Source: Phycisphaerales bacterium
GTDB lineage: Bacteria; Planctomycetota; Phycisphaerae; Phycisphaerales; UBA1924
Length of the DNA: 64,000 nucleotides
Direction of reading: 5' to 3'
NCBI GenBank assembly: GCA_020846975.1
Contig: JADLCX010000027.1
Span: 1 to 64,000 of the forward strand
The first letter of the stretch is position 1; each line of letters begins with the position of its first letter. Under the pieces are notes generated by a model. The model did not search any database. It saw nothing but the letters and a program-made list of their open reading frames with translations, and was not told the DNA's origin. The translations under genes were made by a program, and so were the position numbers. Positions 1 to 64,000 of the stretch are shown here, piece by piece.

Positions 1-6789: not shown

Positions 6790-8481
6790 ATGCCCATCCA
6801 TCCACTCCCGCAGTTCGAGGCCGATCTCGCCGAGCACGACCGCGAGGTCTACGAGCGGCTCAAGCCGCCGAGCTCGGTGGTCGTCCGGTTCGGCCACCTC
6901 AAGATGGTCGGCGAGTTCCCGTACTCGGGGGAGGCCAAGCCCGGCTGCGGCTCCAAGCTCGTCGTCAAGACGCACCGCGGGACGGAACTGGGCGAGATGC
7001 TCACGAGCACGTGCCCGAACTCGGGCTGCTCGAAGAGCGTCACCCGGCAGGAGATGCTGCAGTACATCGAGAACTCGGGCGGGCGCGACTACCCGTTCTT
7101 CTCGATGCAGGGGCGCGTGCTGCGGATCGCCACGGCCGAGGACCTCAACGAGCAGGCCCGGATCGACTCGCAGACGATCCAGATGGCCAAGCAGGCCGAC
7201 GCGATCGCGCAGCGGATGCGGCTCAACATGAAGGTGGTGGATGCCGAGCCGATCATCGGCGGCGAGAAGCTCACGTTCCACTTCACCAGCGAGGACCGCG
7301 TCGATTTCCGCGAGCTGGTGAGCGAACTGGCGACGATCCACCACACCCGCATCGAGATGCGGCAGGTCGGGGCCCGCGACGAGGCCCGGCTCACCGCCGA
7401 CTACGAGCGCTGCGGCCAGCACTGCTGCTGCAAGCAGTTCCTGAAGGTCCTCAAGCCGATCAGCATGAAGTCGGCGAAGATCCAGAAGGCGACGCTCGAT
7501 CCGCTGAAGATCAGCGGGCGTTGCGGCCGCCTGATGTGCTGCCTGCGGTACGAGGATCAGACGTACGACGAACTGCGGGCCCGGCTTCCGCGCAAGAAGA
7601 CGCGCGTGAAGACTCCCGAGGGCTGGGGCACGGTGCTCGACGGACAGATCCTCACCCAACTGGTGCTGGTGCAGCTCGATTCCAACAGCGAGCACGTGGC
7701 CGTGCCCGTCGAGGATCTGGCCGACCCCGCGACCGCGGGCACGCCTCCACCACCGCCGCCGCCACCGGCCCCGGGCGCGTACGTGCCGCGCGGACCCGCG
7801 GGCGGGCCGGCTCGCGAGGTGAGGGCCAAGCGGCTCGCGCCCGGGTCCGAAGTGCAACCGCCTCAGACCGACGAGGTCGAACCCGCGGGGCAGCAGGCGG
7901 GTTCGGCGGCCGAGGGCGACTCGCCCTCGCCACCATCTTCTCCGAGCGGCCCGCGCGAACGGGGACGCGACCGGCGCGGGCCGCGACCGGAGCGGCGTGA
8001 TCGTCCGTCGCACGAGCGAGATCAGGGCCGGCCGCGGCGCGACGAGCGCGGCCAGCGCGATCCGCGTGGCCTGCGTCCGGAGTCGCCACCTCGCTCGGCA
8101 GGTCAGGGTTCGGGCCCGATGTCGGAGGTTGATGAACTGCTCGCCGAGATCGAGACCGATTTCGGCGGCGGGCGTGGGCGCGACAGCGGCCGCGATGGGG
8201 GCCGAGGTCGGGGAGGACCAGCGGCGCAGAACCGTGATCGCTCCGGGCGTCCGGCGTCCAACCAGCCGCCGGCGGCGCGCGATCCTCAAGGGCCGGGCGA
8301 GGAGTCGGATCTTGATGACGACGGCGGCGGAGCGGAAGAACCCGGCGAGACCGGGGGCGAGTCCTCCGGCGCGGGCGGCGCGCCGGGCGAGGGCGGCGGT
8401 CGGCGCCGACGGCGGCGGCGACGCCGGCGCGGCGGGGGCGGGGGCGGGGGCGGGGGCGGCGGGTCTGCGCCGGGAGGGTGA
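6790..8481 (+). CDS. PSP1 C-terminal domain / RicT (YaaT)-like protein with low-complexity Arg/Gly-rich tail
   Basis: Conserved cysteine motifs CGQHCCCKQFL and CGRLMCCLRYEDQTYDEL, typical of RicT/YaaT; disordered R/G/P/E-rich C-terminus ending in poly-Gly. Confidence 0.85.
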   Translation: MPIHPLPQFEADLAEHDREVYERLKPPSSVVVRFGHLKMVGEFPYSGEAKPGCGSKLVVKTHRGTELGEMLTSTCPNSGCSKSVTRQEMLQYIENSGGRDYPFFSMQGRVLRIATAEDLNEQARIDSQTIQMAKQADAIAQRMRLNMKVVDAEPIIGGEKLTFHFTSEDRVDFRELVSELATIHHTRIEMRQVGARDEARLTADYERCGQHCCCKQFLKVLKPISMKSAKIQKATLDPLKISGRCGRLMCCLRYEDQTYDELRARLPRKKTRVKTPEGWGTVLDGQILTQLVLVQLDSNSEHVAVPVEDLADPATAGTPPPPPPPPAPGAYVPRGPAGGPAREVRAKRLAPGSEVQPPQTDEVEPAGQQAGSAAEGDSPSPPSSPSGPRERGRDRRGPRPERRDRPSHERDQGRPRRDERGQRDPRGLRPESPPRSAGQGSGPMSEVDELLAEIETDFGGGRGRDSGRDGGRGRGGPAAQNRDRSGRPASNQPPAARDPQGPGEESDLDDDGGGAEEPGETGGESSGAGGAPGEGGGRRRRRRRRRRGGGGGGGGGGGSAPGG

Positions 8482-8502
8482 ATCGCCGGGGTCAAAAAGC
8501 AA

Positions 8503-8529
8503 CGGGGCCGACCTTGAAGGTCGGCCCCG
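8503..8529 (+). terminator. Hairpin downstream of ricT-like gene
   Basis: cggggccgacctt g aaggtcggccccg: 13-bp perfect stem, followed by a weak ctttcg. Confidence 0.65.
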
Positions 8530-8716
8530 CTTTCGATCAGGCGCTCACGAGGGGGCCAGGGCTTACGTCGCCCGAGAGGCCCCGATCATGGTTTCGGCCG
8601 CCGACTTTCGGCGACCTCCCCTCACCCCAAATCTCTCTCTCGCCGGAATGAGTCGACCCGCGAGGGCTTGGCGTTTGCGCCTTTCGGCACGAGGCCCTCA
8701 CGGGGGTTGAAGGGCC

Positions 8717-8782
8717 TTAGCGGCTCTTCTTCTTGGCGGTCTTCTTCTTGCCAGCCTTCTTCTTGGTCTTCTTCTTGGCCAT
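8717..8782 (-). CDS. 21-aa lysine-rich peptide MAKKKTKKKAGKKKTAKKKSR
   Basis: ATG at 8782 (minus strand) preceded by GAGGAG (gtcgaggagaaccgcaagATG); stop at 8717. Confidence 0.6.
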   Translation of the reverse strand: MAKKKTKKKAGKKKTAKKKSR

Positions 8783-8993
8783 CTTGCGGTTCTCCTCGAC
8801 TCCCAACGGAGGCCCGTGAGGGCGCGTTTGGAGACGGTTGAATGACTCGAGCGGCTCGGAGCGCCTGATTGCTTGATCCGCTGCGTTGACATCCGTACGC
8901 CGGATGTCGCTGGTGTGTATCGGGCGATGTGCTACCACATCTTGAGCGACACATGCGCACGATACACTGAAACGGTTGCGGAGTGCAAGTCAA

Positions 8994-9758
8994 ATGGACG
9001 GATCATCCACACCGATCATCGTGTTCGGCGCCTCGGGGCGCATGGGTTCGCGCGTGTGCGCGCTGGCGAGCGAGGACCGCGCGTACCGCTTGATCGGCGC
9101 GATCGTGCGCGCGAGATCGGCGCGCGAAGGGCAGACGGTGCGCGACGCGCGCGACGGCGCAGCGGTGTTCACAAACCCCTTGAAATCAAGGGGTTTGCTC
9201 GCGGCGAGGGGAGCAGTGATCATCGACTTCTCGAGCGACTCGGGCGCCGGTGAATCGCTCGCGCTGGCGCTCGATACCGGCGCGGCGCTGGTGATCGGAA
9301 CGACCGCGCTGTCGAGCGCGACGATCGATCGGTTGCGCGCCGAATCGGACAAAATCGCATTGTTGATAACTCCAAACACGTCCATCGGCGTCGCGGCGGC
9401 CTCGGACGCGGTGAGGTCGCTCGCTCGAACGCTCGGAAACGGCTACGACTGCTCGATCGTCGAGTCCCATCACAACCAGAAAAAGGATTCTCCGTCGGGC
9501 ACCGCGCTGCGGCTGGCCAGCGCGGCGCGCGAGGGCGGCGCGAGGCTGCCCGATGATCAGATCGTGGCGATCCGCGGCGGCGATGTCGTGGGCGAACACA
9601 CGGTGCGCTTCGCGGGCGCGGGCGAGTACATCGAGATCACCCACCGGGCGACATCGCGTGATCTGTTCGCGCGAGGCGCGCTTCGCGCCGCGGCGTGGAT
9701 ATCCGACCGACAGCCGGGCTGGTACACCATGCACGATGTGCTGCGGATCGGAGCATGA
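8994..9758 (+). CDS. dapB: 4-hydroxy-tetrahydrodipicolinate reductase
   Basis: IIVFGASGRMGSRV nucleotide-binding motif; VIDFSS; IVESHHNQKKDSPSGTALRLA signature; GEYIEITHRATSRDLFARGALRAA. Confidence 0.95.
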   Translation: MDGSSTPIIVFGASGRMGSRVCALASEDRAYRLIGAIVRARSAREGQTVRDARDGAAVFTNPLKSRGLLAARGAVIIDFSSDSGAGESLALALDTGAALVIGTTALSSATIDRLRAESDKIALLITPNTSIGVAAASDAVRSLARTLGNGYDCSIVESHHNQKKDSPSGTALRLASAAREGGARLPDDQIVAIRGGDVVGEHTVRFAGAGEYIEITHRATSRDLFARGALRAAAWISDRQPGWYTMHDVLRIGA

Positions 9759-9834
9759 TCAACCATGATGGTCGCACGTTCGCGACATCATGCCCGACAC
9801 ACCGCGAGCACGCACCACGCGCGGACGGACCGAT

Positions 9835-10455
9835 TCAGTGCTTCCGGTGGGCCCTTTTCGGCTCGGACTTGAAGATGCTGAACAGCGAGCGCGTGGGCTT
9901 GGTTTCCACCGGCGCGGACTCGAAGGGCTTGTCGGTTGGCTGCTTGGCTTCGTTGACCGGCTTGATGACCGACGGAGTCGGCGTCTCGCGCGAGAAGATC
10001 GATGTCAGGACGGTTCCGTTGATGCGGTTGTAGAGCGTGGTGGCTTCATCATCGCTCACCATGACCGGCACGCGGGCACGAACGATTCCCTGATATGGGT
10101 TGTACCAGAAGGACGCGAGCGACCTGTCGATCGTCATGCGCACGGGCGGGTGGATGAAGTCGGCCTGCTGCGTGCCGGCAACTTCGACCCAGGGACGGTC
10201 GTGATCGACCAGCGGGTTGTCGGGGGCGCGGTCCTCGAACCATGCCGGGTCGATGGTGACGGGCCAGCCGCGGCTGTTGAGTTCGGTGGACTTGCTCGCG
10301 GCGCGGTACTTCACCTCGAGGTCCATGCGGCGCAGGTCGGACTCGGCGCGGCCCACCAGGGCGTCCTTGTCACGCTGCTCGCGTTGAATATAGAGGTACC
10401 CTCCGACGAGGGCGGCCGCGCCGAGCAGGGCCACGACATCACGCATCCAGCGCAT
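9835..10455 (-). CDS. Hypothetical single-TM protein
   Basis: N-terminal TM (VVALLGAAALVGGYLYIQREQRDK) and a long coherent ORF. Confidence 0.6.
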   Translation of the reverse strand: MRWMRDVVALLGAAALVGGYLYIQREQRDKDALVGRAESDLRRMDLEVKYRAASKSTELNSRGWPVTIDPAWFEDRAPDNPLVDHDRPWVEVAGTQQADFIHPPVRMTIDRSLASFWYNPYQGIVRARVPVMVSDDEATTLYNRINGTVLTSIFSRETPTPSVIKPVNEAKQPTDKPFESAPVETKPTRSLFSIFKSEPKRAHRKH

Positions 10456-10659
10456 AGAGGCGCTCCTGAGAGAGACCAGCGATCGCAGCCGTGTATCGGC
10501 CCTGCCGGATCACAGCTTGGGTCGGGGTTGACGGCTGACACGGCGCTCGTGGAGGGATGTGCCGGATGCACGGGCGGGCTGTTCCGGCCGCGCAGGAGGG
10601 CACGATCGTGACGGTGGCGAGGGCAATACACTGGGGGCCAATAACGAGGGCCCCGAAGC

Positions 10660-11925
10660 ATGTCCGAAGTCTCTGTGCGCACGCTCGCGTGCGGAATGCC
10701 CCTGATCGTCGAGGCCATGCCGGGTGTGCGCTCGGTGGGCGTGACGTGGCTGTTGCCGGCGGGCGCCTCGACCGATCCCGCGACTCGCGAGGGTCTGAGC
10801 ACGATGTGGAGCGAGCTCCTGCTCCGCGGCGCGGGGGAGCTGGATTCGCACGCCCAGGCCGACGCCATGGACAGGCTGGGCATCAGCCGCGGCGCGGACG
10901 CCTCGACGCACCACATGCGGCTGTCGTTCACGCTGCTGGGCTCGCGGGTCGCGGAATCGCTGCCGGTCATCGTGGACATGGTTCGACGGCCGCGGATGGA
11001 CGAGTCGGCCATCGAACCGAGCCGGGACCTGGCGATCCAGTCGATCGAGTCGCTGGCGGATGATCCGCAGCAGCGGGCGGTGCTGGCGCTGCGCGAGCGG
11101 CACAACCCGCCGCCGTTCAACCGTTCGGGGATGGGGACGATCGAGGGGTTGAACGCGATCACCCGCGCGGACCTTGTGGACGGCTGGTCTCGGCAGGCGC
11201 GGCCCCAAGGATCGATCCTCGCGTTCGCGGGGGACCTCGGCGCGGCGGGCGGGATCGACGGGCTTGCGCGGCGGCTCGACGGACTGCTTGCGGGCTGGAG
11301 CGGGGGGGCGCCGGCGGTCGTCACGGGCGAGGCCGCGCGACGCGGCGGTTACCACCACATCGAGGACCAGTCGGCGCAGGTGCAGATCGTGCTGATGTAC
11401 GATGCGCCCGCGGAGCGGGCCGAGGACTCGCGTCTGGAACGGGTCGTCTCGTCGGTGCTCTCGGGCGGGATGTCGGCGCGGCTGTTCGCCGAGGTCCGCG
11501 AGAAGCGTGGCCTGTGCTACTCGGTGAACCAGAGCTACGCGGCCGACCGGGACTGGGGACGCTGCATGGCCTATGTCGGCACGACGCCGGAGCGGGCCCA
11601 GGAGTCGCTGGACGTGCTGATGGCGGAACTTCGCCGCATCAACACGGCCGGAGGCGCGATCACGCGCGACGAGTTCGATCGCGCGCTGATCGGGATCAAG
11701 AGCGGGCTGGTGATGTCGGGCGAATCGACCGGCGCGAGGGCCGGCGCGCTGGCGGGCGACCAGTTCCGGCTGGGACGGCCCAGGACGCTGGACGATGTGG
11801 CGGAGCGGTACGCCTCGATCAGGCTGGACGAGGTGAACGCCTACCTCTCGCGAAGGACGCTCGGGGAAGTAACCGTGGTGACCCTGGGGAAGGCGGAGTT
11901 GAAGCGCGAGCTCGATGGCAACTGA
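10660..11925 (+). CDS. M16 (insulinase) family peptidase-like protein
   Basis: M16 fold features: MSARLFAEVREKRGLCYSVNQSYAADRDWGRCMAYVGTTPERAQESL. Confidence 0.85.
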   Translation: MSEVSVRTLACGMPLIVEAMPGVRSVGVTWLLPAGASTDPATREGLSTMWSELLLRGAGELDSHAQADAMDRLGISRGADASTHHMRLSFTLLGSRVAESLPVIVDMVRRPRMDESAIEPSRDLAIQSIESLADDPQQRAVLALRERHNPPPFNRSGMGTIEGLNAITRADLVDGWSRQARPQGSILAFAGDLGAAGGIDGLARRLDGLLAGWSGGAPAVVTGEAARRGGYHHIEDQSAQVQIVLMYDAPAERAEDSRLERVVSSVLSGGMSARLFAEVREKRGLCYSVNQSYAADRDWGRCMAYVGTTPERAQESLDVLMAELRRINTAGGAITRDEFDRALIGIKSGLVMSGESTGARAGALAGDQFRLGRPRTLDDVAERYASIRLDEVNAYLSRRTLGEVTVVTLGKAELKRELDGN

Positions 11926-11927
11926 AT

Positions 11928-12035
11928 CGGGCAACGCGGAGATCTCGGCGAAGCCACAGAGGACGCAGAGAAGCGCCCTGAATCAAGAACGTCGTTGCGC
12001 CCGCTGAGCACCCTCCTCGCCCTCTGCGTTGTCCG
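11928..12035. repeat. Degenerate palindromic intergenic repeat (CGCGGAG/CACAGAG family)
   Basis: cgggcaacgcggagatctcggcgaagccacagaggacgcagag... facing ...ctcctcgccctctgcgttgtccgg. Confidence 0.6.
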
Positions 12036-12070
12036 GGATCGAGTTCCACGATTCCGGTACACTCCCCCCC

Positions 12071-13834
12071 GTGCCGGCCCTTCCCCACCGCCACATCTCC
12101 CGGTTGGCCTCGCAGTACTCGCTGATCGGCGTGCTGCTGGTGGTGCTGGGGGTGACGCTGCTCTACCCGATTTTTCTCACCGTTCGCGGCGCGTTCATCG
12201 CACACACCGAGTCGGGCGACCGGCTCACGCTGGTCAACTTCCTGCTCCTGTTCGAGGACCCGGCGATCGTGCGGGGGTTCGTGAACACCCTGCTGGTGGC
12301 CGCGGCCTCGACGGGGCTGAGCATCGTGCTGGCCCTGCCGCTGGCCGTGGTTGCGGCCAAGTACACCTACCCGCTCAAGCCGGTGTTCAACGCGATCATC
12401 CTCGTGCCCTTGATCCTGCCGCCGTTCGTCGGGGCGATCGGCATGGCCGCGCTGATGGGGCGCGAGGGCGGGATCAACGCCCTGCTGGGGACCGAGTTCG
12501 ACTTCCTCGGGCGGGCCAAGTTCTGGGGCGTCGCGCTGGTCAACGCGCTGCACCTTTATCCGGTGATCTACCTGAACGCCACGGCCGCGCTGGCGAACCT
12601 CGATCCCGCGCTCGAGGAGGCCGCCGACAACCTCGGCGCGGGGCCGTGGCGACGCTTCTTCAAGATCACGCTCCCCTTGATCCGGCCCGGCCTGTTCGCG
12701 GGCGCGACGATCGTGTTCATCTTCGCGCTGACGGAGATCGGCACCCCCCTGGCGTTTGACTACAACCAGGTCACGCCGGTGCAGATCTTCGTGAAACTCA
12801 AGGCGGTCGAGGCCTCGGCCGAGCCCTACGCGCTGACGGTCGCGATGCTCGCGCTGGCGCTGGCGATCTACGCCCTGGGCAAGTTCGTCTTCGGCCGCGC
12901 GGGCTACGCGATGTACTCCAAGGCCAGCCGCGCCGCGGGCGAGCGGGCGCTGGCGGGCCCCGGGGCGTGGATCGCGACGGGGGCGTTCACGGTCGTGACG
13001 CTGCTGGCGATGCTGCCGCACATCGGCGTGGTGCTCACCGCCCTGGCGGCGCCGGCATCGTGGTACAAGTCGGTCGTGCCGCGGTCGTTCACGCTCAACA
13101 ACTTTCAGGAGGCGCTGACGCACCCGGAGGCGTTCAACTCGATCGTCGTGAGCCTCAAACTGGCCTCGGCGAGCGTCGTGCTGAACATGACGATCGGGCT
13201 GCTGGTGGCGTACGTGATCGTGAGGACGCGGGTTCGCGGGCGCGGCGTGCTCGACGCCCTGTGCATGCTGCCACTGGCGGTGCCGGGGCTGGTCATGGCC
13301 TTCGGCTACGTGGCGATGACGCTGCAGTGGCCGTTCAAGGGCGATCTGAACATCCTGGGCATCGGCATCCCCGCGGTGTTCACGGGGGTCACGATCTTCG
13401 GGTCCGATCCGAACCCGTTCCCGCTGCTGATCGTGGTGTACGCGGTGCGTCGGCTTCCGTACGTCGTGCGATCGGCGGTGAGCGGGCTGGAACAGACCTC
13501 GGGCGAACTGGAAGAGGCCGCGATGAACCTCGGCGCCTCGCGCATCACGGCGGTCCGCAAGGTCATCCTGCCGCTGATCGCGGCCAACCTGATCGCGGGC
13601 GGGCTGCTGGCGTTCAGCTTCGCGATGCTGGCGGTGAGCGAGCCGCTGGTCATGGCGCAGTCGCCGCGGGACTTCCCGATCACCAGCGCGATCTACGGGT
13701 TCCTGACGCGCATGGGCGACGGACCGCATATCGCCAGCGCGATGGGCGTGTGGGGGATGGCGCTTCTGGCGGTGACGCTCGTGGGCGCGAGCGTGCTGCT
13801 GGGGAAGAAGTTGGGGTCGATCTTCAGGGTGTAG
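12071..13834 (+). CDS. Iron-type (FbpB/AfuB-like) ABC transporter permease, two fused permease domains
   Basis: Two BPD_transp_1-like modules with EAA-type loops (LEEAADNLGAGPWRRFFKITLPLIRPGL; LEEAAMNLGASRITAVRKVILPLIAANL); start between 12029 and 12071 uncertain. Confidence 0.85.
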   Translation: MPALPHRHISRLASQYSLIGVLLVVLGVTLLYPIFLTVRGAFIAHTESGDRLTLVNFLLLFEDPAIVRGFVNTLLVAAASTGLSIVLALPLAVVAAKYTYPLKPVFNAIILVPLILPPFVGAIGMAALMGREGGINALLGTEFDFLGRAKFWGVALVNALHLYPVIYLNATAALANLDPALEEAADNLGAGPWRRFFKITLPLIRPGLFAGATIVFIFALTEIGTPLAFDYNQVTPVQIFVKLKAVEASAEPYALTVAMLALALAIYALGKFVFGRAGYAMYSKASRAAGERALAGPGAWIATGAFTVVTLLAMLPHIGVVLTALAAPASWYKSVVPRSFTLNNFQEALTHPEAFNSIVVSLKLASASVVLNMTIGLLVAYVIVRTRVRGRGVLDALCMLPLAVPGLVMAFGYVAMTLQWPFKGDLNILGIGIPAVFTGVTIFGSDPNPFPLLIVVYAVRRLPYVVRSAVSGLEQTSGELEEAAMNLGASRITAVRKVILPLIAANLIAGGLLAFSFAMLAVSEPLVMAQSPRDFPITSAIYGFLTRMGDGPHIASAMGVWGMALLAVTLVGASVLLGKKLGSIFRV

Positions 13835-13891
13835 GAGCCCATACGGCGGCGTGGCCTGCTCTGGCGGAAGACCGACGCACGCAGAAATACA

Positions 13892-13921
13892 CACGACCTG
13901 CCCCAGGGCGGGCAGGTCGTG
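13892..13921. terminator. Bidirectional terminator-like hairpin between convergent genes
   Basis: cacgacctgcccc...ggcaggtcgtg inverted repeat between 13834(+) and 13959(-). Confidence 0.6.
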
Positions 13922-13958
13922 GCACGGATCAGATCGGAGCGTCACCTGGCAGGGAGGC

Positions 13959-14162
13959 TCAGTGGCCGCCGGCGGGCTTCTCGGCGGGCTTGGTTTCCGC
14001 GGGCTTGTCCGCGGGCTTGGTGTCGGCCGGCTTGGTCTCGGCGGGCTTGGCCGCGGGCGCGGCCGGTTTCGCGGGCGCGGGGGCGGGCTTCTCCTCGCAA
14101 GCGCCCAGGCCCACACAAGCGCACAACGCCAAACCCGGCAGAACCAGCTTCGATGCCTTCAT
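13959..14162 (-). CDS. Small lipoprotein with Lys/Pro/Ala repeats
   Basis: MKASKLVLPGLALCACVGLGACEEKP: lipobox VGLGAC, then TKPADTKPADKPAETKPAEKPAG. Confidence 0.65.
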   Translation of the reverse strand: MKASKLVLPGLALCACVGLGACEEKPAPAPAKPAAPAAKPAETKPADTKPADKPAETKPAEKPAGGH

Positions 14163-14321
14163 GTTCCAACTCCTTGTGTTTTCGACCGCGCGCCGACGCC
14201 CTACGCTCGCCGCGTCGCGGGTCGAGTTGAGATTGACCAAGTGTATCACGGCCGCGTTCGTCGCGGATCGGGCCGGACTCGTGATTGGGAACCGGGCGTG
14301 CCGGGTTTTGCACGCCGCTGC

Positions 14322-14927
14322 CTATTGCGGCGCGGCGGCGGGCTGCGGGGCCGCGAATCCCTGCTTCAGTTCAACCAAGTCGACGATGAAGACCACGGGC
14401 GTGTCGGGCTGGACGACGTACTCGCCCGCGGGGTTCTTGGCCCCGAGGAAGCCGAAGGCCATGTCCGCGGGGATGGTCAGTCGGCGGCGCCCCCCCACCC
14501 TCATGCCGACCAGCCCTTCCTTCATGCCGGGCATCATGCGGCTGATCGCCTGGGACTCGGGCGCGGCGGGTTCGGGCTTCTCGGCGGTCGCGATGAACTC
14601 GGTTCCGCCGACCGGCCTGGCGCGATAGTGAAAGGTCGCGACCGCGCGCGGCAAGCAGACCGCGCCGTCCCCGATCTTGAGGTCGTCGATCCTGAGCCCG
14701 CTGGGGAGTTCGGTCGTCTGCACGGCGGGCGTGTCGTAGTCGGCGGGCTGCGCGTACGGGTGCGCGCGAGGGGCGGGCGCGGGGGGGGCGACGGGCGCGG
14801 GCTGCGTCGCGGCGGGCGGGGCGACCGGGGGCGTGGCGGTCTGGCTCTCTCGCCGCTTGCTCTCGCACGCGGCGAGGAACGCGGCCGCGGCGATCAGGGA
14901 GAGTCCAAGAACGGGGCGCGTTTGCAT
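14322..14927 (-). CDS. FKBP-type peptidyl-prolyl cis-trans isomerase, lipoprotein
   Basis: Lipobox AAFLAAC; FKBP core: GDGAVCLPRAVATFHYRARPVGGTEF...PGMKEGLVGMRVGGRRRLTIPADMAFGF...VVFIVDLVEL. Confidence 0.85.
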   Translation of the reverse strand: MQTRPVLGLSLIAAAAFLAACESKRRESQTATPPVAPPAATQPAPVAPPAPAPRAHPYAQPADYDTPAVQTTELPSGLRIDDLKIGDGAVCLPRAVATFHYRARPVGGTEFIATAEKPEPAAPESQAISRMMPGMKEGLVGMRVGGRRRLTIPADMAFGFLGAKNPAGEYVVQPDTPVVFIVDLVELKQGFAAPQPAAAPQ

Positions 14928-15071
14928 GGGGGAGCAGTCCTGTGAGATCGGGGTCGGGTTTCCCATCCATCGGCCGGGTCGGTGAACGGACTTCACGATG
15001 CCACAGGCGCGGGCATCGACAAGCGGACGGGAGCGGTCGCGCCCTCCGGCGGGCCGCGAATACTGTTTGGC

Positions 15072-16139
15072 GTGATTGCGGGCGAATCAACCAGCGGCGA
15101 TAACCACGCTCGGCCGAGGCTCGCGGTCTCGATGGGCGATCCGCTGGGTATCGGACCCGAGATCATCGCCAAGTCGCTGGGCACGAGGGCGTGGCGTGAT
15201 GAGGCGAGCGGGCTGGTGATCTTCGGCTCGCACGATGTGCTGCGGGCGGCGGCCGAGCGCTCTGGCGCTCGACCGTTCTGGAGCGTGGTGTCGAAGGCCG
15301 ATTGGCTCGGCGGCGATGATGTCGCGGATGGAGTCGTGCTCGTTGATGAGCCGGTTGTCGGGCCGACACCGGGCGCGCCGGGCCCTTCGGAGGCTGGGGG
15401 TCGCGCCAGTTTCGCGTGGGTCGAGGGCGCGATCGCGTCGTGCCGCCTGCCTCGGCGCGACCCGCGCCGCTGCGACGCGATCGTGACCGCGCCGATCTCC
15501 AAGTCGAGCTGGCACATGGCCGGGCGTGACGAGTTCCCGGGTCACACAGAACTGCTCGCGGAGCGGTTCGGGGCCAAGCGGCACGGGATGCTGTTCGTCG
15601 GGCCGAGCCTGCGCATCATGCTGGCGACGATTCACGTACCGCTCATGCGCGTGGCCTCGCTGCTGTCGCCCGAGCGCGTGCTGGACACGATCGAGCTCTC
15701 GCACCTCGCGTGCATCGAGCTGGGGATCGCGCGACCGCGGATCGCGGTGTGCGGCCTGAACCCCCACGCGGGCGAGGGCGGGCTCTTGGGCGAGGAAGAT
15801 GAACGGCAGATCGCCCCCGCGATCGCTCGCGCGGCGGCCGCGGGGCTGGACGTCTCGGGCCCCCTCCCGGCCGACACGGTGTTCGGCGCCGCGGCGGCCC
15901 CGCCGCACGGGAAGGGGCGTTTCGATTGCGTCGTCGCCATGTACCACGATCAGGGTCTGATTCCGGCGAAGCTTGTGGATGGCATGAGGACGGTGAACGT
16001 GACCGTGGGACTCGGCGTGCCGCGCACCTCTCCCGCGCACGGGACGGCGTTCGACATCGCGGGCGCGGATCGGGCCGATGACGAGTCGATGTGGAGGGCG
16101 ATCGAGCTCGCGGCGCGGATGGCGGCGCGGCGGGAGTGA
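15072..16139 (+). CDS. pdxA: 4-hydroxythreonine-4-phosphate dehydrogenase
   Basis: LAVSMGDPLGIGPEIIAKSL; TAPISKSSWHMAG...FPGHTELLAERFG; VAMYHDQGLIPAKL; VGLGVPRTSPAHGTAFDIAG. Confidence 0.93.
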   Translation: MIAGESTSGDNHARPRLAVSMGDPLGIGPEIIAKSLGTRAWRDEASGLVIFGSHDVLRAAAERSGARPFWSVVSKADWLGGDDVADGVVLVDEPVVGPTPGAPGPSEAGGRASFAWVEGAIASCRLPRRDPRRCDAIVTAPISKSSWHMAGRDEFPGHTELLAERFGAKRHGMLFVGPSLRIMLATIHVPLMRVASLLSPERVLDTIELSHLACIELGIARPRIAVCGLNPHAGEGGLLGEEDERQIAPAIARAAAAGLDVSGPLPADTVFGAAAAPPHGKGRFDCVVAMYHDQGLIPAKLVDGMRTVNVTVGLGVPRTSPAHGTAFDIAGADRADDESMWRAIELAARMAARRE

Positions 16140-16173
16140 GCGTGCGGCGCCGGAGGCGCGCACGACAAGGAAA

Positions 16174-16205
16174 AGGGCCCGAGAACCAAACGGCTCCCGG
16201 GCCCT
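16174..16205. terminator. Terminator-like hairpin between pdxA and giant ORF
   Basis: agggcccgag aaccaaacgg ctcccgggccct. Confidence 0.5.
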
Positions 16206-16242
16206 GCGGTGTGGGGCTTGAGAATGCTCAACGGTCCGGAGA

Positions 16243-19200
16243 TCAGGCCTTCGGGCTGAGGATCCGCTGCATGAGTTGCAGGCTGTTCTGGGTGCCGAGG
16301 AAGAAGTTGGTCTTCTCGGCGTTGTCGAACAGTCCTGAGAGGGTGCTGTTGACGTTGGTGAAGCCGTAGACGCCGCCCGGACCGGGGTTGGCGATCACGG
16401 AGTTCGAGGCCATGATCGGGACCGGGCTGGCGTTGGAGGCCACCGGGTTGGTGATGGTCAGACCGATCAGTTCTCCGACGCGACGGCCGACGGCCGCGGT
16501 GAGGCCGCGGACGAGGTTGTCAACACCGGCCTGGCTGGGGTCGTTGCCGAGCACGGCGAGCGAGGAGAGGAAGACGACGGCCTCGTCGTTCTTGTCGATG
16601 TTCAGGACATCGACGTGCTCGCTGGCGCCGAACTCGCCGTTGTTGAAGAAGGCGTTGGGCTCGGCGTTGCCGGCGATGAAGACGGTGGCAAAGTCCTGAC
16701 CCTCGAAGGCGGCCGCGTCGGCCGAGACAACGATGCTGACGTTGGCGGCGGTGAAGATGTCGTTGAGCGCGGAGACCAGCGACTGGATCACGTAGTCGTC
16801 GACATCAACGCCGTTGATCTGTCCGGCAAAGCCGAGCACGGAGGTGGTGAACGCGGTCAGGTCGGTGACCAGGCCCGAGGTCTCGAGCCAGTCGATCTGC
16901 CCGCCGTTGGTTTCGAGCAGGATGTTCTGGGTCGAGCGACGGACGTTGCCGGTGCCCTGGGTCAGGATCTCGAGCTGGTAGTCGCTGCGGACGGCGCCCT
17001 GGACATAGACCGCGTAGGCGGCGGGCACGTTGGTGGTGGTCACGCCCTGCGAGCCGGGCAGCACGATCTCCATGAAGAAGTCGCCGCTGGCGTCGTAGCC
17101 GTAGGAGTTGACGCCGTCGGTCGAAGTCACGGGGCTCTGCCCGCCGATCGGCAGGAACGCGCTGGGCGAGGCGACCAGGCGGGCATCGGAGAAGCCGGTG
17201 CCCGAGGGCGTCTCGAACAGGGCGATCTGCACATCGCCGAGCAGGTCGGACCGCGGGTTGAGGACGGCTTCGAGACCGCGGGTGATCTCCTCGCGCGGCA
17301 GGCCGATGTTGCCGCCGGTGTCGGTGAGGCGGAAGGTGATGCGGACACGCGTTCCGGGCGCGATGGGCTGGCCGTTGTTGAGCCGGAAGACGTCCGCGTC
17401 CGGCGCGATCTCGGCGGGCACACCGACGCCGCCGGGAAGGCCGATGGCGCTGCTGACCACCGTGCGGACGACATCGTCGCTGGTTCCCCAGGCGTTGTCG
17501 GCGCCGACGGTGCGGGTCGAGGTGACTTCCGCGCCGTCGTTGCCGGTCACGGTGTCGTCGGCGGTGTTGGGCCTGCCGTCGGCCCCACGGTTGAGCGTGA
17601 AGTTGAAGCGGCCGGTGGTGAAGACCGGCACATCGTCGGTGGTGCCGAACTGGCCGTCGGCGCCGGCGAACTGGATCGGGAGGGGAGCGTTGACGACCGC
17701 GGTGCCGTCGCCCGAGTCGGTGTCGCCGGCGAACCCGGTGTTGCCGTCGTCAAAGACCTGGATGGTGAACTGGTACGCACCGATCGCGCCACCCACCGGC
17801 GTGTTGTTGGGAATGTTGTTGACGTTGGAGATGTCCACGCCGTCGAAGGTCGCGGCGATGCCGATGATGTAGGTCCCGGTCACGGTCACGAGGTACTGAT
17901 CCTCGCTGGTCGCGGTCGGGTCGTCGTTGGTGGCGTTGGGCAGGCGGATGATCGCGCCGGCCTGGCCGCCCTGCGCCCCCGCGGGCGAGTTGGCCGCCAG
18001 CCCCGCGCCGGCGGCGTTGAAGATCGCGCGGACCGCGCCCTGGGCCACGCCGGTGATCTGGCCCATGCGCAGAACCTGGCCGGCGCGGAGCGAGATCCTG
18101 TACAGGTCCACATCACCGCCCGAACGGAATACATCCGAGTTGGCGTCGGGGTGGTCGCCGATCGTGCCGCGGATGAACGCGGAGGCGTTCACGTCGGGGT
18201 TGTTGTCGGAGGTGAAGTTGGAATCGAGCAGCAGGTTGAGGTCGACGGGCTGGTAGAAGTCGATGCCGGGCTGGCCGGCGGGGTTGCCGTTGACAAGCTT
18301 GTCGCCCGCATCGCCGACGACCGCATCGATGGAGAAGTCGTCGCCGGTGGTTCCGTCGAGGTTTCCGTCGAGCAGCACACCCTGGCTGGCGCCGCGGAAG
18401 ATCGCGCCCGAGAGCACGAACCGCATCAGGCCCGGGCCGGGAATGCCCGGCTGCTGGGGCAGGCTGCGGTCGGTCACGTTGCGGCTGAAGGTCACGATGC
18501 CGACGTTGCGGGTCGAGTCGTACCGGACGGTGTAGTCGGCGTTGGTGCCCTGGGCGAGGCCCACGACCGTCGCGCCGGAGTTGCGGAGTTCGACGATCGA
18601 GAGGGCCGGGCCGAAGGTGCTGGCGTCGATCGGCTGGTTGAAACTGAACTCGGCGCGGTAGACGCGGCTGTCCTCGAACACGTTGACGTCGGTGACGACG
18701 ACGGGCACGGGCAGGGCGCCGAGCTGGCGGACGGCGAAGTTGCCGCGGACCGCGATGTCGGAGTTGTTGACCAGCACGCGCCCGATCGAGCCGGTCGAGA
18801 TCACGCGGTACTGCTCGCTGTTGATGTTGGAGCCGACCGACTGGCCGGCGATCGTCACGGCGCCGATGGCGGAGCGGCCGTCGGAGGCGGTGTCGTCGGC
18901 GGTGCCGAGGAAGCCGTCGGGCCCGCGGTAGACGCCGGCCGCGATGTCGGACTCGGGGAACGAGCCGCCGATGGTGACCGGCCCGATGGTGCCGTTGGAG
19001 ACCGTGTCGGTGTTGGCGCCGTCGCCGCCGAAGGAGGCGTCGCGGCCGAGGTCAGCGCCGGAGTAGATCGCCGAGTCGCGGGAGTCGCCCACGACGTTCA
19101 GCGAGGTGATCGAGTCACGGGCGGAGATGACCGCCCCGTTGAACGACTGCGCCGTCACCGGGCCGATGTTGCCGCCCGCGCGGATGCCGCCGCCCACGAC

Positions 19201-22200
19201 GGTGGCGAGCGCGACCGAGGTGATGTTCTGATCGGAGCTGATCGTGCCGGACATCTGGCCGTTGATCTGGAGCACGCCCAGATCGAGGAACGCCGCCGAT
19301 GCCTCGCCGGTCGCGGTGCTCTGGCCGAATGGACCGCCGACGATGAAGCTGCCCACATCACGGCCCAGCGCGTGGCCGCGGTCCCAGCGGTTGACGTTGA
19401 AGGAGCCGACGTCGCCGCCCGAGCCGTAGCGCCCGGTGCTGTTGAGGCGGTTGGCCGCGAACGCACCGATGCCGCCATCGACGAACGCCTGCGAAGCGCC
19501 CATGAGCCGCGCGTTGAGCCGCAGCGACCCGAGCGAGGCGTTGTTGTTGCCCAGGACCGACAGGTCCAGGAGGTTTGCGTTGCTGTTGTTGTTGTTGTTC
19601 TTGCGGGCCTGGATGGTCAGGCTCGTGCTCGAGTTGGTGTTGTTGAGGATGACGCGGTTGAGCGACTGGTCGTAGAACACGCGGCCCGCGCCGGTGTAGA
19701 GGATCGAGCCCTTCTGACCGTTGGGCGTTGTGAAGTTGAACGCGATGCCGTTGGTCACCTGCACCGCGCCGGAGGTGATCCCGCTGTAGAGCGTCGGGTC
19801 GATCGCGCCCAGGCCGGAGCCGTTGCGGCGGATGTTGAGGCCCGAACCGCCCGACGCGGTCACCGGACCGTCGGCCCATGCCGAGCTGTTGGCCGGGCCG
19901 CGCACCGAGGTGCCGCCGATCGATGACACGCCGATCGACCGCTTGTCGTCGGTGGTGTTGTAGACGCCGTCGGCGCCCGCGTTCAGGCCCGCGGAAATCT
20001 TGATGTTCCTGTTCTTCTTGCCGTTGAGCGTGAGTTGAGAGATCGATCCCGACTGGATCGTGTCGGCCGCGCTGCCGGTCCCGCCGGCGGCGTTGTCGTC
20101 ACCCAGCCCGATCAGACCCGCGATGAACGCGGCGTTGTCGCTGTTGCCCGCGACCGAGACCTTGAGGATGGCGTCGCCGGCGGTGATGAACGAGGCCGTT
20201 CCCGAGGTGAGGTTGTCCTTGCGGATGCCGCCGCCGTTGACGGTGATGTCGCCGATGGTGCGTCCGGCGCGGATGGTGGTCTCCCAGATCGAACCCTTCT
20301 GGAGCACGATGCTGGTGATGTCCTGGCCCGCGACGATCGAGGGCCCGTCGATCGCGGCGGTCTTGTTGGTCTCGGGCGGGAGCTGGTTGCGGAAGGAATC
20401 GAACGACGTGGCGTTGCTCTTGCCGGTGGCGATACCGATCTGGCTCAGCCAGCCGCTGGCGCCGGTGAGGAGCTGGATGCTGCCGATCGAGCCGTCGGTG
20501 AAGATGCTGCCCAGCAGGTCGCCGCCGGAGATCGTGATCGTGCCGATCGAGCCGTCGAGGGCCTTGATCAACCGGCCCTGGCGGAACGAGCCCTCGGTGA
20601 TCGTGATCGTGCCGATGCCGCCGGAGAGGCTGGAGATGTTGCCGTTGAAGTCGCCCATGAAGTTCAGGGCGTTGATCGATCCGAAGGCGACGATGTCGCC
20701 GCGGCTGACCTGGTCGTTGCCCGGCTTGCTCACCGCGCGGCCGCTGGAGATCGTGCCGGTGATGCTCTGACCGACGAGGATGTCGGAGAAGATCTGGCCG
20801 ACGGCGGTCACGCCGCCGAGGTTGCCGCGCACGTCCAGGGCACGGTCGTTGAGGTCCTCGGCGCGGCCGACATTGCGGCCGACGGTGATCGTCTGCATAT
20901 CGCCGAGAATCCTCGCGTCGATGAGCAGGTCGCGCCCGGCGGAGAGCGTCCCGATCGAGCCGTCGGTGTCGGTGGTCTCGATGCGGCCGCTGATGTCGGA
21001 AGTGGTCGAGGTGACGGAGGTGATCGGGCCGGAGGCGGAGATCTCGGCGTCGATGCGCCCGTTGGCGGTGATCGTGCCGATGCGTCCGTCGGGGCCCGAG
21101 CTCAGGATCTGCAGGCCGGTCATCTCGCCGCCGGCGGTCATGACATCGACCGGGCCGGCGATGAGCAGCTGCGAGGCCCGCAGGTTGCGGCCGACGGTGA
21201 AGTTGCGCACGCGGCCGCTGACGATGCTGATCGACTTGGCGTCGGTCGTCGCCGAGATCTGGTTGATGACGTTGTCAACATTGAGGTTGAGGCGGACGAG
21301 GTTGTTGGCCGCGACGCGCCCGGTGATCGTGCCGATGACATCGACGGTGAGGTCCTCGATGTTGCCGACCGCGAGGTTGCTGGTGAGGATCGAGCCGAGG
21401 TTGTTGCTCGAACTGATGCGGTTGGCGTGGTACTCGGCCTCGTTGCCCAGGCGGGTGCTGTTGAGGTAGCGATCGGCGGTGACGAGCACGATATTCTCGC
21501 GTCCCTCGATCGTGGTCGAGTCGTAGACGCCGCCCGTGACCGACACGTTGTTGACGAAGATGCCCTTGATCTCCGACCGGAACAGGTCGGAGTTGACGGC
21601 GATGATCTGATCGACGTTGCCCGAGAAGTTGTTCTCGTCGGTCTGGCGGAGGCTGTGCCAGAAGTCGTCGATCGGGACCGACTGGATGAGCGCGCCGTCG
21701 AAGCGGCCGCCGGTGAGGCGGACCGTGCCCACGCCGTCGACCGGGCGGGCGAGGTTGACCGGGAGTTCCGTGCCCGCCTGCGTGCGCGGGTCGGTGTTGA
21801 TGTTCGCGGCGATGATCGCGCCCTGGATGACCGCGTTGGGCACGCGCACGGCCGTGACGGTGACGATGTCGTCGTTGGCGAAGATGCCGGCCGCGGCGAA
21901 GGGTGAAGGGCCCGTGCCGAGCAGGCCGTCGCCGATGTCGATGGTCACGATCACGTCGGCGTAGATGTTGCCGACGATGCCCTCGAACGCGCCGAAGGGA
22001 CGCGTGAGGTCCGAGTTGGCGATGAGGTTGATGATGTGGCCGCTGGAGACGATCACGTCGCCGACCGCGCCGCCGACGCGGACGTTCTGGATGTCGCCGT
22101 TGCGGACGACCACGCCGTTGAGCCACGGATCGACCGGCGAGCCGAGGTCCTCGAGCGGGCTGGGGCTGTCGTAGTCGCGCACGTCGATGGGCACGAACGT

Positions 22201-25200
22201 CTCGCCGGTGTCCCAGTTGTCGCCGTCGCCGCCGCCCGGGCGGTCCTGGTTGATCGCGTCGGCCGGGACGGTGAAGGGGCCGCCGATGGCGCCCGCCCCG
22301 CCGTCGCCGCCGGCGACGCCCAGGAAGGGGCCGAGCAGCGCCAGACCCGCGCCGTTGACCTCGGTGCGGCCGAGGCTGCCGGTGCCGATCGTGATGTTGC
22401 GGAGCGCGGCGGCGTCGATCGCAACGATGTCGCCGCGACCGGTGGTGTTGCTGATCGTGTCGATGACGCCCGTGACCACGTCGATCCGGCCGACGTCGAT
22501 CTCGCCGGGCCCGGAGATGAGGATCTGGCTGGTCGGCGTGTCCGCCGCGACAATGATGCGCCCGATCGACATCCGAGAGCGGGCGTCGAGGCTGGTGATG
22601 ACGAGGTTGGCGCCCGCGGCGAGGTTGACCGACATGCGGGCCACGGCCACGCCCTGCGAGCCGTCCACCGGCATGGAGCGGATCTCCATCGCCGAGGTGT
22701 TGTCGAGCGCGACGCCGCCGTTGATGACGACGGTGAACGAACCGCCCGCGTCATCAACGAACGTGTACGGCTGGTTGTAAGCCAGAGGGATGCGGAGGTT
22801 GTTGTCGCCGGCGCGCTGGATGAGGGAGAAGTCCACGAAGCGCACGTCCGACCCGACGCCGGTGCGGATCTGCGGGACGCCGCCGCGGATCTGGCCGGGG
22901 AACTCGCTGCCCGCGCCGCCGTTGAGGTTGCCGACGAGGAACTGGTCGATCGTCGAGCCCTGCGAGGTGACGATGCTGATGTTCTCGCCGATCACGTACG
23001 CGCCGACGAGGATGCTGCCGATGTTGCCGTTGCCGCCCGCCGTGCCCGAGCGGATCGAGACCACGCCCGGCCTGCGGGAGTCGGGGTCGGGGTCCTGATC
23101 AACGCCCATGCCGCCCTGGATATCGAGCACGCCGATGCGCCGCCCGGCGCGGATGTCCGCGTTGAAGACGTCACCCTGCACCACCGAGCCCTGGAAGACC
23201 GGCGAGCCGGCGGTGACCAGCGTGCCGAGGTCGCGGCCGACCAGCAGGGTCGAGCCGTCGATGTCGCCGCCGACGAAGACGTTGTAGAGGTTTCCGGGGA
23301 CACTGATCGTCGAGGCGCCCCACTGGTAGACCTCATCGACGGTCGCGCCGGTGTTGATGACCGCCGAGGCGGGCGCCTCCATCGCCATGCCATCGATGAA
23401 GCCCGTGCCCATGCGCAGCGAGCCGAGGTTGCCGGCGTTGACCGTGAGCACGAGGTTGGCGTTGCCCGCGCCCGAGCGGATCGCGCCCGCCGTCGTCGGC
23501 GCCATGCCGGAGATCAGCAGGTCGTACGCGGCGTTCACGCCCTCGCCGCCGTCCGGACCGGCGTTCAGCACGAGGTAGTACACGTCGGAATGGTCAGGCC
23601 GGAAACGCAGCACCGGCGACTGGCCGGCGTTGCCCCCCGGACCGCGGCCCGCGCCGCCGCCGTCGAAGGCCGCCACGACGATGCCGCGACGATCGACGAT
23701 GCGCACGTAGTCGAGGGTGGCGTTCTGGCCCACGCCCGGCGCGGCCTGAATGACCACCTCGCGTGAACTGTCGGTGGCGAAGGCGAAGACGTCGGAGGCG
23801 TCCTCGGTCTGGCTCACGGGGTCCTGGGCACCGAGGAAGCCCCGCACGCGCACGGCGGTGCCGTTGTAGCCGATGTACTCGGACGAGGCAAGCCCGTCGT
23901 TGCGGAAGTACCCCGAGCCGAAGTAGGCCGCCTGGCCGAGGCTGGTCTGGCGGTTGTTCCAGTTCTCCGAGCCGCCGACCGTGACGTTGAGGGTCGCGCG
24001 CGGACCGTCCTGCGCCGCGGGGTCGATCCCGTAGATCACCTCGCGCTCGAAATAGTCGATGAACGAGATCGCCGGGCGGGCCGGGTTGTTGATGTCGGCA
24101 AGGACCTGCACGTTCATCGCGTTGCGGCCGCCGACGGCCATCTCGCGGATCGTGCGGCCGATGGTGAGCAGCGAGCCGAGACGGACGCTCGAGCTCCCGT
24201 CATCGGACTCCCACTGGCCCGCGTCGGATGCGACGATGAACTCGCCCACATCGCCCTGCACGCTCACCGAACCGGGCTGGTTGACAACGTTGTAGCGGGC
24301 CAGCGAACCCTCGAACCGGCTGGAGCCGTGCACAATCCCGTGCACCGAGACCGAGCCGAACGATGTGCCGTTGACGAAAATGCCCTGATCGGAGCGCAGG
24401 AACGTGTCGTTCCCGCCGCCGTTGGGATCGCCGAGGTACGCCTCGGGGCTGGACCGGTCGCGCACGAACGGTGAGCCGATGATGACCGACCCGGATGCAG
24501 GCGCCAGGCCGATGACCATCGGCGGCTGCGTGTTGGTCGTGTCGTAGCCGAAGCCCGCCATCTCGAAGTCATCGCCGATCCCAAACGGGTCCATCGGCAG
24601 CTCGAAGACGCCCATGTCATCGACCGTGCCGCCGACGATGGAGATCGATGACTGAGCGTTCGCGCCGGTGATCACCACCGCGCCGAAACCGTCGTTGAAG
24701 TCCGGGACGCCGTCGCCGTTGCGATCGACTCGCGGTGTGCCGTTGCCGCCCATCGGCGCGGCCAGGTCGAGCGTCTGGCGCATGTCGCCGCCGTAGAGAT
24801 CCAGGAACGTCGCGGTCGCGCCCGCCGGACCGACGAACGTCACCGTCGCGGCGAAGACCCGGCTCTCGACGAACTCCTTGAACCGCGTGCTCGGGAAGGT
24901 CGTCGCGATGTCGTCGATGATGAACGCGTCGGCGTACGCCGAGGTGTCGTTCTGGTTCGCCGAGGAGAATCGGAACGAGTCGAAGCCCGGGCCGTTGCCG
25001 GTCCCGATCGGGATGTTGAACGCCACATCGCCGAGCCCGTTGAGCACGGTCCCGAACCCGGCCAACTGGGCGCCGAGCAGCGTGCGGACCACCACGCCAT
25101 CAAGCAGCAACTCGACCCGCGTGCCGTCCAGCGTGGTCTTGATCCCATCCCCGTCTGAATCGAACACGCCCGCCTGACCCGGTCCGGCGCGGACCGTGAA

Positions 25201-25794
25201 CGCGACGTTGGTGGTCAGCCGCGGCTCGCCCGGCTGACCGTTCATCGCCCCGTCGCGGAACGAGAACGTGACCTGATCGCTGCCCTGGAGGGTCAGGCCC
25301 AAGTCGCGGTCCTGGGCTCCCTGCGCCCCGCCATCGGCCACGCCGGGCATGGTCGGGAAGAGCAGCCGCACGGCGTTGTTGGCCTGTGTGCGGTAGGAGA
25401 TCTGGATGTCCGACTGATCGAACAGCGTGCCGTTCGGCGGAACCGGTGGGTTCTGGCCCGTCCAGCCCGCCATCTCGTCGGCGAACTCCTCGCCCACCGT
25501 TTCCGGCATGCCGGCATCCGCGGCGGGGAGTTCCTTGAACAGGTAGGGGATCACGTACGCGAACGTCGCCGTCGCCGTGCCCAGGCCCGTGGCCGGGTTG
25601 ACGCTGTCGGGCTGGATCGTCAGGGCGAACAGCAGTTGGCGCTGCTCCAGCGTCTGGAACGCCTCTTCACCCAGTCCGTGACCGGCCAGGCGCGCGAGCC
25701 TGGCGGCGCGTCGGCTGCGCAGCCCGGTCAAGCCCGCAGCGCTTCGCACTCGGGACCACAGGCTCTGACGACGGCTCGTACGCGGCATGTTCAT
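16243..25794 (-). CDS. Giant (3183 aa) repetitive surface/secreted protein with predicted beta-helix repeats
   Basis: N-terminal basic region plus LEQRQLLFA (LEPR-like); many short repeats such as SIGTITISGGDLLGSIFTDGSIGSIQLLTG; Asp-rich GADGxxxTxDD motifs; single uninterrupted 9.5-kb frame. Confidence 0.85.
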   Translation of the reverse strand: MNMPRTSRRQSLWSRVRSAAGLTGLRSRRAARLARLAGHGLGEEAFQTLEQRQLLFALTIQPDSVNPATGLGTATATFAYVIPYLFKELPAADAGMPETVGEEFADEMAGWTGQNPPVPPNGTLFDQSDIQISYRTQANNAVRLLFPTMPGVADGGAQGAQDRDLGLTLQGSDQVTFSFRDGAMNGQPGEPRLTTNVAFTVRAGPGQAGVFDSDGDGIKTTLDGTRVELLLDGVVVRTLLGAQLAGFGTVLNGLGDVAFNIPIGTGNGPGFDSFRFSSANQNDTSAYADAFIIDDIATTFPSTRFKEFVESRVFAATVTFVGPAGATATFLDLYGGDMRQTLDLAAPMGGNGTPRVDRNGDGVPDFNDGFGAVVITGANAQSSISIVGGTVDDMGVFELPMDPFGIGDDFEMAGFGYDTTNTQPPMVIGLAPASGSVIIGSPFVRDRSSPEAYLGDPNGGGNDTFLRSDQGIFVNGTSFGSVSVHGIVHGSSRFEGSLARYNVVNQPGSVSVQGDVGEFIVASDAGQWESDDGSSSVRLGSLLTIGRTIREMAVGGRNAMNVQVLADINNPARPAISFIDYFEREVIYGIDPAAQDGPRATLNVTVGGSENWNNRQTSLGQAAYFGSGYFRNDGLASSEYIGYNGTAVRVRGFLGAQDPVSQTEDASDVFAFATDSSREVVIQAAPGVGQNATLDYVRIVDRRGIVVAAFDGGGAGRGPGGNAGQSPVLRFRPDHSDVYYLVLNAGPDGGEGVNAAYDLLISGMAPTTAGAIRSGAGNANLVLTVNAGNLGSLRMGTGFIDGMAMEAPASAVINTGATVDEVYQWGASTISVPGNLYNVFVGGDIDGSTLLVGRDLGTLVTAGSPVFQGSVVQGDVFNADIRAGRRIGVLDIQGGMGVDQDPDPDSRRPGVVSIRSGTAGGNGNIGSILVGAYVIGENISIVTSQGSTIDQFLVGNLNGGAGSEFPGQIRGGVPQIRTGVGSDVRFVDFSLIQRAGDNNLRIPLAYNQPYTFVDDAGGSFTVVINGGVALDNTSAMEIRSMPVDGSQGVAVARMSVNLAAGANLVITSLDARSRMSIGRIIVAADTPTSQILISGPGEIDVGRIDVVTGVIDTISNTTGRGDIVAIDAAALRNITIGTGSLGRTEVNGAGLALLGPFLGVAGGDGGAGAIGGPFTVPADAINQDRPGGGDGDNWDTGETFVPIDVRDYDSPSPLEDLGSPVDPWLNGVVVRNGDIQNVRVGGAVGDVIVSSGHIINLIANSDLTRPFGAFEGIVGNIYADVIVTIDIGDGLLGTGPSPFAAAGIFANDDIVTVTAVRVPNAVIQGAIIAANINTDPRTQAGTELPVNLARPVDGVGTVRLTGGRFDGALIQSVPIDDFWHSLRQTDENNFSGNVDQIIAVNSDLFRSEIKGIFVNNVSVTGGVYDSTTIEGRENIVLVTADRYLNSTRLGNEAEYHANRISSSNNLGSILTSNLAVGNIEDLTVDVIGTITGRVAANNLVRLNLNVDNVINQISATTDAKSISIVSGRVRNFTVGRNLRASQLLIAGPVDVMTAGGEMTGLQILSSGPDGRIGTITANGRIDAEISASGPITSVTSTTSDISGRIETTDTDGSIGTLSAGRDLLIDARILGDMQTITVGRNVGRAEDLNDRALDVRGNLGGVTAVGQIFSDILVGQSITGTISSGRAVSKPGNDQVSRGDIVAFGSINALNFMGDFNGNISSLSGGIGTITITEGSFRQGRLIKALDGSIGTITISGGDLLGSIFTDGSIGSIQLLTGASGWLSQIGIATGKSNATSFDSFRNQLPPETNKTAAIDGPSIVAGQDITSIVLQKGSIWETTIRAGRTIGDITVNGGGIRKDNLTSGTASFITAGDAILKVSVAGNSDNAAFIAGLIGLGDDNAAGGTGSAADTIQSGSISQLTLNGKKNRNIKISAGLNAGADGVYNTTDDKRSIGVSSIGGTSVRGPANSSAWADGPVTASGGSGLNIRRNGSGLGAIDPTLYSGITSGAVQVTNGIAFNFTTPNGQKGSILYTGAGRVFYDQSLNRVILNNTNSSTSLTIQARKNNNNNSNANLLDLSVLGNNNASLGSLRLNARLMGASQAFVDGGIGAFAANRLNSTGRYGSGGDVGSFNVNRWDRGHALGRDVGSFIVGGPFGQSTATGEASAAFLDLGVLQINGQMSGTISSDQNITSVALATVVGGGIRAGGNIGPVTAQSFNGAVISARDSITSLNVVGDSRDSAIYSGADLGRDASFGGDGANTDTVSNGTIGPVTIGGSFPESDIAAGVYRGPDGFLGTADDTASDGRSAIGAVTIAGQSVGSNINSEQYRVISTGSIGRVLVNNSDIAVRGNFAVRQLGALPVPVVVTDVNVFEDSRVYRAEFSFNQPIDASTFGPALSIVELRNSGATVVGLAQGTNADYTVRYDSTRNVGIVTFSRNVTDRSLPQQPGIPGPGLMRFVLSGAIFRGASQGVLLDGNLDGTTGDDFSIDAVVGDAGDKLVNGNPAGQPGIDFYQPVDLNLLLDSNFTSDNNPDVNASAFIRGTIGDHPDANSDVFRSGGDVDLYRISLRAGQVLRMGQITGVAQGAVRAIFNAAGAGLAANSPAGAQGGQAGAIIRLPNATNDDPTATSEDQYLVTVTGTYIIGIAATFDGVDISNVNNIPNNTPVGGAIGAYQFTIQVFDDGNTGFAGDTDSGDGTAVVNAPLPIQFAGADGQFGTTDDVPVFTTGRFNFTLNRGADGRPNTADDTVTGNDGAEVTSTRTVGADNAWGTSDDVVRTVVSSAIGLPGGVGVPAEIAPDADVFRLNNGQPIAPGTRVRITFRLTDTGGNIGLPREEITRGLEAVLNPRSDLLGDVQIALFETPSGTGFSDARLVASPSAFLPIGGQSPVTSTDGVNSYGYDASGDFFMEIVLPGSQGVTTTNVPAAYAVYVQGAVRSDYQLEILTQGTGNVRRSTQNILLETNGGQIDWLETSGLVTDLTAFTTSVLGFAGQINGVDVDDYVIQSLVSALNDIFTAANVSIVVSADAAAFEGQDFATVFIAGNAEPNAFFNNGEFGASEHVDVLNIDKNDEAVVFLSSLAVLGNDPSQAGVDNLVRGLTAAVGRRVGELIGLTITNPVASNASPVPIMASNSVIANPGPGGVYGFTNVNSTLSGLFDNAEKTNFFLGTQNSLQLMQRILSPKA

Positions 25795-26288
25795 GGCAAC
25801 TCCCGGTCAACGATGGTTCCGCAACCGCTTTTCACCTCGTTCGGCGGTTGCGTACGCGTGTCACTTGGGCTTGGGTTTTCGACGGGGCTTTGCGCTCGCC
25901 TCGTCCGGCGCGGCGGCGCGGATCGTGTCTCTCGATCCAACCTCCACCGACCGTTTGTCACGGCCTCCGATCGCCTTCCCGCGATCCTGGGCCGCCATTG
26001 TTGCTCGGTGCCGGGACGCGGGTGCGTCCAGACGCCGGTTTGTCCAACTTGGCCCCTCCCAATCTCGAAGGCTTCCCTGCCCCGAGACCACGGCCAGCCC
26101 AAGCCCCCGCAGACTAGCCGAACCCGCCCACCGCCGCAAGTTCGCCCGGCTCCACACGCTCTCCCCAATCTCTGGGGGCGGGGGCGGGTTGCGGCGGTCC
26201 CCAACTGGTTCGGTACGCAGGGGCGTCGGTTGGGTTTCACCGCACGACGAAGTTCAAGAACACCCTATTTAGGGGGTGACTCATGACC

Positions 26289-26954
26289 TCATCCCTCGTG
26301 TTGCTCGGCCGCCCGTGGATCACCCCGCTTGGGGGGCATCGGATGCTCTTCGGCGAGCACGGCGAGCATCAGGTGGTCTTGCCAGCGGTCGTCGATCTGG
26401 AGCATTCGGGCCGCGAGACCCTCGCGGCGGAACCCGGCCTTTTCGGCAACGCGCAGGCTGGGGGCGTTGGACGGGATGATGTTGGCTTGCACGCGGTGAA
26501 GACCCAGACCGCGAGGCGGCGGGAGGAAGGCGAGATCGAGGAGGCCGATGACTCCTTCGGTCGCGAAACCGTGCCCGAGCGCCTCAGCGCTCACCATCCA
26601 CCCGGCATCGGCGTTCTGAAAGACGCCGCGGACGATGTTGTTGAGGCTGAACAGGCCGACGAGCCGGCACGGGCCTCCGGCCCGAGGGTGTTGGTCAGTA
26701 GCGAGGAACGCGCCGAACCTCGCCCCGGTGCCGTCGGCCGCGGTGATGGCGGCGCGCTTGAGGCGCTCATCGAACATCTGGTTGTGATCGGAGGTCCGGG
26801 GCGTGGGCACCCACGGCTTGAAGTGCGCGGCCGAGGCCTCGTGCATGCGGACCCACCCGGCGCGGTCGGGCTCGGCCAGTTGACGCAGGAGGAGGCGCGG
26901 GGTGCGGTGGGAGAGGGCGAGGATGTTGGGAGTGAAGCGGTCCGACATTGGCAT
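26289..26954 (-). CDS. GNAT (RimJ/RimL-type) N-acetyltransferase
   Basis: GWMVSAEALGHGFATEGVIGLLDLAF...LGLHRVQANIIPSNAPSLRVAEKAGFRREG. Confidence 0.85.
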   Translation of the reverse strand: MPMSDRFTPNILALSHRTPRLLLRQLAEPDRAGWVRMHEASAAHFKPWVPTPRTSDHNQMFDERLKRAAITAADGTGARFGAFLATDQHPRAGGPCRLVGLFSLNNIVRGVFQNADAGWMVSAEALGHGFATEGVIGLLDLAFLPPPRGLGLHRVQANIIPSNAPSLRVAEKAGFRREGLAARMLQIDDRWQDHLMLAVLAEEHPMPPKRGDPRAAEQHEG

Positions 26955-27102
26955 TCATGCTCCAACCGCACCCTCGTCCGACCACGGACGCCGCGCGGTC
27001 GCCCATACCGCCCCGCAACTCTCCAGGATTATCCAGAGAACCGACGCGGCGATGCGACCTCTGGGTAACGAGTGGCCCGTCAACGCCGAACGTTGCATCC
27101 AC

Positions 27103-27858
27103 CTATTGGCCGAGGTGGGCCAGGGCCTTCTGCATCGGTGTGCTGGAGAGGCGCAGCAGGCCGTCGAAAGGCATGTCGAGTTCGAGGATGAGGAAGACGG
27201 CACCCGCCGCGGAGAGTGCGGAGAGGAGGAGGGCGGTGATGACGATGCGGTTCGCGGGCGCGAACAACCCGATGCTGAGGAAGGTCATCGTGAGCCAGAC
27301 CACGACCACCGCGAGCAGCGGGACGGAGACCGAAGTCTCGGCCTCCTCAAACAGGAGCCATCGCATCTCCCCCAACTCGCCGGCGAGGGCGAGCGCCTGA
27401 GACTTGATCGCGGTCTGGCGATCGTCATGCGGCGCGAGTCCGTGGATCAGGTTCGGGAGAGACTCGCTCCACGAGAGCGAGGGATCGAGCTGGGCGGACC
27501 GGCCATGGTCGGTCGGCCACATCCGGACGACCGCCGACTCGGCGGCGCGGCGGAGCTCCGCTCGCGGTTCCGCGGAGTCCGGGCCGTAGCCGGCCAGCAC
27601 ACGGTCGAGAAAGATGATCTTCGCGGCCAACTGCGTCACCTGGCCCTTCTCCGCGTCGTAGGCGTTGGCGGTCGAGGAGATCAGCAACGCCAGGAGCAGC
27701 GCGGCCATCGAGCCCACGAAGGCCATGCCGACCCTGACCGATTCCTTCGAGTCCTCAGTCAGATGATGCTCGGTCAGCGCGGCGCGGACGCGAAGCCCCA
27801 CCAGGCCGGCCGCGAAGAGGATCGCGAACACGATAGAGGTGATCAGAAACGGGTTCAT
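27103..27858 (-). CDS. DUF4239-like (bestrophin-like) membrane protein
   Basis: TM-rich; ESVRVGMAFVGSMAALLLALLISSTANAYDAEKGQVTQLAAKIIFLDRVLAGYGPDSAEPR. Confidence 0.65.
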   Translation of the reverse strand: MNPFLITSIVFAILFAAGLVGLRVRAALTEHHLTEDSKESVRVGMAFVGSMAALLLALLISSTANAYDAEKGQVTQLAAKIIFLDRVLAGYGPDSAEPRAELRRAAESAVVRMWPTDHGRSAQLDPSLSWSESLPNLIHGLAPHDDRQTAIKSQALALAGELGEMRWLLFEEAETSVSVPLLAVVVVWLTMTFLSIGLFAPANRIVITALLLSALSAAGAVFLILELDMPFDGLLRLSSTPMQKALAHLGQ

Positions 27859-27931
27859 CAGGGCTCGTCATCCTGTCCAGCGCGTACGGCTACGCATGGT
27901 ACGGGGAGTCGCAAGACGGCGGGCGGCGAAT

Positions 27932-27965
27932 GGCATGGCCGCGCCGGGTTGAGCGCGGCCATGCC
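27932..27965 (-). terminator. 13-bp perfect-stem hairpin downstream of gnd
   Basis: ggcatggccgcgc cgggttga gcgcggccatgcc. Confidence 0.55.
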
Positions 27966-28044
27966 GAGACACCCGTGCGTTGGCGTCCTCGCGGCCTCGC
28001 TGTGGGCGCACTCGGCGAGCGTGTCCGGGCGCGCCGACGAAGCC

Positions 28045-29616
28045 TCACACGCCCTGCTGGGGCCGCTTCGGATCGAGCCAGTCGAGGTGGAAGAACCGGC
28101 CTCGGGGCTGGTCGATCCGCTCGTAGGTGTGCGAACCGAAGTAGTCGCGCTGGGCCTGGAGGAGGTTGGCGGGGAGGTTGGCGGAGCGGTAGCTGTCGAA
28201 GTAACTGAGGGCAGAACTGAACGCGGGGACGGGGACGCCGGTGACAGCGGCGCGGGCGACCACTTTTCGCCAGTTGACCTGGGCCTTGTCGATCGCACCG
28301 GCGAAGTAGGGGTCGAGCAACAGATTAGCGAGGTCGGGCTTCCGCGCGTACGCCTCGGTGATCTTCTGGAGGAAGCGGGCGCGGATGATGCACCCGCCTC
28401 GCCAGATCTGGGCGATCTCGCCGAAGTTGAGGGTCCAGTTGTTCTCCCTGCCGGCGGCGGCCATGAGCGCGAAGCCCTGCGCGTACGAGCAGATCTTGGA
28501 GCAGTAAAGTGCATCGCGCACGGCATCGACCCAACTGTCGCCGCCGCTGGCGGCGTGGGCCGAGGCGTGGTCGTGGCCCCAGTGGATGCTGGGCATGTCG
28601 GGCGGCTTGATGAGTCGGGAGGCCGCGACGCGCTCTTCCTTCTGGGCGCTGATGCAGCGCGCGAAGACGGCCTCGGCGATGGTGGGCGCGGGGATGCCCA
28701 GGTCCAACGCGCTCACGCTGGTCCACTTGCCGGTGCCCTTCTGGCCCGCGGCGTCCAGCACGACATCTACGAACGGCTTGCCGGTGACGGGGTCTTTCTG
28801 CTTGAGGATGTCGGCGGTGATTTGGATGAGGAAGCTGTCGAGTTCGCCCTCGTTCCACTCGGCAAAGGTCGCGGCCATCTTGTCGGTGTTCATCTCCAGC
28901 ACATCGCGCATGAAGTGGTAGGCCTCGCAGATGAGCTGCATGTCGCCGTACTCGATGCCGTTGTGGACCATCTTGACGTAGTGCCCCGCGCCGCCTGGGC
29001 CGATGTAGGCGGTGCAGGGGACGGAGCCCTCTCCCCTGATGGGCTTGCCGCGGGCCGCGCCTTCGAGGGGCTTGCCGGTCCGGGCATCGACCTTCGCGGC
29101 GATGGCGTTCCAGACGGGCTTGAGGATCTCCCAGGCTTCCTTCTTGCCGCCGGGCATGAGCGAAGGGCCGAAGCGTGCGCCTTCTTCTCCGCCGGAGACG
29201 CCGGAGCCGACAAAGAGCAGGCCCTTCTCGTTGAGGGCCTTCTCGCGCCGGACGGTGTCGCTCCACTCGGCGTTGCCGCCGTCGATCACGCAATCACCCT
29301 TCTCCAGGTGCGGGACGAGCGAGTCGATCACCGCGTCGGTCGGGCCTCCGGCCTTCACGAGGATGACTATGCGGCGGGGGCGCTTGATGGATTTGATGAA
29401 GTCCGGCACGGTCGCCGCGGGCACCAGAGCGCCGCCGGGGCCGATGACGCTCGGCGGGTTCTCGCCCACGAACTGCTCGGTGACGGAGACCGTGCGGTTG
29501 TAGACCGCGACCTTGAAGCCGTGGTCGGCCATGTTGAGCGACAGGTTGGCGCCCATGACGGCAAGACCGACAAGGCCGACATCGGCGGAGTTGGGGGCGG
29601 GGGTGGGAATCGGCAT
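28045..29616 (-). CDS. gnd: 6-phosphogluconate dehydrogenase (decarboxylating)
   Basis: [79 protein letters not shown]. Confidence 0.95.
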
Positions 29617-29719
29617 CCGGTTCTCCTCTCAGCATGACAGCGAGGGCGCGGCCGGCAGACGCGCCACGCTGCGGGAGCGTATCGCCTTCGGCGCGTTCCG
29701 GACGATGCCCCCACGGCTG

Positions 29720-31306
29720 CTACGGGCGCCCCGACCTGCTCACGGGACGCACGATCGGCGGGGCGTTCCGTGCCGGGGAGGGCTGGGTATCGGGCTCCTC
29801 GCTCCGCCTGGCGGTCCGAGGCGTGGCGGCCGGTCCTGTCGGTTTCTGCCGGTCATCAACTCCGGTAAGTGGCTGGCGCCCGCCCGAGGCGACGCGCGGG
29901 TCGGCGATGATCTCGATCGGAATCGTCGCCTGAACCTGCGGCGAGCCGCTGGCCCCGAGATCGCGGACCGTCACCTTCAGGTTGTACTTGCCGACCGAGA
30001 GGTTGGACGGAAGGTCGATGCGCTGCACGGTGAAAAAATCGTGCCGGCGCGTACGTGAATGGTCGCGGATCGCGGCCGGCGAAGCCCGCCATTGCAACGT
30101 CCCACTCCCCCCACCCGCCCCAACGCCCCCACCCCCATCGTGCCACAGCTCGATCTCCTGTTCGAGCTGCACGATCAAGGCTCCGTCCTGGTCCACCATG
30201 CCGTCGCCGGCGGCCTCGTGTGCGGGCTTCTGCACGAACCGCCCGACCTCGACGTACAGGATCGCGGAGTTGGTCTTGCCGGCGATCATGCGCGAACTGG
30301 CCAGCGGCGTGAATCGACCGAAACTCTCGACCCGAGAGCACAAGGCGACCGTGCCGAGTTGGGGTCCTTCGCCGGGCGCGTGCGCGGCGAGCGTGTCCAT
30401 ATGCTCCGACAGGAGCCGGGCCAGTTCGCCGGGATCGGCCGCGAGCGCGGGCTCGGCACCGATCTTTCGGAGCAGGTCGCGGAGGGTTCGGACCGCCGCG
30501 GCCTCCTCGGGCGTGAGGGACTTGACCGCCGCCTCGATCTCGGCCGCGGCCGCGCTGGGCTGCACGGTTTCGAGCGCGAGCATCGGGGCCAGAGCCGCGA
30601 GCGAATCGCCGCCATCAGCCGCGGACGGCCGAAGGAGCGAGGCGAGTTCCGTGGCGAGTTCGGCCTTGCGCTCGGCGACGGTCTTGGAAGACTCGGCACG
30701 TGCCGGTGGCGGAGAAGGGTTCGTCGCCGCCGGCGAGGGTTCGTCGATCGAGGCCGGCGCGTTGGCCGCGCTCGTGCCGGGCGTGGATGTGCGTGGAACC
30801 GCCGATCGGACGTGCGCCGGGATTGGCGGCTTGACCGGAGCCTCCGATGCGGGGGCCGGCTCGGCGGGCGGGGAATCGGGTGACGAAGCCGAAGCCAACT
30901 CCTCGGCGTTCATCCGGGCGATCATGTCTTCAAGGGCGCGCGCGGACTTGTCGATGGTCGGCGAGTCCGCGGGCTCGTTCTTGCTTGCGGAGGCGGCGCG
31001 GGGCTTCTTCTTGAGGGAGGTCGGCTCATCCTGAGCCGTTTCGGCGAGACTCAGCGGCCCCCCCGGCCCCGCGCGCCCGCCCGAGCACGACTGGAACATC
31101 GCCGCGAGCGAGCCTCCGAAGACGATCAGCGAGAGCGCCCAGGCCCGGCGCGCACGCCGGAGGCGGGCACGCTCGATGGAAAGCAAGGCCGCGGCCGACC
31201 CCAACGAGCGCACGGTTTGCGCCTGACCGACACCCGCATGGCGGCGAACTCCGACCACACCCGACCCGCTCGCCGACGCAGCCGCCCGTGTTCCAGTCCG
31301 CTTCAT
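29720..31306 (-). CDS. Hypothetical protein with N-terminal TM and disordered region
   Basis: WALSLIVFGGSLAAMFQSCSGG TM segment; Pro/Ala/Ser-rich middle; C-terminal beta-rich domain. Start could extend to 31438. Confidence 0.6.
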   Translation of the reverse strand: MKRTGTRAAASASGSGVVGVRRHAGVGQAQTVRSLGSAAALLSIERARLRRARRAWALSLIVFGGSLAAMFQSCSGGRAGPGGPLSLAETAQDEPTSLKKKPRAASASKNEPADSPTIDKSARALEDMIARMNAEELASASSPDSPPAEPAPASEAPVKPPIPAHVRSAVPRTSTPGTSAANAPASIDEPSPAATNPSPPPARAESSKTVAERKAELATELASLLRPSAADGGDSLAALAPMLALETVQPSAAAAEIEAAVKSLTPEEAAAVRTLRDLLRKIGAEPALAADPGELARLLSEHMDTLAAHAPGEGPQLGTVALCSRVESFGRFTPLASSRMIAGKTNSAILYVEVGRFVQKPAHEAAGDGMVDQDGALIVQLEQEIELWHDGGGGVGAGGGSGTLQWRASPAAIRDHSRTRRHDFFTVQRIDLPSNLSVGKYNLKVTVRDLGASGSPQVQATIPIEIIADPRVASGGRQPLTGVDDRQKPTGPAATPRTARRSEEPDTQPSPARNAPPIVRPVSRSGRP

Positions 31307-31458
31307 TCGCGCCTCCTGCGCCTGCCACTCCCTCCATCCCCTGCCCCACCATCGCTCGCGCCTCCGGCCCGAGCGATTCGGCAACACCACCGCCCGCCGG
31401 TTGCCGGCCGACGGTTGGGTTTTCAGGTCATCGACCAACGAAGCAGCCCGGCTTGCGA

Positions 31459-32592
31459 TTACCGACCCGCGCCCGCGAACGCCAGGGCCATGACCTCGAG
31501 GTTCCGAACCGGCTCGCCAAGACCGGACTTGTTGCCCGCATCCATCTGAACGGCCCGCCGCAGCATCGTTGCGGCGAGCACGGGGGAGACTTGGCGGCTG
31601 AGTTTGGCGAGGTTGGCCATCATCTGGTCCGCGCCGGGTCCGAAGACCTTGAGTTGGTATTGCAATCGGCCGACATCGCGGCCCTCGGCGGCGGCGCGGC
31701 TGGCGAGGTGGAGCTTGCGGGCGGCCTCGATGTAGGCCCAGGCGATGGGCACGGGGTCCTGACGCGAAACCTCGATGAGTTCACGGAGATGGCCCAGCAC
31801 TCGCGCGGCATCGCCCGAGAGCAACGACCCCTGGATTGCGAAGAACTCTTCCTGACGGGTCTTGCCGACCATTCGCTCGACCAGGTCGAGGGTGATCGGC
31901 GAGCCGTCGCCGCCGGCCGCGAGCGCGAGCTTTTCGAGTTCGGTGTCGATGCGGCCGAGATCGACGCCGGCGGCGTGGACCAGGGCGCGGGCGGCGTCGA
32001 GATCGATCGTCGAGTTGTGCCTGGCCTTGCACCGCCTGGTCGCCCAGTTGGCGGCATCATCGAACGATGGCGGCTCGCACTTGATGACCGAACCCGAGCC
32101 CGCGGGCATCGCGGCCACGGCCTTGTCGAGGTTGCCCGGACGCCAGGTCGCGGCACGCAGGACGAGCGTCGCGCCGTCGCTGGGGCGTTCGGTGTAGGCC
32201 TCCAGCACCTCGCGGGGGGAATGGGAGGCGGTGCGAGGCTGCTTCTTGCCCACGGCCTTCGGCGGCGGGGGCGGGGCATCGTCGTCGTCGGCCTTGACGA
32301 GCATCTCGGCGTTGTCGATGAGCACGATCTTGTGCTGCTGCATCAGGCCGAACGATCGGCACTCGTCCATGATGTCGGCGAGTATGCGGGCGCCCTGCTG
32401 ACCGTCGAAGCGGACGGTGTCGAAGCCTTCGGCGCCGTGTTTCCTGGAAAGGTCTTCGCGAAGGGTGCGGAGGTACTGGTCCTGGAGGAACCGCTCCTTG
32501 CCGTGAAGGATGACGAAACGAGCGGCCGCGGTGAGGGCGGTCGGCGGGGGAGAAGGGGGTTTGGCGGGAGCGCGGGCCATGGGCGAGGCCAT
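31459..32592 (-). CDS. holA: DNA polymerase III delta subunit
   Basis: FVILHGKERFLQDQYLRTLREDL; GATLVLRAATWRPGNLDKAVAAM; VDLGRIDTELEKLALAAG; REEFFAIQGSLLSGDAARVLGHLRELIE. Confidence 0.8.
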   Translation of the reverse strand: MASPMARAPAKPPSPPPTALTAAARFVILHGKERFLQDQYLRTLREDLSRKHGAEGFDTVRFDGQQGARILADIMDECRSFGLMQQHKIVLIDNAEMLVKADDDDAPPPPPKAVGKKQPRTASHSPREVLEAYTERPSDGATLVLRAATWRPGNLDKAVAAMPAGSGSVIKCEPPSFDDAANWATRRCKARHNSTIDLDAARALVHAAGVDLGRIDTELEKLALAAGGDGSPITLDLVERMVGKTRQEEFFAIQGSLLSGDAARVLGHLRELIEVSRQDPVPIAWAYIEAARKLHLASRAAAEGRDVGRLQYQLKVFGPGADQMMANLAKLSRQVSPVLAATMLRRAVQMDAGNKSGLGEPVRNLEVMALAFAGAGR

Positions 32593-32782
32593 GATATCTG
32601 GCCGCCGCGTCGGTCACGCGGACCGGGCGGCGATCAACCGATCGATGCGCTGCCACCGCTCGATCGGCCTCTGGCGGCGATAGGCCTTGGACCGGCCGGG
32701 AGCAATCCGCCAGGGTGTTCGGTGTTCCGCGGCTTGATGGCGTCAACAAGCTCGCGGAGTTGAGGAGCCTGAGTGGCAGGGA

Positions 32783-34471
32783 TCAAGCCCCTTGCTTGCC
32801 TGACCTGGACAACCCAAACGCCCCCTCCGCCACCTCGATCGCCCTCGCCAGCGCAGCGGCCTTGTTCACAGTCTCCTGATACTCCGCTTCCGCGACCGAG
32901 TCCGCAACGATCCCGCCCGAGGCCTGAAGGTGGTACATCCAGGTCCCGTTCGCGCGATCGCGGCGTGAGAGCGGCACGACCATGGTCCGCAGCGCCAGCG
33001 CGATATCCATCTGACCATCCAGCCCGACGCACCCGAACCCGCCCCCGTACGGGCCGCGGCGGATGGGTTCGAGCTCGTCGATGATCTGCATGGCCCGGAT
33101 CTTGGGCGCGCCCGAGATCGTGCCCACGGGCAGCGCCGCACGCAGCGCATCCCAGCAGTCCAGCCCGTCCCTCAACAGCCCGGTGACGGTCGAGCTGATG
33201 TGCATGACGTGCGAATACCGCTCGACGGCCATGACCTCGCGGAGTTCGATCGAGCCCGGCTCGCATACCACGCCCAGGTCGTTGCGGCCCAGATCGACGA
33301 GCATGATGTGCTCGGCGCGTTCCTTGGGATCGGCGAGCAGGTCGGTCTCCAGCGCGCGATCCTCCTCAGGAGTCGCCCCGCGCTTGCGCGTGCCCGCCAG
33401 GGGCCGATTGGTCACCAGGAGGCCCTCGTCCGATCGACGCACGCGGCAGAGAATCTCGGGGCTGCTGGCGACAAGGATGCACCCCTCGGCCTGCATGTAC
33501 ACCATGTAAGGACTGGGATTGACGACGCGCAGGGCGCGATACACGTCGAACGGGTCCGCCGCGCTGGCCCGCTCGAAGCGCTGGCCGAGCACTATCTGGA
33601 AGATATCGCCGGCGCGGATGTACTCGGCGGCGCGAGCGAGCATGGCCGCGTGCTGCCGGCGCGTCATGTTGCTCCTCATGTCGCGGGGCGGCGCGGCGAG
33701 GTCTCTGACCAGCCCGCTGGTCATCGGCTCGGAGTGCGCGCGGAGCGCGTCGATACGGCCGCTCAGTTTGCCCAGCGCCGTGTCGTAGACCGCGCCCGGA
33801 TCATCGTTCGCACCGACCTCCGCGAGCGTGACGATGTGGACGAGTTTGTCCACATGGTCGAACACGATCACGCCGTCGTACCAGGCAAAGTGCAGGTCGG
33901 GCAGGCCGCGGTCGTCGTGCGGGGCCGCGTCGAACGCCAGCTTGCGGGGCTCGGCGTAGCGGACCGAGTCGTACGCGGCGAAACCCACCCAGCCCCCAAG
34001 GAAGCACGCCGGAAGCCGCGTCGAACCGGCTTTGATCAGGCGTGTTCCCGCCGAGAGACGACGAGGCACGGTCAGCGGGTTGATTTCGTCGGTCTCGGAA
34101 ACCGAGGCCGGTTGCGTCGCTCCCGTCCGATGATCGACAACCCGAACCCGTCGACCACGGGCGACGACGTGCACGATCGGCCGAGCGCCCAGGATCGAGT
34201 GCCGCCCCTGCCGTTCGCCACCCTCGACCGACTCGAAGAGAAAACTTGGGGCTTCGCGGTCATCGGGCGCGACGAGCCGGCGATATGCGACCACGGGCGT
34301 CAGTTGGTCGTCCAGCAGGCTGGCACAGATCGGAATCGCCAGGCGATTCCCGCCGCCACCGCGTGCTCCGGCTACCAGCCGGGTGAACTCTTCGCGTCCG
34401 GGTCGCGTAGCGTGCAGCGTGTCGGCTGCCGGGGCGGGAAGGGAAGATGGGGAGGGGGTGCGGGAGGTCAT
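32783..34471 (-). CDS. trpE: Anthranilate synthase component I
   Basis: Chorismate-binding motifs: YIRAGDIFQIVLGQRFE; NPSPYMVYMQ; LVTNRPLAGTRKRGATPEED; MLVDLGRNDLGVV; LPVGTISGAPKIRAMQIIDELEPIRRGPYGG. Confidence 0.93.
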   Translation of the reverse strand: MTSRTPSPSSLPAPAADTLHATRPGREEFTRLVAGARGGGGNRLAIPICASLLDDQLTPVVAYRRLVAPDDREAPSFLFESVEGGERQGRHSILGARPIVHVVARGRRVRVVDHRTGATQPASVSETDEINPLTVPRRLSAGTRLIKAGSTRLPACFLGGWVGFAAYDSVRYAEPRKLAFDAAPHDDRGLPDLHFAWYDGVIVFDHVDKLVHIVTLAEVGANDDPGAVYDTALGKLSGRIDALRAHSEPMTSGLVRDLAAPPRDMRSNMTRRQHAAMLARAAEYIRAGDIFQIVLGQRFERASAADPFDVYRALRVVNPSPYMVYMQAEGCILVASSPEILCRVRRSDEGLLVTNRPLAGTRKRGATPEEDRALETDLLADPKERAEHIMLVDLGRNDLGVVCEPGSIELREVMAVERYSHVMHISSTVTGLLRDGLDCWDALRAALPVGTISGAPKIRAMQIIDELEPIRRGPYGGGFGCVGLDGQMDIALALRTMVVPLSRRDRANGTWMYHLQASGGIVADSVAEAEYQETVNKAAALARAIEVAEGAFGLSRSGKQGA

Positions 34472-34494
34472 CACCCGAAGGATAGAGTTTCCGC

Positions 34495-36573
34495 ATGGCA
34501 CGATGCACGTGGCGGTCGCTGGGTTTGGTTGCGGTGCTTGCCGCGGCAGGGGCGATGGCGCAGGACCGGCCGCAGGCCGCGCCCCCGCAGACACTCGATA
34601 GCGTTCCTCCCTCGCTCAAGCTTGGGCTTCGCGCCGCATTCGTGCAGAGCCGGATGCCGACCACGCCGGTCGTCGTCGTGGTGCCCGAGGAACGCTCCTT
34701 CATCGCCGCCGTCGGATCGTGGGATCTGGATGCGGGCGTACGGTACCCCGTGCTGATCGACGACGGCTCGTGGGCGGCCCGAGCGGCGATCGCCAGGTTC
34801 GTGCGGGCCTTCGAGCCGAAGTCCGTCGTCCGATGGACCGCACCGGCGGACGCGCCCGCATGGCCCGTATCGGGCGAACCGGCGGCTCGCCAGGCGCTGA
34901 TCGAGCAAGCCGCCGCGAAGCCGTGGGGTGTGCGGATCGCCGAGGGCGATGCGCGCGCGGCGGCGTTGAAGAGGCGATGGGACGACCTCAAGTTCAAGCC
35001 CCCCGGATTGATCGTCACCTCGCCCAAAGACCCGGCGTGGCCCGCCGCGCTCACGCTCGCCGCGGCCCGCGGCCAGCCGATCGCGTGGCTGGAGGGCCCG
35101 GGCACGGTCGCGGGCTACATCGCGCCCGCCGAGGCCGACGTCTTCGAGCAGCAGATCGAGGCGCTCGCCGAAGCCAGCGGGTGGACGTGGTCGGAACTCG
35201 GCGATGATCTCGACGCGGTGACCCTCTGCCTGAACGGCGCGACCAAGGTTTTTCTCGGCGACGCCGGCGCGGGCGATCAGCGCGGGATGCTGGCGATCAC
35301 CGACCTGATCGGCCGTCGCGTCGGGCCTCCGGGCGACAAATCCCGGAGGCAGCGCTGGGCTTGGACGGGCATGATCATCGGCAACAGTTGGTCATCGGCC
35401 TATTGCGCGATGAGCGCGGTCTTCCTTCACCCGGAGTCGGCGTGGCTCTTCGACGGATACGACGACTCGCCGCCGTGGAACGCCTGGGACGCGACCGCGG
35501 CCGGCAAGGCGTTCGAGGATGCCGGGCTGACCGTGACCGTCGACGACAACCTTCACCGCGGCGTCGCCGAGTGGCGCAAGCGGGCCGCCGGGCGGTTGGC
35601 GGCGCGATCGACCGATCCCCTGCCCACCGGCCCCGGAGGAGTGAGCGCGGGAATCGTGTGCGTGAACACCTCGGGCAACCCGGACTTCTTCGAGCTCAAG
35701 CCCGGGCTGGCCAAGCCGACCGATGTCCCGATCCTCGCGCGCCCGGCGATCGTCCACTTCGTGCATTCGTGGTCCGCGGCCTCGCCCGCCGATGCGAGGA
35801 CGGTCGCGGGTCGATGGCTGGAGCGCGGCGCGTACGCGTACGTCGGCTCGGTCCATGAACCCTACCTGCAGGCCTTCTGTCCTACGCCGAAGTTCGCGCA
35901 GCGGCTGATCGTGGGGTTGCCGCTGGGCGTCGCGGCCCGGATCGACAACGGCGATGTCTGGAAGATCAACATCTTCGGCGACCCGCTGATCACCATCGGG
36001 CGGGCGCAGGGGCTTACCCCGAGCCCCCGTGTCGAGAAGCCGCTGCCGCTCCAGGGCGCACGGGATGTTCAGGCCGGCCTGGCCGCGGAGTTGAAGGAGC
36101 AGCGATTCGACGCGGCGCTGGCCGACCTCATGCTGCTCGGCCGGGATCGCGACGCGGCCCGCTTGCTGGAGGCCGCGCTGCGCGAGTCGCAAGACCGGAT
36201 CTCTCCCGAGGCCGCGCTGTACGGGCTCGCAAGCTGCTACCTCGCGGGCGACTTCGCGACCATGCTCAAGGCGTACGCGATCGCCGCGCCGAGGTTGGCG
36301 AGCGAACAGGCCGTGGAGCGGGACCGGCTGTGGGACGCGCGGGACATGCTCTGGCACGCGGCGTACCCGGCGCTCGCCTCACCGACGAAGGAGCTCGCCG
36401 AACTCCTGGCCCGCTCGATGCGCACCGAGACCCTGCAGCGCGATGCCGAGGAAGCATTCTCAGCGGCACGGTCGGCCGTCTCGCCGGAGTCGGCGCGCGC
36501 GGTCGTCGCCCGCGCCGCGGGAATGGCCGCCAACGAGACCGAGCGAAAGCGCATCGAAGGAATCGGCAGATGA
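34495..36573 (+). CDS. Secreted hypothetical protein, 692 aa
   Basis: Signal peptide-like LGLVAVLAAAGAMAQ; long coherent ORF. Confidence 0.7.
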   Translation: MARCTWRSLGLVAVLAAAGAMAQDRPQAAPPQTLDSVPPSLKLGLRAAFVQSRMPTTPVVVVVPEERSFIAAVGSWDLDAGVRYPVLIDDGSWAARAAIARFVRAFEPKSVVRWTAPADAPAWPVSGEPAARQALIEQAAAKPWGVRIAEGDARAAALKRRWDDLKFKPPGLIVTSPKDPAWPAALTLAAARGQPIAWLEGPGTVAGYIAPAEADVFEQQIEALAEASGWTWSELGDDLDAVTLCLNGATKVFLGDAGAGDQRGMLAITDLIGRRVGPPGDKSRRQRWAWTGMIIGNSWSSAYCAMSAVFLHPESAWLFDGYDDSPPWNAWDATAAGKAFEDAGLTVTVDDNLHRGVAEWRKRAAGRLAARSTDPLPTGPGGVSAGIVCVNTSGNPDFFELKPGLAKPTDVPILARPAIVHFVHSWSAASPADARTVAGRWLERGAYAYVGSVHEPYLQAFCPTPKFAQRLIVGLPLGVAARIDNGDVWKINIFGDPLITIGRAQGLTPSPRVEKPLPLQGARDVQAGLAAELKEQRFDAALADLMLLGRDRDAARLLEAALRESQDRISPEAALYGLASCYLAGDFATMLKAYAIAAPRLASEQAVERDRLWDARDMLWHAAYPALASPTKELAELLARSMRTETLQRDAEEAFSAARSAVSPESARAVVARAAGMAANETERKRIEGIGR

Positions 36574-37055
36574 ACACCGCCGCGGGCCGAGTTCACCAGG
36601 TTTCCGTCTCCAGCGGCGGCGTCCCCAAGCTCCCGGTCCCGCTCGCCCGCATCACGCGCGCCGGGGTCGAGGGCGACTCGCAGAACGACACGAAGCACCA
36701 CGGCGGCCCCGATCGGGCCGTCTGCCTGTTCTCGCTCGAAGTGATCCAGCGCCTGCGCGCCGAAGGACACCCGATCCGGCCCGGCACGGCCGGCGAGAAC
36801 CTGACGACCGAGGGCCTGGAATGGTCGCGGATCACCCCCGGGGCCCGACTGCGGATCGTCGCCGCAGCGGACGGCGCGCACACCGAACTCGAAGTCGTGT
36901 CCTACACCCGCCCATGCTCGACGATCCGCGACTCGTTCATGGACCTCAAGCACAACCGCATCTTCCAGGACGCGCATCCCGGTGAGTCCCGCGTCTACGC
37001 CCGCGTGCTCCGCGAAGGCACGGTGCGGGTCGGCGATTCGATCGAGATCATCTGA
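36570..37055 (+). CDS. MOSC domain protein
   Basis: GGPDRAVCLFSLEVIQRLRAEGHPIRPGTAGENLTTEGLEWSRITPGARLRI; ATGA overlap with upstream gene. Confidence 0.85.
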   Translation: MNTAAGRVHQVSVSSGGVPKLPVPLARITRAGVEGDSQNDTKHHGGPDRAVCLFSLEVIQRLRAEGHPIRPGTAGENLTTEGLEWSRITPGARLRIVAAADGAHTELEVVSYTRPCSTIRDSFMDLKHNRIFQDAHPGESRVYARVLREGTVRVGDSIEII

Positions 37056-39540
37056 CCTCGGTTTGCAGCGGCGCGCCGATCCACCCTTCGACAGCCGTCA
37101 TTCGCGCACGCGATTCCCTTGTTGATCCCCTCACCCTCCTCGCTTCGACAGGGCCCGACGGGAGAATCACCGTCCGCGCGCCCACCGCGGCGATGGTCTG
37201 GTCCGCGCGATCAGTCACGCCCGACGTTCCCGGCAGCACCAGCACATCCGCCGACCGGTGCTCCGGCCGCAGGGCCTGCACCTGCGCGTGCGTCGCCGCG
37301 GCCGCGATCAGCGCGGCCCCAGCCGATTCTTCCACCCGCGCGATCAGCCTCGTCGGAGACGCTCCGACGAATCGAATCGCGGCCCGGCCGAGCGTGAACG
37401 AGTCTCCCTCCCCCACCACGCGAACGCCGACTCCGTGCTCCGCGAGCGTCCGAACGCACCTCGCCTCGGCCCTGGCCGGATCGGCCGCCGCATCGGCGAA
37501 ACCCTGCCCAACCAGCGCCGTGCGCACGCCGAGCGGTTCGATCAACTGCGGAATCAACGACCAGAACTCAGGCCCGTTCGACGGGATCACCACCGTGCGG
37601 ACCCGCCACGCGCCCATCTCGCGGGCCGTGCGGCGCAGGTCCTCGGCCCGCGGCCACGCGCCGCCGCCGGGCGTGCCACAGCCGATCATTGCCGCCCCGC
37701 CGTTGCTCCGAACCAGCACGCACGATCCGTCCCCCATCGCCAGCACGTCCACGCGCGCGCCCTTGCCCCTTCCAGCCGCCGCCTCACCAAACGTCACGAC
37801 CGCCAGCCAGACCCCCAGCACGCACGCGGCCGCCCACATGCGCCGATCGCGGACCCTGCCCCGCCACATCCAAACGACCAGCGCCGCCGTCGCCGCGCCC
37901 GTCCACGCGGCGTCGATCCGCGGCAGGTAGACGCACGCGCCGGGCCACTCATCGATGTGCTCGACTACCCACACGGCCGCATCACCGAGCCGCGCCAGCA
38001 CGGACGATGTGAACGGGACCGCCGCGGGCACGGCCAGCCCCACGAGGATACCGGCGTACCCGGTCCACAGAGTCAACGCCGCGATAGGCATCACGATCAG
38101 CGAGGCGAGCGGCGCGAGCACGCTGACCATGCCCGTGTGGTGCGCGATGATCGGCATCGCCACCGCCCACGCGACCAGTGATGCGGTCACCGCGAGTTTG
38201 AGGTTGCCGCCGATCCAGGCCGACACCCTGTACCAGGACCTGCGCTGCAACGGCGTCGCCACGAGTCCGCGGATCGGCGCGCCCCAGAGATGCTCGTGCA
38301 CCCGCGGAGCCAGAACGATCAGCGCGGCCACCACGCCGAACGAGAGTTGGAAGCCCAGCGACCACAGGTCCATCGGCTTCACAATCAACAGCGCCACCGC
38401 CACCCAGCCCAAGAGCGTCAGCCGGTCGTAGCGGCGACCGCTCGATTCGGCCGCCAGCAGAACGAGCAGCCCGATTCCCGAACGCAGGATCGACGACTCG
38501 GCGGGCAGGATCACCAGGTACGCGAGCACCACGGCCGCGCACACGACCGGCTCGATCCACCCGCGATCACCGGTCAGGCGGACCGCCGCCAGCGCGAGCC
38601 ACGCGAGCATCGCCAGGTTGACCCCGCTGATCGCCACAAGGTGCATCAACCCGACGCGGCGGAAGGCCGACTCCACCTCCGCCAACTCTCCGCCGGGGTC
38701 TCGCTCGCCCAGAAGCATGGCCGCGGTGAGCGCGCGGCCGCGCGAGCGCGGGACATCGGCGGCGTGTTGCTCCGATCCGAGCACGGCCCGCAGCACGGCG
38801 GAGTGCAGTCGCTCGCGCAGCGCGATCAGCCCCGCACGCGCTGGGGCGAGCGTTCCCGTGTTCGGGATCGGCGCCGCCGACTCGAAGCCCGCCAGTTCCA
38901 TCGACCCGACCAGCCCGTCCTGCGCATCGATCAGGTCGCGAGCAGGATCGCCGGGGTTCATCGGCCGCCGCGCCGGACGCAAACGGCCCGTCAGTTCGAT
39001 CGACGCTCCCGCGCGAACAAACCCGGGAAGATGCTCGATGGGCATCTCCACACGAATCCGCAGGCGGCCCTCGGCACGTCGAACGTCAGCACCGACACGA
39101 ACGCCGCTCACCGCGACCTCGAATCGGACCGCGGGCGGCGGCGCGCCATCCGCAAACGGCGCCGATGCCGAGTACGCCTGAGCACGCGGGGTGTCCACGA
39201 TCAGGCCGCGAACGGTCACCAGCGACGGCTCGGCCAGCGGATCGGTGCTGATCCAAGCGGCGAGCGATGAGGCCGGACGCTCGTTGATCCGGAACTGAAA
39301 CCACCCCGCCGAGAGTCCGACCACCGCCGCGCCGAGCACAACCCGGCAAGCCCAGCCCCGCGCGACCAACGCGGCCGCGAGCGCCACGCACGCCGCGCCG
39401 AACCAGAGCGCGGAGCCGATACCGGCCTCGCCTCGAGCGATGAATGACCCGAGCGCGACCAACAAGAGCACGATGATCGACCGCCGCGCCGGTCGAGGCC
39501 GGTCGGCATGTTCGCGCGGAAATTGATTGGTGACCGTCAT
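37048..39540 (-). CDS. ComEC/Rec2-type competence protein
   Basis: Multi-TM; FRRVGLMHLVAISGVNLAML; competence-domain helices; C-terminal metallo-beta-lactamase-like segment. Confidence 0.85.
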   Translation of the reverse strand: MTVTNQFPREHADRPRPARRSIIVLLLVALGSFIARGEAGIGSALWFGAACVALAAALVARGWACRVVLGAAVVGLSAGWFQFRINERPASSLAAWISTDPLAEPSLVTVRGLIVDTPRAQAYSASAPFADGAPPPAVRFEVAVSGVRVGADVRRAEGRLRIRVEMPIEHLPGFVRAGASIELTGRLRPARRPMNPGDPARDLIDAQDGLVGSMELAGFESAAPIPNTGTLAPARAGLIALRERLHSAVLRAVLGSEQHAADVPRSRGRALTAAMLLGERDPGGELAEVESAFRRVGLMHLVAISGVNLAMLAWLALAAVRLTGDRGWIEPVVCAAVVLAYLVILPAESSILRSGIGLLVLLAAESSGRRYDRLTLLGWVAVALLIVKPMDLWSLGFQLSFGVVAALIVLAPRVHEHLWGAPIRGLVATPLQRRSWYRVSAWIGGNLKLAVTASLVAWAVAMPIIAHHTGMVSVLAPLASLIVMPIAALTLWTGYAGILVGLAVPAAVPFTSSVLARLGDAAVWVVEHIDEWPGACVYLPRIDAAWTGAATAALVVWMWRGRVRDRRMWAAACVLGVWLAVVTFGEAAAGRGKGARVDVLAMGDGSCVLVRSNGGAAMIGCGTPGGGAWPRAEDLRRTAREMGAWRVRTVVIPSNGPEFWSLIPQLIEPLGVRTALVGQGFADAAADPARAEARCVRTLAEHGVGVRVVGEGDSFTLGRAAIRFVGASPTRLIARVEESAGAALIAAAATHAQVQALRPEHRSADVLVLPGTSGVTDRADQTIAAVGARTVILPSGPVEARRVRGSTRESRARMTAVEGWIGAPLQTEVR

Positions 39541-39616
39541 GCCCGGAGCGGCAGACGGTGACAGATTCCGGCCCGCGCGTCAAGCCCGGGTTTGCTCGGA
39601 TGCCCGAATCTCGCGC

Positions 39617-40588
39617 TTACTGAGCTGTCACGATGAAGTCGTCGAACCCGCCCCCGGTGATGGGGTCGAGGTTCGGCTGGTAGGGAAGGCCGGTGTTCTG
39701 GAACTGCTTGCCCCCCTGCTCGCTCTTGCCCAGGTAGGCGCCGTTGATTCCCGCCGAGTGCAGCACGATCGGGGCCCGGGCCGCGCTGGGCTTAGCCGGA
39801 TTGGTGTTCGGGTAGGCAAATGACGGATTTCCGAGCAGCGCGCCCATGGTCGTCACGCTCGTATTGTCATTACCCAGAAGCGACTGCTCGACCTGGCTCA
39901 CCGCCAGCTTGCCCAGACTCGTCGCTTTCAGAAACGCCTCGTTGCTCTGTGCGTAGAAGCACGCCGGGTTCGGCCGACTCAAGGCCTGCGCGAACGCGCG
40001 ATCTTCCGAAGGTTCGATGTCCTGCCGCCACGCCAGGATCGGCGAGCCCCACGCATCGACCAGAACTGGCATGTCCCGCGCCTGGCCGGGATTCGCCCGC
40101 TGGCCGTTGCCGTTCTGCTTCGTAAAGTACTTGGGATCAGGCGTGAAATACGTCTTCGAGATCGAGCCCGAGGCCGATTGCGTCGGCGACCCGATCCGCA
40201 GCGGGTCCACCCGCACCGTCCCGTTCTGCCCGCCCGGTCCCACGGTCAGCAGCCCCGCGCCGTTCTCCGTCGTGATGCCGCCGGCAAGGTCCAGCAGCAA
40301 GTTCTCCATCGTCGAGAAGTCCATGTTCGTGTTGTTGCCCATCTCGCGGGCGGAGAAGTACCCCGGCAGGCGGCGCAGATCGAGGTTGTACTGCCCGATC
40401 GAGGTCGAGAGGCTCGCCATCATCTGGTGCGAGGCCGACTTGCGGGCCGCGTTGCGAACCCCGCCCAGCGAGGGGATCACGATCGACATCACGATCACCA
40501 GGATCGCGATCACCACCAGCAGTTCCAGCAGCGAGAACGCGCGGCGGACAGCATGGGCACGGGGCTTGCGGATCGTGTTGGCCGGCAT
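39617..40588 (-). CDS. Type II secretion/pseudopilin-like protein with prepilin N-terminus
   Basis: RRAFSLLELLVVIAILVIVMSIVIPSL prepilin cleavage/methylation motif. Confidence 0.88.
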   Translation of the reverse strand: MPANTIRKPRAHAVRRAFSLLELLVVIAILVIVMSIVIPSLGGVRNAARKSASHQMMASLSTSIGQYNLDLRRLPGYFSAREMGNNTNMDFSTMENLLLDLAGGITTENGAGLLTVGPGGQNGTVRVDPLRIGSPTQSASGSISKTYFTPDPKYFTKQNGNGQRANPGQARDMPVLVDAWGSPILAWRQDIEPSEDRAFAQALSRPNPACFYAQSNEAFLKATSLGKLAVSQVEQSLLGNDNTSVTTMGALLGNPSFAYPNTNPAKPSAARAPIVLHSAGINGAYLGKSEQGGKQFQNTGLPYQPNLDPITGGGFDDFIVTAQ

Positions 40589-40863
40589 GGTCGGTTCCTC
40601 GTTCGGTTAGGGCGGGCCCATCCGGCCCGCGAGTCTGTTCGCGGCAAGAGTCGGAACTGATCCGGTGGGCCACCGGAACAATCGTCCAGCAACCCGGCCG
40701 CTCGACCCTCCCCCGCCGAATCCCGCAACGACCCTGCAAATCTACCCCGCGGTACCAATCTCGTCCGACGAACTCGTGGAGTTGAATCCGTGTTCGGGCA
40801 ATTATAGGACGATTGAGCAAGTCGGGCGATCCCGCAGGCGGGTTTGGTTGTAGGATCGGCTTG

Positions 40864-41958
40864 ATGGGTTCCACCGGATCGACAACTCCGCATCACCTCC
40901 CGCTGAGCCCACCTGCCGGCGTGATCGCTCGAACGGTCGATGGGCTTCGAGCCGGGATGCCTGTCCTCCTGCCCGTGGAGGGCACGTATGTGCTCGCCGC
41001 GGCGCACGGATCGGCCGGCCAGCCGAGCGGTGCGGCGTGGCTGGCCGTCGATCGATCCGACCTGGAGGCTTCGATCACCGCACTGTCCCCCGCGGCAGGA
41101 CGGCTGGTCCGGCGGCTCACGCCCGGGCCCGTGGTGTTCAGATTTCCGAGCGAACTTCCCGGCCCCGCCCCCACGGGTGTTCGTGCCGCCCGCCTGACAA
41201 CGCACCCCTTCACCCTCACCGTGCTCGCCGAGTGCGAGCGGCCAGTCGTCGGTCTCGAACTCGCTGACAACGCGGGCGGCTGGACCAGCACCCCTACCGA
41301 GGCCGCCGCGGCGGCCTGTCTCCTCCTGGGTCCGAACGCCGAGGTCGATTCCCACGACCTGCCCGTGCCCGAGGGGCGTACGGTGGCAACGATCGTGGAG
41401 GTGGGCTTCGACGGCGACTCGGGGGGAGGGGGGGGCGCGATCCGTGTCGCGCGGCCGGGCTCGTACGAGGAACGCTTCATCCGGAAGCAGTTGGCCATGA
41501 ACGTGCTCTTTGTCTGCACCGGAAACACCTGCCGCAGCCCCATGGCCGAGGCGATCGCCTCGGCCATGAGCCCGCGCGCCGAGAGTTCCGGACCGTCCGA
41601 GGGCCTGGCCATGCGGTTCACTTCCGCCGGCACCGCGGCCTCGAGCGGGGCAAGCCCGAGCGCCGAGGCCGTTCGCGCCGTCAAGGATCTGGAGATCGGC
41701 GCGAACCTCGTCAGCCACCGCTCGCGCCCGCTGAACCGGAAACTGATCGCCGAGGCCGACGCCATCTACACGATGAGCCGGTCGCACATGCACGCGATCC
41801 TCGAACTCGACCCCGAAGCCGGCGACAAGGTGCGGCTGCTCGACCCCGATGGACACGATGTTCCCGACCCGGTCGGCCTGGCCGACCGCGTCTACATGCA
41901 GACGGCGCGCAGCATCATGGCGATGTGGGAGCGCCGGCTGAAGGAGCTTGCACCATGA
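40864..41958 (+). CDS. Fusion: Sua5/YrdC-like N-terminal domain plus low-molecular-weight protein-tyrosine/arginine phosphatase
   Basis: C-terminal MNVLFVCTGNTCRSPMAEAIA (CX5R P-loop) and DVPDPVG; N-terminal LRAGMPVLLPVEGTYVLAAAHGSAG...RLTPGPVVFRF...TIVEV...RVARPGS resembles the Sua5 family. Confidence 0.8.
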   Translation: MGSTGSTTPHHLPLSPPAGVIARTVDGLRAGMPVLLPVEGTYVLAAAHGSAGQPSGAAWLAVDRSDLEASITALSPAAGRLVRRLTPGPVVFRFPSELPGPAPTGVRAARLTTHPFTLTVLAECERPVVGLELADNAGGWTSTPTEAAAAACLLLGPNAEVDSHDLPVPEGRTVATIVEVGFDGDSGGGGGAIRVARPGSYEERFIRKQLAMNVLFVCTGNTCRSPMAEAIASAMSPRAESSGPSEGLAMRFTSAGTAASSGASPSAEAVRAVKDLEIGANLVSHRSRPLNRKLIAEADAIYTMSRSHMHAILELDPEAGDKVRLLDPDGHDVPDPVGLADRVYMQTARSIMAMWERRLKELAP

Positions 41959-42413
41959 AACTCGCGCTCAGCGCGGACCATCGCGGCGTTACCGCGACCA
42001 GGCAGCTCGCCGACCGGCTCGGCTCGCTCGGCCACCAGGTCACGGTCGTCGGCAACCTCTCAGGCGAAACTTGTGACTACCCCGACCCCGCCTTCGCCGC
42101 GGGCGAGATGGTCCGCAAGGGCCAGGTCGATCGCGCCATCCTCCTCTGCGGCTCGGGGATCGGCATGAGCATCGCCGCCAACAAGGTCAAGGGCGTCCGC
42201 GCCGCGCTGGTCCACGACGAACTCACCGCCGAGATGAGCCGCTCGCACAACGACGCCAACGTGCTCTGCCTCTCGGCCGACCTGCTCGGCCAGCGGCTGA
42301 TCGAGAAGATCGTGGACATCTGGCTCGCGACACCCTTCATGGGCGGCCGCCACGAGCGACGGGTAAAGAAGATCGCCGTGATCGAGGACGGTCGCGACCC
42401 CTCAGCAGGCTGA
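41955..42413 (+). CDS. rpiB: Ribose-5-phosphate isomerase B / RpiB-LacA-LacB family
   Basis: MKLALSADHRGV; DYPDPAFAAGEMV; GILLCGSGIGMSIAANK-like ILLCGSGIGMSIAANKVKGVRAAL; SRSHNDANVLCLSADL. Confidence 0.92.
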   Translation: MKLALSADHRGVTATRQLADRLGSLGHQVTVVGNLSGETCDYPDPAFAAGEMVRKGQVDRAILLCGSGIGMSIAANKVKGVRAALVHDELTAEMSRSHNDANVLCLSADLLGQRLIEKIVDIWLATPFMGGRHERRVKKIAVIEDGRDPSAG

Positions 42414-42422
42414 ACCCGTCAT

Positions 42423-42675
42423 CCCGACAACGCGGAGGTCACGGAGTCGGCACGGAGATCGCGGAGAGATCAAGAATGACCTCTCGAGCCGCTTGCTCCT
42501 CGCCTTGAACGACTCCTCAGCGGCTTCTTCGTGCCACACGGCGAACTCTCGATTCCGTCCGGGCATCGCTGCGCGCGCCGAGGTCTCGCGGGCTCAGAAA
42601 AACAAGCCTGATCCTTCGGCCCCCTGCACTTCTCCGCGGTCTCCGCGCTTCCTCGGCGTACTCCGCGTTGTCCGG
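42423..42675. repeat. Imperfect long inverted repeat, CGCGGAG family, between convergent genes
   Basis: Left arm 42423-42469 versus reverse complement of 42629-42675: 35/47 identical by hand alignment. Confidence 0.75.
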
Positions 42676-42684
42676 CGGGTCGTT

Positions 42685-43971
42685 CTACCGATCCAGCTCC
42701 GCCGCCACGATGTTGATCGACCCGAGGATGGCGACAATGTCGCTGAGCATGTGCCCCTCGGTGATCTTCGCGCAGATCGAGTAGTTGATGAAGCACGGCG
42801 GCCGCACCTTCACCCGCCACGGCCTGGCTCCGCCATCGGCCACGATGAAGTACCCGAGCTCCCCGTTGGCCGTCTCAACCGCGTCGTAACACTCCGCGAT
42901 CGGGCTCTTCCACCCCCGGTTGCTCATGATCAACTCGAAGTGCTGGATCAGCCCCTCGATCGACCCGTACACATCCTTCTTCGGCGGCTTCACCATCTTT
43001 CCGTCGGCGAACGCATCGACCGGACCCTCGGGGATGACGGGCACAAGCTGCCGGATGATCGACAGCGACTGCCTGATCTCCTCGCACCGCACGCGGAACC
43101 GCGCGAAGCAGTCCCCCTCCTTCGCCACCGGCACCTTGAACTGCACCGCCTTCGCGCCAGCCCCGTCCCAGTTGTCCGCGTAACACAGGTACGGGAAGTC
43201 CTTCCGCACATCCCGCGCGACGCCCGAGGCCCGCGCCATCGGACCCGTCAGGCTCCACGCGATCGCCTCCTCCCGCGTGATCACGCCGATGTCCTTGGTG
43301 CGATCGATGAAGATCCGGTTGTTGGTGACCAGCACCTCCAGATCGCCCAGCGCGGCCTCGATGTCGTCGGCCGTCGAGAGCGCCATGCGCTGGAACACCG
43401 CCGTCTCGGGCAGGTCCTGCATCAGCCCCCCCACCCGCGTCCAGTCCGGATGGAACCTCTGCCCCGAGATGTAGTCGCACAGGTCGTAGATCCGCTCGCG
43501 CGGGTTGAACGCGTACAGAAACCCCGAGATGCCCCCGACGTCGAGCGCCGCCGCGCCCACGCACAGCAGGTGGTTCTGGACCCGCGCAAACTCCGCCATG
43601 ATCGTCCGCAGCACCTTGCACCGCGGCGTGATGTCGATCCCGAACAGCCTCTCCACCGCGTGGTGCCACGCGATGTCGTTCGCGATCGGCGACAGATAGT
43701 CCATCCGCGACACGATCGTCACGTACTGGTTGTAATCCAGGTGCTCGCCCAGCTTCTCGAACCCCGAGTGCAGGTACCCGATGTGCGGTGTGCACCGCGC
43801 GATCCGCTCCCCATCCAGCTCCAGCACCAGCCGCAGCGTTGTGTGCGTTGCCGGGTGCTGCGGCCCGAAGTTCAGGACCCACCGCTCGCCGGTATCGACG
43901 TGGCTCTTGAGATAGTCCGTGGACTCGATGTCGATCCCGAAACCTTGCTCGGGCTTGAGTGTGAAGGGCAT
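42685..43971 (-). CDS. nuoD: NADH-quinone oxidoreductase subunit D
   Basis: LNFGPQHPATHTTLRLVLELDGERI; HIGYLHSGFEKLGEHLDYNQYVTIVSRMDYLSP; C-terminal GSINIVAAELDR. Confidence 0.95.
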   Translation of the reverse strand: MPFTLKPEQGFGIDIESTDYLKSHVDTGERWVLNFGPQHPATHTTLRLVLELDGERIARCTPHIGYLHSGFEKLGEHLDYNQYVTIVSRMDYLSPIANDIAWHHAVERLFGIDITPRCKVLRTIMAEFARVQNHLLCVGAAALDVGGISGFLYAFNPRERIYDLCDYISGQRFHPDWTRVGGLMQDLPETAVFQRMALSTADDIEAALGDLEVLVTNNRIFIDRTKDIGVITREEAIAWSLTGPMARASGVARDVRKDFPYLCYADNWDGAGAKAVQFKVPVAKEGDCFARFRVRCEEIRQSLSIIRQLVPVIPEGPVDAFADGKMVKPPKKDVYGSIEGLIQHFELIMSNRGWKSPIAECYDAVETANGELGYFIVADGGARPWRVKVRPPCFINYSICAKITEGHMLSDIVAILGSINIVAAELDR

Positions 43972-44035
43972 GGGCCCGATGGTAGGGCCGAGCGGCGAGG
44001 GCACGCCATCGCCCTGTTCCATCGGAACAACCGGG

Positions 44036-44245
44036 CAGACGGTTGAACGATCGCGCGATAAACGATGGAAACAGCGTTGAATCCCGGAAACGCACCGGTA
44101 GTTCTTCGGCACGCACCGTTGCACGAGGGAAGAGCACCCGTGCGCGCGGGAAACGCACCGGCAATCGTTCGGGAGTTGCCGGTGCGGGCCCGGCAGCTAC
44201 CGGTGTTCGCGGCGGACACACCGGTGCGCACGTGAGATTGACCGC
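44036..44245. repeat. Second degenerate array with exact 21-bp period
   Basis: tgaatcccggaaacgcaccgg / tagttcttcggcacgcaccgt / tgcacgagggaagagcacccg / tgcgcgcgggaaacgcaccgg / caatcgttcgggagttgccgg / tgcgggcccggcagctaccgg / tgttcgcggcggacacaccgg / tgcgcacgtgagattgaccgc; ACCGG recurs every 21 nt; the first two units are weaker. Confidence 0.75.
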
Positions 44246-44301
44246 GGCGATTGACACACTCCTCCGCGCAGCCTCGGGTGCCGCCACCCGCGCTCGCAGT
44301 C

Positions 44302-44326
44302 GGAGGGGGGGAGGGGGAGGAGGGGG
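44302..44326. repeat. G-rich tract with quadruplex potential
   Basis: ggagggggggagggggaggaggggg. Confidence 0.75.
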
Positions 44327-44557
44327 CGTACGCCGTGGCGACGCGGTCGCCTCGGCCCGCGACGCGGCAAGACCGCCCGCACGCGACCGCCACGACGCAC
44401 CTTCGCCTGAATCCCCGGTGTTGATCGGCGGGCACGGCAACCCGCTCGGTCTGGCACCCTCGGAGCAACCGCGCGCCGCGTGACCGCGACTCGCTTCATC
44501 GCGCAACCAACCTCTCAACTCCGCAAACCCCCACCACCGCATCGCGTACCTTTACCA

Positions 44558-46339
44558 ATGCACGACCTCCCGCTGCTGACCACCATCGCCGCTGCCTTCG
44601 CCGCGGCCTGGATCCTGGGTCTCATCACCCAGAGGCTCGGTCTCTCGCCGATCGTGGGCTACCTCCTCGCCGGCGTGGTGATTGGTCGCCATACCCCCGG
44701 CTTCGTCGGCGATGAGCACCTCGCCCAGCAGCTCGCCGAGGTCGGCGTCATCCTCCTCATGTTCGGCGTCGGGCTGCACTTCCACCTCAAGGACCTTCTC
44801 GCGGTCAAGGGCATCGCCATCCCCGGCGCCATCGTGCAGAGCGCGGTGGCCACCATCGTCACCGCGCTGGCCTTCCAGTACTTCGGATGGGACTTCAAGG
44901 CCGGGCTCGTCCTCGGCATGGCCATGGCCGTCGCCAGCACCGTCGTGCTCCTCCGTGTCCTCATGGACCGTGAGATGCTCAACACCGAGCACGGCCATGT
45001 CGCCGTCGGGTGGCTGATCGCCGAGGACGTTTTCACCGTCCTCGCCCTCGTGCTGGTCCCGGTCCTCGCCGGCCAGACCGGTGATGGCGATGCCGGGGGA
45101 GGCGGGGGTGACCTCGGTCAATCTTCCGGCCTCGCCGCGATCGGATGGGCCGTGCTCAAGCTCGGAGCCCTGGTCGCCCTCGTCCTGCTCGGCGGCTCAC
45201 GCGTGGTCCCCTGGATCCTGATCCAGGTCACCCGCCTCCGCTCCCGCGAGCTCTTCACGCTCACCGTGCTCGTGCTCTCCATCGCCATCGCCGTCGGCTC
45301 CGCCTCCCTCTTCGGAGCCTCCGTCGCGCTCGGAGCCTTCCTCGCCGGCATGGTCGTCGCCCAGTCCCCCGTCAGCCATCAGGCCGCGGCCGATGTTCTG
45401 CCCATGCGCGACGCTTTCGCGGTCCTGTTCTTCGTCTCCGTGGGCATGCTCTTCGATCCCTGGTTCCTGGTCACCCACCCCGGCATGGTGTCCGCGGGCC
45501 TGGCGGTGGTGCTGATCGCCAAGCCCCTGGCCGCCCTCGCGATCGTCGCCCTGCTCGGCTACACCCCGCGCACCGCGCTCACCGTCGCCATCGGCCTGGC
45601 GCAGATCGGCGAGTTCTCCTTCATCCTCGCCAACCTCGCCACCGAGCACAAGCTCCTCCCCGAGACCGCCAACAACGTCCTCGTCGCCGCGGCCATGATC
45701 TCCATCACCATCAACCCCCTGCTCTTCCGCTCCATCGACCGCATCGAACGCGCCCTGCAGGCCTGCCCGCCGCTCTGGAAACTCCTCAGCTTCCGCGTCA
45801 ACGCCCGCTTGCGGAAGATGGGCGCGAAGTCCAGCGTCACCGTCCCCGCAAGCGCCGAGGCCGAGCGTCCCGCGGCGATCATCGTCGGCTATGGCCCCGT
45901 CGGGCGCGTCGTCGATGCCATGCTCCGCGATTCCGGGCTCGACACCGTGGTCATCGACATGAACATGGACACGATCGCGGCCCTCACCAAGTCCGGCCGC
46001 CGGGCCATCTACGGTGATGCCACCAGCGCCGCCGTCCTCGACGATGCCGGCGTCCAGCGCGCTGTACACATGGTCATCACCCTCCCCAACCCGAGCGACC
46101 GACCGCCCGCCGTGCTCGCAGCCCGAAGCCTGAACTCGACGATGGAGATCACCGTCCGCGCCAGATTCCTCAGCGAGCGCGAGCAGCTCCGCCAGGCCGG
46201 CGCAACCACGCTGGTCTACGAGGAAGGAGAAGCCGGCGTCGAACTGGCCCGCCGCGTGCTCGAACGCCGCGGCGTCCAACGCGACAAGATCGACTCGCTG
46301 CTCGCCTCCATCCGCAAGCTGTGGAGCATGCAGGAGTAG
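44558..46339 (+). CDS. CPA2-family monovalent cation:proton antiporter (KefB/YbaL-like) with TrkA-N domain
   Basis: LGLSPIVGYLLAGVVIGRHTPGF; 12-TM antiporter region; RCK motif AAIIVGYGPVGRVVDAML...VVIDMNMDTIAAL...AIYGDATS. Confidence 0.92.
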   Translation: MHDLPLLTTIAAAFAAAWILGLITQRLGLSPIVGYLLAGVVIGRHTPGFVGDEHLAQQLAEVGVILLMFGVGLHFHLKDLLAVKGIAIPGAIVQSAVATIVTALAFQYFGWDFKAGLVLGMAMAVASTVVLLRVLMDREMLNTEHGHVAVGWLIAEDVFTVLALVLVPVLAGQTGDGDAGGGGGDLGQSSGLAAIGWAVLKLGALVALVLLGGSRVVPWILIQVTRLRSRELFTLTVLVLSIAIAVGSASLFGASVALGAFLAGMVVAQSPVSHQAAADVLPMRDAFAVLFFVSVGMLFDPWFLVTHPGMVSAGLAVVLIAKPLAALAIVALLGYTPRTALTVAIGLAQIGEFSFILANLATEHKLLPETANNVLVAAAMISITINPLLFRSIDRIERALQACPPLWKLLSFRVNARLRKMGAKSSVTVPASAEAERPAAIIVGYGPVGRVVDAMLRDSGLDTVVIDMNMDTIAALTKSGRRAIYGDATSAAVLDDAGVQRAVHMVITLPNPSDRPPAVLAARSLNSTMEITVRARFLSEREQLRQAGATTLVYEEGEAGVELARRVLERRGVQRDKIDSLLASIRKLWSMQE

Positions 46340-46417
46340 GTTTCTGGACACGTACCGAACGCGATCGGTGCCCCTTATCATGCGCGGTCACGGCAATCAA
46401 CAGCTAAGGATGTGTGA

Positions 46418-47608
46418 ATGGCAGGCAATGGAAAACTTGTGGCGGAACAACGACGGTACCGCGTCCGCACGGTCTCGGATGCCAAGTCGATCACGACCGC
46501 GTGGCTGGAAACGGTTGGTCTCGCTCAAGCCGTCACGCTCGGCCTTCCCGAGGTCGATGACCGCTACCACATCTGGCGAGTACCGCTCCGGCGCAGGCGG
46601 AACGAAAGGGTCGGTGAACTGGTCATCGACGCGTACACGACCGAGATCATTGAGGACAAATCAACCCGCGCCGACCTGATCGAGGCGCGATTGCTTCGCA
46701 AGCCGGAAGAAACCGCTCAGGGCAAGAAAACAACTCGGGAAGCTTCCCGTCGCTCAACGATGCGAAACACGATCGGGTTCGGCGACTGCCGCGAGTTACT
46801 CGACGATACGCCTGTTGGCGGAGTAGACCTGATCTTCACCTCGCCACCGTACTTCAACGCCCGACCGGAGTACAGCGAGTACGAGGCCTATGAGCAGTAC
46901 CTCGACTTCATGCGGCAAGTCATCCGGCGCGGCCATCGCGCGCTCGCCGACGGTCGGTTCTTCGTGATGAACACCGCGCCGGTACTGCTCCGACGCACGC
47001 ACCGTAACGAGGCCTCGCGCCGGATCGCCGTGCCTTTCGATCTGCATCGCATATTCATCGAAGAGGGCTTCGATTTCATCGATGACATCATCTGGGTGAA
47101 GCCCGAGGGCGCCGGATGGGCCACTGGCCGCGGCCGACGGTTTGCGGCTGATCGCAATCCGCTTCAGTACAAGGCGGTACCGGTCACGGAGTATGTGCTC
47201 GTCTATCGCAAGCGAACAGACAGACTCATCGACTGGCACATTCGTAACCACCACGACCCCAGGCTCGTCGAATCGTCAAAGATCAAGGATGACTACGAGC
47301 GGACGAACATCTGGCGCATACAGCCAGCTACAAACTCGCCGCATCCCGCGGCCTTTCCACGCGATCTCGCGGAAAAGGTCATCTCGTACTACTCCTTCAA
47401 GGACGATGTTGTGCTGGACCCGTTTGCGGGTTCCGGAACAACCGGCGCCGCGGCGGCCAGGCTTGAGAGGCGCTTCGCGCTGTTTGAGATCAACCCCGAG
47501 TACATCGAGCTCATGCGTGCTTCTGTAGATCAATGGCTCGGCAAGGAAGCGGACAACGTATTGTGGATTGGCTGTCAGCCTCCCGCACCGGCGATGACGT
47601 TGTTGTAA
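46418..47608 (+). CDS. Site-specific DNA methyltransferase (TSPPY...FAGSGTTG)
   Basis: DLIFTSPPYFNARPEY catalytic motif and VVLDPFAGSGTTGAAAARLERRF SAM-binding motif; about 110-aa N-terminal extension. Confidence 0.88.
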   Translation: MAGNGKLVAEQRRYRVRTVSDAKSITTAWLETVGLAQAVTLGLPEVDDRYHIWRVPLRRRRNERVGELVIDAYTTEIIEDKSTRADLIEARLLRKPEETAQGKKTTREASRRSTMRNTIGFGDCRELLDDTPVGGVDLIFTSPPYFNARPEYSEYEAYEQYLDFMRQVIRRGHRALADGRFFVMNTAPVLLRRTHRNEASRRIAVPFDLHRIFIEEGFDFIDDIIWVKPEGAGWATGRGRRFAADRNPLQYKAVPVTEYVLVYRKRTDRLIDWHIRNHHDPRLVESSKIKDDYERTNIWRIQPATNSPHPAAFPRDLAEKVISYYSFKDDVVLDPFAGSGTTGAAAARLERRFALFEINPEYIELMRASVDQWLGKEADNVLWIGCQPPAPAMTLL

Positions 47609-47618
47609 TCACTAGAAC

Positions 47619-48767
47619 ATGGCAACGAAGCGAACATCCATCGCCGACTTGTTCCCGCCGAGCTTTCGCGGGCTGCTGACCGCTACGGGAAGGCAGTTCA
47701 TCGAGCGTGGCGGGCAAGAGCTTGTACGCCAGGCAACGTTGCAAGTCTTGTTGGGCCACAACGTGCGCACACAGACCGAGCCCCTGACAAGACAGCGCAT
47801 CGCGGAGATCGGGGGCGCGCTCGTTGGAATGTTCGAGCGCGGGCTTCGACAGGACCCGCACTTCTACACGACGCTCTCGGAACGAGCCGTCGAACTACTG
47901 GGCACGCGCGGCATCACGCGTGACCAGCAGTGGCCGGCTCAGTGGGTCTTGGGGCTCACGGGCAAGGGCGTGCAGAACGTACTGCGCGGAGATCAACAGT
48001 CGCTGCGTGCGTTCCTGACGACGCTCGATCGCGCCATCGCACAGGCGGCCGACAACCTTCATCGCGAACTCGGTCCGCTGCATCTGTCCATCGGCCTCGG
48101 CAAGCACGGGCCGAACTCGCCGCCACCGCTCGGGTGGGGTGAGGCCCTTCGCCTGACAACAGCGTTAGGATGCGCGGAGCTTGCCGTCCGCGGCTCCGAC
48201 AAGTCACGCTACGGGAAGCTGTTCGAGCGCCTGGTGCTCGGAAGCGTGCTGTCGATCCTCGGCTTCAACATGGACGATGCTCGCGCGGGCGCGAGGCGAA
48301 ACAGAGTCTTCTGGCTCTCCGATTCGACCGACGACCGCGAGTGCGATGCCACAGCGATCATCCAGCCAGGAAGGCTCGCTCGGTTCGATATCGGCTTCAT
48401 CGGCATTGGAAACCCGGAGATCGTGCGGGACAAGCTCAGCCGTTTCGCGAGAGAAGTGGAACACGCCGGCCGACGGAGTTCTTCCACGACATTCGTGATC
48501 GTAGATCGCTATCCGACCGGCCCAAGTGCCAACTCCATCAGAATCGCCGAACAGAGCGGCGCTGCTCTGATCCAGATGAGCATGTCACTCTGGCCGCGCG
48601 AGTTGGCACGTGAGCTCAAAGAGCGACTGGGACATCCGTGCCCGTTGACAAACCTCGCGGATGGTGAGGCCGAGTCGCACATCCGCAAGTCCATGAGCGA
48701 GCTCGACGTCCTCTCATTCCTCGGCAAGGACGAGGATCCTGAGCAAGAGAACGGCGATGAAGACTAG
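47619..48767 (+). CDS. Candidate type II restriction endonuclease, partner of upstream methyltransferase (possibly CfrBI-like)
   Basis: Immediately downstream of the MTase; candidate PD-(D/E)XK-like stretch DRECDATAIIQPGRLARFDIGFIGIGNPEIVRDKLSRF. Family not verified. Confidence 0.6.
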   Translation: MATKRTSIADLFPPSFRGLLTATGRQFIERGGQELVRQATLQVLLGHNVRTQTEPLTRQRIAEIGGALVGMFERGLRQDPHFYTTLSERAVELLGTRGITRDQQWPAQWVLGLTGKGVQNVLRGDQQSLRAFLTTLDRAIAQAADNLHRELGPLHLSIGLGKHGPNSPPPLGWGEALRLTTALGCAELAVRGSDKSRYGKLFERLVLGSVLSILGFNMDDARAGARRNRVFWLSDSTDDRECDATAIIQPGRLARFDIGFIGIGNPEIVRDKLSRFAREVEHAGRRSSSTTFVIVDRYPTGPSANSIRIAEQSGAALIQMSMSLWPRELARELKERLGHPCPLTNLADGEAESHIRKSMSELDVLSFLGKDEDPEQENGDED

Positions 48768-50382
48768 GCCAAACGTTGCACGAGACTGCCGAGCGTTGCT
48801 CGTACTCGTCGCCTGCGTCCTGGTCTACTGGCTCGGCCTCGGCGCCATGCCGTTCGGCTCCAGCGAAGGCCACCGCGTCATCCCCGGCTGGACGATGCTC
48901 CAGTCCGGCGACTGGTGGCACGTGCGGCTGTTCGGGCAGCCTTACCTCCGCAAACCGCCCGGCATGCCCTGGGCCATCGCCGCGAGCTCGTCCGTGCTGG
49001 GATTGACGGAGTTCGGAGCCCGCGCCCCTTCCGCCCTTGCCGCAACGCTCGCCGCGCTCGCCGCGCTCTGGTTCGGCACGCGCTGGTTCGGCCGCCTCGG
49101 CGGGCTGGGCTGCGGCCTCATGCAGGCCACGCTCCCGCTCTTCTGGGCGCCCGGCCGCAGCGCGGAGATCGAAGCCCTCAACAACTTCGGCACGCAGCTC
49201 GCTGCGCTCGCGCTGATCGACCTCGCCCTTTCGGGCCGCGCCGCGGGCGGCTGGATGGATCGCCTCCGCACCGAGTCCGCGGCCACGACCAACGACTTCA
49301 TGCGCATCGGCCCGGCCCCCGCATCCGACATCGAAGGGCGAAGGCCTCCGCCCCGGCCCGTGCTCATGGCGCTGCTCGGCGCGGCGGGAGCGGGCATCGC
49401 CGGTCTGACGAAGGGGCCGGCCGGCCTGCCCGTCCTCGCCGGCGCGCTGATCGGCTCCGTGATCGGTCTCGGTTCGATTCGCGCCATCCTCAGATCGTGG
49501 ACCTTCACCGCGCTCGCGATCGCCGGCGCGGCGCTGTGGTGGATCGGCCGAGAAGTGCTCGCGGCGAACAGCGACCCCGACACCATCCGTCAGGGCGCCG
49601 AAGCCTTCATGTGGACCGGCGGAAGGAGCACGATCGGCAAGGTTCTGTTCCTCGCGCCGATGGCCCTGGCCTCCGCCCTCCCGGCCTCCCTGGCGATGAT
49701 GTTCCCATGGGGCGCGGATGCCCGCCGCGAGGCGGCATCCAGCCCGTCCAACACCACCCGTCGTGCCTACGCCGCCGCACGCTCGCTCGCCTGGTGCTGG
49801 GTTGTCGCGATCGGCGTGATGGTGATCTGCGGCGTGCAGAACGCACGCTACGCCATGCCCGCGGCGTTTGTGTTCCCCATGCTGTGCGGCTACGTGCTCC
49901 GCGGCGGGTGGGGCGTGTGGGCCGGCTTCGACCAGAAGCGCCGCACGCTGGCCAGACGGCTGACCTTCCGCGGACCGGCGAGCTGGCCCGTCGTCCTCTG
50001 CTTCGCCTCGGTTCTCGGCGGCCGCTTCGTCGCCATGAGGAACGACCCCGACGACTCGACCGAAGCGGCTCGAACGGTCGCCGCGGCGCTCCCTCAGGGC
50101 GGCACGCTCTGGGCCGATGACCTCGTGGAAGCACGCCCGGATGTGCTGCTCTACGCCCAGCGGCGCGCCGCCGAGGTGGGCGAGCATCTTCGGCCGCTCT
50201 GGAAGAAGTCCGCGATGCTCGCCGGCACGCTGCCCGGGCCCGGCGAGTTCATCGTTGTCCGCACCGATGACAAGAGCACCGAACGACGGCGGTACGGAGC
50301 GGCCGTCGCCGACGGCAAACTCGTGCTTGTCAACGAGGGCAGGGTCGGCAAGTTCCGGTTCGAGGTGTACCGGGCGCGATGA
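48757..50382 (+). CDS. GT39/ArnT-like membrane glycosyltransferase
   Basis: FGSSEGHRVIPGWTMLQSGDWWHVRLFGQPYLRKPPGMPWAIA; multi-TM. Confidence 0.8.
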   Translation: MKTRPNVARDCRALLVLVACVLVYWLGLGAMPFGSSEGHRVIPGWTMLQSGDWWHVRLFGQPYLRKPPGMPWAIAASSSVLGLTEFGARAPSALAATLAALAALWFGTRWFGRLGGLGCGLMQATLPLFWAPGRSAEIEALNNFGTQLAALALIDLALSGRAAGGWMDRLRTESAATTNDFMRIGPAPASDIEGRRPPPRPVLMALLGAAGAGIAGLTKGPAGLPVLAGALIGSVIGLGSIRAILRSWTFTALAIAGAALWWIGREVLAANSDPDTIRQGAEAFMWTGGRSTIGKVLFLAPMALASALPASLAMMFPWGADARREAASSPSNTTRRAYAAARSLAWCWVVAIGVMVICGVQNARYAMPAAFVFPMLCGYVLRGGWGVWAGFDQKRRTLARRLTFRGPASWPVVLCFASVLGGRFVAMRNDPDDSTEAARTVAAALPQGGTLWADDLVEARPDVLLYAQRRAAEVGEHLRPLWKKSAMLAGTLPGPGEFIVVRTDDKSTERRRYGAAVADGKLVLVNEGRVGKFRFEVYRAR

Positions 50383-50392
50383 GCCGAGGCGC

Positions 50393-51112
50393 TCAGGTCC
50401 GCGCAAACGTCGCCCTCAGGCGTCGCTTCGGCGGGGTCTCATCATCCTCAAACTCGTCCGCGGCGCGCGTCGGTCGCCACCCCTTCGATTCGAGCAGGCC
50501 CGTGAGTTCCGAAGCCGTGAGCGGCCACGGCGGACCCTGCACGGTCGCCAGAGTCTCCGATTCATCCCGCCCGCGCGCGATCGCCACGATCAGCCCGCGC
50601 GGGCAGGCGAGCTGCGCGATCGCCGCGGCCATCGCCTCGCGGGCCGGCGGTTCCACCGATTGAATCGTGTACACCTCGACCACCAGATCGAAGCGATGCC
50701 GGAATCGGGAGGGAAGCCCGAGCAGGTCGCCGACCATGAACGCCTCGGCCTGATCGGGGAACCGCCGCCGCGCCCAATCGATCGCCGTAGGCGAGATGTC
50801 GAAGCCGCTGGCGTCGTAGCCGCGGTTGAGAAGTTCGATCACATCGTCGCCCAGCCCGCACCCCACCACCACCGCCCTCGCTCCCGGCCGGACGCGCCCG
50901 GCCGCCTCGGCGTTGAGCCAGCTCACCAGCGCGGGGTTGGCCCGAGCGTGCGCCCACGGTACCTGCGACGCGTCCCCGTGGGCATCCCGGTAGATCGACT
51001 CGAATCGCTCGGCGAGCCCGGCGCGCGCTGCATCGAACTTGGGTTCGAGGATCGAGGCTGCACCGAACGTCGGTTGAAGGGTGCTGGCGAGGGACATGGT
51101 TCCGGCCTCCAT
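50393..51112 (-). CDS. Class I SAM-dependent methyltransferase
   Basis: ARAVVVGCGLGDDVIELLNRGYDASGFDISPTAIDWARRRFP motif I/II. Confidence 0.88.
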   Translation of the reverse strand: MEAGTMSLASTLQPTFGAASILEPKFDAARAGLAERFESIYRDAHGDASQVPWAHARANPALVSWLNAEAAGRVRPGARAVVVGCGLGDDVIELLNRGYDASGFDISPTAIDWARRRFPDQAEAFMVGDLLGLPSRFRHRFDLVVEVYTIQSVEPPAREAMAAAIAQLACPRGLIVAIARGRDESETLATVQGPPWPLTASELTGLLESKGWRPTRAADEFEDDETPPKRRLRATFART

Positions 51113-51321
51113 GCTGGCCGCGTTGAGAATCAGCGCGGCGGTGAGCGGGGCGTGGGGAACACACGACCGGCGACGGCGAGACCGTCACCGATCGGAACTC
51201 AATCAGTTTATCACGACTTCTCGGTCATTGGAACACCCGCGCCGTATGTTGCCCGTACGCAATACAAACAACAGAACGCCGCTCCCTACGACGCGATACG
51301 GCCTCACCTCCAGACTCAAAA

Positions 51322-51392
51322 AAGCACAAAGGCCCGTGTTCCGCGGGCTCTTGGAGGCGTTGAGCCGCTGCGGGAAACGGGCCTTGTGCTTC
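51322..51392 (-). terminator. Hairpin plus T-tract downstream of secreted protease gene
   Basis: Minus strand: aagcacaaggcccgtttcccgc...gcggaacacgggcctttgtgctttttt. Confidence 0.7.
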
Positions 51393-51481
51393 ACGAAGGA
51401 GGCGAGAGCGGGACTGTTGCTGTATCAGGCGTTTCCGCCTCACCAGTCCGTACGCACCGGACGGCGAGGCGGTTCCCGTTT

Positions 51482-54400
51482 CTAGCAACCCGCGAAATAT
51501 GCCGCGAGGAAATCGAAGATGTCCTGCACGGAGATCGAGCCCGAGTCATTCGCGTCCGCGGCGGCTTCGCCGCTGAAATACGCGCCGAGAAAATCGAATA
51601 TGTCTTGCACGCTCGGAGGCGGCCCCGACTGATTGAAGTCGCCGCGGCAGCAACCCGCCGGCGCGCCGCAGGCTGTCTGCGGGCCCGAGAACGTTGTGTT
51701 GGGCCCGGCGCACTCGGCGGGCGTGCTGATGCGACAACTTGCTCCGAAGCAGCACGCGCCGGTCATCGGGGGGCACGGATCGGGTTCGCATGTCGCACCG
51801 GGGATGAACGTGCCCGTGCACGTGCACGCCGAGGTCACGATGCACCCGGCCGCGGACAGGCAGCACGCGCCCGGGGGCGGAGAACACGGGGTTGGGATGC
51901 ACGGTGTCCCGGCCATCCAGGAGCCGGAGGGACACTGCACCAGAGTCGCCGAGGCACAACACCCGTTCGCATCGCAGCACGCGCCGGGAAGATCGCACGC
52001 GCTCGGTTCGCACGAGCCCGACGCGACCCACGAGCCGGCGCATTGAGGCTGAGCCGTGACAGTGCACGAGCCGGTGATGTCGCAGCACGCCCCGCCGGGC
52101 GAGCATGTCACGCTCAGCCATCCCGCGCCCGTCGCGCCGCCAAAGCCGCCGACGCGGATCAGGTATTGCCCGCCGGCGCGAGCTGGAAACGAGATCGCCG
52201 ACCTGAAGTTGCCGCACACCGCGGGGTTGTCATCGTTGCACGCGATGACCGAACCACCCGCCGTCGGGCAGTCGCTCCCGTAGACCGCCAGTTCCGTGTC
52301 GAGGCTGCCGCCCCCCGCGCACGTGTCCACATCCACCACGCCGTCGCAGGTCGCCGTGTATCGGAACCAGATGTCCGCGGCGATGGCGGGATCGGCGAAG
52401 AAGTTGCACAGGGCCGGCTCGTTCGGGCCGTCGGTTGTGGCTCCGACGGTCGAGAACGGCGTGAAGCCGTCGCCGATCGGGCTCGCGCCCGAGCACGAGT
52501 CGTTCGGGGGCAGCACCGGGATGGTCACGCGGAGCGTGTAGGTGCCGGTCAGTTGGTTGTAACCCGCCACTCGAACGTAGTAGGTGATCCCGGCGGACAG
52601 GTTGACATCCAGCCTCGAACCCTGGCTGCCGCCGGCATCGTCGTTGCAGCCGATCTGGTTGGCCGCGGAACCCGGGCAGGCGGAGTGCACCGACACGACC
52701 GTGTCGAGCGCCGACCCCACGGAGTCAAACCGATACACATCGCTCGTCGCGGGAGTGAATCCGTACCACACATCCGGCGCGGCGTTCGGCAGAGTCGGCG
52801 AGCCGCACCCCGCCGAACCGTCGGCCGTGGCGCCGACCGTGGTGCCCGTGACCGGAGAGTCGAGCGCGAGCGCGGGAGCGTTGGCGCATGTGTTGTTCGG
52901 GATTCCCGAGACCGAGATCGCCATTGTGTAATCGTTGCGGGTATCGGAGAAGAGGTAGACGCGCACGTAGACCGTCCGCGGCGAGCCGTTGGTGTTGGTC
53001 CAGTTGATCTGCTCCGAATCAGAGACCGAGACCGACTGCGCGACAGCCGAACCGCCGCAGGTCGTGAACAACTGCACATCCACATCGCCGTGAGCGTGCG
53101 TCAGGCTCAGCGCGACGCTGATGCTCTGGCCCGGACCGAGCGTGAAGCTGTACCAGTCCTCGGACGTGCTCTTGACGACCAGGTTCTCGAACACGCCGGC
53201 CGCGATCGCGCGTGCCACGGCGCAACCGTTGTTGGGCTCGAACGGGTCGTCGCCCCCCGCATCGAGAACGGCCGGACCGATGGCCGCGTACGTCAGATCG
53301 AATCGCCCGAAATCATCGTTGAGCCCGTTGCTCGCCGAGCCGACGCACGCCGACTGACCGCACGAGAGGTGGCCGTAGAGCCGCTTGTCGGAAACCCGGA
53401 AGAGCCCGGACCCGGACGATCCCACTTCCGTTCCGCCGCTGGTCCAGTCCGCCTGCGCGTACGCCGGCGAGCCGCAGACCTGCCCCGCGACCTTGTTCCC
53501 GAACGCGATCCTCTTGAACGAGCCGTCGGGGTGGTGCACGCACGCCGACGCCGTGCCGTTGGGCTGTTCGCCCGTCAACCAACCAACCCACGCAAGGCCG
53601 CTCGGCAGCGTTCCGTCGATCATCAGGAGCGAGTAGTCCGTGCCCGCGAAGACATCCGCACCCGAGACGAGCGTGCACGGCCAGCTTCTTGACAGCGATG
53701 CCAGGGTCGGCGGGGCCCCGTTGCAGGCGCTGGTCTGGTAGCGCCAGTAGACCTCGGCCGATGCGGCCGCGGATACCGTGGGCACGCAGTGGTTCGCCGT
53801 GAGAAAATACGGCGTGAGATCGCTGCTGGTCGTCGCGAGAAGCTGCCCCGTGCAAAGCACCTGCGAGCCGATATCCACGCTCCCGACGCCCCCCACCGCC
53901 AGCGCCACCGTGCCCCAGCCGCTCTGACAGGTCACGTCCTGATGGCACCCGCCCACGCGATCGGTCAGACCCTGCTCGGCGAGCTCGCGCGCCGGGTCGC
54001 GGTAGATGTGCTGCACGGCATCGATCAGGAAGGGAAGCGGTTTGGGCGCACCCGGCTTGCCCGCGGGCTCGTAGTACTCGATCCAAACCCGGTCGTCGCC
54101 GAAGCACGTCGGCGCCCACACGGCCCCTCCGAACCCCGACACGCCCGCGGCGGTCAGCGGCTCCAGCCGCGCCGATGGATCGCCCGTCGGGTAGATGTGC
54201 AGCTCGCTTCCCGGCGGCAGACGCAGTTTCATCAGATGAACGCGAAGCCCCGCCGCGCCGGGCGAGGCGATCTCCGCCCGCCACACACGCCCGCCATCGG
54301 CAAGCCCATCCCAGCGCCCGTTCCCGCCTTCGCCGGGGGAGAGCCAGATCGGCCGTTCGATACCCATCCTGAGGCGTCGATCGCCCGAGCGTCGCGCTTG

Positions 54401-54733
54401 CTCGTCCTCCTCGCGCACGCGCGGCATGTCCGGCGCGGGCGCGACCAGCAGCGGCACGGCCGCATCATCGAGCCCGTACCGCTCCGAGGGCAGGCTCGCG
54501 CGAGACTTGAGCGGAGCGGCCGGACGCGAGTCCACAACCGCCTCGGCCGCCACCTGCCCCACCGCCCCCGATGGCAGCGCGAGCGCCAGGGCCACGCCGA
54601 GAGCGCACATCCGGCCGACCCGCGCGCGATCCCGGCCGGCCTGGCCGTTCGCGCGAGCGTCGTTACTGCCGATTGCTCCCATGTCGCCTTCCCGATCTCT
54701 GCCGACCAGTGCTCCCGCCACACCACGACGCAC
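51482..54733 (-). CDS. Secreted trypsin-like (lysyl endopeptidase-like) serine protease with PPC-like, Cys-rich and GC-type dockerin-like domains
   Basis: TANHC (His), DYSLLMID (Asp), GSSGSGLFRV (Ser); repeated GACC cysteine modules; C-terminus SVQDIFDFLGAYFSG...SVQDIFDFLAAYFAGC. Confidence 0.85.
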   Translation of the reverse strand: MRRGVAGALVGRDREGDMGAIGSNDARANGQAGRDRARVGRMCALGVALALALPSGAVGQVAAEAVVDSRPAAPLKSRASLPSERYGLDDAAVPLLVAPAPDMPRVREEDEQARRSGDRRLRMGIERPIWLSPGEGGNGRWDGLADGGRVWRAEIASPGAAGLRVHLMKLRLPPGSELHIYPTGDPSARLEPLTAAGVSGFGGAVWAPTCFGDDRVWIEYYEPAGKPGAPKPLPFLIDAVQHIYRDPARELAEQGLTDRVGGCHQDVTCQSGWGTVALAVGGVGSVDIGSQVLCTGQLLATTSSDLTPYFLTANHCVPTVSAAASAEVYWRYQTSACNGAPPTLASLSRSWPCTLVSGADVFAGTDYSLLMIDGTLPSGLAWVGWLTGEQPNGTASACVHHPDGSFKRIAFGNKVAGQVCGSPAYAQADWTSGGTEVGSSGSGLFRVSDKRLYGHLSCGQSACVGSASNGLNDDFGRFDLTYAAIGPAVLDAGGDDPFEPNNGCAVARAIAAGVFENLVVKSTSEDWYSFTLGPGQSISVALSLTHAHGDVDVQLFTTCGGSAVAQSVSVSDSEQINWTNTNGSPRTVYVRVYLFSDTRNDYTMAISVSGIPNNTCANAPALALDSPVTGTTVGATADGSAGCGSPTLPNAAPDVWYGFTPATSDVYRFDSVGSALDTVVSVHSACPGSAANQIGCNDDAGGSQGSRLDVNLSAGITYYVRVAGYNQLTGTYTLRVTIPVLPPNDSCSGASPIGDGFTPFSTVGATTDGPNEPALCNFFADPAIAADIWFRYTATCDGVVDVDTCAGGGSLDTELAVYGSDCPTAGGSVIACNDDNPAVCGNFRSAISFPARAGGQYLIRVGGFGGATGAGWLSVTCSPGGACCDITGSCTVTAQPQCAGSWVASGSCEPSACDLPGACCDANGCCASATLVQCPSGSWMAGTPCIPTPCSPPPGACCLSAAGCIVTSACTCTGTFIPGATCEPDPCPPMTGACCFGASCRISTPAECAGPNTTFSGPQTACGAPAGCCRGDFNQSGPPPSVQDIFDFLGAYFSGEAAADANDSGSISVQDIFDFLAAYFAGC

Positions 54734-54739
54734 GACCGT

Positions 54740-64000: not shown

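Follow-up and report, generated by a model that had tools for sequence, protein, structure and literature searches.

Intergenic tandem arrays with an exact 21-bp period in a Phycisphaerales genome and their association with a three-helix/FN3 gene family

Introduction

Plasmid iterons and tandem partition sites recur at a spacing near 21–22 bp, which places the bound protein along a single face of the helix. The arrays described here resemble them in being tandem sites of about this spacing, but approximately 20 chromosomal copies occur in half a genome and their units are not common between arrays. Inspection of the flanking genes by eye, complemented by family searches for a few of them, revealed housekeeping genes, other genes and members of the FN3 family described below, with no replication or partition gene among those examined.

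Prokaryotic satellites are composed of tandem units of 10–200 bp, and those with a period that is a multiple of three are mostly thought to be coding (Subirana and Messeguer, 2019; PMC6749651). Our arrays share with them the tandem units and the occurrence of some families at several loci, but differ in their fixed period of 21 bp, intergenic location, lack of a codon signal, variable units and association with a gene family. In Beggiatoaceae, TAACTGA heptamer direct repeats form intergenic arrays upstream of genes and were proposed to be regulator-binding sites; a single fixed 7-bp sequence is repeated there 2–6 times, only a few nucleotides ahead of the start codon (PMC4679880). Both systems comprise many short tandem arrays preceding genes, whereas in the present one the spacing is fixed, the sequence is variable and the arrays lie mostly 75–350 bp upstream. 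The REP/BIME and RAYT-linked repeats (PMC3733652) are similarly extragenic, partly palindromic and in some cases linked to a gene family; unlike them, our arrays are strict 21-bp tandems, and the linked FN3 family has no transposase domain (Y1/Tnp_1). CRISPR arrays are also distinct, since the units described here abut at 21 bp without spacers. The open-licence literature that was searched contained no description of such a pattern of arrays and gene family, although this absence is not proof.

Materials and Methods

The window is a stretch of 64,000 nucleotides (positions 1–64,000 of JADLCX010000027.1), located in contig 27 of a 102-contig, 4.2-Mb Phycisphaerales genome, of which 2.30 Mb (55%) was read in the census. 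Non-coding DNA was scored for matches at lag p (lags 13–40; cut-off of at least 22), and genes were called using a purpose-written codon-usage script. The association between arrays and genes was determined for the 49 FN3-family genes that were preceded by 600 bp or more of available sequence. An independent sample of relatives, chosen by nuoD, comprised 1.40 Mb; no congeneric genome was found for comparison.

Results

Two arrays of the window

The preliminary description of the window distinguished two arrays with a 21-bp period (Table 1). All eight ACCGG-like words that it had placed at an exact 21-nt spacing in array 2 were confirmed: ACCGG (44094, 44157, 44199 and 44220), ACCGT (44115), ACCCG (44136), GCCGG (44178) and ACCGC (44241). 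The 535-bp gap separating nuoD from the CPA2 antiporter gene contains five exact copies of ACCGG, four of them in one 21-bp phase, and these two genes are indeed divergent, as had been claimed. The lag-21 segment of array 2 (44113–44249) scores 24.2, a value reached by none of 1000 dinucleotide shuffles (mean 6.5, maximum 15.2); when the best of lags 13–40 was allowed in the shuffles, 0 of 300 were as good. The gap has no second outstanding lag, the next best scoring 10.6. Array 2 is the weakest among the accepted arrays of the genome.

Table 1. Location of the arrays and context genes in the window.
Feature	Position	Strand	Remarks
Putative MlaD/MCE-like gene, upstream of array 1	2182..3513	+	reading of sequence
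Array 1	3682..3899	.	about ten 21-bp units; score 71.2
nuoD (NADH-quinone oxidoreductase subunit D)	42688..43971	-	100% self match; context gene
Array 2	44083..44250	.	eight degenerate units of 21 bp with a CACCGG core; columns locked at 44094+21n
CPA2-type cation/proton antiporter gene (putative)	44558..46339	+	ORF and gene call; name by sequence reading

Two further claims about array 2 were not supported in comparison with controls. For the GCACCGG half-site supposedly common to both arrays, the units of array 1 and array 2 were no more alike than column-shuffled controls, 417 of 1000 being equally similar, and the supposed inverted arms correspond to a chance level of dyad symmetry, equalled by 43 of 100 column shuffles.

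Full-length nuoD homologues (63–81% identity) are present in most of 40 relatives, and those of up to 81% identity belong to Phycisphaerales MAGs. The position of array 2 at nuoD is not conserved: no array upstream of nuoD was kept in the relatives, and the lone lag-21 signal found there (L116) is coding-like. A tie of array 2 to an FN3-family gene or to the promoter motif described below was rejected, neither being found. Array 2 belongs to a probably lineage-specific class of intergenic 21-bp arrays. Since it is solitary, eroded and unconserved beside nuoD in relatives, we claim no role for it in nuoD expression, nor any functional link based on the distance of 112 bp between the array and the nuoD start.

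Array 1 is clearly palindromic, each unit being composed of an 18-bp palindrome (TTGAACCG-nn-CGgTgCAA) and a 3-bp spacer. Its unit family is also present at C72:42777-43042 and C72:52099-52308 of the same genome. Three matches to the array 1 unit in relatives, outside this genome, were dismissed as chance, being devoid of arrays. Beside array 1 (window 3904–3990) an inverted repeat, CTCCGCGTCTCCGCGCCTCCGCGTGAG...CTCACGCGGAGGCGCGGAGACGCG, was observed; CTCCGCG-type stretches similar to it, located downstream of the L247 array and near C58:279091, suggest a dispersed repeat.

Census of 21-bp arrays

Within the 2.30 Mb, 19 non-coding segments scored at least 22 at lag 21, versus about 12 over 27 other lags. 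Lag 42 also gave 19 segments, as expected for a multiple of 21, and lag 21 is the sole enriched period in non-coding DNA besides this multiple. The scan for lag-21 periodicity proposed in the preliminary description, carried out over 55% of the genome, revealed further intergenic arrays, and their mostly differing unit sequences support its idea that it is the 21-bp spacing which is conserved. In the relatives' 1.40 Mb, five non-coding lag-21 arrays were found and none at lags 19, 20, 22 or 23.

The arrays are built of about 6–18 tandem units of exactly 21 bp. The twenty arrays listed for this genome have about 6–13 units each, and comparison of these units showed mostly unrelated sequences, e.g., TTGAACCGnnCGGTTCAA (array 1, C72), TTGGTCCGnnCGGACCAA (C41), AGGCCTGAGAA.. 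(C26) and CGCAGGTTCAA.. (C58). Only two groups with common units were distinguished: (i) array 1 and two arrays of C72, with C41 as a weaker member, in which the likeness among array 1, C72:42777 and the gene-linked C72:52099 reaches z 7.9–9.6 (9.6 for array 1 and C72:52099), and (ii) C71 and the gene-linked C101 (z 5.3). Strong dyad symmetry characterizes array 1, both C72 arrays, C41 and C26; it is weak or absent in most others, and absent in more than half of the arrays. Solitary arrays occupy divergent, convergent and tandem gaps alike, with no orientation preference.

Coding DNA accounts for 81% of the sequence read; nonetheless, of the 21 lag-21 arrays scoring at least 26, 18 are located in the 434 kb called non-coding and 3 in the 1867 kb of coding DNA, one of the latter being a likely start-site miscall. 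The variable positions have no codon-position bias (0.057 vs. 0.065 for the null). With this placement and no codon-phase signal, codon-like composition of high-GC sequence, an origin of the period considered in the preliminary description, fails as an explanation. Phased A/T curvature was also ruled out (A/T 10.5-bp harmonic z=1.0).

In 37 arrays, the conserved columns form one clustered block per 21-bp unit (first harmonic z=5.5), which is expected for recognised sites; patchy template switching or gene conversion could be an alternative source of this clustering. Two arrays of G000 (C58:278348-278557 and C42:99522-99695) have constant flanks between which the unit cores flip to the reverse complement (GCTCC/GGAGC and CTTCGG/CCGAAG, respectively), as template switching or a paired-strand constraint would give.

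The linked three-helix/FN3 gene family

The genes flanking several arrays are paralogues belonging to one unannotated family (alignment A1), with no match in Pfam, NCBIfam or PADLOC and with weak, scattered matches in PHROG. An AlphaFold model (three-sequence, pLDDT 74) predicts three helices at the N-terminus together with an FN3 domain, and fold and sequence searches returned FN3 proteins alone. This genome contains 14 matches to one member of the family. Members are present in 59 of the 163 genomes of the taxonomic family, with at least 17 in the richest genome, and full-length members are rare elsewhere in the phylum. Since no relative was found in viral contigs, a viral origin was rejected.

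A 21-bp array is located upstream of 26 of the 49 FN3-family genes and downstream of 2, while 23 genes have none. The upstream arrays, of about 11 units, lie 75–569 bp from the start (median 256). The array-bearing genes include L330, from another family of the class, and L331, from another family of the order. The relatives' 1.40 Mb holds three FN3-family genes, two of them with a lag-21 array upstream.

Nearly all C-termini of the family (A1) are MAA, LAA or VAA following a Gly-rich stretch, and resemble an ssrA/ClpXP-type degron or a sorting tail. Two neighbouring genes on the minus strand of G000 contig C22 were also noted. The first (C22:1820-3958) contains, as judged by eye, repeated putative HNH/AP2-like segments of the homing-endonuclease type, and its C-terminal portion gives a match to the FN3 region of the family. 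The second (C22:3959-4885), whose called start is overlapped by an array (4730–4939), encodes a protein beginning with MAERRFPRPDGDF that may be distantly related to the family, though the A1 profile gave no match.

A candidate promoter motif between array and gene

Between the array and the start of the FN3-family genes, a motif T(C/G)AAGT(C/G)G-N12-GTCGATGC was identified, with a mean score of 19.2, compared with 11.7 ± 0.5 for shuffles taken through the identical fit, and a spacing of 20 in 26 of 27 cases. The sigma28 consensus is composed of -35/-10-like elements, TAAAGTTT-N11-GCCGATAA. The motif fits this consensus loosely and may represent a sigma28-like promoter. Matches to the FliA_WhiG sigma factor were obtained in all 163 genomes (over the cut-off in 154), and the flagellin genes of relatives have the motif in a minority only.

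Array-less FN3-family genes score lower on average for the motif (12.2 vs. 16.4 for array-bearing ones, on which the matrix was trained), and several of them match well. Nearly all solitary arrays are devoid of the motif; a nearby match occurs only at C89 and at C22a, the latter being an array that overlaps a doubtful gene start. The motif was also observed preceding putative sigma-factor, response-regulator and sensor-kinase-like genes, so named by eye (G000:C42:53358, C102:127815 and C22:102630).

Turnover of arrays at related loci

Several FN3-family loci are syntenic between species. A 3-kb stretch is 88% identical between loci L269 and L270, and while their flanking coding region and promoter align closely, the array stretch diverges; among the near-syntenic L269, L270 and L271, the array is the fastest-changing part. 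In L258 and L281, the gene and 254 bp upstream are 84% identical, but the neighbouring genes differ and the array units are unrelated, although the arrays begin at nearly the same distance from the gene start (341 and 338 bp, respectively). Such 84%-identical gene loci with unrelated units disfavour binding of the FN3-family protein to its own array. Orthologues lacking arrays go together (L325/L348/L328 and L278/L282). The 21-bp spacing is thus retained and, for about half of the FN3-family genes, so is the position; the unit sequence is not.

Discussion

We tentatively favour, with somewhat less than even confidence, the view that these are helically phased protein-binding arrays with a selected spacing, acting on the promoter of the FN3-family genes. 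The units would be binding sites along which a protein assembles on one face of the DNA, with one set of subunits per two helical turns (21 bp), and the sequence specificity of this putative binder would shift quickly between arrays. The array preceding an FN3-family gene may have a regulatory or architectural function upstream of the sigma28-like promoter, while solitary arrays, such as array 2, may be additional sites of this type or ones whose function is being lost. Because most arrays within one genome differ in their units, no one sequence-specific protein can account for all of them. Counted against protein binding are the unrelated units of L258 and L281, the frequent absence of dyads, the array-less FN3-family genes and the solitary arrays, indifferent to orientation and nearly all without the motif.

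Unlikely, though a serious competitor, is the origin of the arrays as neutral satellites, produced as tandem duplications by a replication or repair process of this lineage with a 21-bp ruler. Such satellites would appear, multiply and wear away between genes, and the long 5' stretches of FN3-family genes would simply permit them. The mostly unrelated units, the rapid change of the array at L269/L270/L271, the solitary arrays in every gap orientation and the presence of near-perfect, young-looking arrays (L264 and L266) are all consistent with such a process. However, neutral arrays should be tolerated in-frame in coding DNA, 21 being a multiple of three, and the 1867 kb of coding DNA has only about 2. 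The upstream:downstream bias of 26:2 at FN3-family genes and the clustering of conserved columns also argue against neutrality, and no known mechanism yields a period of precisely 21 but neither 20 nor 22. Neutral VNTRs would be expected to have neither a preferred period, beyond chance or codon multiples, nor a gene association, and these arrays have both.

We consider it improbable that the arrays are recombination or insertion platforms, on which the FN3-family genes with their promoter are inserted as cassettes and of which the solitary arrays are unoccupied or copied examples. Such mobility would agree with the multi-copy nature of the family, with related units at separate loci, and with L258 and L281, where alike genes and upstream regions lie among differing neighbours at near-equal distances from their arrays. 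No recombinase, however, adjoins the arrays among the flanking genes examined, the family has no relative in viral contigs and several of its loci are syntenic across species.

Very improbable, in our view, is a function of the arrays in RNA, as hairpin ladders acting as attenuators or sites for RNA-protein binding. Three arrays (C58:278348, C42:78979 and L158:358) outfold their column-permuted versions on at least one strand (0/150), and the flipping of unit cores to the reverse complement fits such a structure; but the folding excess is absent in most arrays, array 2 included, Rfam yielded no family of meaningful score in the surroundings of array 2 (its one match, E=0.28, fell well short of the threshold), and the candidate promoter is located downstream of the array. 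Heptad repeats of small or mis-annotated coding regions (21 bp being seven codons) are scarcely credible, for despite the period divisible by three and open frames in several arrays, there is no codon-position excess of variation, many frames contain stops, the frame is inconsistent and the arrays are not called as genes.

Beyond helically phased protein binding, the arrays might constitute an element class set by a 21-bp ruler and not by sequence, whose units are repeatedly replaced while the position upstream of a dedicated gene family is kept. We regard this proposal as doubtful; if true, it would imply a binding or maintenance machinery reading DNA periodicity. Binding arrays are usually recognised by a common sequence. 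In the present case it is the spacing, and not the sequence, that persists, in many genera and next to one uncharacterised gene family, and arrays of this kind would escape standard motif or repeat searches. The arrays are thus a testable case of either helical-phase selection or a new 21-bp mutational ruler, and either would be unexpected.
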